Shown here piece after piece: positions 1 through 49,278 of a DNA stretch of 49,278 nt (positions are counted from its first letter, which is position 1; the number at the start of each line of letters is the position of its first letter). Origin of the DNA: Clostridia bacterium (lineage in GTDB: Bacteria > Bacillota > Clostridia > RUG12999); NCBI GenBank assembly GCA_022801925.1, contig JAAWTG010000018.1, forward strand, positions 1 through 49,278, given 5' to 3'. The notes beneath the pieces were generated by a model. It had not been told where the DNA came from. It did no database searches and worked only from the letters and a program-made list of their open reading frames with translations. The position numbers and the translations under genes were made by a program.

Positions 1-18
1 AGTGTGTACGTACACACT
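1..18. repeat. Perfect 18-bp palindrome at left contig end
   Basis: The first 18 bases, AGTGTGTACGTACACACT, equal their own reverse complement. The last 18 bases of the window are another perfect palindrome that also begins AGTG and ends CACT. This could be a genomic repeat or an assembly break point. Confidence 0.8.
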
Positions 19-31
19 TCCATAAAAACCC

Positions 32-70
32 AAAGGAACATTCGCCTTATTATGCGGCAAATGTTCCTTT
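32..70. terminator. Hairpin, probable bidirectional terminator
   Basis: AAAGGAACATT (32-42) pairs with AATGTTCCTTT (60-70), continued by GCC/GGC (44-46 with 56-58) around a 9-nt loop. On the minus strand it is followed by GGGTTTTT, so it can end leftward transcripts coming from the Abi_C gene. On the plus strand it runs into TATTTTA. Confidence 0.65.
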
Positions 71-71
71 T

Positions 72-97
72 ATTTTAGCGGCTAACGCCGCTAAAAT
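72..97. terminator. Perfect 11-bp hairpin
   Basis: ATTTTAGCGGC (72-82) and GCCGCTAAAAT (87-97) form a perfect stem with a TAAC loop. It lies directly between the Abi_C gene end and the 32-70 hairpin, so it is probably part of a tandem terminator for the leftward pair. Confidence 0.55.
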
Positions 98-117
98 TTA
101 TATGTCGCTCGGTCGAC

Positions 118-138
118 TTCGGGACAGATTGTTCCGAA
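118..138. repeat. Dyad copy A (TTCGGGACAG family)
   Basis: TTCGGGACAG, one central base, then TTGTTCCGAA. The right half differs at two positions from the perfect reverse complement seen in copy B (1956-1976). It lies 9 bp beyond the stop codon of the leftward Abi_C gene. A third copy lies at 4510-4530. Confidence 0.7.
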
Positions 139-146
139 ATCCGTCG

Positions 147-1136
147 TTACGTTTTGTTCTTGCGTTCTTGATATGTATCCCACATAAAATGGACAGTCGC
201 CACAGAAGAACCTACTGCTAAATGAGCATATCGTGGAGGTAATGAGTGAAAATTTTTATTTTTTCCGTGACCATCGCCATATAGATTTCTTAGTTCAGCC
301 ATTCCTTGCGTTATATTTCCCAAATTGCCTAAAATGCGAGCGGCAATATCCTGCCCAGTAACACCTTTCTTTAATTTTTTTGCGCTTAACCCAATGCTCT
401 CACAAGTGATTTTCATCAGTTGTGTTAAATCAAGAGATAAATTGTATGTTATTTTTTGCTCATCTAAAATGGTTTTACAACATATTTCTAAAAGTTCTTT
501 TGCCTTACCAATAGCAGAATGAGGGGCGGTATCAATAAGACTATACATTAAATCAACTTGTGTTCTAACATAATTGCTATCAAAAGCTGTTTTAAGATTT
601 TCTATTTGGCCTTCAATAACTTTCGATCCAAGTTTTAAGTTTTTCCACCCATATATATTACGACCAGATATCTGGCCCTTTGGATAAATATTATAGCCGT
701 CTGGTAAAAGGAGTTCGTTTATTTTTTCAAGCATAGACTGCCAATCTGTTTTTTCGACTCTGACAGTTGGGTGAAATATCTCACATAAAAAATCTAATAG
801 ATATTTATCATCATTTCCAGCAGATAAACAAAATCTATCATCTTCAAATACCCAGCCTAACTCATAATCGTCATTGTTTACTGTATGTTGCCAAATATCT
901 CCTTCGGCATTTTTAAAACGGCTGTCATAAGAAGGTAATTTTTCAAGATTGTAAAGTCTTTTCAAAAAACTGATTTCATCTAATCTGCCCCAATAATGTA
1001 TTTTTATTTCATGATCTTCGGGTACTTGATAATGAAAAAAATCGGGGTGCGGTTTATCAACAAATATGGTTTTTGTAAATCCGAAGTTTAATATATCAAA
1101 AATATCTCTGCGCGTCACTTCGGTTATTTGATTCAT
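147..1136 (-). CDS. Abortive infection family protein, Abi_C/HEPN-like C-terminus
   Basis: The predicted protein has 329 aa. Its last ~130 residues match the Abi_C type: the segment LRNLYGDGHGK followed by RYAHLAVGSS is that family's signature. It contains an R-x6-H pair (about R283/H290) of the kind used as a ribonuclease site in HEPN domains. The first ~190 residues are an unrecognised, possibly AbiJ-like sensor region. I chose ATG at 1136, which has GAAAGG ten bases upstream; a TTG at 1154 would add six residues but has no good site. The gene starts 19 bp after the DUF4145 gene, so the two are almost certainly co-transcribed from the promoter at 1864-1892. Proteins of this type are linked to abortive phage defence in other bacteria; here the role is inferred from family and island context. 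Confidence 0.75.
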   Translation of the reverse strand: MNQITEVTRRDIFDILNFGFTKTIFVDKPHPDFFHYQVPEDHEIKIHYWGRLDEISFLKRLYNLEKLPSYDSRFKNAEGDIWQHTVNNDDYELGWVFEDDRFCLSAGNDDKYLLDFLCEIFHPTVRVEKTDWQSMLEKINELLLPDGYNIYPKGQISGRNIYGWKNLKLGSKVIEGQIENLKTAFDSNYVRTQVDLMYSLIDTAPHSAIGKAKELLEICCKTILDEQKITYNLSLDLTQLMKITCESIGLSAKKLKKGVTGQDIAARILGNLGNITQGMAELRNLYGDGHGKNKNFHSLPPRYAHLAVGSSVATVHFMWDTYQERKNKT

Positions 1137-1155
1137 TTTATCACGGCCTTTCAAT

Positions 1156-1818
1156 TTAACTATCTGTTTTCGAACTTAATCGTTCTTTATAAGTGTTAAT
1201 TTTATCTGGAATAATGTAAAGATACTCAATTATAAATTCTACAAATTCTGCCATGCTATCCACATCATATTGCTCTATTTCTAAATCGTTATCGTGAGCA
1301 GCAGAATCCCCAAGAATTTTTGTTAATGACGAAGCCTCTTTTAATGTGTCAGGCAATAACCCCTTTTGAGCAATCTCCTCAATTTTATCTTTCAATCCCC
1401 ATTTTGTAGCGCCTTTTTCTTTCAATATCAATTCAAGAGTGCGTCTTAACGCCATTAGGCATATATTTTTATCAATACTTTTTGTTTTTAAGGCAGACTC
1501 AAAAGCTTCTTTAATCTTTGGCGGTATAGAGCCACTATCAATACTGTTAATTGGGAACAGAATTGTTTTACTGCTATGCATTATCATTTCGCCACGCCAG
1601 CCAGGCTCTATCATAGTTTCATCACTATATATTTGACGCAAAGTAATTTTATGGCATACAGGACACGCAAACATTTCGTAGGTATAATGAAAATCAAAGT
1701 CACTATATTCTGAATCGCGTGAACCCCATTGAAATTCACCAGTTTGGCGCATAGGAGTCTCATTTCCGCAATGAAAGCATTTTATTATTACTTCTTTTGG
1801 TATATCAAGATTTTTCAT
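1156..1818 (-). CDS. DUF4145 domain protein with N-terminal zinc ribbon
   Basis: The predicted protein has 220 aa. CxxC pairs at C14/C17 and C52/C55 suggest a small zinc ribbon. The C-terminal half (about 115-180) reads as DUF4145, with ALRRTLELIL and later ILGDSAAHD. DUF4145 proteins are often found with restriction or abortive-infection genes and are thought to have a HEPN-like helical fold. The start at 1818 follows a strong AAGGAGA site. It is the first gene of a two-gene leftward operon with the Abi_C protein downstream. Function is unknown; a sensor or partner of the Abi_C protein is an inference from gene order only. Confidence 0.72.
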   Translation of the reverse strand: MKNLDIPKEVIIKCFHCGNETPMRQTGEFQWGSRDSEYSDFDFHYTYEMFACPVCHKITLRQIYSDETMIEPGWRGEMIMHSSKTILFPINSIDSGSIPPKIKEAFESALKTKSIDKNICLMALRRTLELILKEKGATKWGLKDKIEEIAQKGLLPDTLKEASSLTKILGDSAAHDNDLEIEQYDVDSMAEFVEFIIEYLYIIPDKINTYKERLSSKTDS

Positions 1819-1863
1819 GTAAAGTCTCCTTATGAACTGGTTTTTTAATTATTTGTTGTTTCT

Positions 1864-1892
1864 ATTATAATACAAATTTACCCAATAAGCAA
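1864..1892 (-). promoter_or_regulatory. Promoter of the DUF4145-Abi_C pair
   Basis: Read on the minus strand: TTGCTT (-35, 1892-1887), 17-bp spacer, TATAAT (-10, 1869-1864). It lies about 45 bp upstream of the DUF4145 start. Confidence 0.7.
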
Positions 1893-1955
1893 TATATTGA
1901 ATTTTATTCTACTATACGCGTTTACCCCACTTTATAGAAAAAAATACTATCTAAC

Positions 1956-1976
1956 TTCGGGACAGCCTGTCCCGAA
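1956..1976. repeat. Dyad copy B, perfect (TTCGGGACAG family)
   Basis: TTCGGGACAG, a central C, then the exact reverse complement CTGTCCCGAA; the symmetry extends outwards to 1953-1979 (13-bp arms). It lies between the leftward Abi pair and the rightward XRE-recombinase operon, so it could be an operator, a bidirectional terminator-like hairpin, or a recombination site. Copies A and C lie at 118-138 and 4510-4530. Confidence 0.8.
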
Positions 1977-2028
1977 GTTGGTTTACTATCACACTCAAAA
2001 TATAAATTATTTTTACACGGTAATTGAG

Positions 2029-2057
2029 TTGACAAATAAACAATAATTGTGTATAAT
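2029..2057 (+). promoter_or_regulatory. Consensus promoter of the XRE-recombinase operon with internal operator
   Basis: TTGACA (2029-2034), exact 17-bp spacer, TATAAT (2052-2057). The spacer contains the perfect dyad ACAAT-A-ATTGT (2040-2050), placed where a bound XRE protein would block RNA polymerase. Autorepression by the first gene of the operon is therefore likely but inferred. Confidence 0.8.
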
Positions 2058-2083
2058 TGTAAATAGAAAGAGGTGTGTTTTTT

Positions 2084-2440
2084 ATGAAGATTGTTGGGGA
2101 ACGATTGCGGACTTTGCGTGATGGTATCAAGCTATCCCAAACAAAATTAGCAAGTATTATTGGAACAACCCAAGCGTGTATCAACCGTTACGAAACGGAT
2201 GTATCATCACCGCCGCTTACCGTCCTTTTATGGTATGCAGATTACTTTGATGTATCGCTTGATTACATTTTTGGTAGAACAGACAAGCCACAGGGTAAGC
2301 TATATGAGTACAAGCCTAAAATTGCAGAGGACAGCGAAGAAATGCGGCGGTTTATAGAAATGTGTTTTGATCCTAATTCGCCTATGAATGAGAGATTAAA
2401 AGAAACACTAATGAAAATGCTTGGGGAGGCGAAAAAATGA
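2084..2440 (+). CDS. XRE-family HTH transcriptional regulator
   Basis: The predicted protein has 118 aa. The N-terminal ~65 residues are a Cro/C1-type helix-turn-helix: GERLRTLRDGIKLSQTKLAS, then a recognition helix around TTQACINRYE and the usual end LDYIFGRTD. The remaining ~50 residues are a helical, charged tail of unknown role. I chose ATG 2084, preceded by AAAGAGG at ten bases; a GTG at 2075 lies too close to that site. It is the first gene of a three-gene operon in which each stop overlaps the next start. Such regulators commonly repress excision or integration functions of mobile elements; here it probably controls its own promoter and thus the recombinase. Confidence 0.85.
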   Translation: MKIVGERLRTLRDGIKLSQTKLASIIGTTQACINRYETDVSSPPLTVLLWYADYFDVSLDYIFGRTDKPQGKLYEYKPKIAEDSEEMRRFIEMCFDPNSPMNERLKETLMKMLGEAKK

Positions 2441-2736
2441 CACAGAAAAGCAGACGAATTACATTACCTTGTGATTGTAAATGCTGTATGTTGGTAATTG
2501 AAAAAACAATATGGGAAGACGGAGATATTAACTATAATATTTCTATTCAAGATTCCAGATATGACCACAATTACAACACGCTATGGGGTCGACTAAAAAG
2601 AGCGGCCAAAACTTTATTTGGAAAACCAATCTATTATAGTGATGTTTATTTGGAAGGTGAAGAAACCTTTCAACAACTCGTAAAAGATATGAACGGTCTT
2701 GCAAAATCAAATTTTGATGAGGTGGTGAAAACATGA
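2437..2736 (+). CDS. Small conserved-type protein of the recombinase operon
   Basis: The predicted protein has 99 aa and I do not recognise a named family. Visible features: a Cys cluster CDCKCC near residues 13-18, which could bind a metal, a stretch of alternating acidic and aromatic residues (IWEDGDINYNISI), and a basic segment GRLKRAAKTLFGK around 50-63. The start overlaps the stop of the XRE gene (ATGA) and its own stop overlaps the recombinase start, so translation is coupled to both. The position suggests a role in mobile-element biology, for example an accessory factor, but nothing in the sequence proves it. Confidence 0.65.
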   Translation: MTQKSRRITLPCDCKCCMLVIEKTIWEDGDINYNISIQDSRYDHNYNTLWGRLKRAAKTLFGKPIYYSDVYLEGEETFQQLVKDMNGLAKSNFDEVVKT

Positions 2737-4370
2737 AAGCAGTAATCTACGCCCGCTATTCTTCTGACAACCAACGAGAGGAATCTATTGAGGGACAACT
2801 TCGTGAGTGTAAGGAATACGCCGAGAAAAATGGTATGACAATTTTAAATACATATATTGACCGAGCTTTATCCGCAAAGACGGACAACCGACCAGAATTT
2901 CAGCACATGATAAAGGATAGCCACAAAGGATTATTTGATGTTGTCATAGTCTGGAAATTAGATCGGTTCGCACGCAACCGATATGACAGCGCACATTACA
3001 AAGCAATTCTCCGTAAAAATGGCGTGAAAGTAGTGTCTGCAACGGAGGCCATCGCAACAGATTCAACAGGCATTTTGCTGGAATCCTTATTAGAGGGATA
3101 TGCGGAATTTTATTCTGCTGAACTTGCGGAAAAAGTTGTGCGCGGCATGACTGAAAATGCGCTGAAATGCAAATACAACGGCGGCAGTATTCCAATGGGC
3201 TATGTCATTGACAAAGACCAGCATTTTCAGGTTGACCCTACTACGGCGCCTGTCATATTAGAAATATTCAAGCTCTATTCCGAAGGGACAAGTATGCAGA
3301 AACTTGTCAATATGCTAAACAAACGCGGTATTAAATCATCACGCGGTGGCAAAATCACGCTGAATATTGTAAACCATATCCTGAAAAATCGTCGTTACAT
3401 AGGGGAATATAGCTATCGTGATATTGTGCAGTCAGATGCTATTCCTGCAATTGTACCAAAAGACTTATTTGACAGAGTACAGGAACGCATAGCAAAGAAC
3501 AAAAAGGCTCCTGCCCGCCATAAGGCAGAGGACGATTATCTTTTGACAACAAAACTGTATTGCGGAAAATGCGGTGCATTTATGGTTGGTGAAAGCGGTA
3601 CAAGCCATACTATGAAAGTTCACCATTACTACCGTTGTGTCAACACCAAAAAGAAAAAGTTATGTGATAAAAAAGCTGTTAAAAAGGAGTGGATTGAAAA
3701 TCTGGTTATCGACCAAACCATGAAGGTCATTATGGATGACGCTATGGTTTTATATATTGCCGATATGGTTTTGGACTTACAGGCGCGGGAAAGTACCGAT
3801 TTGCCGCTATTGAAACAACAACTTGCAGAAACGGAAAAAGCAATTAAAAATATATTAGACGCGATTCAACAGGGCATTTTCAATTCTTCGACTAAAATGC
3901 GGCTGGACGAGTTGGAAGACAATAAAAGCAAATTGGAAGTCAGCATTTTGCAGGAGGAAATGCAAAAGCCATTGTTGACAAAAGAACAGGTTACTTTCTG
4001 GATTTGCCGTTTCAGAGATGTTGATGTCACCAATCAGGAACAACGGCAAAGGCTGATTGACAGCTTTGTCAATTCGGTATATCTCTATGACGATAGATTA
4101 ATTATTACGTTCAACTACAAAGACGGCGCAAAGACCGTATCCCTTGCGGATATAGAGGGTTCGGATTTAACAAGGTTCGGGGCACCACGTCGCCGCAAGC
4201 GTCATATCGCTTGCGGCGACTTTTCTACAGAAGTCGCCGTTTGCTCATTCTGCTGCGGCTCCTTCTTCGCAAAAAGTCTCGCTCGGTTCGCCTGTTCGGT
4301 TGTAAACGCTCTCACAACGGCTCTCTGTCGCTATCAACTTTTTGCGATACTGTGCGCTTCGCGCACTTGA
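2733..4370 (+). CDS. Large serine recombinase (site-specific integrase/resolvase)
   Basis: The predicted protein has 545 aa. The N-terminal catalytic domain (1-~140) shows ARYSSDNQREESIEGQL with nucleophile Ser10 and Arg8, and KLDRFARNR around 70-80. A Recombinase domain follows (~160-260), then a zinc-ribbon domain with CGKCGAFM and a later Cys pair (about 280-320), and a coiled-coil-like segment (~350-400). This layout is that of large serine recombinases that integrate or excise mobile elements. The start overlaps the preceding stop. The last ~60 residues, after DLTRFGAP, are unlike the rest (Cys/Phe/Leu-rich) and are read through a perfect hairpin at 4189-4220, so the ancestral stop may have been earlier. 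Confidence 0.92.
   Translation: MKAVIYARYSSDNQREESIEGQLRECKEYAEKNGMTILNTYIDRALSAKTDNRPEFQHMIKDSHKGLFDVVIVWKLDRFARNRYDSAHYKAILRKNGVKVVSATEAIATDSTGILLESLLEGYAEFYSAELAEKVVRGMTENALKCKYNGGSIPMGYVIDKDQHFQVDPTTAPVILEIFKLYSEGTSMQKLVNMLNKRGIKSSRGGKITLNIVNHILKNRRYIGEYSYRDIVQSDAIPAIVPKDLFDRVQERIAKNKKAPARHKAEDDYLLTTKLYCGKCGAFMVGESGTSHTMKVHHYYRCVNTKKKKLCDKKAVKKEWIENLVIDQTMKVIMDDAMVLYIADMVLDLQARESTDLPLLKQQLAETEKAIKNILDAIQQGIFNSSTKMRLDELEDNKSKLEVSILQEEMQKPLLTKEQVTFWICRFRDVDVTNQEQRQRLIDSFVNSVYLYDDRLIITFNYKDGAKTVSLADIEGSDLTRFGAPRRRKRHIACGDFSTEVAVCSFCCGSFFAKSLARFACSVVNALTTALCRYQLFAILCASRT
4189..4220 (+). terminator. Perfect 12-bp hairpin followed by TTTT, inside the recombinase 3' end
   Basis: GTCGCCGCAAGC (4189-4200) and GCTTGCGGCGAC (4209-4220) flank an 8-nt loop and are followed by TTTTCT. 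It looks like an intrinsic terminator but lies within the recombinase reading frame, about 150 bp before its stop codon. Confidence 0.6.
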
Positions 4371-4509
4371 AAACCATTGATTTTGCTGTGTTTTTCGTTA
4401 AGTTCTCTCTTGTTATCAAAATTAGGATAATCAAAATATAACAAAAATCGGAACGAAGCAAAGTCCGTTCCGACGTGGTGCGGTGTTCTTACAGAAGCAA
4501 GAAAGGAAT

Positions 4510-4530
4510 ATCGGGACAGTCTGTCCAAAA
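4510..4530. repeat. Dyad copy C (TTCGGGACAG family)
   Basis: ATCGGGACAG, central T, CTGTCCAAAA. The inner core GGGACAG-N-CTGTCC is intact while the outer bases have drifted relative to copy B. It lies 140 bp downstream of the recombinase gene, a place where attachment sites of serine recombinases are often found. Confidence 0.65.
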
Positions 4531-4554
4531 GTAAAAAAATGTATAACAACATAA

Positions 4555-4588
4555 ATACAGCTTGATACAGTTTTGTATCAGGCTGTAT
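4555..4588. terminator. Long hairpin between convergent genes
   Basis: ATACAGCTTGATACA (4555-4569) pairs with TGTATCAGGCTGTAT (4574-4588), 15 bp with one G-T pair and a 4-nt loop. It lies between the rightward recombinase operon and the leftward operon ending at 4625, so it probably terminates the latter. The U-rich tract is moderate. Confidence 0.55.
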
Positions 4589-4624
4589 GACTTATTCCTC
4601 ACATGTCTCACTGATTGGACTATA

Positions 4625-4891
4625 TTACGGCACTAAAAATGTATCCAGCATGAATCTTGCCCCAAGTTTCCACCCTTCAATAAAACTCTCACGGGCTTCG
4701 ATGGAAGTAATTTTACTCTGCGCGTTCATGAGTTGGGAAAACAAGTGCTGTTCTTCGCCGCCTAAATAGGCGCTCAATTTTTCCTCAGTATCGGAAACAA
4801 TTTTAACAAAAGCGTCATATTCAGATTCAGATTTATAAAATTGTTCCTGCGGATTGACGTTGCCGTGATAAAATTCTTCCAGAATGTTCAT
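4625..4891 (-). CDS. Small protein resembling DUF6809 family
   Basis: The predicted protein has 88 aa and starts MNILEEFYHGN. The pattern (MNIL-E-Y-GN start, central EEKLSAYLGGEEQHLFSQL, end FIEGWKLGARFML) resembles small helical proteins called DUF6809 that recur in Clostridia; no function is known. The stop of the upstream gene and this start share a base (TGATG), so translation is coupled. A longer start at 4909 exists but the coupled ATG at 4891 with AGGGGGTGG upstream is better. It is the last gene of the leftward operon. Confidence 0.6.
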   Translation of the reverse strand: MNILEEFYHGNVNPQEQFYKSESEYDAFVKIVSDTEEKLSAYLGGEEQHLFSQLMNAQSKITSIEARESFIEGWKLGARFMLDTFLVP

Positions 4892-5172
4892 CACGCCACC
4901 CCCTGCCATATCAGAAGTTCCAACAGGGAAGAAAGAATTTTGTTGTCTGTAATCAGCGTATGAAGATGACCTTGTTCGTCACGGTCAACCACCAATGCTT
5001 GGAGGGCAACCATTTTATATTTGTTATCCGGCTGAATTTTCAAAATATATTCCTTCTTGTCGACTTTCACAGTTACGTTGAAACTTGCCTCAAACGGATT
5101 TTGCTGCGCCCTTGTAACAAGCTGATTTTGAAGATATTCATACCTATCTGCTTTGAGTTGTCTGACTATCAT
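4891..5172 (-). CDS. Unknown 93-aa protein, paralogue of the one at 17137-17424
   Basis: The predicted protein has 93 aa. I do not recognise a named family. Conserved between the two copies are the start RQL, the segment AQQNP, then SFNVT, KEYILK, QPD-KY, ALQA and HTLIT; by hand alignment about 60% of residues are identical. It looks like a small alpha-beta protein with no signal peptide. ATG 5172 is chosen because GGAAAGGA lies upstream at normal distance; an ATG at 5190 has none. It sits between the repressor gene and the DUF6809-like gene. Having two diverged copies in one 50-kb window suggests a conserved, mobile or duplicated function. Confidence 0.6.
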   Translation of the reverse strand: MIVRQLKADRYEYLQNQLVTRAQQNPFEASFNVTVKVDKKEYILKIQPDNKYKMVALQALVVDRDEQGHLHTLITDNKILSSLLELLIWQGVA

Positions 5173-5208
5173 AAAAATGATCCTTTCCATAATTTTAGTC
5201 GCAACCCC

Positions 5209-5237
5209 TTGAAAAACTTCGGCACAAATGATATAAT
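5209..5237 (+). promoter_or_regulatory. Promoter of a candidate small RNA
   Basis: TTGAAA (5209-5214), 17-bp spacer, TATAAT (5232-5237) on the plus strand, pointing away from the 93-aa gene. No rightward gene follows; about 40 bp after the predicted start of transcription a terminator begins. Confidence 0.6.
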
Positions 5238-5243
5238 ATTTTT

Positions 5244-5318
5244 GTGTCGCTGTCTTTTAGGCAGTTGCGCAGTGGGGAAACGGTGTATTCTTTTGTGGAG
5301 AGCGCCGTTTCCTTTTTT
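5244..5318 (+). ncRNA. Candidate ~75-nt structured small RNA
   Basis: A promoter (5209-5237) and a good intrinsic terminator (GGAAACGG at 5276-5283 with CCGTTTCC at 5305-5312, then TTTTTT) bracket a stretch without an open frame. Inside, CTGTC (5250-5254) pairs with GGCAG (5260-5264). GCGC at 5267-5270 can pair with GCGC at 5302-5305, which would cross the terminator stem and make a pseudoknot. The RNA lies antisense to the 3' end of the repressor gene and to the leader of the 93-aa gene, so it may regulate that operon. I cannot match it to a known family. Confidence 0.45.
5274..5318 (+). terminator. Intrinsic terminator of the candidate small RNA
   Basis: An 8-bp perfect stem GGAAACGG/CCGTTTCC (5276-5283 and 5305-5312) with a 21-nt loop and a following run of six T. 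Two more G-U pairs can extend the base. Confidence 0.7.
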
Positions 5319-5493
5319 ATTTGGGAAGACCTTTGTGAATCTCATTAACACCTCGCCGCATTACTTCAGCCTTTGATACTTTTAATGCTTCAGAGCATTC
5401 TTCAAGTTTTTTTGAAGTATCATCATCAAGTAATACTTTTAACGAGATATTTTTGGGATTGTCCGTAGGGCGTCCCATTTTTTTTGTGCCCAA
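5317..5493 (-). CDS. Ribbon-helix-helix (CopG/Arc-like) repressor
   Basis: The predicted protein has 58 aa from TTG 5493 (53 aa from an internal ATG at 5478). It reads MGTKKMGRPTDNP, then ISLKVLLDDDTSKKLEEC, then ALKVSKAEVMRRGVNEIHK. A basic GRPTDNPK start, a beta strand and two helices of this kind are typical for small RHH DNA-binding proteins in clostridial mobile elements. TTG is preferred because GAGGTG lies six bases upstream; the internal ATG is preceded only by A-rich sequence. It is the first gene of the leftward operon. The promoter lies between perfect 12-bp inverted repeats, which suggests autorepression. Confidence 0.75.
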   Translation of the reverse strand: MGTKKMGRPTDNPKNISLKVLLDDDTSKKLEECSEALKVSKAEVMRRGVNEIHKGLPK

Positions 5494-5505
5494 TCAATTC
5501 ACCTC

Positions 5506-5553
5506 ACTTTTATGGGTCGATAATATTATAACTTACCTACCCATAAAAGTCAA
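5506..5553 (-). promoter_or_regulatory. Promoter and 12-bp inverted-repeat operator of the RHH operon
   Basis: On the minus strand TTGACT (5553-5548), 17-bp spacer, TATAAT (5530-5525). ACTTTTATGGGT (5506-5517) and its exact reverse complement ACCCATAAAAGT (5539-5550) flank the -10 box. Binding of the RHH dimer pair there would shut off transcription. Confidence 0.8.
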
Positions 5554-5925
5554 GATTTTTTTGAAAAATTTTTTTAATTTACTTGTAGGATTACACATCA
5601 TTGACAAGCCTACAATCATATCAGGCGGTTTATTTTGTTATTCATAAATATTATCAAATAATAAAAATCCGTATGTCTTTTGTAGCAGAAAATAGGAACC
5701 TGATGGCACGGCGGAAAATGTTTTGTGCATATTGTATGAAAGAAAAAGTTGGGAATTTCATGCGAAAGAAAATAATTTTATTAAAAAAGCATAAAATCAC
5801 AAAAGAATTATTGAATGTGTATAAAATGCAATAATACTAAAATAACAAAACTTACAAAAACAACCATTTATTTCGTATACAATTCACAAAAACGTAAAAA
5901 AATCAGAAATAATATGTAAAATATA
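5554..5925. other. AT-rich gap without supported gene
   Basis: About 370 bp between the accessory island and the glycogen locus. There is an open frame around 5601-5834 but it has no ribosome binding site and an ordinary AT-rich composition. The right edge of the mobile island probably lies here, but I could not define an attachment site. Confidence 0.5.
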
Positions 5926-5954
5926 TGGTAAATAGTGATAAAGTAGTGTATAAT
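5926..5954 (+). promoter_or_regulatory. Probable glg promoter
   Basis: A perfect TATAAT at 5949-5954, preceded 17 bp upstream by a poor -35 (TGGTAA, 5926-5931). With a weak -35 this promoter would be expected to need an activator. Transcription would start near 5961 and give a leader of about 125 nt before the first ATG at 6087. Confidence 0.45.
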
Positions 5955-6086
5955 AGAGATTAAGAAAATGAAATTTGCTATTGCTTTTTTTCCAAAGATA
6001 TAGTGGAATGAGAAACAAGGAGTAGACATATACTATTTATATGGAGCTTGTACAAAGAAAGAAATCTATGGGCTGAGGTGGTTACA

Positions 6087-6125
6087 ATGGACAAGAAAAA
6101 GAGCCGTTGCAGGAGAAATGCCTAA
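6087..6125 (+). CDS. 12-residue upstream open frame, in frame with glgB
   Basis: ATG at 6087 follows GAGGTGG at a normal distance and encodes MDKKKSRCRRNA, then TAA. The 26 codons between this TAA and the GTG at 6204 contain no stop, are in the same frame as glgB, and encode Lys/Glu-rich residues like the GlgB tail. It is either a leader peptide gene or the original GlgB start, cut off by one nonsense codon. Confidence 0.4.
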   Translation: MDKKKSRCRRNA

Positions 6126-6212
6126 ACAGCAGAATCTGACAGTGGTGTATCAATAGAAAAAAAGAAAAATAAGCCGGGAACATTTGATGTCTCGGCAGAA
6201 AAGGTGACAAAA

Positions 6213-8300
6213 ATGAAAAAAACAGAAACCAAAAAAGCAGCGCAAAAGAAAAAGACGACAGTTGTTCGTGCAAAGACAAAGCCGGCAGCCGAGAACAAAG
6301 CAGCGGCACAAATAAAAACGGTGACGGAAACAAAGACGGCTGCAAGCGCCGAAGTTCAGGCAGCAAAAAAAACAGAAAAAAAGCCGTCTGTGAAAAAGAC
6401 ACAGAAAAAAACTCCTATGAAAAAAACAGCTGTAATCAGTCCGGCACAAGCCTTTTTAAATGGAGAGAATTTTAAGGCGTATGAATATTTCGGCTGCCAC
6501 CCGCATAAAGATGGTGCTAAAGATGGGTATATTTTCCGCGTTTGGGCGCCTCATGCAAAATGTGTTAAAATTGTCGGTGATTTTAATAGTTGGAACGGTG
6601 AGCTGGCGCCGGAAATGAAACAGGTAGAAAAAGGTATTTGGGAGGGAGTCGTAGAAGGTCTGCAGATCTATGATAATTACAAATATTACATAGAGAAAGC
6701 AGACGGCGACTGGATTTACAAAAGCGATCCCTATGGTATTCACATGGAAACCCGCCCCGGAACGGCGAGCAAAGTGTATTCTTTGGAAGGATTCAAGTGG
6801 GAAGACGCCCAGTACCGGCGGGCAAAATCAAACAAGAAATTTTTGCAAAATCCGGTCAATATTTATGAGGTGCATTTTGGTTCATGGAAGCAGCATAAAG
6901 ATGGTTCATTCTATAGCTATACCAAAATGGCAGAAAAATTGATTCCTTATGTGAAAAGCATGGGATATACACATATTGAACTGATGCCAATTTCGGAATA
7001 TCCGTATGACCCATCGTGGGGCTATCAGGTCACCGGATATTATGCACCCACTTCCCGTTATGGTACGCCACACGATTTTATGTATTTTGTCAATGAATGC
7101 CATAAAGCGGGAATTGGTGTTATTTTAGATTGGGTAGGCGCTCATTTTCCCAAAGATGCAAATGGTCTGTATGAATTTGATGGTCAGTGCTGCTATGAAG
7201 ATGAAGACCCGCTGCGCAATGAACATCCGGAATGGAATACAAGGATTTTTAACTATGGAAAACCGGAAGTACAATCTTTCCTGATTTCTAATGCGCTTTA
7301 TTGGTTAGAGAAATTCCATATTGATGGATTGCGTGTAGATGCCGTGGCATCCATGTTATATCTGGATTATGGAAAACAGGGCAGGGAATGGAGACCCAAT
7401 AAATATGGTTCCAATGAAAATCTGGAAGCGATTGCATTCCTGCGCAAATTAAATGGGCAAGTCTTTTTGGCAAACAAGTCAGCGCTGATGATTGCAGAAG
7501 AATCAACTGCATTTCCAATGGTTACAAAACCAGGTTATGATGGGGGATTAGGGTTTAATTTAAAATGGAACATGGGCTGGATGAACGACATGCTGCAATA
7601 TATGTCTACTGACCCCTTGTTCCGCAAAAACATTCATGGTAATCTCACATTTTCACTTTCCTATGCATTTTCAGAAAACTATGTTTTGCCGTTGTCCCAC
7701 GATGAAGTGGTTTACGGAAAATGCTCTATGATTGGCAAGATGCCGGGAGATTATGACGAAAAATTTGGGAATTTGCGTGCATTCTATGGTTATATGATGG
7801 CGCATCCTGGCAAAAAAATGTCATTTATGGGTAACGAGTTTGCACAATTTGTGGAATGGAACTATGAAAAAGAACTGGATTGGCTGCTTTTAGATTACAA
7901 GAAGCACAAACAAATCAAGGAGTTTGTGAAAGATTTAAATTTCTTCTATTTGGAAAATTCACCAATGTGGCAGAATGATGCAGATTGGGAAGGATTTAAA
8001 TGGATTAGTCATGACGACCATGAACAAAATATTATTTCTTTCCGTCGGATTGACAAAAAGGGAAAAGAAATTATTGTTGTATGTAATTTTGCACCTGTCC
8101 GAAGAGAAAACTACCGTATTGGTATTCCGGCAGCGGGTGAATATATACCGGTATTATCCAGTGACGATGAAAAATATGGCGGAACCGGAGAACAACTGGA
8201 GTCTATAAAAAGTGAGGCAGAAGCAATGCATGGTTATGAAAATAGCGTATGCCTGACATTGCCGCCAATTTCTACGGTATATTATCAGAAAAAGAAATAA
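6213..8300 (+). CDS. glgB: 1,4-alpha-glucan branching enzyme
   Basis: The predicted protein has 695 aa. Residues 1-~72 are a Lys/Ala/Thr-rich tail absent from textbook GlgB. A CBM48-type domain follows (YIFRVWAPHAKCVKIVGDFN) and then a GH13 barrel. Catalytic residues by position: Asp376 in LRVDAVASMLY, Glu429 in IAEES, Asp497 in LSHDEVVYGK. The enzyme makes alpha-1,6 branches in glycogen. ATG 6213 is preceded by AAGGTG at six bases; GTG 6204 is a possible alternative. It opens the glycogen gene row glgB-C-D-A-P. The tail could bind polyanions or anchor the enzyme; that is speculation from composition. Confidence 0.95.
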   Translation: MKKTETKKAAQKKKTTVVRAKTKPAAENKAAAQIKTVTETKTAASAEVQAAKKTEKKPSVKKTQKKTPMKKTAVISPAQAFLNGENFKAYEYFGCHPHKDGAKDGYIFRVWAPHAKCVKIVGDFNSWNGELAPEMKQVEKGIWEGVVEGLQIYDNYKYYIEKADGDWIYKSDPYGIHMETRPGTASKVYSLEGFKWEDAQYRRAKSNKKFLQNPVNIYEVHFGSWKQHKDGSFYSYTKMAEKLIPYVKSMGYTHIELMPISEYPYDPSWGYQVTGYYAPTSRYGTPHDFMYFVNECHKAGIGVILDWVGAHFPKDANGLYEFDGQCCYEDEDPLRNEHPEWNTRIFNYGKPEVQSFLISNALYWLEKFHIDGLRVDAVASMLYLDYGKQGREWRPNKYGSNENLEAIAFLRKLNGQVFLANKSALMIAEESTAFPMVTKPGYDGGLGFNLKWNMGWMNDMLQYMSTDPLFRKNIHGNLTFSLSYAFSENYVLPLSHDEVVYGKCSMIGKMPGDYDEKFGNLRAFYGYMMAHPGKKMSFMGNEFAQFVEWNYEKELDWLLLDYKKHKQIKEFVKDLNFFYLENSPMWQNDADWEGFKWISHDDHEQNIISFRRIDKKGKEIIVVCNFAPVRRENYRIGIPAAGEYIPVLSSDDEKYGGTGEQLESIKSEAEAMHGYENSVCLTLPPISTVYYQKKK

Positions 8301-8360
8301 TACAGGGGAATCCTGTCAATAAAAGCTGCATTGGGGTTGGCAGCAGATTGGAGTAGCGTT

Positions 8361-9554
8361 ATGTTAAAAAGAAGAAAAGAATGTGTTGCAATGCTGTTGG
8401 CAGGAGGTCAGGGGAGTCGTTTGAAAGTATTGACAGAAGAAACAGCAAAGCCGGCGGTTCCTTTTGGAGGAAAATACCGGATTATTGATTTCCCGTTGTC
8501 GAACTGTGTAAATTCCGGCATTGACACAGTGGGGATTTTAACGCAATATCAGCCTTTAGAACTTAATGACTATATCGGTAACGGACAGTCATGGGGACTA
8601 AATAGGAATTATGGAGGAGCGCATATTTTGCCACCATACGCGAAAAGTAAAAAATCAGAATGGTATAAAGGCACAGCGAATGCAATCTATCAAAATATGC
8701 ATTTTATTGAACTATATAATCCGGAATATGTTCTGATTCTTTCAGGAGACCATATCTATAAAATGGATTATGCAAAAATGTTGAAGTTCCATAAAGAAAA
8801 AGAAGCAGATTGTTCCATTGCGGTGATTGATGTGCCGGAGGATGAGGCGTCGCGGTTTGGTATTATGAACACTCAAGAAGATGATGCTATCTACGAATTT
8901 GAAGAAAAACCGGAAAATCCCAAAAGTACAAAGGCTTCTATGGGGATTTATATCTTCAAGTGGGATGTATTAAAAGAGTATTTAATACGCGATGAAGAGG
9001 ATTCCGAATCCTCCAATGATTTTGGGAAAAATATCATTCCGGCACTGCTGGCAGATGAGAAAAAACTTTATGCCTATTCTTTCAAGGGCTATTGGAAGGA
9101 TGTCGGAACCATAGAAAGTCTGTGGGAAGCAAATATGGATTTGCTCAATCCCAACATTCCACTCAATATCAAAGACCCAAATTTCAGAATTTATGCCCGA
9201 AACTATGCGCAGCCACCGAGTTTTGTGTCCAAGAGTGCTAAAATTGACAATTCCATGGTAGCAGAAGGCTGCAATATTAAAGGAACGGTGGAAAATTCTA
9301 TTGTCTTTACCGGCTGCACGATAGAAGAAGATGCAGTGGTGAAAGACAGCGTAGTAATGCCGAATACTACAATTCAAGGCGGGGCGAAAGTGGAATATGC
9401 CATCATTGGTGAATGTGCGGAAATTGGCAAGGATGCAGTTGTCGGCAAAGACCCACTGTATTGTATCAATTCGGAAGAATGGGGTATTAGTGTTGTGGGC
9501 AGCGGCAAAAAAATTGCGGCTGGTCGTGTCATTAAAGAAAAAGAAATTGTTTGA
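8361..9554 (+). CDS. glgC: Glucose-1-phosphate adenylyltransferase, catalytic subunit
   Basis: The predicted protein has 397 aa. The N-terminal nucleotidyltransferase motif LAGGQGSRL, then [15 protein letters not shown], and [12 protein letters not shown] mark ADP-glucose pyrophosphorylase. The C-terminal third has left-handed beta-helix repeats (isoleucine/valine every sixth residue). It converts glucose-1-phosphate and ATP to ADP-glucose, the committed step of glycogen synthesis. ATG 8361 has GGAG seven bases upstream; an upstream TTG at 8331 does not. In Clostridia GlgC works together with GlgD, encoded next. Confidence 0.95.
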
Positions 9555-9660
9555 TGAGTGAGTTGCGAAATGAATAAGTCTTTTATTATTCTGTAGATGA
9601 TAAAGGAAAAGGGTTATGTTTCAAAAATACCGGTCTACAGCGGAGAAAATAGGTGATAAT

Positions 9661-10776
9661 ATGAAAATGGTAGGCATAATTTTTTCTAATATATATGATG
9701 CTACCATGGGTGAATTAACGAAACACAGAACGGTAGCCTCACTGCCTTTTGGCGGACGGTACCGGCAAATTGATTTTGTGTTGTCAAATATGGTGAATTC
9801 CGGCATGTCTTCTGTTGGAATCATTACGAAATACAATTACCAGTCCTTGATGGACCATCTGGGTTCCTGCAGTGAATGGGATATGAACCGGAAAAACGGA
9901 GGCGTTTTTATTCTGCCGCCGTTTGGAACCGGCGTCACGAGTATCTATAAAGGGAAAATTGAAGCGTTATATGGAGCAGTTGCTTTTCTGGAAAAAGTAA
10001 ACGCTGAATATGTTGTGATGTCTGATTCTACTGTGCTTTGCAACATTGATTATGATAAAGTGTTGGAACAGCATATTGCTTCTGGGGCAGATGTTACAGT
10101 GATTGCGAACAAAGAACAGATGGAGGCGACTGAAGTACAAGATTTGGTATTGGAAGTGGACAATCAAGGGGAAATGACTGATTTGGCAATCCAATGCGCG
10201 GCGGGAGAAAATTCCTATATTGGAATGGGCATGTACATTATTAACAGACAACTGTTGTTAGATACCATTCAGGATTCTGTGGCGCACGGACTCTATCATT
10301 TTGAACGTGATTTTCTGCAACGCAAATATATGAAGAATCAAATCAATATCGGTGTCTATCATTTTGAACGTACTGTTTTACGCAACCGTAATATTACTGC
10401 ATATTTCAGAAACAATTTAAAATTGATGGATGACAAAGTGCGTGGTGAAATTTTCTGTGAGAACTCACCTATCTACACAAAAGTACGTGACGAGGTGCCG
10501 ACGTACTATGGTGACGATTGCGAAGTAGACAATTGCCTGATTGCTGATGGATGTAAAATTGATGGAGTGGTGGAAGATAGTATTCTTTTCCGTGATGTTA
10601 CGATAGAAAAGGGCTGCCATGTGAAAAACTGTATTATTATGCAGGGAACGACGGTGAGTAAAGGCACTAATTTGGAATATGTCATTATTGATAAGGATGT
10701 TGTTGTCACAGAAAACAGGACGCTGATTGGTGCGGATACCACGCCGATTATCATAAATAAAGGCGAAAAAGTATAA
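9661..10776 (+). CDS. glgD: GlgD subunit of glucose-1-phosphate adenylyltransferase
   Basis: The predicted protein has 371 aa from ATG 9661, where it begins MKMVGIIFSNIYD as is usual for GlgD; ATG 9616, also with a good site (AAAGGA), would add 15 residues. The fold is that of GlgC (SLPFGGRYRQIDFVLSN, NGGVFILPP) but the GGxGxRL nucleotide loop is missing, as known for GlgD. It is thought to be a regulatory or activity-enhancing partner of GlgC. It lies about 105 bp behind glgC. Confidence 0.93.
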   Translation: MKMVGIIFSNIYDATMGELTKHRTVASLPFGGRYRQIDFVLSNMVNSGMSSVGIITKYNYQSLMDHLGSCSEWDMNRKNGGVFILPPFGTGVTSIYKGKIEALYGAVAFLEKVNAEYVVMSDSTVLCNIDYDKVLEQHIASGADVTVIANKEQMEATEVQDLVLEVDNQGEMTDLAIQCAAGENSYIGMGMYIINRQLLLDTIQDSVAHGLYHFERDFLQRKYMKNQINIGVYHFERTVLRNRNITAYFRNNLKLMDDKVRGEIFCENSPIYTKVRDEVPTYYGDDCEVDNCLIADGCKIDGVVEDSILFRDVTIEKGCHVKNCIIMQGTTVSKGTNLEYVIIDKDVVVTENRTLIGADTTPIIINKGEKV

Positions 10777-10794
10777 AATATATTGGATATATTA

Positions 10795-10823
10795 TTGTAT
10801 TTATACAGATAACGTGATATAAT
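10795..10823 (+). promoter_or_regulatory. Promoter of glgA
   Basis: TTGTAT (10795-10800), 17-bp spacer, TATAAT (10818-10823), located 18 bp behind glgD. It gives glgA and glgP their own transcript in addition to read-through from glgBCD. Confidence 0.65.
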
Positions 10824-10829
10824 AACCGC

Positions 10830-11046
10830 AGAAGTGATTATGATAGAATGAAAAGCGTCGCCGAAACATTTCGTTGCTTTACCTGAAAGTAGAAAATCAA
10901 GTACCAAGATATATATGGAATCTGCTGGGAATCGGAATGAGAGAAAAAGTTTGCATTTCCGGCAAAAGCAGCAATTTGATAAAGACGATACGACAGGTTG
11001 ATACTATAGCTGTATGCCGGTTATGGTATCAACTTTTGTTGTGAGT
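10830..11046 (+). promoter_or_regulatory. Long structured leader of glgA with terminator-like hairpin (candidate attenuator)
   Basis: Between the promoter and the AGGAGG site of glgA lie about 220 nt without a convincing gene. Visible pairings: CGAAA/TTTCG near 10861-10872 inside AAAGC/GCTTT arms; CTGCT with AGCAG enclosing CGGAATG with CATTTCCG (about 10920-10975); and last a 12-bp hairpin, GTTGATACTATA (10996-11007) with TATGGTATCAAC (11021-11032), followed by TTTTGTT. A terminator just before a ribosome binding site behind a folded leader is the layout of riboswitches and attenuators. I recognise no known class; T-box and c-di-AMP signatures are absent. Confidence 0.5.
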
Positions 11047-11059
11047 AGGAGGAGAAGCT

Positions 11060-12490
11060 ATGAAAATATTGTTTGCAGCCAGTGAAGCAGTACCCTATGT
11101 GAAAACGGGAGGGCTGGGGGATGTGGCGTATGCCTTGCCGTGTGAACTTGCAGGCAGAAATGATATGGAAGTTTGTGTGATTCTGCCATATTATAAATCA
11201 ATCAAGGATAATAGGGACTCCAATATTGAATATGTGATGCATTTTGATATGCCGCTCGCATGGCGCAATACCTATGTTGGTATTTTTAAAGCGCGCAACG
11301 AAGAGAAAAATATCATATACTATTTTATTGACAACGATTATTATTTTGGAGATCGCGGTAGTATCTATGGTGAATACGATGATGGGGAACGCTTTACTTT
11401 TTTTAGTAAGGCGATTTTGGAATGTATACAACACATTGGTTTTTACCCGGACATCATTCACTGCAATGATTGGCAAACGGCGTTGGTACCGCTCTATTAC
11501 AGAGCATTTTTTGAACATCATGATGGGTATCAAAATATAAAAACAATGTTTACAATTCATAATATTGAATATCAGGGAAAAGTACCAAATGAATTTTTGT
11601 CAGAGGTAATAGGAGTTTCGGAATATTGGCGTGACGCAGTATCCTATGATGGCTGTATCAATTTTATGAAAAGTGCTGTTTTGTTGGCGGACAAAGTTAC
11701 GACCGTATCGGAAACCTATTCTCATGAAATTCGTCATGCCTATTTCGCACATGGACTAGAGAGTGTTCTGAGGCAAAATGAATATAAGTTGGTTGGAATT
11801 ACCAACGGTATTGACCCAGAAATATATAATCCGGTGACCGATAAATGCTTATATACAAATTTTGGATGCGGAGAACTGAAGAAAAAGTATGAAAACAAGC
11901 GTTATCTACAACAAAAATTGGAATTGCCCGTTCGTGATGATACGCCGGTGATTGGTATGATTACACGTCTGGTATCACATAAAGGTCTGGATTTGGTAAA
12001 GTTCATTGGTGAAGAAATGCTCTCACGCGATTTGCAGTTTGTTGTGGTTGGTACAGGAGACAGGGAATTTGAGGACTTTTTTAAATGGCTTGCCTATACC
12101 CATGGAGATAAAATTGCAGTTAGAATCGCTTTTGACCCTGTGCTTGCTAATCAGATTTATGCGGGAGCGGATTTGTTTTTGATGCCATCAAAGAGCGAAC
12201 CTTGCGGACTTTCTCAGTTGATTGCTATGCGTTATGGTACCATTCCAATTGTACGCGAGACAGGCGGATTAGTAGATACTGTACCTGCATATAATCCTGA
12301 AACAGGAGAAGGGCGAGGGTTTACATTTAAGTCCTATAATGCACATGACATGTTAGGCGCAATAGACCATGCATGTCATCTTTATCATGATTTGCCGCAA
12401 CGCAAAAAATTGATAAAGAATATTATGAACTATGACAGCAGCTGGAAACAGTCGGCAGACCGATATCTGGATGTATATTATCATATGTAG
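11060..12490 (+). CDS. glgA: Glycogen synthase, ADP-glucose type (GT5)
   Basis: The predicted protein has 476 aa, normal for bacterial GlgA. It opens with MKILFAASEAVPYVKTGGLGDV, where Lys15 in KTGGL binds ADP-glucose. The C-terminal GT-B half carries TRLVSHKGLD and SKSEPCGLSQLIAM with the conserved Glu-Pro-Cys-Gly. It elongates alpha-1,4-glucan chains from ADP-glucose. AGGAGG lies seven bases before ATG 11060. It follows glgD after a 283-bp gap that holds its own promoter and a folded leader, and it lies 73 bp ahead of glgP. Confidence 0.96.
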   Translation: MKILFAASEAVPYVKTGGLGDVAYALPCELAGRNDMEVCVILPYYKSIKDNRDSNIEYVMHFDMPLAWRNTYVGIFKARNEEKNIIYYFIDNDYYFGDRGSIYGEYDDGERFTFFSKAILECIQHIGFYPDIIHCNDWQTALVPLYYRAFFEHHDGYQNIKTMFTIHNIEYQGKVPNEFLSEVIGVSEYWRDAVSYDGCINFMKSAVLLADKVTTVSETYSHEIRHAYFAHGLESVLRQNEYKLVGITNGIDPEIYNPVTDKCLYTNFGCGELKKKYENKRYLQQKLELPVRDDTPVIGMITRLVSHKGLDLVKFIGEEMLSRDLQFVVVGTGDREFEDFFKWLAYTHGDKIAVRIAFDPVLANQIYAGADLFLMPSKSEPCGLSQLIAMRYGTIPIVRETGGLVDTVPAYNPETGEGRGFTFKSYNAHDMLGAIDHACHLYHDLPQRKKLIKNIMNYDSSWKQSADRYLDVYYHM

Positions 12491-12563
12491 AGATTTTTGC
12501 ATTCTGCTTTACTGATTTAGTGGTAAAATAGGAATTTTAAGAAATGGAATGGGGTAGAGAGAA

Positions 12564-14975
12564 ATGGAACAAAAGAAGGCATTAGAATTGCTGGATAATG
12601 AGTGTTTGCAGCAATATGGCTGCTATGCTTCAGAGGCAACGCAACAGCAAATATATAGGGCGTTATGTGTAGTTGTTAGAAATTTACTGACAAAAAAAAG
12701 AAAAACATTTATGGATAAATGTGAAAAAAAGGAAGCCAAACAAGTCTATTATATGTCAATGGAATTTTTGGTGGGTACTTCTCTGCATAATAATCTATAT
12801 AATTTGGGTCTGGAATCTACTTTTGAAAGTGTATTGAAAAAATTGAAAATTGATATCCATGATTTATATAAGATAGAACCGGATGCCGGATTAGGAAACG
12901 GTGGTTTGGGACGGCTGGCGTCTTGTTATATGGATTCTGCAACGTCGCTGTCTATGCCTGTGACAGGTTTTTCCATTCGATATGAATTTGGTATTTTCAA
13001 ACAGAAAATCGTAGACGGCTGGCAGATGGAATTCCCTGATGACTGGCTTGGCATGGGAGATGTGTGGTTAGTGCAACGTCCCGATGATGCTTTTGAAGTG
13101 AAATTCGGCGGACGAGTGGAGGAAAGCTATGACAATGGTCGTTATACAGCAAACCAAGTAGATTATAATAGTGTAATAGCAGTACCTTATGATATGTTCA
13201 TTTCCGGTCACGGTTCGGGCGCAGTGAACAAGTTAGTGTTGTGGGGAGCAAAATCGCCCAAAAGTCTTGACATGACAGCATTCTCGCGCGGAGAATATGT
13301 AAAAGCATTGGAAAACAACACCATGGCGGAAGTGATTTCCAAAATCTTATATCCTGCTGATGACCACATTGACGGAAAACGTTTGCGGCTAAAACAGCAA
13401 TATTTACTGGTTTCCGCATCTTTGCAGAGCATTTTGCAGAACCATTTGAAGAATTATCAAACATTGGATAATTTAGCCGATAAAGTGGCGATTCACATTA
13501 ATGATACGCACCCTGCGCTATGTGTGCCGGAACTAATGCGGTTGTTGGTAGATGAGTATGGTTATGGCTGGGATGAGGCTTGGGAAATTACCGGTAAGAC
13601 ATTGGCATATACCAACCATACCGTTATGAGTGAGGCACTGGAACGTTGGTCGGAAACGCTGTTTCAGGAACAACTGCCGCGCGTTTATCAAATCGTATGT
13701 GAAATTAACCGCCGTCTGTTAGAACAGCTTAACGAAGTATATCCAGGCGATATTCCAAAAATTGAGTATATGGCGGTAATTGCCCATGGAGAAATCAGAA
13801 TGGCGAATCTGTGTCTGGCATGTTGCCATAAAGTCAACGGTGTTTCGCAGCTTCACAGTGATATTTTGAAAAATAGTATTTTCCGTGATTATTACCAAAT
13901 TGGAAAAGAAAAGTTTACGAATGTTACTAATGGTATTGCCTATCGCAGATGGCTTTGTCAATCCAATCCGGAATTGACGAGTTTGTTGACGGACTTAATT
14001 GGAGATTCTTTTATTCAAGATGCTTCGCAGCTTGAAAAATTGATGAAATTCCAGAATGATAAAACAGTTTTGGAAAACCTGAAAAAGGTGAAGCAGAATA
14101 ATAAAGTCCGTCTCAGTAATTATATTGTAAAAGCAAATGGTATTAAGGTAGACCCGGATTCTATTTTTGATGTACAAATCAAACGATTACATGAATATAA
14201 ACGGCAGTTGCTGGATGTATTGCATATTTTGTATCTGTACAATCAAATCAAAGTGAATCCAAATCTGGATATGCCGCCCCGTACCTTTATTTTTGCGGCA
14301 AAAGCCTCCAGTGGCTATTTTATGGCGAAACAGATTATCCGTCTGATTGTGGCTGTTTCAGCATTGGTCAATGCCGACCCTATTGTGCGTGATAAAATTA
14401 AAGTTGTCTTTATTGAGGACTATAAAGTTTCGTTGGCGGAAATTATCATACCGGCAGCAGAGATTTCTGAACAGATTTCTGTAGCAGGAAAGGAAGCGTC
14501 CGGTACCGGTAACATGAAATTGATGATTAACGGTGCAGTGACCATTGGAACAATGGACGGCGCGAATGTGGAGATTTTCCAGCAAGTAGGCGAGGAAAAT
14601 ATGTTCTTGTTCGGTCTGCGTGCGGACGAGGTGGAAGCGCTTTGGCAGAAGGGCTATGATCCGCTGGTATATTGCCGTGAAAACGCACAACTCAAAGCAG
14701 TGCTGGATATGCTGATGAGTGACGTGTTGGGAACTCGTTTTGATGATATTGCGAAGTCCTTATTATCCAACAGTTTCGGCGCGGCGGATGCCTATATGAC
14801 ACTGGCAGATTTTTCTGATTATGCGAGGGCGCAGCAGGAGGTTTCCAAGGTATATCAGGATCAAAACAGATTCATGAATATGTCGCTGGTCAATATTGCA
14901 AAAGCCGGTATCTTCTCTGCTGACCGCTCTGTGAAAGAATATGCGGATAAAATTTGGCATATCAAAAAAATATAA
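12564..14975 (+). CDS. glgP: Glycogen/alpha-glucan phosphorylase
   Basis: The predicted protein has 803 aa. Diagnostic are YYMSMEFLVG, EPDAGLGNGGLGRLASC, and the pyridoxal-phosphate region EASGTGNMKLMING with Lys652 as the likely Schiff-base lysine, then GTMDGANVEI. It releases glucose-1-phosphate from glycogen chain ends using phosphate. The start has only a GA-rich upstream stretch (GGGGTAGAGAG), a moderate ribosome site. Its place behind glgA couples synthesis and degradation genes in one row. A strong terminator follows at 15041-15068. Confidence 0.97.
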   Translation: MEQKKALELLDNECLQQYGCYASEATQQQIYRALCVVVRNLLTKKRKTFMDKCEKKEAKQVYYMSMEFLVGTSLHNNLYNLGLESTFESVLKKLKIDIHDLYKIEPDAGLGNGGLGRLASCYMDSATSLSMPVTGFSIRYEFGIFKQKIVDGWQMEFPDDWLGMGDVWLVQRPDDAFEVKFGGRVEESYDNGRYTANQVDYNSVIAVPYDMFISGHGSGAVNKLVLWGAKSPKSLDMTAFSRGEYVKALENNTMAEVISKILYPADDHIDGKRLRLKQQYLLVSASLQSILQNHLKNYQTLDNLADKVAIHINDTHPALCVPELMRLLVDEYGYGWDEAWEITGKTLAYTNHTVMSEALERWSETLFQEQLPRVYQIVCEINRRLLEQLNEVYPGDIPKIEYMAVIAHGEIRMANLCLACCHKVNGVSQLHSDILKNSIFRDYYQIGKEKFTNVTNGIAYRRWLCQSNPELTSLLTDLIGDSFIQDASQLEKLMKFQNDKTVLENLKKVKQNNKVRLSNYIVKANGIKVDPDSIFDVQIKRLHEYKRQLLDVLHILYLYNQIKVNPNLDMPPRTFIFAAKASSGYFMAKQIIRLIVAVSALVNADPIVRDKIKVVFIEDYKVSLAEIIIPAAEISEQISVAGKEASGTGNMKLMINGAVTIGTMDGANVEIFQQVGEENMFLFGLRADEVEALWQKGYDPLVYCRENAQLKAVLDMLMSDVLGTRFDDIAKSLLSNSFGAADAYMTLADFSDYARAQQEVSKVYQDQNRFMNMSLVNIAKAGIFSADRSVKEYADKIWHIKKI

Positions 14976-15040
14976 GAAATACGTTAGTTGATATTGAAAT
15001 TGGGGAACGCCGGCGCAAAAGGGGCACCGGACGGAACGCG

Positions 15041-15068
15041 AAAAAGCAAGGACTTGTCCTTGCTTTTT
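15041..15068 (+). terminator. Intrinsic terminator behind glgP
   Basis: AAAAAGCAAGGA (15041-15052) and TCCTTGCTTTTT (15057-15068) form a 12-bp stem with a 4-nt loop, ending in five T. The A-rich left arm makes it usable in both directions. Confidence 0.85.
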
Positions 15069-15130
15069 CGGCATGTGGCGAAAGCTACTATGCAAGAAAT
15101 TGTTTCTAATGATAGCGAGGGAAATCATAG

Positions 15131-16975
15131 ATGCAGATTTTATATGATAGTAAACAGGAATTTTATAAAAAACCGTTTGGGTGTTTGCGGCAAAATCAAA
15201 GCTGCGAAATCAATTTAAAAATTCCACGTCGCATGGCGGCACTATATGCCTGTCTTTGTATGGAAAGTGAAAACGGCTATTATAAAGAATATCCACTCTA
15301 TTGGAGCGGGTTGGAAGAAGGCTATGATTGCTATTCTTTGTCTTTTTGTTTGGAGCAAACAGGGTTATATTTCTATTTTTTTAAAGTGCACACGGAAGAG
15401 GCAGAATCTTTGGTATTCCGCTGCGGCAGTTCTAAAACAAGTATCCATATGGGAGATAAATGGCAGTTAACCTGCTTTGACGCGGACTATGAGACGCCGG
15501 AAGTCTTTAAAGGAACCGTGATGTATCAAATTTTTCCTGACCGTTTCCATCAGGCAGGAAAACCAGATTTAACAGATAAGCTAAAACCGTTTACAATACA
15601 TGAAAATAAACAGGACACGCCGTGCTACGCGCCAAATGAACAAGGGGAAGTATTGAACAATGATTTTTATGGCGGGACGCTGCAAGGAATTGAAGAAAAA
15701 CTTCCCTATTTACAAGACCTTGGCGTATCTGTCATTTATCTGAATCCGATTTTTATGGCGTTTTCCAACCACCGTTATGATACGGCAGATTACCGGCGGA
15801 TTGATCCTATGCTGGGAACAGAAGAAGATTTTCGCAGACTATGCCATAAGGCGCACGAAATGGACATGAAAATCATATTGGATGGTGTGTTTTCCCATAC
15901 CGGAAGCAACAGTATCTATTTTGATAAAGAAAATGTTTTCGGAACAGGGGTATATCATAACCCCGATTCGCCCTATGCAGCTTGGTATGATTTTCAGGAC
16001 TATCCTGAGCGCTATACCAGTTGGTGGGGCATTCAGACGCTGCCATGTGTCAATGAGATGGAGCCGGACTATGTAAAGTTTATCATAGAAGATGAAGATA
16101 GTGTTATTGCCCATTGGATGAAACTTGGCGCGGACGGGTTTCGATTGGATGTGGCAGATGAACTGCCGGATGAATTTATTAAAAAACTGCATAATAAAGT
16201 GAAACAACTCAATCCTGAAGGCTTGGTGATTGGTGAAGTGTGGGAGGACGCTTCCAACAAGGAAAGTTATGGGGTCAGAAGAAAATATTTTTCGAATACG
16301 GAATTGGATTCGGTGATGAACTATCCCTATAAAGATGCGATTTTGCACTTTACGGCAGGTGAAACTACGGCAAAATCATTAGCAGATACTGTAATGACGA
16401 TTGCAGAAAACTATCCGAAACCGGTTCTGGACTGTTTGATGAATAGTTTGTCAACACATGATACCGTGCGCGTTCTGAACACGTTTGAACATGTAGGGGG
16501 TGGTCTGGCGCGTGACCAACGGGCAGCATATATTATGCCGCCGGAGATTTACCGGCGCGCCGTAGAACGGGAGAAAATTGCGGCGTTTTTACAATATCTT
16601 TTGCCGGGCAGCCCTTGCATTTATTATGGAGATGAAGCAGGAATGCAAGGATTTGAAGACCCGCTGAATCGGCGCTATTTTCCATGGGAAACGATAGACT
16701 GGCACTTGCATGATTTTTATAAAAAATTAGGGAGCGTTAAAAAGAAATACCGTGCCTTGCGTGAGGGAACCGTAACAGCAAGTTCAAAAGAAAAAAATGT
16801 TTTTTTGCTCAAACGAAAGTGGGAACAAGAAACGCTTTGGGCGATTGTGAACATGGGACAGGAAGCATATTACTATCCGGCGGCAGACGCTAAAATGATT
16901 TTATCAAACGGAACGACAAAAGAAGAGGAGTTGCTGCAAATCAGAAGCCATGGATTTGTGTTGTTTCAGCACTAA
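15131..16975 (+). CDS. GH13 glycoside hydrolase (neopullulanase/cyclomaltodextrinase-like)
   Basis: The predicted protein has 614 aa. An N-terminal beta-sandwich (~1-125) precedes a GH13 barrel starting at VMYQIFPDRFH. Catalytic residues by position: Asp340 in GFRLDVADE, Glu369 in IGEVWED, Asp444 in STHDTVRVL. No signal peptide is seen, so it works in the cytoplasm, most likely on maltodextrins or glycogen branches freed by GlgP. Exact specificity (alpha-amylase, neopullulanase, debranching) cannot be read from the sequence. ATG 15131 follows GAGGG. It lies 155 bp behind glgP beyond a terminator, so it probably has partly separate expression. Confidence 0.9.
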   Translation: MQILYDSKQEFYKKPFGCLRQNQSCEINLKIPRRMAALYACLCMESENGYYKEYPLYWSGLEEGYDCYSLSFCLEQTGLYFYFFKVHTEEAESLVFRCGSSKTSIHMGDKWQLTCFDADYETPEVFKGTVMYQIFPDRFHQAGKPDLTDKLKPFTIHENKQDTPCYAPNEQGEVLNNDFYGGTLQGIEEKLPYLQDLGVSVIYLNPIFMAFSNHRYDTADYRRIDPMLGTEEDFRRLCHKAHEMDMKIILDGVFSHTGSNSIYFDKENVFGTGVYHNPDSPYAAWYDFQDYPERYTSWWGIQTLPCVNEMEPDYVKFIIEDEDSVIAHWMKLGADGFRLDVADELPDEFIKKLHNKVKQLNPEGLVIGEVWEDASNKESYGVRRKYFSNTELDSVMNYPYKDAILHFTAGETTAKSLADTVMTIAENYPKPVLDCLMNSLSTHDTVRVLNTFEHVGGGLARDQRAAYIMPPEIYRRAVEREKIAAFLQYLLPGSPCIYYGDEAGMQGFEDPLNRRYFPWETIDWHLHDFYKKLGSVKKKYRALREGTVTASSKEKNVFLLKRKWEQETLWAIVNMGQEAYYYPAADAKMILSNGTTKEEELLQIRSHGFVLFQH

Positions 16976-17062
16976 TCAGATGGTTAAAGGTCGATAAATC
17001 AGTTGATGAAAGTTTTTTCGACCACATTTTTATATTGCGGCAGCAGTTAAAATTTATTTGCT

Positions 17063-17103
17063 ATATAGAAAGGCAGGGAATCAAATTCCCTGCCTTTCTA
17101 TAT
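17063..17103. terminator. Bidirectional terminator with 18-bp perfect stem
   Basis: ATATAGAAAGGCAGGGAA (17063-17080) and its exact reverse complement (17086-17103) with a 5-nt loop. It lies between the rightward GH13 gene and the leftward gene at 17137-17424 and can serve both. Confidence 0.85.
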
Positions 17104-17136
17104 CATTTTGTGCAGATGATACTAATTCTGATAAAG

Positions 17137-17424
17137 TTATTGTCTGACACCTTGTAAGAGTAGAAGATTTAAAAGAGAAGCAAGAATTTGATTGTTTGTG
17201 ATAAGCGTGTGTGCTTGTCCTAAATTCTCTTCACGGTCAACTTCCCATGCCTGTAGGGCAGCGATACGGTATTTGGTATCCGGCTGAACTTTTAAAATAT
17301 ATTCTTTTGTATTCACCGTTATTGTCACGTTAAAACTGGCGTCTAATGGGTTTTGCTGCGCCCATTGAATCAGCTGGTTTTGAAAATAAGTAAATCTTTT
17401 TGCGTCTAGTTGCCTAATTACCAT
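17137..17424 (-). CDS. Unknown 95-aa protein, paralogue of the island protein at 4891-5172
   Basis: The predicted protein has 95 aa and begins MVIRQLDAKRF. By hand alignment about 60% of residues match the copy at 4891-5172, including AQQNP, DASFNVT, KEYILK, QPDTKY, ALQA and HTLIT; the end LLNLLLLQGV is more hydrophobic. ATG 17424 is preceded by AGAAAGGA at a proper distance; the ATG at 17433 is not. Here it stands alone, without the RHH repressor or DUF6809-like neighbour. No function can be assigned. Confidence 0.6.
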   Translation of the reverse strand: MVIRQLDAKRFTYFQNQLIQWAQQNPLDASFNVTITVNTKEYILKVQPDTKYRIAALQAWEVDREENLGQAHTLITNNQILASLLNLLLLQGVRQ

Positions 17425-17433
17425 AAAAAACAT

Positions 17434-17849
17434 TCCTTTCTTTTAAACATATAAAAATTTTAGAGTCTATATAAAGTTCTTTTAGAGTTGGGTATATCCG
17501 GCATAAGCAGTATTTCTCACGAGAGGGAACCGGTTTCTATTGTAGGTGTAGTACATTTTTGAAGCAAGTGGTACATAATTATTTTGTTGCAGATGGAGGA
17601 GAGATGAAGAACTCTTTTTATTTCTATTTTCTTATGCTTAAAGTGTTGTTTTGTAACTATTTTAATTCAGAACTATAGAAAAGTCAAGGAATTTTAGCGA
17701 AATGAAAAAAAATTAGTAAATAACTTTAAAATGTTATAAAACAAAACTTTTAGATTTGTATATTCTGACTGTAAATTTTTTGTTAGATGATATAAGCAGC
17801 AATGAAACCGATTTTGAGAGTCGAAAGGGTTTATAGAATCGTAACATAT
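17434..17849. other. Gap without firmly supported gene
   Basis: About 415 bp, AT-rich. It holds only the doubtful 24-residue frame listed separately. No strong hairpin or tRNA-like fold was seen. The promoter of the leftward gene at 17424 should lie here but no clear pair of boxes was found. Confidence 0.5.
17604..17678 (+). CDS. Possible 24-residue hydrophobic peptide
   Basis: ATG at 17604 follows GGAGGAGAG closely (short spacing) and encodes a peptide beginning MKNSFYFYFLMLKVLF and ending NYFNSEL. It is rich in Phe/Leu/Tyr and could be a membrane peptide, for instance a type I toxin, but it may be chance. No antisense RNA or terminator was identified around it. Confidence 0.2.
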   Translation: MKNSFYFYFLMLKVLFCNYFNSEL

Positions 17850-17893
17850 GGAAATGGTAAATAGATTTCCCAGGAAATTGAGCAGATATTTCC
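17850..17893. promoter_or_regulatory. Two tandem GGAAAT-N9-ATTTCC dyads upstream of the ech promoter
   Basis: GGAAAT at 17850-17855 and 17873-17878; ATTTCC at 17865-17870 and 17888-17893. Both dyads have exactly nine spacer bases and are repeated with a 23-bp period. The block ends 36 bp before the -35 box of the ech promoter, a position that fits an activator or repressor of the hydrogenase operon. The binding protein is unknown; the pattern does not look like a Rex or Fur box. Confidence 0.5.
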
Positions 17894-17929
17894 TGATTTG
17901 CAGATTAAAATTTATGCAGTGTAACCTTA

Positions 17930-17958
17930 TTGACAGTTGACAAAAAGAGGAGTATAAT
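17930..17958 (+). promoter_or_regulatory. Consensus promoter of the ech hydrogenase operon
   Basis: TTGACA (17930-17935), exact 17-bp spacer, TATAAT (17953-17958). A second TTGACA overlaps at 17937-17942 but is too close to the -10. The leader to the echA start is about 120 nt. Confidence 0.85.
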
Positions 17959-18084
17959 TAGAATGCTAATATAGTGGCGTATGCCATTTTACATAGAGGG
18001 GAGTTTCTCAGCATATAAATTGTATACAATTTTTTGTATTACAATGGTATGGGGAATCTTTTAAAATTAGAGGGAAAAGGGTGA

Positions 18085-20004
18085 ATGACTTTGGAAATGG
18101 TAATATTTCTGATTTGTTTTCCGTTTTTAGCAGCATTGTTGTTGTTTTTTATGCGTAAGAGCGGTCCGGTTCGTAAATATACGCTGTTTGGGCTGTGTGC
18201 TGTGATTGTAACGGCAGTAATTGGTTATGCAGTTACAGAATTGATTTCTGGTGAAACGCATCGCTACTTTGTACATACGGAATTTGTCGATAAGCTGATG
18301 CTTGGAGGCGAATGGCTGCTGATGGGATTGATTTTTTACTTTGCCTTCCGCCACCGGAAATATTATGTGGCATTGCTTTCTGCTGCACAGACAGGACTTA
18401 TGACTTGGCTGGAATTAACCGGCAGGACAGAGCTTGGCGGGTTTCATGTAGCTTCTGATAAGTTGACTATTATTATGTGTTTGATTATTGGTATTGTGGG
18501 ATGTCTGATTTGTGTCTATGCAATGGGATACATGAAAGACTATCACAGTCATCATACAGAATTCAAAAAACGACGTAGTTATTTCTTTGCGCTTTTGTTC
18601 GTTTTTCTTGGCGCGATGTTTGGGCTGGTGTTTTCCAGCAATTTAGTCTGGCTTTATTTTTTCTGGGAAATTACAAGTGTTTGTTCTTTTCTATTGATTG
18701 GGTATAACCAGACAGAAGAGGCAATGCGCAATTCCTTCCGCGCATTATGGATGAACTTGCTCGGCGGACTCGGATTTGCCGTGGCAATTGCCTATTGCGC
18801 GATTCGGCTGGAAACGCTGGAATTGCAGACAGTGATTCAACTGGGCACCATGGTACCTGTAGCAATTATTCCTATTACATTATTGGCATTTGCAGGTTTG
18901 ACCAAAAGCGCGCAAATGCCCTTTTCGAGCTGGCTGCTTGGTGCGATGGTAGCGCCAACGCCGACTTCCGCATTGCTGCATTCGGCAACAATGGTGAAAG
19001 CCGGCGTGTATTTGCTGCTGCGTCTCGCGCCCGCACTGTGTGCGAATTTGGCAGGAACAATGGTGACAACCATTGGCGGATTCACCTTTTTTATGACCTC
19101 CATGCTGGCGATTGCGCAGAGCGATGCCAAAAAGGTTTTGGCATATTCCACCATATCGAATCTTGGACTTATTACAGCATGTGCTGGCATTGGAATGCAT
19201 GAGGCGGTTTGGGCAGGGATTTTGCTGATGATTTTCCATGCAGTATCTAAGTCATTGATGTTCTTGTCTGTAGGAGCGGTGGAAAATGTAACGGGTAGCC
19301 GGAACATTGAGGATATGCATGGGTTGATTGTGAAATTGCCGCGTCTGGCATTCGTTATGATTGTCGGGATTGCAGGTATGTTTTTGGCTCCGTTTGGAAT
19401 GCTCATTTCAAAGTGGGCGGCACTGAAAGCATTTGTGGATTCCAACAGTATTTTGTTGGTTGTATTTCTGATATTCGGTTCTGCCACAACGCTCTTTTAT
19501 TGGACAAAATGGCTAGGAAGTCTGGTGGCAGTTCACCACAATTCGGAACGTTTGGAAGATATCACAAAAGGGAGCGAATGGCTCAGTTTGATTTGCCAGG
19601 CGATTCTTATGTGCTTATTATGTCTGACATTTCCGGTGGTATCCAGCTATTTGATTGAGCCGTTTTTAGGCGATATGTTCCATCAGACGCTGCCGGCGAT
19701 TATTAGCAGCGGGAATATCCATATCATGGCGCTGATGTTGTGTGCGATTGTCATTTTGCCGGTTGCCATGCGCCTTTTGACGATTCACAGAAAAAATAAA
19801 ATGGTAACCTCCTATATGGGCGGTGTAAATACAGGCGATGACAGAACGTTTACAGATTCCTATGGGAAAACCAAGCCGATGTATCTTGCAAACTGGTATT
19901 TGGATGATTGGTTTGGGGAAAAGAAACTGCTGAAACCCTCGCTGATTTTGTCTACAGCGGGACTGATTGTGCTGATGATTTTGGCGATTGGAGGTGCTGT
20001 GTGA
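18085..20004 (+). CDS. echA: Ech-type hydrogenase proton-pumping subunit A (NuoL/MrpD-like)
   Basis: The predicted protein has 639 aa and is almost wholly hydrophobic, with about 14-16 membrane helices. The proton-antiporter core (Proton_antipo_M) shows LGGLGFAVAI, ALLHSATMVKAGVYLLLR and a Lys/His-bearing helix LLMIFHAVSKSLMFLSVG. Related subunits move H+ or Na+ across the membrane in complex I and in group 4 hydrogenases. AAAGGGTGA precedes ATG 18085. It is the first gene after the consensus promoter and overlaps echB by one base (TGATG). Confidence 0.9.
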   Translation: MTLEMVIFLICFPFLAALLLFFMRKSGPVRKYTLFGLCAVIVTAVIGYAVTELISGETHRYFVHTEFVDKLMLGGEWLLMGLIFYFAFRHRKYYVALLSAAQTGLMTWLELTGRTELGGFHVASDKLTIIMCLIIGIVGCLICVYAMGYMKDYHSHHTEFKKRRSYFFALLFVFLGAMFGLVFSSNLVWLYFFWEITSVCSFLLIGYNQTEEAMRNSFRALWMNLLGGLGFAVAIAYCAIRLETLELQTVIQLGTMVPVAIIPITLLAFAGLTKSAQMPFSSWLLGAMVAPTPTSALLHSATMVKAGVYLLLRLAPALCANLAGTMVTTIGGFTFFMTSMLAIAQSDAKKVLAYSTISNLGLITACAGIGMHEAVWAGILLMIFHAVSKSLMFLSVGAVENVTGSRNIEDMHGLIVKLPRLAFVMIVGIAGMFLAPFGMLISKWAALKAFVDSNSILLVVFLIFGSATTLFYWTKWLGSLVAVHHNSERLEDITKGSEWLSLICQAILMCLLCLTFPVVSSYLIEPFLGDMFHQTLPAIISSGNIHIMALMLCAIVILPVAMRLLTIHRKNKMVTSYMGGVNTGDDRTFTDSYGKTKPMYLANWYLDDWFGEKKLLKPSLILSTAGLIVLMILAIGGAV

Positions 20005-20870
20005 TGATATGGCAGATTTTAGGTGCGGTTTGTTACATCATTTTAGCGCCGGCTTTAGGCGGACTTCTGCAGGGAATTGACCGAAAACTTACAGCGCGCT
20101 TGCAGGGGCGGCAAGGTCCGTCGTTGCTGCAGCCGTTTTATGATGTATACAAATTGTTTTCCAAAGAGGTTGTTGTAGTCAATGACGTACAAAATTTTTT
20201 GGTAGGCGGGTTTCTGCTGTTTGTTGTATTCAGCGGCGCGTTGTTCTTTTTTGGCGGAGATTTGTTGCTGGTGTTCTTTGCATTAACGCTGTCAGGTATC
20301 TTTTTCACTATGTCCTCCTGCTCTGCAAATTCACCATATAGTTCTATGGGGGCGCAGCGGGAACTGATGCAAATGATGGCATATGAACCGATGGTACTGT
20401 TAGTAGCGATAGGATTTTACGTGGCGACCGGTACGTTTAATGTAAGGGAAATGATTTTGTATGATGGGTTACCGGCGATTGTCTATCTGCCCGGTATCTT
20501 TATCGGATTTGTATATATTTTAACCATCAAATTTCGCAAATCGCCGTTTGACTTGTCCACCTCTCACCATGCGCATCAAGAGATGGTGCAGGGGCTGACA
20601 ACGGAATTGTCGGGAAGCGTTTTGGGACTTGTGGAACTATCGCATTGGTATGAAAATATCTTTTTGCTGGGCGTTGTTGGCTTGTTTTTCTATAAAGTGT
20701 CATGGTGGAGTGCTATTGCTGCAATTGTTGTATGTGCGATATCCTATTTTTTGGAGATTGTCATTGATAACGTGTTTCCTCGTGTAAAATGGCAAAGTAT
20801 GTTAAAATCAGCCTGGCTGGTAACATTGGTGGCAGGTGTTATCAATTTGATGATTATTACGGTGATATAG
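20004..20870 (+). CDS. echB: Ech-type hydrogenase membrane subunit B (NuoH-like)
   Basis: The predicted protein has 288 aa with about eight membrane helices. It resembles NuoH/HyfC: LQGIDRKLTARLQGRQGPSL near the start, SSMGAQRELMQMMAYEP in the middle and RKSPFDLSTSHHAHQEMVQG, the quinone-chamber-like loop that carries charged residues. It anchors the hydrophilic arm (EchC-F) to the pump. The start at 20004 shares its A with the echA stop and is preceded by GGAGGTG, so translation is coupled. Confidence 0.9.
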   Translation: MIWQILGAVCYIILAPALGGLLQGIDRKLTARLQGRQGPSLLQPFYDVYKLFSKEVVVVNDVQNFLVGGFLLFVVFSGALFFFGGDLLLVFFALTLSGIFFTMSSCSANSPYSSMGAQRELMQMMAYEPMVLLVAIGFYVATGTFNVREMILYDGLPAIVYLPGIFIGFVYILTIKFRKSPFDLSTSHHAHQEMVQGLTTELSGSVLGLVELSHWYENIFLLGVVGLFFYKVSWWSAIAAIVVCAISYFLEIVIDNVFPRVKWQSMLKSAWLVTLVAGVINLMIITVI

Positions 20871-20880
20871 AAAATGCTGC

Positions 20881-20915
20881 CGTTTCCAGTTGGTTATGAC
20901 TGACTTTAGGAAACG
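20881..20915 (+). other. Stem-loop between echB and echC
   Basis: CGTTTCC (20881-20887) and GGAAACG (20909-20915) pair around a 21-nt loop. It has no U tract and so is not a terminator. It may separate or stabilise the message between membrane and soluble subunits; this is inference. Confidence 0.4.
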
Positions 20916-20953
20916 TTGATGGAAGCAAATCATCTGATGGAGGAGATGAAGTT

Positions 20954-21403
20954 ATGAAAGTGTCGAAATCGCCATGGCTCATGCATTATGACGGGTCAAG
21001 CTGTAATGGATGCGATATTGAAGTGCTTGCATGTCTGACGCCCGTTTATGATGTGGAGCGTTTTGGCGTGATAAATACAGGAAATCCCAAACATGCGGAC
21101 ATTTTTTTGATTACCGGCGGTATCAATGCGCAAAATGCGCCGGTTGTCAAACAGTTATATTCACAAATGCCCAATCCCAAGGTGGTTGTGGCAGTTGGCG
21201 TATGTGCATGTAACGGCGGGATTTTTAAAGAGTGTTATAATATTTTGGGCGGTGTGGATACGGTTTTGCCGGTCGATATTTATGTGCCCGGCTGCGCTGC
21301 ACGTCCGGAAGCGATTATAGATGGCGTTGTCAGGGCAGTTGCGTTGCTGGACGAAAAGAAAAAAGCACTTTCGCAGGAACAAGTGAGCAGCAAGGAGGCG
21401 TAA
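20954..21403 (+). CDS. echC: Ech-type hydrogenase small subunit C (NuoB-like)
   Basis: The predicted protein has 149 aa. It carries the four cysteines for the proximal 4Fe-4S cluster: SSCNGCDIE (C17, C20), VGVCACNGG and YVPGCAARPEA. This is the short small subunit typical of group 4 hydrogenases and complex I (NuoB), much smaller than that of uptake hydrogenases. It passes electrons between EchF and the NiFe site in EchE. The start follows AGGAGATG. An 83-bp gap with a stem-loop separates it from echB; six bases separate it from echD. Confidence 0.93.
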   Translation: MKVSKSPWLMHYDGSSCNGCDIEVLACLTPVYDVERFGVINTGNPKHADIFLITGGINAQNAPVVKQLYSQMPNPKVVVAVGVCACNGGIFKECYNILGGVDTVLPVDIYVPGCAARPEAIIDGVVRAVALLDEKKKALSQEQVSSKEA

Positions 21404-21408
21404 GGAGT

Positions 21409-21738
21409 ATGGAAGGAATTACCACGATTGGTCCGGGCAGTCTGGTACCGGAAGCATTGAAAATTCATCACGATGGCTACCGTCTGATTCAAATTTGTGC
21501 AACCAAGGTTGAGGACGAATATGAAATTACCTATTCATTCGGAAAAGATTATGATATGATTGGGCTTCGGATGCGGGTAATGCCGGGCGCTGAAATCATG
21601 AGTATCAGCAATATTTATGCGCCGGCGTTTCTTTATGAAAATGAAATTCAAGACCTTTTTGGTATTAAGGTGAAGCTGATGACATTAGATTATGAGGGAA
21701 ACCTTTACCGGATTGAACACAAAAAGCCGTTCCAGTAA
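21409..21738 (+). CDS. echD: Ech-type hydrogenase subunit D (NuoC-like)
   Basis: The predicted protein has 109 aa. The second half, with NIYAPAFLYENEIQDLFGIKVK, is the conserved NuoC/30-kDa signature (E-x4-DLFG). It is a structural subunit that packs against the large subunit. Short length is usual for EchD. It begins six bases after echC, with GGAGG upstream. Confidence 0.88.
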   Translation: MEGITTIGPGSLVPEALKIHHDGYRLIQICATKVEDEYEITYSFGKDYDMIGLRMRVMPGAEIMSISNIYAPAFLYENEIQDLFGIKVKLMTLDYEGNLYRIEHKKPFQ

Positions 21739-21774
21739 AAGGCGGGAAAACGGATATGAAATGAGGGAAGAAAC

Positions 21775-22854
21775 ATGTCAGTACGTAGCGTGGTACCATT
21801 CGGACCACAACATCCTGTTCTGCCAGAACCGATTCATTTGGACTTGGTTTTGGAGGATGAAAAAGTGATAGAAGCGATTCCGTCCATTGGATTTGTGCAC
21901 CGCGGACTGGAAAAATTGGTTGAGAAAAAGGATTTTCAGGAATATGTCTATGTGGCGGAGCGTATCTGCGGTATTTGCAGTTTCATGCATGGCATGGGCT
22001 ATTGCAGCGCAGTCGAAAATATTATGGACATCGCTGTCCCGCCGCGCGCAAATTATTTGCGGACGATTTGGTGCGAAATGTCGCGCATTCACAGTCATTT
22101 GCTGTGGCTGGGATTGCTGGCGGACGCATTTGGATTTGAAAGCCTGTTTATGCAGTCGTGGCGTATGCGTGAAAAAATTCTGGATATGTTTGAAATGTCT
22201 ACAGGCGGAAGAGTTATTTTTTCCGTGAATAAAGTCGGCGGCGTCCGTAAAGATATGGACGAGGAAATGCTGCGGGAATTTTTGAAAGTATTCGATGACA
22301 TTGAACAGGAATTGAAAGTGCTTACAAAAACATTTTTGGAGGACTATGCTGTCAACAGCAGGTTGCGCGACATTGGTATATTAACAAAGCAGCAGGCGCA
22401 TGATTTAGGCGCAGTAGGGCCGTTTATGCGTTCCAGTGGTATTGCGCTGGATAATCGTAAGCTGGGATATGCTGCATATCCCGAATTGGATTTTGAACCG
22501 ATTACCAGCGATGTCGGCGATTGCTATGCGCGCTGCGACGTTCGAATTCGGGAGATTTTTCAGTCTATTGAGTTGATTCGTCAGGCGGCTGCTAAAATAC
22601 CGGAGGGAGAACTTGCGGCAGCGGTGAAAGGGTTCCCGCAAGGCGAACATTTCATGCGTGTGGAACAGCCGCGCGGCGAAGCAATTTATTATGTAAAAGC
22701 AAACGGCACGAAGTTTCTGGACAGGGTGCGTGTACGCACACCCACCTTTGCAAACTTGCCGGGTATGCTGGAAACGTTGAAAGGCTGTCAGCTTGCAGAT
22801 GTGCCGATTTTGATTTTGACAATTGACCCTTGTATTAGCTGTACAGAGAGGTAA
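21775..22854 (+). CDS. echE: Ech-type [NiFe] hydrogenase large subunit E (NuoD-like)
   Basis: The predicted protein has 359 aa. Both nickel-binding motifs are complete: ERICGICSFMH (C65, C68) near the N-terminus and DPCISCTER (C353, C356) at the very end. So this is a true hydrogenase and not a complex I NuoD, which lacks these cysteines. The protein ends at the Arg after the last CxxC, with no cleavable C-terminal extension. With ferredoxin as partner the complex makes H2 while pumping ions, or runs in reverse. GAGGGAAG lies before the start; echF begins five bases downstream. Confidence 0.95.
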   Translation: MSVRSVVPFGPQHPVLPEPIHLDLVLEDEKVIEAIPSIGFVHRGLEKLVEKKDFQEYVYVAERICGICSFMHGMGYCSAVENIMDIAVPPRANYLRTIWCEMSRIHSHLLWLGLLADAFGFESLFMQSWRMREKILDMFEMSTGGRVIFSVNKVGGVRKDMDEEMLREFLKVFDDIEQELKVLTKTFLEDYAVNSRLRDIGILTKQQAHDLGAVGPFMRSSGIALDNRKLGYAAYPELDFEPITSDVGDCYARCDVRIREIFQSIELIRQAAAKIPEGELAAAVKGFPQGEHFMRVEQPRGEAIYYVKANGTKFLDRVRVRTPTFANLPGMLETLKGCQLADVPILILTIDPCISCTER

Positions 22855-22859
22855 TTGAT

Positions 22860-23246
22860 ATGAATATGATGAATTTTACAAAAACCGTCCTGAAAAATCT
22901 GTTTTCAAAACCGGCTACGCGCAATTATCCGGCGCAGCCAAAAGAATTTTTTGCGCGGACGCGGGGGCATGTAGAAATTGAGATTCAGTCTTGTGTCTTT
23001 TGTGGGTTGTGCTCTAAAAAATGTCCCACAGGGGCAATTACGGTAGAACGTGGTGAAAAACAGTGGTCAATTGAACGGTTTGGCTGTATTCAATGCGGTT
23101 ATTGCGTGGAAAGTTGTCCCAAAAAATGCTTATCCATGTGTCCGCCGTATCCGCAGCCGGAGGCACAAAAGCCGATGGAATCATATGTTCAGCCGGAGCC
23201 GGAACCGTTAGAAAAAAATGAAAAACAGGAAAATGCAGAACAATAA
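22860..23246 (+). CDS. echF: Ech-type hydrogenase ferredoxin subunit F (2x[4Fe-4S], NuoI-like)
   Basis: The predicted protein has 128 aa. Two 4Fe-4S motifs are seen: CVFCGLCSKKCP (C45-C55) and CIQCGYCVESCP (C76-C86). The last ~35 residues are Pro/Glu/Gln-rich and probably disordered. It is the entry point for electrons from soluble ferredoxin. It is the last structural gene; a 173-bp gap leads to hypA. Confidence 0.92.
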   Translation: MNMMNFTKTVLKNLFSKPATRNYPAQPKEFFARTRGHVEIEIQSCVFCGLCSKKCPTGAITVERGEKQWSIERFGCIQCGYCVESCPKKCLSMCPPYPQPEAQKPMESYVQPEPEPLEKNEKQENAEQ

Positions 23247-23419
23247 GACAGAAATGAGAGGCGGGTCACAAATTGATTCGGCTCTCCATTATTATCAATA
23301 TTCTTTGAACGCCATAATAAAAAGCTAATTGACACAACAGATGCAGAGAACTGCACTGCTAAAACATTTTGGGCAAAAAAGTCTTTTGCAAAAACAATGA
23401 AGAAAGAAGGAAACAAATC

Positions 23420-23761
23420 ATGCATGAATATCATGAAGCAATCCATATTATTGAACATGCGATAGACCAAGCGAAAGCGGAAGGAAAGAGTAAAGTCACA
23501 AAAATCAACTTGGTAATTGGTGAAAGTTCCGGTTTTTCTGGTGACAGTATCCGGTTGCATTTTGAAGAAGCTGCGGTTGGTACCATATGCGAAGGGGCGG
23601 AAATCTGTGTGAAGCCGGTTAAGACAATGTTGCGCTGTCCAAACTGCCGCGAGTTGTTTGCGCGCCGTCCGTTTCATTTTGAATGTCCGCACTGCGGTAC
23701 GGAAGGGGAACCGAGCGAGGTTGGAAAAGAAATGGCGATAGAGAGCATTGAAGCGCAATGA
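23420..23761 (+). CDS. hypA: Hydrogenase nickel incorporation protein HypA
   Basis: The predicted protein has 113 aa and begins MHEYHEAI; His2 is the nickel ligand in this family. Two CxxC pairs near the C-terminus (CPNC, CPHC) form the zinc site. HypA delivers nickel to the hydrogenase large subunit, normally with the GTPase HypB, which is not encoded in this window. ATG 23420 follows AAGGAAAC; a longer frame from 23369 lacks a site and would bury His2. It overlaps hypF by four bases (ATGA). Confidence 0.93.
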   Translation: MHEYHEAIHIIEHAIDQAKAEGKSKVTKINLVIGESSGFSGDSIRLHFEEAAVGTICEGAEICVKPVKTMLRCPNCRELFARRPFHFECPHCGTEGEPSEVGKEMAIESIEAQ

Positions 23762-26019
23762 CATGCCGCGTGAATGCCATTGGTGTGGTACAGGGCGTGG
23801 GATTCCGCCCCTATACTGCACGTCTGGCGCGGCAGTTGGGATTGTGTGGCAGTGTGCGCAATTGCGGCGGTATTGTTGAAATTTTGCTGCAAGGTAGCGA
23901 AACGAAAATCGCCGCATTTTTGCAGCAACTGGAAAACGAACCGCCGGAGGGAGCGGTCATTCTTCGGCTGGAAACGGAGTGGCTGCAGCACCGGCCTTCT
24001 TGGAAGGAATTTGCGATTTTACCCAGCGGCGGAGCAACAACGGAAACACCCATTTTGCCGCCGGATTTACCCACTTGCCGCCTGTGCTTGGAAGAACTCC
24101 ATACGCAGGATAACAGACGCTTTCGCCATCCGTTCATCAGCTGCACTGCCTGCGGACCACGCTACAGTGTCATGGAGGGCATTCCGTATGACAGAGAGAC
24201 GACTACCATGCAAGCGTTTCCGCTGTGTGATACTTGCGCGGAGGAATATCGGGGCGATGTGCGGCGTATGCACGCGCAGACAATTTCCTGTCACGAGTGC
24301 GGGCCGCAATTGTTGTTTCGGGCGGGCAATAACGAGTGGAGTGGAGAAAACGCTTTATGCCGTGCAGCAGGAAAGTTGGAGCAAGGCGGAATAATCGCCA
24401 TAAAAGGGATTGGCGGGTATCAGTTTGTATGCCGCCCCGACATGCAATCGGCGGTTGTTCGGCTGCGTCAAATCAAAGAGCGGAAAAAGAAACCGCTTGC
24501 CGTTATGTTTCCCACACCGGAGGCGATTTGTGAATTTTGTCATGTGAATGCAGAGGAACAAAACCTATTGGAAAGTCAGGCGCGTCCTATTGTTTTGCTG
24601 AAAAAACGGACAGAATGCTTTTGCAGAGAATTGACAGAAAACAGCGCATATATCGGGGCATTTTTACCATATTCTCCGCTGCACCATTTGCTGACCGAAC
24701 AGTGCGGACCGCTTGTTGTCACGAGCGGAAATAGGAGCGGGGAACCGCTTGTCGTACAGGACACACAAATGTTGGAACAGTTTTCTAGGCAGGTGGACGG
24801 TGTGTTGTATCATAAACGGCGTATCATGGCGCCGTTAGATGATTCCGTTGCGCAGATTCTATGCGGCGGACAGCAGTTGATTCGGCGCAGCCGCGGCTAT
24901 GTGCCGCTGCCTATTTTAACGAAACAGACATTTTCTGTTCCTATTTTGGCGGCGGGCGGTGATTTGAAAGCTAGCTTTTGTTTGGCGGCAGGGCAGCGTG
25001 CATATATCAGTCAATATTTAGGAGATATGGAAAGCCGCAAGGTAGCCCAAATGTATGACAGAGAACTGGATAGAATGCAAAAGTTGTTTGGCATTCAGCC
25101 CGGGGCGGTTGTGTGTGACATGCATACAGCATATCATTCCGTGAAACGTGCGCAGGAAATCGCGAATGAACGGAAAATTCTGCTTTTGAAAGTGCAGCAC
25201 CATCATGCGCACGCCGCATCAGTAATGGCGGAACACGGATTGTCCTCCTGCATTGGCGTGTGTTTTGATGGAACAGGGTATGGACTGGACAGCGGTGTTT
25301 GGGGCGGAGAATTTTTGCTCTGCAAAGAAGAAACCATGCAGCGAGTAGGCTGTTTAGAGCCTATTTTACTTTGTGGCGGAGACCGCGCTGCAAAAGACGC
25401 GCAGCTTTGCGCACAGTGCCATTTGGTTGCTGCGGGATTGTCTGATAATACGCCGGACTTCGCGCTTGTGCAGGCGGCCATTTTGCACAAGGTTAATATC
25501 AGTCGTTCCACCAGTGCCGGACGTTTTTTTGACGCAGTCAGCTTTTTATTAGATGTAGGGCAGGAAAACACCTATGAAGGGGAATGTGCGTCAGCCTTGG
25601 AACAAGCGGCGTTTCGTGCGTTTTCAGCGGAAAAACAGGAAAGAGAACGGTTTCGGTTTGAGATTGAAAAGCGCGGAGTATTGTGGCAAATCGAGCGCAA
25701 AGCATATATACGCTATTTAGCAGAAAAATCTGTTGTCGGCGTGGATAGAGACCGGATGGCATTGGAATTTCATCTTGCCTTGGCGGAAGCTATCGTGGAT
25801 GTTTGCGTCCAAATCCGGCGGGAAACAGACGAAAACAATGTGGCGCTCAGTGGCGGCGTTTTTGCTAACCGTATATTGACGGAAGCATGTGTCTCCATGC
25901 TGGAACAACAGGGATTTCAGGTTTATTTAAACCGCGCTGTGCCGCCGGGAGATGGCGGGATATGTTTAGGACAGGCATGGATTGCAGCGAAACGATTAGC
26001 AAAAGAATGTAATAAATGA
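23758..26019 (+). CDS. hypF: Carbamoyltransferase HypF
   Basis: The predicted protein has 753 aa, full length. Domains in order: acylphosphatase (GVVQGVGFRPYT, ~1-90), zinc-finger pairs CRLC...CTAC and CDTC...CHEC (~105-180), a YrdC-like domain (~195-380), and a Kae1-like domain with the His cluster VQHHHAHAASVM. It makes the carbamoyl-AMP from which the cyanide ligands of the NiFe centre are built and passes them to HypE. Start and stop overlap its neighbours hypA and the region before hypC. Confidence 0.96.
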   Translation: MTCRVNAIGVVQGVGFRPYTARLARQLGLCGSVRNCGGIVEILLQGSETKIAAFLQQLENEPPEGAVILRLETEWLQHRPSWKEFAILPSGGATTETPILPPDLPTCRLCLEELHTQDNRRFRHPFISCTACGPRYSVMEGIPYDRETTTMQAFPLCDTCAEEYRGDVRRMHAQTISCHECGPQLLFRAGNNEWSGENALCRAAGKLEQGGIIAIKGIGGYQFVCRPDMQSAVVRLRQIKERKKKPLAVMFPTPEAICEFCHVNAEEQNLLESQARPIVLLKKRTECFCRELTENSAYIGAFLPYSPLHHLLTEQCGPLVVTSGNRSGEPLVVQDTQMLEQFSRQVDGVLYHKRRIMAPLDDSVAQILCGGQQLIRRSRGYVPLPILTKQTFSVPILAAGGDLKASFCLAAGQRAYISQYLGDMESRKVAQMYDRELDRMQKLFGIQPGAVVCDMHTAYHSVKRAQEIANERKILLLKVQHHHAHAASVMAEHGLSSCIGVCFDGTGYGLDSGVWGGEFLLCKEETMQRVGCLEPILLCGGDRAAKDAQLCAQCHLVAAGLSDNTPDFALVQAAILHKVNISRSTSAGRFFDAVSFLLDVGQENTYEGECASALEQAAFRAFSAEKQERERFRFEIEKRGVLWQIERKAYIRYLAEKSVVGVDRDRMALEFHLALAEAIVDVCVQIRRETDENNVALSGGVFANRILTEACVSMLEQQGFQVYLNRAVPPGDGGICLGQAWIAAKRLAKECNK

Positions 26020-26030
26020 AGGTGATGAAC

Positions 26031-26243
26031 ATGTGTGTGGCAATGCCCGGAACAGTTGTGAAATTAGAGGGAACAACGGCAACCGTTGATTTTCAGGGAA
26101 ATTTGGTGCGGGCGGAGGCAGGATTGGTGCAGGTCAAAGAAGGCGACTGCGTTTTGGTTCATGCCGGCTGCATTTTGCAGGTTATGAGCAAACAAGAGAG
26201 CGATGAATTGCTTGCGCTGCTGGAGGAAATGAAACAGTTATGA
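26031..26243 (+). CDS. hypC: Hydrogenase assembly chaperone HypC
   Basis: The predicted protein has 70 aa and begins MCVAMPGTV, with the essential Cys2. HypC binds HypD and carries the Fe(CN)2CO unit to the large subunit. ATG 26031 is chosen over upstream in-frame ATGs (26016, 26025) because Cys must be residue 2 and because AAGGTG lies upstream. The start is 11 bp behind hypF; the stop overlaps the hypD start (ATGA). Confidence 0.93.
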   Translation: MCVAMPGTVVKLEGTTATVDFQGNLVRAEAGLVQVKEGDCVLVHAGCILQVMSKQESDELLALLEEMKQL

Positions 26244-27268
26244 GGCAGATAACACAATTTTTGAAAGAATACGATGGAACGCCGCTGCGTTTGATGGAGG
26301 TCTGTGGGACACACACGGCAGCGATTGCGCAGACCGGACTGAGAAGTTTGCTTTCTCCACGTATTACGCTTGTATCCGGCCCGGGGTGTCCTGTCTGCGT
26401 GACGGTAACGAGTTATATTGATCGATTGGTGGAGTTGTCCATGGAGCAGACCGTTGTGACATTCGGAGACATGCTGCGGGTGCCGGGCAGTCGCATGAGT
26501 CTGAACGATGCGCGGGCGGTCGGCGGCCATGTTCAAATGGTATATTCGCCGATAGACGCTCTGCGTTTGGCGGCGAAGCAGAGAGAGGAGCGGTTTGTGT
26601 TTGCCGCAGTCGGATTTGAGACAACTGCCCCTATTTACGCGATGTTGCTAGAACATATACGGCGTGAAGGTATTACCAATTTATCCTTGTTAACGTCGCT
26701 AAAAACCATGCCACCGGTGATTAATTGGATTTGTGCCAATCAAAATCACAGAATAGATGGGTTTTTGGCGCCCGGACATGTTAGCGTAGTGACGGGCAGC
26801 AATTATTTTATTCCGCTGTCGGAAAAATATAAATTACCCTTTGCAGTGGCAGGATTCGATGGACTGCAGCTTCTGGCGGCGGTTTATACATTGGTGCAGC
26901 GGCAGGGACAGTCCGGCGTTGTAAATTTATATCAATCGGCGGTTACGCCAGAGGGGAACCGGCAAGCGCAGCAAATGGTGCAGAAATATTTTGAGCCGTG
27001 CGCGGCGGCGTGGCGCGGAATAGGAAGGGTAGCAAATTCCGGATTGGTGCTGCGTCCGGAATATGAAGCCTATGACGCAGGCAGCAGCGGACTGGAACAG
27101 GATAATAGCGGCAATAAGGGTTGTTGCTGCGCACAGGTGCTGACGGGGAGACTACAGCCGGAACAATGTCTGCTGTTTGGCAGCGCATGTACGCCGTCAA
27201 CGCCACAGGGAGCGTGTATGGTGTCACAGGAAGGCAGTTGTTTTCATCACTTTAATAGCAGAAAGTAG
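26240..27268 (+). CDS. hypD: Hydrogenase formation protein HypD
   Basis: The predicted protein has 342 aa. Diagnostic motifs are MEVCGTHT and SGPGCPVC, the cysteines used to assemble the Fe(CN)2CO unit, and a Cys-containing C-terminal region (residues ~290-330) that holds the 4Fe-4S cluster. It is the scaffold protein in the HypC-HypD complex. Its start overlaps the hypC stop, so the partners are made together. Confidence 0.95.
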   Translation: MRQITQFLKEYDGTPLRLMEVCGTHTAAIAQTGLRSLLSPRITLVSGPGCPVCVTVTSYIDRLVELSMEQTVVTFGDMLRVPGSRMSLNDARAVGGHVQMVYSPIDALRLAAKQREERFVFAAVGFETTAPIYAMLLEHIRREGITNLSLLTSLKTMPPVINWICANQNHRIDGFLAPGHVSVVTGSNYFIPLSEKYKLPFAVAGFDGLQLLAAVYTLVQRQGQSGVVNLYQSAVTPEGNRQAQQMVQKYFEPCAAAWRGIGRVANSGLVLRPEYEAYDAGSSGLEQDNSGNKGCCCAQVLTGRLQPEQCLLFGSACTPSTPQGACMVSQEGSCFHHFNSRK

Positions 27269-27277
27269 GGCTTATCT

Positions 27278-28264
27278 ATGAAGATTACAATGGCGCACGG
27301 CAGCGGCGGAACCGCAACCTCAGAATTGATTGATACCGTTTTTGCCAAAGCGTTTCACAATCCGGTTTTGGCGCGTATGGAAGATGCTGCCGTGGTACCG
27401 GGCGCGGGGCGTTTGGCAGTAACGACGGATAGTTTTGTTGTGTCTCCGCTGTTTTTTCCGGGCGGAGATATTGGGCGGCTTGCCGTCTGCGGGACGGTAA
27501 ATGATTTGCTGATGAGCGGCGCACATCCGCAATATTTGACTTGCGGTTTTATTTTGGAAGAAGGCGCGCCGCTGGAGGAACTGGAGAAAATTGTCCGCTC
27601 TATGGCGGAGACGGCGCACGAAGCAGGCGTTATGATTGTTGCCGGCGATACCAAAGTGATTGAAGGACAGGGCGGTATCTATATCAATACAGCAGGTGTC
27701 GGATTTGTGCCGGATGGCAGAAATTTTGGCGCGGTAAACTGTTCTATCGGCGACGCAGTTTTGGTTTCAGGTCAGCTGGGAGACCACCACGCCGCCATTA
27801 TGAGCGCGCGAATGGGGATTGAAAATCAAATTGTCAGCGATTGTGCGCCGCTGGGGGACATGGTGAATGCTTTGCTGGCAAGCGGCGTGCAGGTAAAAGC
27901 AATGCGTGATGTGACGCGCGGCGGTTTGGCAACCATTTTACATGAGTTTGCTGAGGCAAGCGGCAATTCTATAGAATTAGAAGAACAGATGATTCCGGTT
28001 TCGGCGGCAGTACAGGGCTTTTGCGGCGTGTTGGGACTAGACCCGCTCTATATGGGCAACGAAGGGAAAATGGTGGCAGTTGTTGATGGAACAGATGCAG
28101 AAAAAGCGCTGGAATGTATGCGAAATGCCAAATATGGTGCAAACGCTGCTATCATTGGACAGGTGTGCCGGCGGCAGGAAAGCGCGGTCTTTATGAACAC
28201 GGCGATTGGCGGATCACGTATCATTTCAGAATTATTCGGAGAAGGGCTGCCGAGAATCTGCTAA
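27278..28264 (+). CDS. hypE: Hydrogenase maturation factor HypE
   Basis: The predicted protein has 328 aa. It begins MKITMAHGSGGTATSELI and ends with the family's PRIC tail; the terminal Cys carries the carbamoyl group that is dehydrated to thiocyanate. The ATP-binding AIRS-like fold is recognisable from VTTDSFVVSPLFFPGGDIG. It acts with HypF. It is the last hyp gene; two unrelated-looking genes follow in the same direction. Confidence 0.95.
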   Translation: MKITMAHGSGGTATSELIDTVFAKAFHNPVLARMEDAAVVPGAGRLAVTTDSFVVSPLFFPGGDIGRLAVCGTVNDLLMSGAHPQYLTCGFILEEGAPLEELEKIVRSMAETAHEAGVMIVAGDTKVIEGQGGIYINTAGVGFVPDGRNFGAVNCSIGDAVLVSGQLGDHHAAIMSARMGIENQIVSDCAPLGDMVNALLASGVQVKAMRDVTRGGLATILHEFAEASGNSIELEEQMIPVSAAVQGFCGVLGLDPLYMGNEGKMVAVVDGTDAEKALECMRNAKYGANAAIIGQVCRRQESAVFMNTAIGGSRIISELFGEGLPRIC

Positions 28265-28294
28265 AAAATAATGGGGTTGGCGGTGGAAAAACGT

Positions 28295-28864
28295 ATGGAA
28301 TGGGATTTTATCAGACAATTGAAACACTATCAGCCCGAAACAGCGCAGGAGGAGGCTGACCGTGTGGCAATGCTGCAAGCGGCAAAGCAGTTTCAAAAGA
28401 AACTTCTGTTTCGGGAGAACAGCACTGCACACATCACCAGTTCCGGATTTGTGGTGAATCCGGCTCTCTCCAAGGTGTTATTGGTGTATCACAATTTACG
28501 CAAAACTTGGTCTTGGGCAGGTGGTCACGCAGATGGAGAAGAAAATTTGCTTCAGGTGGCAGCGCGGGAAGTGCGGGAAGAAACAGGCGTAAAAAAACTG
28601 ATTCTGTTGTCGCAGGAAATTGCCACGCTGGATATTTTTCCTGTGGAGAGGCATGTAAAAAACGGAGAACAGATAAGTCCACATTTGCATTTTTCCGTTT
28701 CCTATTGTTTCATATGTGATGAAAACCAGCCGTTACAGAAAAAGGTTGATGAAAATAGTGCTGTAGGGTGGTTCCCATTAGAATATTTTAGTGAAGAACA
28801 TTTTAGCCGTGAGGACAATGCTGTATATCAGAAATGTATTCACAAACTGAAACGTTTTAAATAA
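28295..28864 (+). CDS. NUDIX hydrolase
   Basis: The predicted protein has 189 aa. The NUDIX box is complete: G-x5-E-x7-REVREETGV, starting at GGHADGEE. Substrate is unknown; the family cleaves nucleoside diphosphates linked to other groups. ATG 28295 has GGCGGTGG upstream; an ATG at 28271, seven bases behind the hypE stop, would add eight residues with no clear ribosome site. Its position behind hypE suggests co-transcription rather than a role in hydrogenase maturation. Confidence 0.85.
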   Translation: MEWDFIRQLKHYQPETAQEEADRVAMLQAAKQFQKKLLFRENSTAHITSSGFVVNPALSKVLLVYHNLRKTWSWAGGHADGEENLLQVAAREVREETGVKKLILLSQEIATLDIFPVERHVKNGEQISPHLHFSVSYCFICDENQPLQKKVDENSAVGWFPLEYFSEEHFSREDNAVYQKCIHKLKRFK

Positions 28865-28903
28865 AATCGCCTGTAGGTAGAAGAACAGAGAAAGGAAAAA
28901 ACA

Positions 28904-29353
28904 ATGTATAAAGTGATGTTTGTATGTCTTGGAAATATCTGCCGGTCGCCTATGGCGGAGTTTTTGATGAAAGATATTGTGAGAAAACAAGGCAGAGAAA
29001 AAGAATTTTTCATTCGTTCCGCTGCAACAAGCACAGAAGAATTGGGAAATGCGCCCCATATCGGAACCAGAAAAAAACTTGCTGAATTGGGTATTTCCAC
29101 AGCGGGCAAAACAGCCATACAGCTTTCCAAAGAGGATTATGCGGCATATGACTATATTTTGGGAATGGAAACCGCCAATATACGGTCAATTTTGCGCATT
29201 TTCGGCGGAGATCCGGAGAAGAAAGTATATCGGTTGCTGGATTTTTCAGGTTGCCAACGGGACATTGCAGACCCATGGTATACCGGAAATTTTGATGAAA
29301 CGTTTGCAGACATTATGGAAGGGATTAACGCTTTTTTGGAGCAGTTGCAGTAA
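28904..29353 (+). CDS. Low-molecular-weight protein-tyrosine phosphatase
   Basis: The predicted protein has 149 aa. The P-loop VCLGNICRSP (nucleophile Cys8, Arg14) stands at the N-terminus and the general-acid loop DPWYTG near residue 123, both in normal places. It removes phosphate from tyrosine or related residues. AAAGGA lies before ATG 28904. It is the last gene of the rightward run; a bidirectional terminator follows. Confidence 0.92.
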   Translation: MYKVMFVCLGNICRSPMAEFLMKDIVRKQGREKEFFIRSAATSTEELGNAPHIGTRKKLAELGISTAGKTAIQLSKEDYAAYDYILGMETANIRSILRIFGGDPEKKVYRLLDFSGCQRDIADPWYTGNFDETFADIMEGINAFLEQLQ

Positions 29354-29400
29354 TGTAATAGGAGATTACAAGATTGGGGAGAACCATTAATTTATGCATA

Positions 29401-29443
29401 TAACAAAACACGCTTTACCGAAACTGTAAAGTGTGTTTTGTTA
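29401..29443. terminator. Bidirectional terminator between convergent genes
   Basis: TAACAAAACACGCTTTAC (29401-29418) pairs with GTAAAGTGTGTTTTGTTA (29426-29443), 18 bp with one G-T pair and a 7-nt loop. It ends both the rightward phosphatase transcript and the leftward ABC operon. Confidence 0.8.
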
Positions 29444-29488
29444 TGTGTATGAGATTTGACGCCCTTATGCCAATATAAAAGTTATATA

Positions 29489-31333
29489 TTATGGGATGTT
29501 CTCCAGTCCCATTTGACTGATTACCATGGCATAATAATGCCCTTTTTGCTGCATTAATTCTGCGTGTGTGCCGTTTTCCAGAATGCCTTGGTCGCCGATT
29601 ACCATGATACGGTCGGCGTCGCGAATGGTGGAAAGCCGGTGCGCAACCAGAAAACTGGTACGTCCTTCCATTAAATGCAGCATGGCTTTTTGAATATTTT
29701 TTTCCGTCCGTGTATCCACACTGGAGGTCGCTTCGTCCAAGATTAAAATGGGTGCATTGGTGAGAAATGCCCGTGCAATCGCTAAAAGCTGCCGCTGTCC
29801 TTGACTTAAGCTATCAGTACTGCCGGAAACCATTGTCCGGTATCCCTGTGGTAAGCGGGAGATAAAAGAATGCGCGTGGGCAAGTTTTGCAGCATTTTGA
29901 ACTTCTTCATCAGAAGCATTGGGATTGCCATAGCGGATATTATCGGCAATGGTTCCTGTGAATAAACAGGTATCCTGTAACACAACGGAAAAACAATGCC
30001 GCAGCGTTTCACGCTTAAAATCCTGAATATCTACGCCGTCAATGCAGATACTGCCGCTTGTAACATCATAAAATCGGGTGAGCAGATTGACGATTGTTGT
30101 TTTTCCTGCGCCCGTTTCGCCGACAAGCGCAATCGTTTGTCCCGGTGCAACCTGAAAGCTGACGTCAGTTAGAACCGGTTTGTTTTCCGTGTAGGAAAAA
30201 GAAACATGCTCAAAAGATACAGCACCTTTTGGGTGTTCCAATATAACAGGCGTTAAACTGTCCTGCGGTTCTTCCAGTTCGTCCATAATTTCAAAAACGC
30301 GTTCTGCGCCTGCTAAAGCGGACTGAATGGAATTGAACATACCGGCAATGTTGTTGAGCGGCTGCCCGAATTGTTTGGAATAGGTGATGAAACTGGCAAT
30401 GGTTCCAACAGAAATGACGCCGCGGACAGAGAGCAAACCGCCCGCGCAGGCGACACAGCCAAAACTGATGTTGTTGATTACGTTCATCAGCGGCATTAAT
30501 AGACCGGACCATACCTGCGCTTTGACCGAATATTGCAGCAGTTCGTTGTTAAAACAGGTAAATTTAGCAATCATGTCCTCTTCTTTATGAAAGGCTTTCA
30601 CCATTTTCAGTTCATGAATACTTTCCTCAATCAACCCGCCCAGCGTCCCCATTGCACGGAACTGCTGCGTGAAATTATAACGGCTGCGTGAGGCGATAGA
30701 ACGCGTCAAGAGCAGTACTAACGGAATAGAAATCAGGGCAACGAAAGTCAGCGGAATACTAAGCACCAGCATCATCACCAGCGAACCGGTAATATTTAAA
30801 ATGCTGGAAAACAGCTCTGTTGTTGCCTGTGCAATAGTACTGCTGATGTTGTCAATATCATTGGTGATACGGCTCATAGTATCGCCATGCGGATGGGTAT
30901 CATAAAATTTCAGCGGCAGTTTTTGCAGTTTTTCATATAATGTCTGTCGCATAGATTTGACAAGATTTTGGGAAACGCCCGCCATCATCCAGCCGTTGAT
31001 GGTTGTCACGAGCCAATTTGCCAGATAAGCAGCGGTTAAAGCTGCAAGAATTCGGCCGAGCAGTGGTGTATCTACTGCGGTGGAAGCAATGTTAAAGGTG
31101 TTGACCGCGCGACCTATCAACAGCGGCACGGACAAAGACAGCAGGGCAGAAACCAGCGTTAGAACAATGGTAATCAATATGTAGTTCCATTGTTTTAAAT
31201 AAATGCGGAGCAGTCGAAACAGTGTGTGCCAAGCATTTTTGGGCTTTTCTGTCGGTTTAAAACGTCCTGCGCCGCCGCGACCGCCACCCATGCGCGGAAT
31301 GGCAACTTCTGTTTGTGGAGCAGATTTAGCCAT
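29489..31333 (-). CDS. ABC exporter half-transporter, canonical ATPase site
   Basis: The predicted protein has 614 aa: six membrane helices (~40-330) and a nucleotide-binding domain with Walker A GETGAGKTT, Walker B ILILDEATSSVD with the catalytic Glu, and an unusual signature LSQGQRQ instead of LSGGQ. The N-terminus has a Gly/Arg-rich stretch (RMGGGRGGAGRF). It forms a heterodimer with the product of the preceding gene, whose stop it overlaps by eight bases. ATG 31333 has GAGGAGG upstream; a longer frame to 31387 has no site. The family exports drugs, lipids or peptides; the substrate is unknown. Confidence 0.9.
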   Translation of the reverse strand: MAKSAPQTEVAIPRMGGGRGGAGRFKPTEKPKNAWHTLFRLLRIYLKQWNYILITIVLTLVSALLSLSVPLLIGRAVNTFNIASTAVDTPLLGRILAALTAAYLANWLVTTINGWMMAGVSQNLVKSMRQTLYEKLQKLPLKFYDTHPHGDTMSRITNDIDNISSTIAQATTELFSSILNITGSLVMMLVLSIPLTFVALISIPLVLLLTRSIASRSRYNFTQQFRAMGTLGGLIEESIHELKMVKAFHKEEDMIAKFTCFNNELLQYSVKAQVWSGLLMPLMNVINNISFGCVACAGGLLSVRGVISVGTIASFITYSKQFGQPLNNIAGMFNSIQSALAGAERVFEIMDELEEPQDSLTPVILEHPKGAVSFEHVSFSYTENKPVLTDVSFQVAPGQTIALVGETGAGKTTIVNLLTRFYDVTSGSICIDGVDIQDFKRETLRHCFSVVLQDTCLFTGTIADNIRYGNPNASDEEVQNAAKLAHAHSFISRLPQGYRTMVSGSTDSLSQGQRQLLAIARAFLTNAPILILDEATSSVDTRTEKNIQKAMLHLMEGRTSFLVAHRLSTIRDADRIMVIGDQGILENGTHAELMQQKGHYYAMVISQMGLENIP

Positions 31334-33056
31334 GAAATGCAGCCTCCTCTCCAATTTGGGAATGATAAATATCGCGGTAGGTTTCACAGGTCTCCATCAA
31401 TTCTGTGTGCGTGCCGAATCCTGCTATCTTGCCATCATCCAGCACCAAAATGCGATCAGCACTCATGGCGGTTCCGATACGTTGTGTAATGAGCAACACG
31501 GTTTGTTTTTCCTGCCAGTGTTTTAAATTATGGCGCACACGCGCTTCCGTTACTGCATCAAGCGCACTGGTGGAATCGTCCAGAATCAAAATATCAGCAT
31601 TTTTTAAAACAGCGCGCGCAATAGAAAGACGCTGCTTTTGTCCGCCGGAAAGATTGACGCCGCTTTGTCCCAGCAAACTTTCATATTGCTGCGGCATGTG
31701 CATGATAAACTCATGCGCCTGCGCTGCGTCGGCGGCATGTATGAGTTCTTGACGGTTTGCACCGGAATTACCAAACTTGATGTTGTCGGAGACTGTACCG
31801 GAGAACAGCATACTCTGCTGCGGCGCAACAGAGATTTTAGTGCGCAATTCAGCAGGGTCAATGCTGCGGATATCTTTGCCGTCCAGTCGAATGGTACCTT
31901 CCAGCGGGTCATAAAAACGCAACAAAAGCCAAACCAGCGTAGATTTTCCGGAACCGGTTGGTCCAATGACTGCAAGCGTTTCGCCGCGGTGCAGATGAAA
32001 ATGAATATTTTGCAGAGCGGGAAGGGAACCGCTTTGCGGATAGGAAAAGGAAACGTGTTCAAAAGAAATTCCGTCCTGCCGGTTTGGGGTTGTATCAGAA
32101 TGTTGCGATAAGCAATCTTGCTGCGCAAAAATTTCGTCAATACGACCGGCGGACGCACGCGTCCGCACAAAATTGTTAAACATGTTGGTGATATGCATGA
32201 GAGAACCTAAAATCTGTGCCATATAGTTGGTAAATGCAATGATTTGTCCAACATGAACCGTATTATGCTGAAACATCAGACTGCCGGCATAGATAACAGC
32301 AGCGATGCCAATATTCATGGCAAGTGACATGAGCGGCGAGAAAACGGTATTGACCCGCTGCGCCGAGATATTCGTTTGTGTCAGAGTTTCGTTTACATGT
32401 TCAAAACGTTTTTCTTCCTGTTTTGTCATACCGAAAGCTTTTACGAGCCGAACGCCCATCAAATATTCCTGCACGGTTGTATTCACGCTATCCATTGCAT
32501 ATTGGACTTTAGAATAGCGGCGGTAGCTTAATTTCATGCTAATCACAATGAGCGCGGCAACGATAAGAATGGCGCCTAATAAAATGAGGCTGAGCCGTGG
32601 ATTAAGCATGATGGCTAAAATAATGCTGCCGATACAGGTGAGTGGGGCTTTCACAAAAATGCGCATGAGACCGTGAACAAATTGTGATACCTGTGAAACA
32701 TCATTTGTAATGCGGGTGATAAGTGAACCACTGCCGAATTTATCCGCACCAGTCAGAGAAAGCGACATCACTTTTCGATAGAAATCAAGGCGCAGTTCTG
32801 CACCGAAACGCTGCGAAACATTGCTGGAAACATAGTTGCGTGTGACGGCAAGGCATAATCCAATGCCGGTAACAAAAAGCATCAGCGCGCCAAGCCGCCA
32901 AACTGTTTGCAGATGACCGGTGGCAACGCCATCATCGATAATATGAGACATAATGGTTGGCTGGAGCAAATCGCAGACTGCCTCTCCAAAGACACAGAGA
33001 ACAGCAAATGAGAACGGAAGCCAATATTTTTTGATGTATGGTTGAAATGATTTCAT
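31326..33056 (-). CDS. ABC exporter half-transporter, degenerate ATPase site
   Basis: The predicted protein has 576 aa: six membrane helices and a nucleotide-binding domain with Walker A GPTGSGKST, signature LSGGQKQR, and Walker B ILILDDSTSALD. Here Asp replaces the catalytic Glu. Together with the odd signature of its partner this makes one degenerate and one working ATP site, as known for heterodimeric exporters such as BmrCD and TM287/288. GGGAGG precedes the start; the promoter is at 33119-33147. Confidence 0.9.
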   Translation of the reverse strand: MKSFQPYIKKYWLPFSFAVLCVFGEAVCDLLQPTIMSHIIDDGVATGHLQTVWRLGALMLFVTGIGLCLAVTRNYVSSNVSQRFGAELRLDFYRKVMSLSLTGADKFGSGSLITRITNDVSQVSQFVHGLMRIFVKAPLTCIGSIILAIMLNPRLSLILLGAILIVAALIVISMKLSYRRYSKVQYAMDSVNTTVQEYLMGVRLVKAFGMTKQEEKRFEHVNETLTQTNISAQRVNTVFSPLMSLAMNIGIAAVIYAGSLMFQHNTVHVGQIIAFTNYMAQILGSLMHITNMFNNFVRTRASAGRIDEIFAQQDCLSQHSDTTPNRQDGISFEHVSFSYPQSGSLPALQNIHFHLHRGETLAVIGPTGSGKSTLVWLLLRFYDPLEGTIRLDGKDIRSIDPAELRTKISVAPQQSMLFSGTVSDNIKFGNSGANRQELIHAADAAQAHEFIMHMPQQYESLLGQSGVNLSGGQKQRLSIARAVLKNADILILDDSTSALDAVTEARVRHNLKHWQEKQTVLLITQRIGTAMSADRILVLDDGKIAGFGTHTELMETCETYRDIYHSQIGEEAAFHG

Positions 33057-33118
33057 GTTGCAGCGCCTCCCATTTCAATGGTTTATATAAAAATAATCGC
33101 AACAAATCCATATTATTT

Positions 33119-33147
33119 AGTATACCATAAACCGGAAAAAATTTCAA
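33119..33147 (-). promoter_or_regulatory. Promoter of the ABC exporter operon
   Basis: On the minus strand TTGAAA (33147-33142), 17-bp spacer, TATACT (33124-33119). It gives a leader of about 55 nt before the first ABC gene. Confidence 0.7.
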
Positions 33148-33211
33148 AGCAGCAATTGAAAAAAATAATATAATTTTATGGAATGAGTTGATAGAAAGGG
33201 CATAAACAAAA

Positions 33212-33252
33212 CAACTCCGCCACAACTTATATTTCAAGTTGTGACGGAGTTG
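33212..33252 (-). terminator. Terminator behind ldh
   Basis: A 17-bp stem with one mismatch (33212-33228 with 33236-33252), 7-nt loop, followed on the minus strand by TTTTGTTT. It lies 11 bp behind the ldh stop. Confidence 0.8.
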
Positions 33253-33262
33253 GTTGTTCCAT

Positions 33263-34213
33263 TTAGATATTAAGGTCTTGGTAAAAGCTTTTCAGCGTTT
33301 CGCAAGAGGTGGAAAACTGTTGTAATTCCTTTTTTGTGAGTGTGAGGGAGAGCACTTTTTGAACGCCATTACGGTTTACAATACACGGAACGCCTGCATA
33401 AATATCATTTTGTCCATATTCACCGCGCAGCATAGCGGAAACGGTTAAAATACTGCTCTCATTGCCGAAGATAGCACGCGTAATTCGTACCATTGCCATA
33501 CCAATACCGTAGTAAGTCGCGTGTTTGGCAGCGATAATTTTCTGTGCCGCGCCGCGCACTTCTTCCGATAATTTTTGAATATCTTCAAACTGGAATCGTC
33601 CGCCCGATTCATCGCAAATTGTAGAGATTGGTTTGGTAGCAAGCATTGCCTGACTCCATGGCACAAATTCACTGTCGCCGTGTTCACCCATAACATAAGC
33701 GTGCATATTGCGCGGGTCTACAGAAAAGTAATCTCCCAGCAGATAGCGCAGACGCGCGGTGTCAAGCGCCGTTCCTGTTCCAATCACACGTGCGGAATTA
33801 AAACCGGAGTAGGCATAGGTAATGCGGGTCATGATATCCACAGGATTGGTTGCTACCAGAAAAATACCGCCAAAACCTGAACGGGTGACTGGATCGATGA
33901 TAGAGCGGAAAATTTCCGCATTGCGCTGTAACAAGTCAAGACGGGATTCACCTGATTTCTGGGCAACACCTGCGCAGATACAAACAATATCTGCATCACG
34001 GCAATCACTATATTCTCCGGCATAGATTTTCATATTAGAACCGGAGAACGCGAGACCATGGTTCAAATCCATAGCTTCGCCTTCCGCACGCTGGCGGTCT
34101 ATATCAATCAAAACCAGTTCGTCACAACTGTTTTGATTCAGCAGGGCATAGGCATAACTCATGCCAACCATACCAGTTCCAATTAAAACGACTTTTCTTC
34201 TGTCATCATTCAT
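33263..34213 (-). CDS. ldh: L-lactate dehydrogenase
   Basis: The predicted protein has 316 aa. It has the NAD-binding GTGMVGMSYA, ATNPVDIMT, and the active-site motif GEHGDSEFVPWS with the catalytic His. It reduces pyruvate to lactate and regenerates NAD+ in fermentation. The start at 34213 follows AAGGAG. The gene lies 68 bp behind the TSUP pair and ends at a strong terminator; it may be co-transcribed with them. Confidence 0.94.
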   Translation of the reverse strand: MNDDRRKVVLIGTGMVGMSYAYALLNQNSCDELVLIDIDRQRAEGEAMDLNHGLAFSGSNMKIYAGEYSDCRDADIVCICAGVAQKSGESRLDLLQRNAEIFRSIIDPVTRSGFGGIFLVATNPVDIMTRITYAYSGFNSARVIGTGTALDTARLRYLLGDYFSVDPRNMHAYVMGEHGDSEFVPWSQAMLATKPISTICDESGGRFQFEDIQKLSEEVRGAAQKIIAAKHATYYGIGMAMVRITRAIFGNESSILTVSAMLRGEYGQNDIYAGVPCIVNRNGVQKVLSLTLTKKELQQFSTSCETLKSFYQDLNI

Positions 34214-34281
34214 AAGAGTAACTCCTTTTCATTGTTTATGATAATTTTAATAATTTAAACAGATTGATAAAATAAATAAGA

Positions 34282-34671
34282 TTAGGATTGTACCGTTTGT
34301 TTTTCACCACTTTTCTTTTCACGCTTTAAAAGTTCTATAATGCCGGAAACAATGAGCAATCCGGCGAAAATTCGTCGGATAAGCAGGGGAGAAATGAGTT
34401 TTGCAACATAACTTCCTATGACGGCACCGATAACGCCGAGCGGCGCTAGAATCAGGAGCAGTTTCCAGTCAATCCGCTTTTGTTTGAAATGAACCACCAA
34501 AGAACTTCCGCTGGCAAATAAAAAGAATAAGAGATTAATTCCTTGTGCCGGCAGCTGCGACATGTGTTTGACCAAAGTCAGATAAATAATTAGTAGTCCG
34601 CCGCCGCCAATTCCCAGTCCTGCCATGGCTGCGATGCAAGCGCTGGCAATAAAATCCCCAATATACTGCAT
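34282..34671 (-). CDS. Half-size TSUP/TauE-family permease, second half
   Basis: The predicted protein has 129 aa with about four membrane helices. GLGIGGGGLLIIYL near the start and the second-helix region PAQGINLLFFLFASGSS match one TauE/SafE repeat unit. Normal members have two such units in ~250 aa; here each unit is a separate gene. AAGGAGG precedes the start, 14 bp behind its partner. The two chains probably form a heterodimer; transported substrate (sulfite, sulfonate or other anion) is unknown. Confidence 0.82.
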   Translation of the reverse strand: MQYIGDFIASACIAAMAGLGIGGGGLLIIYLTLVKHMSQLPAQGINLLFFLFASGSSLVVHFKQKRIDWKLLLILAPLGVIGAVIGSYVAKLISPLLIRRIFAGLLIVSGIIELLKREKKSGEKQTVQS

Positions 34672-34685
34672 AAAATAAATCCTCC

Positions 34686-35051
34686 TTATGTGAAAAACAT
34701 GCGGATGCCAACAAAAATAATGAGTCCTGCAAACAGTTTTTTCAGGAGTTTGGGGTTGATTTTTCCCAAAAGGAATGCACCGGCAAGTCCGCCGACTACC
34801 GCACCCGGAAGATAGCGGTATAAATCATTCATCACAATATTCCCATGAAAAGCATAGATAATAGCGCTGGCAATCGACATGGGAAAAATAGCGGCAATGG
34901 TTAGCGCAAATAAATTTTTACTTGCTTCTTCGCTCTCAAATGTCAAGATATATTTGAGACATAAAATCAAAATAATACCGCCGCCAGTTCCAAGTAAACC
35001 ATTGATGAAACCTGCTGCAATGGGAATTAGCCAGAGTAGATATTTTTTCAT
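34686..35051 (-). CDS. Half-size TSUP/TauE-family permease, first half
   Basis: The predicted protein has 121 aa with about four membrane helices. AAGFINGLLGTGGGIILIL is the TSUP glycine-rich motif. ATG 35051 has AGGAGA at a good distance; the upstream start at 35081 has none. It is the first gene of a TSUP-TSUP-(ldh) row behind a strong terminator at 35106-35160. The short interval leaves room for only a weak promoter (candidate CATAAT near 35090). Confidence 0.82.
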   Translation of the reverse strand: MKKYLLWLIPIAAGFINGLLGTGGGIILILCLKYILTFESEEASKNLFALTIAAIFPMSIASAIIYAFHGNIVMNDLYRYLPGAVVGGLAGAFLLGKINPKLLKKLFAGLIIFVGIRMFFT

Positions 35052-35105
35052 GGACGTATCTCCTAAAAAGAAAGCTAACAATATTATGTGAATTTTTAGG
35101 AAATA

Positions 35106-35160
35106 TATAAGTAACCCCTATGAAAACAACTAAATTTTGTTTTCATAGGGGTTACTTATA
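35106..35160. terminator. Terminator with 22-bp perfect stem
   Basis: Perfect arms at 35106-35127 and 35139-35160 with an 11-nt loop. It lies 13 bp behind the stop of the NYN gene and insulates it from the TSUP genes. Confidence 0.85.
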
Positions 35161-35173
35161 CAAAATAAAATAT

Positions 35174-35962
35174 TTATTTTCGGCGTTTGCGCGCATTTGT
35201 CGCTTTTGATTGTGGCTGCACTTCTGGTATCATACGAATATATTTATGAAGCACATGCGGATTGGAAGTCCGGCGTGAGGTGACTTCAAAGGGACCAAGT
35301 GAATCAAGCAGCGGCGTCAGTTTATGAAATCCATAGTTTCGTACATCAAAATCAGGATAGCGTTTACTTAAAATATTGCCAACATTGCCGATATATGCCC
35401 AGCCATCATCATCGGAAATTTCCATAATAATTTTACGGACTGCCCGCCGGAGCCAAGCAGTATCTTTATCTGTTGGTTCAAGCGGGGCGGAAGCTTCCTG
35501 CGGCGCATCTTCCGCTGTGCCGGATTCGTCTGCGATTGTTTCCAGATATATAAATTTTTCGCAGGCAACAACAAAGGGGCGCGGTGTTTTCTTTTCTCCC
35601 ATTCCCACAACATACATACCATCTTCACGCAGACGTGTCACCAGACGAGTGAAATCGCTATCGCTGGAAACAACGCAAAAACCGTCAACGTTGTTGGAAT
35701 AGAGAATGTCCATTGCATCAATAATCAATGCGGAATCCGTTGAATTCTTCCCTGTGGTATAGCTATATTGCTGAATGGGCGAGATGGAATATTCCAACAG
35801 GTTTTGTTTCCAAGAAGCAAGCTGTGGCTGCGTCCAATCGCCATAAATCCGTTTATAAGTCGGTGTTCCGTGTGTGGCAATCTCCTCTAAAATGTATTTG
35901 ATGTATTTCGGGGACACATTATCTGCATCAATCATGACAGCGATTCTTCTATCGGTCTCCAT
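35174..35962 (-). CDS. NYN domain protein with C-terminal LOTUS/OST-HTH domain
   Basis: The predicted protein has 262 aa. The N-terminal NYN (PIN-like) nuclease domain (~1-150) shows conserved acidic residues in AVMIDADNVS, STDSALIIDAMD and VSSDSDF. A Glu/Pro-rich linker follows, then a LOTUS-type winged helix (GWAYIGNVGNILSKRYPDFD, RNYGFHKLTPLL) and a basic tail. NYN-LOTUS proteins are thought to cut or bind RNA; the target here is unknown. ATG 35962 has GGGAGGAA upstream. A consensus-like promoter lies at 35995-36023 and the gene stands alone. Confidence 0.88.
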   Translation of the reverse strand: METDRRIAVMIDADNVSPKYIKYILEEIATHGTPTYKRIYGDWTQPQLASWKQNLLEYSISPIQQYSYTTGKNSTDSALIIDAMDILYSNNVDGFCVVSSDSDFTRLVTRLREDGMYVVGMGEKKTPRPFVVACEKFIYLETIADESGTAEDAPQEASAPLEPTDKDTAWLRRAVRKIIMEISDDDGWAYIGNVGNILSKRYPDFDVRNYGFHKLTPLLDSLGPFEVTSRRTSNPHVLHKYIRMIPEVQPQSKATNARKRRK

Positions 35963-35994
35963 TACAATTCCTCCCACGATATCTGTTTTCTTTC

Positions 35995-36023
35995 ATCATA
36001 CCTTTTTTGCAAGTATTTGTCAA
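35995..36023 (-). promoter_or_regulatory. Promoter of the NYN gene
   Basis: On the minus strand TTGACA (36023-36018), 17-bp spacer, TATGAT (36000-35995). Confidence 0.75.
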
Positions 36024-36059
36024 CTAGTTAGAAAAAATTCAAGAGAAAAATGATTTTGT

Positions 36060-36095
36060 GAAAAAATAGGACTGCTTTACACATGAAAGCAGCCC
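36060..36095 (-). terminator. Terminator behind the aconitase-family gene
   Basis: GGACTGCTTT (36069-36078) pairs with AAAGCAGCCC (36086-36095), one G-T pair, 7-nt loop; on the minus strand a TATTTTTTC tract follows. Confidence 0.8.
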
Positions 36096-36114
36096 ATGTT
36101 TTGTTTTTCTTGGT

Positions 36115-38397
36115 TTAATGCGTTTTATAATAATTAATCAGGCAGCCGGACTCGATAATTTCCTTTTCGTCCGGCGTCAGCGCACCGAGACCCAATTGAA
36201 TTTCCGTCAGGTTCCCACCGCGCACCAAATAAGCAGGGAAGGTAGGCGTACCATTTTTCACAATCTGTTTGATACCGGGCACATAGACAAAATCGCCAAC
36301 TTCAAAAGCGGTATCGTCCGCAGTGATAAAGGGAAGCATACCCCAGTTGATTAAGTTGCTTCTATAGCGTTTGGTTGCGTATTCTTTTGCAATATTTGCA
36401 TAGCCGCCCAGCACCTTTTGACAGGAAGCTGCCTGCTCACGTGCAGAGCCGTCTCCGGGTTTTACCGCGTAAATGACGCTGCCGATATTTGTTTTGGCAA
36501 CATCAACCGGACATTTTGTTTGAATGGCTGCAACCGCTGCCTGCAATTCTGCGTTATCAACTGTTTTGCCATTCAGACGATTCTGTTCCAGCACCTGTAC
36601 ATCTTTTGCACGTCCAACATATGCAGGGTCTTTGCGGGACAGAGCAAATTCCGCCAATTTCAGAGGATTGGAACGGTAGGAAGAAGTCTCGCCGGAGGGA
36701 ATCAGTTCATCTGTGGTCGTAACAGGATCGTGGATAACAGACACCATTTTGAGTAAAATGTCATCGCTGAGAGATGTCATTTTCGGCCAGTCCGCAATGT
36801 TGGGACCGTATTTTAATTCCGCAGATGTATCAGGTTTGCCAAATCCCTGATATACACGGTTTTCATATACATTTTTATCAAAATGATATGCCGGATTGGT
36901 GTATTCCACATCTAGTTCTGTTGCAGCAGTCAGGAAACCGCCGTTTGCCGCTGTTGCCGCAATGGAACGTGCGTCCATCAGTGCAACAGAAGAAATTTGA
37001 CCGGAAACCGGTTTGGAACCTTCGCGGTTGGGGAAGTTCCTCGTAGAATGACGAATGCTGAGCGCATTATTTGCCGGTACATCACCCGCGCCGAAGCAAG
37101 GTCCGCAGAATGCTGTCCGCAGCGTTGCACCGGAAGCCATCAGCGTTGCGGCAGCACCGTTGCGAATCAGTTCCATATAAACAGGCTGACTGGACGGATA
37201 TGCACTGAGTGCAAACTCATCATGACCAATGGAGTGATGGTTCAAAATATCGGCAGCAGCACACAGGTTTTCAAAGGTACCGCCTGCGCAGCCGGCAATA
37301 ACGCCTTGGTCTACCAAAAGATTGCCGTTTACAATTTTATCGCGCAGCTGGAATGTAACATTCGGTGCGCCAAGTTGTTCGTTTCCAATGGTTTCCACTT
37401 CGTGCAAAATATCCTCCAGATTTGCTTTCAAATCTTCAATGGTATAAGTGTTGCTCGGGTGGAACGGCATTGCAATCATGGGACGGATTTTGGACAAGTC
37501 AACCATGACAACGCCGTCGTAATAAGCAACACTGCCGGGCTTTAATTCCGCATAAGCACTGCTACGACCATGTTCCGTCAAATAGTCTTTGACCGTGCTG
37601 TCCGTTTCCCAAATGGAGGACAGACAGGTGGTTTCTGTTGTCATAACATCAATACCGTTACGGTATTCAACGCTCAAATTAGCAATGCCAGGGCCAACAA
37701 ATTCCATTACTTTATTTTTTACATAACCGTTTTGGAACACGCTGCCAATGATGGCGAGCGCTACGTCCTGCGGACCCACGCCGGGCGCCGGTGCACCGGT
37801 CAGGTAGACGGCGACAACGTCTGGATAGTCCACATCATAGGTTTTGCTTAAAAGCTGTTTCACCAGTTCCGGTCCGCCTTCACCGATTGCCATGGTGCCG
37901 AGCGCTCCATAGCGGGTGTGGCTGTCGGAACCTAAAATCATGCTGCCGCAGCGGCTCATCATTTCACGCATATACTGATGAATCACTGCCAAGTGCGCCG
38001 GCACATAGACACCTCCGTATTTTTTGGCAGCGGACAAACCAAACATGTGGTCGTCTTCGTTGATGGTTCCGCCAACCGCGCATAAACTATTATGGCAGTT
38101 GGTGAGTACATAGGGCAGCGGAAATTCTTTCAAACCGCTGGCTTTTGCCGTCTGGATAATACCGACATAAGTGATATCATGTGACGCCATGCAGTCAAAT
38201 TTGATTTTCAGTTTATCTGCGCTGCCGGAGGTATTATGATTTTGCAAAATGGAATACGCAATAGTGTTTTGTTTTGCTTCTTCCGGAGATACCTCCAGTT
38301 GATATTTTGCTTTTATGTGGGACGGTGCAGCTTCGTCAGCAGGAACCAAATCCCGACCGCCGATTAAATATGCACCTGTTTTCCATAATTCTAACAA
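36115..38397 (-). CDS. Aconitase-family hydratase (YbhJ-like)
   Basis: The predicted protein has 760 aa, one chain containing the three 4Fe-4S aconitase domains and the C-terminal swivel domain. Cluster ligands appear in IAGCAGG and [11 protein letters not shown]; the substrate region has [13 protein letters not shown]. The overall sequence is closer to the uncharacterised E. coli YbhJ type annotated as hydratase than to AcnA or AcnB, so citrate-isocitrate activity is likely but unproven. The start is a TTG at 38397 with AGGAGGGG seven bases upstream. It has its own consensus promoter overlapping the end of queG. Confidence 0.88.
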
Positions 38398-38441
38398 CGA
38401 GACCCCTCCTAAATATTTTTCTAAATTTCTCTTAATAAAAT

Positions 38442-38470
38442 ATTATATCAATAGAACAGCGCTTTGTCAA
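38442..38470 (-). promoter_or_regulatory. Consensus promoter of the aconitase-family gene
   Basis: On the minus strand TTGACA (38470-38465), exact 17-bp spacer, TATAAT (38447-38442). The -35 box overlaps the stop codon of queG. Confidence 0.85.
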
Positions 38471-39267
38471 ATGCCATTTTGGTCTTTCAAAGTGAAATTG
38501 CGCAGCAAAACATCTTTTCCGCGCCAAGAAAATGCACGCTGCCGGTAACGCCGCCGAAATTCTCTGCCGGAAAGCGGCAGTAAGTCCTCTTTTGTCAAAA
38601 AAGGAACAAGAGATTGACGGAATTCTAAAATGGGCGTGACAGGAATAGACTGATTGTGGGGACAAACCTCCTGACAAGTATCACAGCCCCAAATCAGCGG
38701 ATTTTTCATTAAAATGGATTGTTCCGTCTCTGATAAATCTCCTTTTTTTTGCGTGATATGGGAGGCGCAGCGCTCTATTTGCATCCTTTTCTCTTGCAGC
38801 GCTCCGCCATGACATGCTGTGCGGCATTTTCCGCATCCGATACAACTGCATGAAAGCGGTTTGTCGGGCGCTAAATTCAATGATTCGCAAACGATATATC
38901 CAATGAACACATAAGAACCATAGACGGGATGAATGAGACAGGTGTTCTGTCCAATGAACCCAAGTCCGGCGGCAACTGCCAGACTTCTGTCCTGATAGGG
39001 ACTGTTGTCGCAGTAAATTTGTCCGGAATAATCAATTCCTGTTTGTTCTTGTAAAAATTCGCTAATTCGCAGCAAATAGCTGCGAACAACCATGTGGTAA
39101 TCCGGCATTACTGCATAGCGGGAGAGATTGCGCTGCGTTTTAATTGGCTGATAATAGGGAAACAGGCATACGACAGCGCAGCCGATTCCTGTGGGAGAAG
39201 AGGCAATACCGCAGCAGTCCAGTCCGATGCTTTTACAAAATAATTTGAGTTGTTCCTTGAAGTCCAT
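38467..39267 (-). CDS. queG: Epoxyqueuosine reductase QueG
   Basis: The predicted protein has 266 aa, shorter than E. coli QueG (~380) because the C-terminal HEAT repeats are missing, as in many Clostridia. Two ferredoxin-like motifs are seen: SCIGCGKCRTAC and CDTCQEVCPHN, and a cobalamin-binding front half. It carries out the last step in queuosine synthesis in tRNA. GAGGGG precedes the start. A TATAAT lies at 39343-39348 on the minus strand, with a weak -35. Confidence 0.88.
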   Translation of the reverse strand: MDFKEQLKLFCKSIGLDCCGIASSPTGIGCAVVCLFPYYQPIKTQRNLSRYAVMPDYHMVVRSYLLRISEFLQEQTGIDYSGQIYCDNSPYQDRSLAVAAGLGFIGQNTCLIHPVYGSYVFIGYIVCESLNLAPDKPLSCSCIGCGKCRTACHGGALQEKRMQIERCASHITQKKGDLSETEQSILMKNPLIWGCDTCQEVCPHNQSIPVTPILEFRQSLVPFLTKEDLLPLSGREFRRRYRQRAFSWRGKDVLLRNFTLKDQNGI

Positions 39268-39392
39268 TTTGCCGCCCCTCTCGTTGAATGGATATTTTAT
39301 GAAAACAAAAACGCTTGGAAAGTGCTATTTTACCGTATCAACATTATAGCACAGAAAGCTAGAAAATAAAAGGCTTTTTCGCGAATTTGCTA

Positions 39393-39421
39393 TTGACAAA
39401 GCTGGGAAATACCAATATAAT
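39393..39421 (+). promoter_or_regulatory. Consensus promoter of the anchored protein-galTK row
   Basis: TTGACA (39393-39398), exact 17-bp spacer, TATAAT (39416-39421), 40 bp before the first start codon. galT follows the first gene by only 34 bp, so this promoter probably also serves galT and galK. Confidence 0.85.
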
Positions 39422-39461
39422 AAGAACAGTATGAAATGACGGGCGGAGGATTGATGCCATC

Positions 39462-40142
39462 ATGAAAAAAATTTTGTTTGCATTTTTGTGTGTAATGCTA
39501 TGTACCAATATGGTGTTTGCTGATAATATGCTGAAGAATGCTTCCTTTGATTCACAAAAAGAGTGGAAGCTGGAATATTATTTTAAAGACCGCGATTCCT
39601 CCATTCAAATTGTGCAGGATGAAGGGCAAAATGTTGTTTCTATGACAAGTGAACTGCAAAACCATGTGACAGCAACGCAAACGGTTAAGGTCAAAAAAGG
39701 CAGTATTTATAAAATCACAGCGGAAACAAAGACGGTAGGTGTCTCTACCAAAGGACGCGGCGCTTGTATTGGAATTTATAATCATTTGGTATATAGCGCA
39801 ACTGTGAGTGAAACCTCAAGTGGATATCAGACATTGGAATTATATGTGCGTCCGCAGGGGACGGAACTTCCTGTCATGCTGTCACTGGGCGGACATGGAG
39901 AAGAATCATCGGGAACAGCATATTTTCGTAATGCACAAATGGAAGAGATTGATGAAAAATCTGTGCCGAAGAATGCTAAAATACAGGAGGTAACAGATAC
40001 TTCCGGCGGGCAGAGCAGCCAAACGCAGGACAAATCCTATTTGCCCGAAACAAAACTTGACGCGAAATGGTATACCTTGATTGCACTGCTTGCATTTGCT
40101 GTATTAGGTGCATTTTATTATGTGTGGTTTAAAAAACAATAA
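39462..40142 (+). CDS. Secreted, membrane-anchored beta-sandwich (CBM-like) protein
   Basis: The predicted protein has 226 aa. Residues 1-20 are a signal peptide with probable cleavage after VFA. Residues ~22-160 look like a jelly-roll carbohydrate-binding module of the CBM4/9 kind (NMLKNASFD start, paired strands, FRNAQMEEID end). A Ser/Gln/Thr-rich linker leads to one membrane helix (~202-221) and a short KKQ tail. It would hold a sugar-binding domain outside the membrane. It precedes galT and galK, which fits glycan sensing or capture; ligand unknown. Confidence 0.65.
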   Translation: MKKILFAFLCVMLCTNMVFADNMLKNASFDSQKEWKLEYYFKDRDSSIQIVQDEGQNVVSMTSELQNHVTATQTVKVKKGSIYKITAETKTVGVSTKGRGACIGIYNHLVYSATVSETSSGYQTLELYVRPQGTELPVMLSLGGHGEESSGTAYFRNAQMEEIDEKSVPKNAKIQEVTDTSGGQSSQTQDKSYLPETKLDAKWYTLIALLAFAVLGAFYYVWFKKQ

Positions 40143-40176
40143 ATATTTATGAAAAGAGACTTAGGAGGAAGATACA

Positions 40177-41151
40177 ATGGCAGAACTAAGATGGCATCCA
40201 CTGATTCAAGACTGGGTGATGATTGCATCACACCGTCAAAACCGTCCGCAAATGCCTAAAGATTGGTGTCCGTTTTGTCCCGGCTCGGGGAAAGTACCGG
40301 ATACATATGAAGTTTATGAATATGATAATGATTTTCCGGCGCTTTCACAAAATCCGCCGGAACCGGATGATGTGGCAACAGAACTCTATAAAACCCGTCC
40401 GGCATATGGAAAATGTGAAGTCGTTTTATATTCCCCCAATCATACCATAACGTTGCCGGAACTGCCGGTAGAACATATTGAAAAATTGGTTGACCTGTGG
40501 ACGCAGCGGTTTGTTGAAATTTCTAAAGATGAAAAAATCAAATATGTTTTCATTTTTGAAAACCGCGGCGCGGTTGTAGGCGTTACCATGCCGCATCCGC
40601 ATGGTCAGATTTACGGATATTCTATTATCCCGAAAAAAATTGAATTGGAGCTGAACAGCAGCAAAGAACATTTTCAAAAAACAGGTCACTGCCTGATATG
40701 TGATATGCTGCAAGAGGAACTGGATTTTGGCAAACGTGTTATTATTGAAAACGAAGATTTTGCCACAGTATTGCCCTTCTTTACAGAATATCCTTATGGT
40801 ATGTATATCATCAGCAAAAACCACCGGCAGAACTTGGCGGAAATGAATGAGCGCGAGAAAAAGAATTTGGCAAGCATTTTGAAGGAGACGACCGGTACTT
40901 TTGACGCACTATTTGACTATCCGTTCCCCTATATGATGTGTATGCATCAAAGTCCGGTCAACAGCGAAGACACCAGCGAGTATTATCATTTCCATATTGA
41001 ATTTTTCCCGCCGATGCGTTCTGCGGATAAACAGAAATTCAATGCCTCCAGCGAAACAGGCGTATGGGCGCACTGTAACCCAACGGCGCCGGAGGAAAAG
41101 GCAGAAGAACTGCGAGAGGCATATCAGCGCTATTTGAAAAAACAGCAATAA
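40177..41151 (+). CDS. galT: Galactose-1-phosphate uridylyltransferase
   Basis: The predicted protein has 324 aa. It is the class I (HIT-fold) enzyme: zinc Cys pair CPFCPG, the active-site motif MPHPHGQIYGYS with the nucleophilic His in HPH, and the later ENEDFATVLPFF and HFHIEFFPP. It exchanges UMP between UDP-glucose and galactose-1-phosphate in the Leloir pathway. AGGAGG precedes the start. galK follows 17 bp downstream; galE and galM are not in the window. Confidence 0.95.
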   Translation: MAELRWHPLIQDWVMIASHRQNRPQMPKDWCPFCPGSGKVPDTYEVYEYDNDFPALSQNPPEPDDVATELYKTRPAYGKCEVVLYSPNHTITLPELPVEHIEKLVDLWTQRFVEISKDEKIKYVFIFENRGAVVGVTMPHPHGQIYGYSIIPKKIELELNSSKEHFQKTGHCLICDMLQEELDFGKRVIIENEDFATVLPFFTEYPYGMYIISKNHRQNLAEMNEREKKNLASILKETTGTFDALFDYPFPYMMCMHQSPVNSEDTSEYYHFHIEFFPPMRSADKQKFNASSETGVWAHCNPTAPEEKAEELREAYQRYLKKQQ

Positions 41152-41168
41152 GGGGAGGAAAACATGAG

Positions 41169-42359
41169 ATGGAATTGGCAGAATTGAAAGAAAAATTTTG
41201 CGCGCTCTATGGCGGAACAGAGGAAGATATCAGGATTTTTATGTCGCCCGGGCGCGTGAATTTAATTGGTGAACATACAGACTATAACGGCGGATATGTG
41301 TTTCCGGCAGCGCTTTCCATGCGGACGGCAATTGCCTATCGGAAAACGGACAGCGGCAAAATCCGTATGGCGGCAACCGATTTGGATGTACGCGTGGAAG
41401 CAGATATCAACCGTTTAGCAGATTATAAAGATTTAAAATGGGGCGATTATCAGCTTGGCGTTGCTTATGTCATGCAAAAACAAGGATATCAAATTTGCAG
41501 TTGCGACATGCTTTTTGACGACACTACGCCGCACGGCGGGGGACTGTCCTCATCAGCGGCAATTGAAGTGGCGACGGCTTTGGCGTTTGCAACGATTTCC
41601 AATGAAGAAAAAGGGATTACTGCACCGGTTGAGATGGTTGAAATGGCGAAAATTTCTCAGCAGGCAGAACACGAATATATTGGCGTACAATGCGGCATTA
41701 TGGATCAGTTTGCGTCAGCAATGGGAAAGAAAAACCATGCTATGCTGCTCAACTGCGCGAGTCTCGACTATGAACTGGTACCGCTGCAAATGGACGGTTA
41801 TAAACTAGTGATTGCCAATACCAACAAAAAACGTGGTTTGGCGGATTCAAAATATAATGAACGCCGCGGTGAATGTGAAGCGGCGGTAGCAGATTTACAA
41901 AAAGTGCTGCCAGAAATCACTTGTCTGGCAGATGTTTCTGTGGCGGAATTTGAACAGCACCAGTCTGCCATTCAAAATGAGACTGCACGTCGGCGTGCAA
42001 AACACGTTGTTTATGAAATTGACAGAGTGCTGCAATCTGTTAAGGCGCTGAAAGCGGGCGATATGCTTCGGTTTGGCGAACTGATGAATGCATCACACGA
42101 TTCTTTGCGGGACGATTATGAAGTGACCGGATTGGAACTGGATACTTTAGTAGGGGAAGCGCGCAAAGTAGACGGCGTGATTGGTTCGCGCATGACGGGC
42201 GCAGGATTCGGCGGCTGCACGGTCAGTCTGGTGAAAGAAGATGCAGTGGAGAATTTTATTGCAGCGGTTGGACCGAATTATCAGGCAAAAACCGGTTTGA
42301 CAGCAGCGTTTTATGTATCTGAAATTGGTGACGGCGGACATGAAGTAAAGATAGTATAA
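41169..42359 (+). CDS. galK: Galactokinase
   Basis: The predicted protein has 396 aa. Signature motifs: GRVNLIGEHTDYNGGYV (galactose binding), HGGGLSSSAAIEVA (ATP-binding GHMP motif), and GSRMTGAGFGGCTVSL near the end. It phosphorylates galactose at C1. The start at 41169 lies 12 bases behind GGGGAGG; another ATG at 41164 is in a different frame and stops after seven codons, so spacing is slightly unusual. Third gene of the row. Confidence 0.95.
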   Translation: MELAELKEKFCALYGGTEEDIRIFMSPGRVNLIGEHTDYNGGYVFPAALSMRTAIAYRKTDSGKIRMAATDLDVRVEADINRLADYKDLKWGDYQLGVAYVMQKQGYQICSCDMLFDDTTPHGGGLSSSAAIEVATALAFATISNEEKGITAPVEMVEMAKISQQAEHEYIGVQCGIMDQFASAMGKKNHAMLLNCASLDYELVPLQMDGYKLVIANTNKKRGLADSKYNERRGECEAAVADLQKVLPEITCLADVSVAEFEQHQSAIQNETARRRAKHVVYEIDRVLQSVKALKAGDMLRFGELMNASHDSLRDDYEVTGLELDTLVGEARKVDGVIGSRMTGAGFGGCTVSLVKEDAVENFIAAVGPNYQAKTGLTAAFYVSEIGDGGHEVKIV

Positions 42360-42386
42360 CAAATTGGACAACGGAGTGGTGATTTG

Positions 42387-43250
42387 ATGAAAAAACCGGT
42401 CATTGTTGGGGGATGGAAGCCGTTGTTTCATCCTGAGAAAACAGGGTGTTATGTGAACGACCATAGTATTGTACAAGATCGGAACGGCGCCTGGCATTTG
42501 TTCGGTATCACAAGCCATGCAGGTGGACCGTCAAACGAGCGATATTTTGTTCATGCAAAGGCAGAGCAATTAATTGCAGAGCAGGAAATGGAAGAAATTG
42601 GCGTTGTTATGAATCACGGAACCCGCGCATGGGCGCCGGGCGTGATACGACATGAAGATTGCTATTATATGTATTACGGACCATCACCGACAAAACTTGC
42701 GGTTTCTGTTGATTTAAACGAGTGGATGGGTTATGAAATTAAAATGTGCGGTCAGCCGCCCCTGTCTTGCCACCGCGACCATTTTGTAATGCGCTTAAAT
42801 GAATATACATGGATAATGTATGTGGTTGGCGTGAAAGATGGCTATGGCGCGGTATCCTGTTTGGTTTCCAACGACTTACTGCATTGGCGTTTCGTGCAAT
42901 ATGCACTAACTTCGGAAGGGGACGCACCATTAAAACCTGCATGGGGCGCTTTTGAATCGCCGTATGTGGTGCAGTATGAAGGTATGTACTATTTGTTTGT
43001 AACCTATACGGATTGTAATAAGGAAAACTATCAGAATACATTGGTTTTTGCGTCAACAAACCCTTATGATTTCGGAACCTATACGCAAAGCCGCCACAAA
43101 GAAATGGTTATATCTGAATTGTGCGCTCATGCCGGAGAGGTGTTGTTTGATAGCTCCACAAACAGCTATTATATGACAACATGCGGTTGGCGCAATTACG
43201 GTATTCCTGTAGAAGGCGGCGTTGGGATTGCAAAACTAGAGTGGCAATAA
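42387..43250 (+). CDS. GH43-like five-bladed beta-propeller protein
   Basis: The predicted protein has 287 aa. Repeating segments NDHSIVQDRNGAWHLFGI, WAPGVIRHEDCYYMYYG and ESPYVVQYEGMYYLFVTY are typical blades of the GH43/32/62 propeller superfamily, with the early Asp, a mid Glu (ESP) and others as possible catalytic acids. No signal peptide, so it is cytoplasmic; substrate is unknown, but the place behind galT-galK suggests galactose- or arabinose-containing oligosaccharides. ATG 42387 has GGAGTGG upstream. Confidence 0.75.
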   Translation: MKKPVIVGGWKPLFHPEKTGCYVNDHSIVQDRNGAWHLFGITSHAGGPSNERYFVHAKAEQLIAEQEMEEIGVVMNHGTRAWAPGVIRHEDCYYMYYGPSPTKLAVSVDLNEWMGYEIKMCGQPPLSCHRDHFVMRLNEYTWIMYVVGVKDGYGAVSCLVSNDLLHWRFVQYALTSEGDAPLKPAWGAFESPYVVQYEGMYYLFVTYTDCNKENYQNTLVFASTNPYDFGTYTQSRHKEMVISELCAHAGEVLFDSSTNSYYMTTCGWRNYGIPVEGGVGIAKLEWQ

Positions 43251-43308
43251 GTATTGTAAAAAGTAATATGGCAGAAAAATAATGCCCTGAATTTATATTC
43301 AAAAAAAG

Positions 43309-43351
43309 ATATGGCGATGCGAAAAACAAATGGTCTGTCGTATCGCCATAT
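43309..43351 (+). terminator. Terminator behind the galactose row
   Basis: ATATGGCGATGCGA (43309-43322) pairs with TCGTATCGCCATAT (43338-43351), one G-T pair, 15-nt loop, followed by TTCTTATCCCTTTTT. It lies just before the alpha/beta hydrolase gene. Confidence 0.75.
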
Positions 43352-43412
43352 TTCTTATCCCTTTTTGGAATTGTGTACTCATATATCAATCGGCGTTGTG
43401 CGAGGAAGAAGA

Positions 43413-44099
43413 ATGGATATAGCTTTATATTACCAAGAAAAAGGAAATGGAGAACCATTTATCTTTTTACACGGAAATGGAGAAGAGAGTTCTTATTTCA
43501 AGAACCAAATAGATTATTTTAGTAGCAACTACAGAGTGATTGCTCTAGACACACGCGGTCATGGTAAATCGCCAAGAGGCGCGGAATCCTTTACAATTGA
43601 ACAGTTTTCCTGTGACTTATATGATTTTATGGTGGGTCTTGAAATTTCAAATGCAATTATTTTGGGATTTTCAGACGGAGCCAATATAGCAATGAAATTT
43701 GCAATAAGATATCCGGACATGATAAAGGCATTGATATTAAATGGGGGAAATTTGAATCCCAAAGGAGTCAAAAGAACGACACAAATTCCAATCGAAATAG
43801 GATACAAAATAGCAAAACAATTTGCTTTAAAATCTCCCGCTGCAAAAAAGAATGCTGAAATGCTTGGTTTAATGGTTCATGAGCCAAATATTGCGCTAAA
43901 TGAATTATCCAAAATAACAGCACCCACACTCGTAATTTGCGGCAAAAACGATATGATTAAAGAATCCCATACAAAAAAGATTGCCGAAAATATACCGAAT
44001 GCAAAATTGTTGATTATGAACGGAAATCACTTTATCGCAAATAAGAAACACGCTATATTCAATAAAGCGGTTGAAGACTTTTTGCAAACAATTCGGTAA
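43413..44099 (+). CDS. Alpha/beta hydrolase
   Basis: The predicted protein has 228 aa. FLHGNGEESSYF (oxyanion region), LGFSDGAN (nucleophilic Ser in G-x-S-x-G), ICGKNDM (Asp) and NGNHFI (His) complete the triad. The substrate is unknown. ATG 43413 has AGGAAGAAGA upstream; a longer frame back to 43311 runs through the terminator hairpin and is not credible. The gene is clearly more AT-rich than galK before it, which points to recent acquisition. Confidence 0.85.
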   Translation: MDIALYYQEKGNGEPFIFLHGNGEESSYFKNQIDYFSSNYRVIALDTRGHGKSPRGAESFTIEQFSCDLYDFMVGLEISNAIILGFSDGANIAMKFAIRYPDMIKALILNGGNLNPKGVKRTTQIPIEIGYKIAKQFALKSPAAKKNAEMLGLMVHEPNIALNELSKITAPTLVICGKNDMIKESHTKKIAENIPNAKLLIMNGNHFIANKKHAIFNKAVEDFLQTIR

Positions 44100-44103
44100 A
44101 ATA

Positions 44104-44964
44104 TTATTTAAGCACCGCATTATCTTTCCTAGACTTTTTCTGTTTTAAGACTAATAATAGCCACGGACAAAACAAGCTAATCCAAAGTCCCAACAGAAAA
44201 TAGGAAAAGTAAATACAAAGCGGTATATCCGGCAGCAGCAGTTTTAAGGGGATTTTTATTGCGGCACAGCCAACCAACAGTAAAACCATTTTAAATCCTG
44301 CATGGAGTTTCAATGACGCACTGTAGTGCAAATAGGTATCTTCTATCAGATAGCCGATTAAAAACGAGGTAAAAACAGCAGTCAATTTCAACAAATTTTT
44401 GTCATGGTGCCAAAAATAAAACAGATAACAGGGGAATAGGTAAAGCAACAGCAGGTATTTTCGGCGTTTTATGAGTCTTTGCGACAAATAAATACTAAAC
44501 AGCGTCCAAAGAATGCCGAGCACAAAACCGGCGCAAATGTCAACTGGCGTATGGACACCCAGATAAATTCTGGATATACCAATCAGCAGCGCCAAAATGC
44601 AGCAGAAAACACCGGTTTTTCGGTAGTAGCGCGCGATTCCAACCGCCATTGAGGAAGACATCTGTGCGTGGGCGCTGGGAAAAGAATAGCCGGGCGACAT
44701 GGTAAGGTCAATCCGTCGCAGCAGGTCATTATATTCAAAAGGACGCGGAATTTTCAAAAAATCTTTTATACCGCTGTTTAATGTAAAACTGGAAAACAAG
44801 CTGATTGCCAAATGTAATCCTTTTTCTTTGTCAATGCATAAATAAATTGCGGCGACAACCGCCATGAAAATCAATTCGTTTCCGAGGTAGCTGAATAGCA
44901 AGAAAACCTTGTCCAGCACAGGAGAAGAAAAGGATTGTAAAAATAAATTCCAACTGACCAGCAT
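44104..44964 (-). CDS. PAP2-family membrane phosphatase
   Basis: The predicted protein has 286 aa with about eight membrane helices. All three PAP2 motifs are present: KDFLKIPRP, PSAHAQMSS and SRIYLGVHTPVDI. Such enzymes dephosphorylate lipid phosphates such as undecaprenyl pyrophosphate or phosphatidic acid at the outer membrane face. ATG 44964 follows AAGGCGGTG; an ATG at 44991 has no site and lies at the expected transcription start. The stop is five bases from the convergent hydrolase gene. Confidence 0.88.
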   Translation of the reverse strand: MLVSWNLFLQSFSSPVLDKVFLLFSYLGNELIFMAVVAAIYLCIDKEKGLHLAISLFSSFTLNSGIKDFLKIPRPFEYNDLLRRIDLTMSPGYSFPSAHAQMSSSMAVGIARYYRKTGVFCCILALLIGISRIYLGVHTPVDICAGFVLGILWTLFSIYLSQRLIKRRKYLLLLYLFPCYLFYFWHHDKNLLKLTAVFTSFLIGYLIEDTYLHYSASLKLHAGFKMVLLLVGCAAIKIPLKLLLPDIPLCIYFSYFLLGLWISLFCPWLLLVLKQKKSRKDNAVLK

Positions 44965-44993
44965 GGGATTCACCGCCTTTTTGTATTGCATTT

Positions 44994-45022
44994 ATGGTAT
45001 CACAGGAAAATATTGTTGTCAA
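44994..45022 (-). promoter_or_regulatory. Probable promoter of the PAP2 gene
   Basis: On the minus strand TTGACA (45022-45017), 17-bp spacer, TACCAT (44999-44994). Good -35, moderate -10. Confidence 0.5.
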
Positions 45023-45038
45023 GATAGGAGCAGCAGAT

Positions 45039-46163
45039 ATGAAAAAAAGAATTTGTATCATAGCCGGAAGCGTTGTGCTTGCCGCAGCGCTGGCGTTTGG
45101 CGCATGGTATTGTTATATACCGGATTTCAGTGAACTGATAGAACCGCAGACGCAGTTTGCAGCAGAATTTTTTCGCAATGAGCAGCTTTGCGACGCGTTT
45201 TTTCAAAACCATATGATGTCGCAGCAAGATGAAATTTATACGAATTTTATGGAGACAGAACAAAAAGGAGATTTAGCGACAGGACATGACGTTTTATCAG
45301 AATCTTACGGATTGTTGATGCTGCGGGCGGTATACAAAAATGACCGCGCAATGTTTGACCGCTGCAATCGCTATTTGCAAACGAATTTATGGAATGGCGA
45401 TATTTTGTCATGGCGCAAAAACAGCCGTTCAGGCGAATGTTCTTCGGTGAATGCGGCAGTGGATGATTTGCGCATTATACAGGCATTGATTTTGGGTTAT
45501 GATACTTGGCAGGACAAGGCATTGTACCGTCAGGCAAGAAAAATGGCAGGGAAATTATATCGGCATAATGTACAGGACGGCTATTTTATTGATACTTATG
45601 ACGCAAATTCTCATTTGAAAGTAGAAAATGCGACACTGTGTTATCAAAATTTGTATGCGTTTCGATTATTGGGTAAAATGGATTTTCGTTGGAACAAAGT
45701 ATATGAAAACGCACTTGTATTGTTGCAGGAGGGATACCTCGGTGATACGGTTCCGCTGTATCAAACGAGAAAAAATTTGCCGGCGGATACTTATGAAACG
45801 GAAGAAATCAACAGCATTGAAAGTCTTTTGACTGTTTTGCATTTGGCAGAGGTAGGAGAAGTACAGCCGCGGACGCTGGAATGGCTGAAACAGCAAGTTG
45901 CGGATGGTGTTTTGTTTAGCCGCTATGATAAAGAATCAGGAACAGCGGCGACCGATTTTCAGTCCACTGCCGCTTATGCCATCAGCGCCATTATCGGCGC
46001 AAAAATAGGGGATGGTTTGTTGTATCAGAAAGCGGTACAACGAATGAATCTCTATCAGGTGAGAGAGGAAACAGACGAAATTTTCGGTGCATATGGAGAC
46101 GCATCAAGTAAAGTGGTTTATTCTTTTGATAATTTATATGCATTGTTGGCGTTTTGTTATTGA
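45039..46163 (+). CDS. GH8-like glycoside hydrolase, membrane-anchored
   Basis: The predicted protein has 374 aa. It starts with a lysine-rich end and a membrane helix (~5-25) that acts as signal anchor. The rest is all-alpha with LSESYGLLMLRAVYKND and AAVDDLRIIQALILGYDTW, the pattern of the GH8 (alpha/alpha)6 barrel family (endoglucanase, chitosanase, BcsZ). The Glu of SESYG and the Asp pair of DDLRI could be catalytic. Substrate is unknown; an outside-facing role on a surface polysaccharide is likely. ATG 45039 has ATAGGAG upstream. It is divergent from the PAP2 gene. Confidence 0.72.
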   Translation: MKKRICIIAGSVVLAAALAFGAWYCYIPDFSELIEPQTQFAAEFFRNEQLCDAFFQNHMMSQQDEIYTNFMETEQKGDLATGHDVLSESYGLLMLRAVYKNDRAMFDRCNRYLQTNLWNGDILSWRKNSRSGECSSVNAAVDDLRIIQALILGYDTWQDKALYRQARKMAGKLYRHNVQDGYFIDTYDANSHLKVENATLCYQNLYAFRLLGKMDFRWNKVYENALVLLQEGYLGDTVPLYQTRKNLPADTYETEEINSIESLLTVLHLAEVGEVQPRTLEWLKQQVADGVLFSRYDKESGTAATDFQSTAAYAISAIIGAKIGDGLLYQKAVQRMNLYQVREETDEIFGAYGDASSKVVYSFDNLYALLAFCY

Positions 46164-46169
46164 TGACTA

Positions 46170-46198
46170 TTGACAATTTGCGTTTTTTTTACTATAAT
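46170..46198 (+). promoter_or_regulatory. Consensus promoter of alaS
   Basis: TTGACA (46170-46175), exact 17-bp spacer, TATAAT (46193-46198). The leader is only about 50 nt, too short for a T-box. Confidence 0.85.
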
Positions 46199-46254
46199 TT
46201 TAGAAGTAATGCGTAAAATAGGAATTATATAGAAGAGGAAGAGGATGGAAGCCA

Positions 46255-48891
46255 ATGAAAAAATATGGATTAAATGAATTACGCGAGAAATATTTATCGT
46301 TTTATGAGAGCAAGGAACACTTGCGTTTGCCAAGTTTTTCTCTGGTGCCGCAAAATGATGCAAGTTTGTTGCTGATTAATGCAGGTATGGCGCCGCTCAA
46401 ACCTTATTTCACAGGCAAGGAGAAGCCGCCGAAAAGCCGCGTAACAACCTGTCAGAAATGTATTCGTACACCTGACATTGAACGTGTTGGAAAGACGGCG
46501 CGGCATGGTACGTTTTTTGAAATGCTTGGGAATTTTTCTTTTGGCGACTATTTTAAACATGAAGCAACCAGATGGGCATGGGAGTTTGTGACAAAAGAAT
46601 TGGGACTGCCTGTGGATCGCATTTGGATTTCTATTTATGAAGATGATGACGAAGCGTTTGATATCTGGACAAAAGAAGTCGGCGTAGCGACGGATCACAT
46701 TGTCCGCTTTGGCAAAGAAGATAATTTCTGGGAGATTGGAACGGGCCCCTGCGGTCCTTGTTCTGAACTGTATTTTGACCGCGGCGAAAAATATGGCTGT
46801 GGCAGTCCGGACTGCAAAGTGGGCTGTGAATGCGACCGATTCGTGGAATTTTGGAATTTGGTGTTTACGCAGTTTGACAAAGATGAAAACGGAAACTATA
46901 ATAAATTGGCGCATCCGAACATCGATACCGGGATGGGACTGGAACGGCTCGCGGTTATCATGCAGGACGTGGATAATATTTTTGAGGTGGATACTATTAA
47001 AAATATTATGGAAGCTGTGTGCAAAATTTCCGGTAAGACCTATAAACAAGATGAAAAGACAGATGTTTCTCTGCGCGTAATTACCGACCATATCCGCAGC
47101 GGCGTCTTTTTGATTTCCGATGGCGTGCAGCCTTCTAACGAAGGACGCGGATATGTGTTGCGCCGTTTGCTGCGCCGCGCTGCACGTCACGGACGGTTGC
47201 TGGGCGTGAAAGAACCGTTTTTGTATCAGATTGCGGAAACGGTGATTCAGGAGTCCGTCGGCGCATATCCTGTTTTGAAAGAAAAACAGGAGTTTATTCA
47301 AAAAGCAATTCGTATTGAAGAAGAACGGTTTGAGGAAACTATTAATTCCGGTCTGGAGATTTTGAATCAATATATTGCAGAAACAAAGAGGGAAGGTAAC
47401 AAAGTATTAAGCGGCGCACGTGCGTTTAAGCTGTATGATACCTATGGATTCCCCATTGATTTGACTCTTGAAATCGTGGAAGAACAGGGTATTACGGTGG
47501 ACATGGCTGGCTTTGAAAAAGAAATGCAAGTTCAGCGTGAAACGGCAAGAAGCAATCGAAAAGACGACGCCGGCGCCGGCTGGGATGATGATGTATTCAC
47601 GCGCATGAAAGATGTTACCACAACGTTTTTGGGATATACGGAAAACAATGTGCAGGCAAAAATATTGGCGATTGCAAACGCGTCCGAATTGGTTGAAAAT
47701 GCGGCAGCAGGCGAGCAAGTGACTGTTTTACTGGATTGTACCAGTTTCTATGGTGAAAGCGGCGGACAGGTTGGCGATACCGGTTTTATTAGCGGCGAAA
47801 ATGTTTGTCTTGAAGTTCATAATACCATGAAAACCGCAGACGGAAAATACTTGCACCAGTGCGTTGTGCGAGACGGCGTCTGCCGCACCGGTGATACTGT
47901 AACAGCGACGTATGACGCAGACCGCCGTGCTGATATTATGCGCAACCACTCTGCAACGCATTTGTTGCAGCGGGCACTGCGCGATGTGCTGGGCAGCCAT
48001 GTAGAGCAATCCGGTTCGTTGGTTACACCGGAGCGGCTGCGGTTCGATTTCACCAATTTTACAGCGCTGACACAGGAGGAACTTGCGGAAGTGGAAAGCA
48101 TGGTAAACCGTGCGGTATTGGCAGGACTTCCGGTGGACATCAGTGAAATGGACATTGAAAGCGCTAAAAAATTAGGCGCAATGGCGTTGTTTGGCGAAAA
48201 ATATGGCAAACATGTGCGCGTGGTGCAGATGGGCGACTATAGCATTGAACTGTGCGGCGGCTGCCATGTCAGCAATACCGCGCAAATAGGTCTGTTTAAA
48301 ATCCTCAGCGAGTCCGGCGTAGCTTCCGGTATCCGCCGTATTGAGGCAGTGACAGGCTGGGGCGTGTTGGAATATATGAATCAAAATGAAGATACCTTGC
48401 AAAAAGCGGCACAGGCGCTGAAAACGAATTTACATGAAGTGGTATCCAAAGCGGAAACAGTAACCGCAGAAAACCGCAGTTTGCAAAAGGAACTGGAAAC
48501 GCTGAAAACGCAGATGGCAGGAAACCAATCCGACACGCTGTTGAATCAGGCGAAAGAGGTAAACGGCGTGAAAGTCGTGATTGCAAAAATAGATGACGCC
48601 GATAATGGTACGCTGCGCAAAATGGGCGACAGCCTGAAGGAAAAAGAAAGTGATTTGGTGTTGCTGCTGGCGGGCGTAAAAGATGAAAAAGCGGTTCTAG
48701 TCTGTATGGCGACAAAAAATGCAATTGCAAAAGGCGCTCATGCCGGAAATATTGTTCGTGAGGTGGCAAAACTGGCTGGCGGCGGCGGCGGCGGAAAACC
48801 CGACAACGCTCAGGCAGGGGCAAAAGATTTGGATAAATTAGATGATGCTCTGGCAAAAGCAGAGACAATCATCACCGAAATGATTGGATAA
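46255..48891 (+). CDS. alaS: Alanine-tRNA ligase
   Basis: The predicted protein has 878 aa, full length. The N-terminal class II catalytic domain has GMAPLKPYF and RTPDIERVGKTARHGTFFEM; the editing domain has HSATHLL (His565, His569) and the zinc ligands CGGCH; the C-terminal C-Ala domain ends with the glycine-rich GGGGGGKPDNAQAG. It charges tRNA-Ala and clears misacylated Ser/Gly. The start lies behind a GA-rich site (GAGGATGG). It is followed 15 bp downstream by the HIT gene. Confidence 0.97.
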   Translation: MKKYGLNELREKYLSFYESKEHLRLPSFSLVPQNDASLLLINAGMAPLKPYFTGKEKPPKSRVTTCQKCIRTPDIERVGKTARHGTFFEMLGNFSFGDYFKHEATRWAWEFVTKELGLPVDRIWISIYEDDDEAFDIWTKEVGVATDHIVRFGKEDNFWEIGTGPCGPCSELYFDRGEKYGCGSPDCKVGCECDRFVEFWNLVFTQFDKDENGNYNKLAHPNIDTGMGLERLAVIMQDVDNIFEVDTIKNIMEAVCKISGKTYKQDEKTDVSLRVITDHIRSGVFLISDGVQPSNEGRGYVLRRLLRRAARHGRLLGVKEPFLYQIAETVIQESVGAYPVLKEKQEFIQKAIRIEEERFEETINSGLEILNQYIAETKREGNKVLSGARAFKLYDTYGFPIDLTLEIVEEQGITVDMAGFEKEMQVQRETARSNRKDDAGAGWDDDVFTRMKDVTTTFLGYTENNVQAKILAIANASELVENAAAGEQVTVLLDCTSFYGESGGQVGDTGFISGENVCLEVHNTMKTADGKYLHQCVVRDGVCRTGDTVTATYDADRRADIMRNHSATHLLQRALRDVLGSHVEQSGSLVTPERLRFDFTNFTALTQEELAEVESMVNRAVLAGLPVDISEMDIESAKKLGAMALFGEKYGKHVRVVQMGDYSIELCGGCHVSNTAQIGLFKILSESGVASGIRRIEAVTGWGVLEYMNQNEDTLQKAAQALKTNLHEVVSKAETVTAENRSLQKELETLKTQMAGNQSDTLLNQAKEVNGVKVVIAKIDDADNGTLRKMGDSLKEKESDLVLLLAGVKDEKAVLVCMATKNAIAKGAHAGNIVREVAKLAGGGGGGKPDNAQAGAKDLDKLDDALAKAETIITEMIG

Positions 48892-48906
48892 AAGGAGGCG
48901 GCAAAG

Positions 48907-49251
48907 ATGGCAGATTGTTTGTTTTGTAGCATTATTGCAGGCGAAATTCCTTCTAAAAAAGTTTATGAAGACGAATGGGTCTATGCATTTGAAGACATTT
49001 CGCCGGTTGCGCCGCACCATGTGCTGTTGATTCCGAAAGAGCACATTGCAAGCGTCAATGAAATTACGGCGGAAAACAGTGCTACTGTGGCAAAAATTTA
49101 TGAAGCAGCCGGAGAAATTGCACAGCAGCTTGGTATTGCGCAAGACGGCTACCGCATTGTTACCAATTGCGGCGAAAAAGCCGGTCAGACGGTATTTCAT
49201 CTGCATTTCCATCTGATTGCGGGACGAGATTTGCAGTGGCCGCCGGGCTAA
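48907..49251 (+). CDS. HIT-family (HinT-like) purine nucleotide hydrolase
   Basis: The predicted protein has 114 aa, full length. It has CLFCSIIAGEIPSKKVYED at the start and the histidine triad HLHFHLI (His98, His100, His102) near the end, followed by AGRDLQWPPG as in HinT. It hydrolyses nucleoside phosphoramidates, including aminoacyl-AMP set free by tRNA ligases, which fits its place behind alaS. AAAGGAGG lies upstream of the start. Confidence 0.95.
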   Translation: MADCLFCSIIAGEIPSKKVYEDEWVYAFEDISPVAPHHVLLIPKEHIASVNEITAENSATVAKIYEAAGEIAQQLGIAQDGYRIVTNCGEKAGQTVFHLHFHLIAGRDLQWPPG

Positions 49252-49260
49252 GCATAAAAA

Positions 49261-49278
49261 AGTGGACATATGTCCACT
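49261..49278. repeat. Perfect 18-bp palindrome at right contig end
   Basis: AGTGGACATATGTCCACT equals its own reverse complement. It lies nine bases behind the HIT gene after an A-rich run and could be part of a terminator, a dispersed palindromic repeat, or an assembly break point. Confidence 0.8.

Follow-up and report, generated by a model that had tools for sequence, protein, structure and literature searches.

Between glgD and glgA, the window (the whole 49,278-nt stretch of contig JAAWTG010000018.1 from Clostridia bacterium that we analysed) carries what appears, from sequence comparison, to be a genus-specific attenuator-like terminator inside the glgBCD-glgAP operon, whose putative sensor domain has been broken in this genome. 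We hold this reading with moderate confidence. The preliminary description had proposed a riboswitch or an attenuator in front of glgA: an attenuator is what currently fits the conserved hairpin best, while a riboswitch is unsupported and unlikely here, as the RNA before the hairpin folds at chance level and has apparently lost its 5' half.

The glycogen operon of the window comprises, in this order, glgB (6204-8300), glgC (8331-9554), glgD (9616-10776), glgA (11060-12490, + strand), glycogen phosphorylase (glgP, 12564-14975) and an amylase-type enzyme (15131-16975). NCBIfam models identified glgB, glgC, glgD and glgP, and glgA was recognised as an ADP-glucose-type glycogen synthase of 476 aa by NF001898 (640 bits, for a cut-off of 603); for the amylase-type gene, no NCBIfam model was above its cut-off among the matches listed. 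A perfect 19-bp inverted repeat (ATATAGAAAGGCAGGGAATC...) at 17063-17103, 3' of the amylase gene, is likely the terminator of the operon. The intergenic gap between glgD and glgA measures 283 nt and contains the AGGAGG ribosome-binding site of glgA (11047-11052, + strand).

Upstream of this site, the + strand folds into a terminator-like hairpin at 10990-11042, with a stem of 23 bp, a 5-nt loop and the U-rich tail UUUUGUUGU directly 3' of the stem. It has a folding energy of -27.3 kcal/mol (z = -6.9), which none of 200 shuffles equals, and 4 nt separate it from AGGAGG, so that the terminator-like hairpin previously placed just 5' of the ribosome-binding site is confirmed. The gene is hence preceded by a stable hairpin followed by a U-rich tract, as expected of an attenuator. 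The TransTerm-like tail score of this hairpin is -3.97, compared to -3.75 for the one at the junction of glgP and the amylase gene. The stem at 10990-11042 is A+U-rich, with G-C pairs in 5 of the 18 pairs counted, and its tail is able to pair with ACGACA; this may weaken termination. Sequestration of the ribosome-binding site was considered and rejected, since the folds predicted for the three leaders of the genus leave AGGAGG essentially unpaired.

These three leaders come from all the genomes of the genus that we found: G000, which contains the window, G001 (leader on contig CAMNSU010000104.1 of an uncultured Clostridia MAG) and the more distant sister G002. The hairpin is unchanged in all of them, and 10971-11056 is free of substitutions when G000 is compared with each of the sisters. 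Between G000 and G002, 33-52% of the fourfold sites of the operon differ. In this same comparison, the 104 sites of 10956-11059 show 2 differences (98.1% identity), a score reached by only 192 of 21,064 segments of that size. The starts of glgC and glgD are found among these equally conserved segments, so part of the conservation of 10956-11059 reflects a general conservation of start regions, and conservation by itself is no proof of a terminator. Within 9555-9710, a stretch of about 100 nt that takes in the start of glgD and the 3' half of the gap before it is nearly invariant between G000 and G002, matching the glgA leader. Further upstream in the leader, 10877-10955 shows 78% identity to G002, below the regional mean of 87%. 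Judging from these alignments, the conserved unit of the leader is the hairpin together with the preceding linker.

The RNA upstream of the hairpin gave a very different picture when folded. The whole leader has a z of -2.8, whereas the 158 nt at 10832-10989, without the hairpin, have a z of -0.05, and 90 of 200 shuffles fold equally well. What had been described as a folded leader of ~220 nt therefore owes its score to the hairpin, and the RNA preceding it is at the level of shuffled sequence. We also discarded a leader-peptide attenuator: a 1-nt indel that sets G002 apart from G000 and G001 puts the reading frames through 10917-11000 out of register. No Shine-Dalgarno sequence was seen 5' of the possible leader-peptide starts, and no T-box, RAT or other known signal was recognised in the leader.

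The claim that glgA has its own promoter stands in part. A promoter-like site conserved in G001 and G002 is present at 10795-10823 on the + strand, consisting of TTGTAT (10795-10800), a 17-nt spacer and the extended -10 TGATATAAT (TGA-TATAAT, 10818-10823), but its -35 is weak (3 of 6 consensus matches) and its -10 box falls on the left end of an interspersed repeat. This box and the first ~55-70 nt of the window's leader are in fact a degraded copy (10818-10888, + strand) of a palindromic repeat of ~100 nt. The repeat covariance model (R1), built on 18 copies, has its single match in the window at 10818-10872 (19.6 bits, E 0.083), and similarity to G001 extends the copy to ~10888, with 10810-10888 showing 95% identity to the repeat region of that genome. 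The ~100-nt sequence, found in the intergenic region of G002, recurs throughout the genomes of the genus: the covariance model counts ~31 copies for G000, 31 for G001 and 34 for G002. G007 and G035 have a few copies, whereas the 36 other relatives searched have none.

Copies of the repeat start at the extended -10 box (TGGTATAATA) and contain three hairpins, the stems of which vary among copies with compensating changes, including those at the GG/GA-TATAAT ... TTATACC/TTATATC ends. At the -35 position, 16-18 nt 5' of the repeat, the mean match to TTGACA is 3.87 for the 23 non-tandem copies of G000, against 2.57 in shuffled flanks (0 of 5000 shuffles), and in ~20 of 27 cases the reading frame that follows has the same orientation as the repeat. 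The repeat is often found in tandem, mostly 5' of same-strand genes, and many copies have TTGNNN 16-18 nt upstream. It is perhaps a mobile element with -10 boxes as its target or its cargo, and the site at its edge in the window may still be functional as a promoter. Examples of small interspersed palindromic repeats in bacteria are BOX and RUP of pneumococcus (PMC3049150). As with these, the 5' end of the glgA leader is ~100 nt long in its complete form, non-coding, made of several hairpins, mostly intergenic and repeated ~31 times per genome; it differs from them in that its left end coincides with the extended -10 of promoters, and no sequence relation to them is apparent.

In the sister genomes, the gap between glgD and glgA is larger than the 283 nt of the window, reaching ~465 nt in G001 and more in G002. 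The leaders there (G001:C104, ~6120-6584; G002:C230:11530-12035) bear extra copies of the repeat and a structured domain that is absent from the window. According to the models, both can form a three-way-junction-like domain of ~195 nt 5' of the hairpin. It is closed by a stem in which GUUGC pairs with GCAAU or GGCAAU, and it further contains a long arm, whose stem has 20 bp, and a hairpin that we call P_c. The domain has a z of -4.4 in G001 and of -6.2 in G002. All 79 pairs of the RNAalifold structure are kept between the two, with four two-sided and seven one-sided changes and none broken; as controls, slid alignments kept 37-46% of their cells paired, and the observed measures were reached by 35 of 500 shuffles. 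This covariation supports the predicted pairing, within the bounds of one comparison of two sequences for which the structure was chosen on those same sequences.

In the window, ~171 nt including the 5' strand of this domain have apparently been deleted with respect to G001, into the repeat, although in a draft assembly a misassembly is possible in principle. The junction can be placed at 10877-10888 (+ strand), a shared CTTTgCCyGAAA at which the two BLAST blocks of G001 overlap exactly. What follows, 10889-10989 (+ strand), is the 3' remnant of the domain and includes P_c (10923-10932/10955-10964 or 10922-10926/10967-10971). Model R2 matches 10785-10978 with 83.4 bits, its 3' half matching and its 5' half largely unpaired. 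With the would-be aptamer folding at chance and its 5' half lost, an orphan riboswitch is unsupported in the window; since a larger, covarying domain exists in G001 and G002, any riboswitch should be sought there. The analysis points to no ligand.

The remnant also contains a candidate antiterminator strand, 10953-10973 (GCATTTCCGGCAAAAGCAGCA, + strand), which doubles as the 3' arm of P_c and is complementary to the top of the hairpin (11008-11026), with a duplex energy of -22.6 kcal/mol. Duplexes as strong arise by chance in 25 of 2000 shuffles (1.25%) and in 41 of 618 natural pieces of 158 nt (6.6%). In the models, this pairing should exclude the complete hairpin. When prefixes of the leader are folded, it dominates briefly before completion of the hairpin in all three genomes, whereas in equilibrium folding the terminator always beats it. 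We therefore refer to the strand as a candidate only.

We sought relatives of the leader and matches to known classes at several distances. None of the 4227 families of Rfam 15 matched the window's leader at gathering score, in agreement with the earlier statement that it belongs to no known class. Weak matches (ceN44, SNORD111, RMST_2 and microRNAs) were rejected, as they correspond to eukaryotic families and are far under their gathering scores, and the only match in the contig is a tRNA elsewhere. The 3' domain is present in a single copy in the genome, and BLAST found no relative of the 3' part of the leader in 391 genomes of the class; short matches to the hairpin in these genomes were inspected and proved to be chance pieces without a hairpin. 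Searched with the model of the upstream domain, the 57 relatives from outside the genus gave a best E of 0.69 and the 79 other glgA loci one of 0.32, neither of them convincing. In these 79 loci the gap between glgD and glgA is mostly under 60 nt; in the + strand loci of the sister genus (L005-L007), the two genes overlap. The few long gaps were rejected as homologous leaders, being unrelated to the one described here. Those of L129, L147 and L152, from other Clostridia MAGs, measure 328, 277 and 159 nt and are highly folded and repeat-like. Conserved pairing, which the preliminary description had asked of relatives, is thus found within the genus, in the covarying domain of G001 and G002, and is missing from every other glgA neighbourhood examined. 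Titles and abstracts of the literature searched point to no paper on a natural glgA riboswitch or attenuator, and for interspersed repeats the matches were of a general kind.

How might such a leader work? Most likely, the hairpin stops a share of the transcripts, both those reading through from glgD and those starting at the 10795-10823 promoter, and this partial termination would set how strongly glgA and glgP are expressed compared to glgBCD. The upstream domain of the sister species could tune termination by an alternative pairing that engages the hairpin top. The window's genome has lost the 5' half of this domain, so the hairpin there is probably a fixed partial terminator, unregulated or poorly regulated. 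The sequences themselves show the hairpin and its conservation, the remnant of the repeat, the absence of half the domain and the covariation in the sisters; termination at the hairpin, its partial nature and any regulation are inferred from them. A more specific version of these events, in which the ~195-nt domain of the sisters is an orphan metabolite or protein sensor of glgA that switches 10953-10973 between P_c and the antiterminator, and in which the species of the window no longer has the sensor and has its switch locked, seems unlikely to us. The arrangement resembles intrinsic-terminator attenuators and intercistronic partial terminators in its promoter-like site, its leader, its strong U-tailed hairpin before the ribosome-binding site and its possible alternative pairing. 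It departs from known attenuators in that the 1-nt indel leaves it without a conserved leader-peptide frame, no known signal is recognised in it, and its terminator is a predicted one.

An invariant hairpin could also act on RNA rather than on transcription. As an RNA-processing or mRNA-stability element, it would shield the 3' end of the glgBCD mRNA after cleavage or block exonucleases entering glgAP, with no termination involved. A long, A+U-rich, nearly perfect duplex lying between cistrons within an operon suits such a role, as does its unvarying sequence, and we regard this as a possible, if rather unlikely, alternative; yet the stem runs straight into a U-rich tail and has a promoter-like site upstream of it, as is the case for terminators and attenuators. 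Doubtful, too, is the proposal that the intergenic region is debris of palindromic mobile or quasi-palindromic DNA, that is, repeat copies and a decaying long inverted repeat devoid of regulatory role. The compensatory changes would then be the product of template-switch correction of inverted repeats, which could indeed generate the covariation between G001 and G002. The 5' part of the region is a copy of an interspersed repeat, the domain is confined to the genus, one of whose three species lacks part of it through deletion, and the long gaps of L129, L147 and L152 share the folded, repeat-like character. Debris would not be expected to include 104 nt at the 3' end, linker GATAAAGACGATACGAC among them, that have hardly changed while fourfold sites diverged by ~38%, nor a 3' domain that is single copy.

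Most riboswitch classes recur. The domain discussed here occurs once per genome and in one genus, without a second copy or a representative outside the genus in our searches, and its covariation is between two genomes only. In G001 and G002 it is comparable to the riboswitch classes of Rfam 15 in having several helices, a terminal closing stem and a position 5' of a terminator-like hairpin, but it matches no family, and half of it is missing in the window. An intact orphan metabolite riboswitch on glgA in the window's genome, with 10832-10989 as the aptamer, is accordingly the reading that we find hardest to credit, and very improbable. It would explain the classical order of promoter, leader, terminator-like hairpin and ribosome-binding site, and could draw on the possible antiterminator strand and on the three-way-junction domain of the sisters with its covarying stem. 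The putative aptamer, however, folds like shuffled sequence in the window, a repeat remnant takes the place of its 5' half, and 10877-10955 is less similar to G002 than the region around it.

Returning to an attenuator-like terminator with a broken sensor domain, the result for the window itself is mainly a corrected annotation, in which the edge of the promoter is a repeat remnant and the hairpin alone is well supported. The three species together constitute a natural experiment, with the putative sensor either present or absent. If our reading is true, control of glycogen synthase at the RNA level would add a new control point to carbon storage in uncultured Clostridia.
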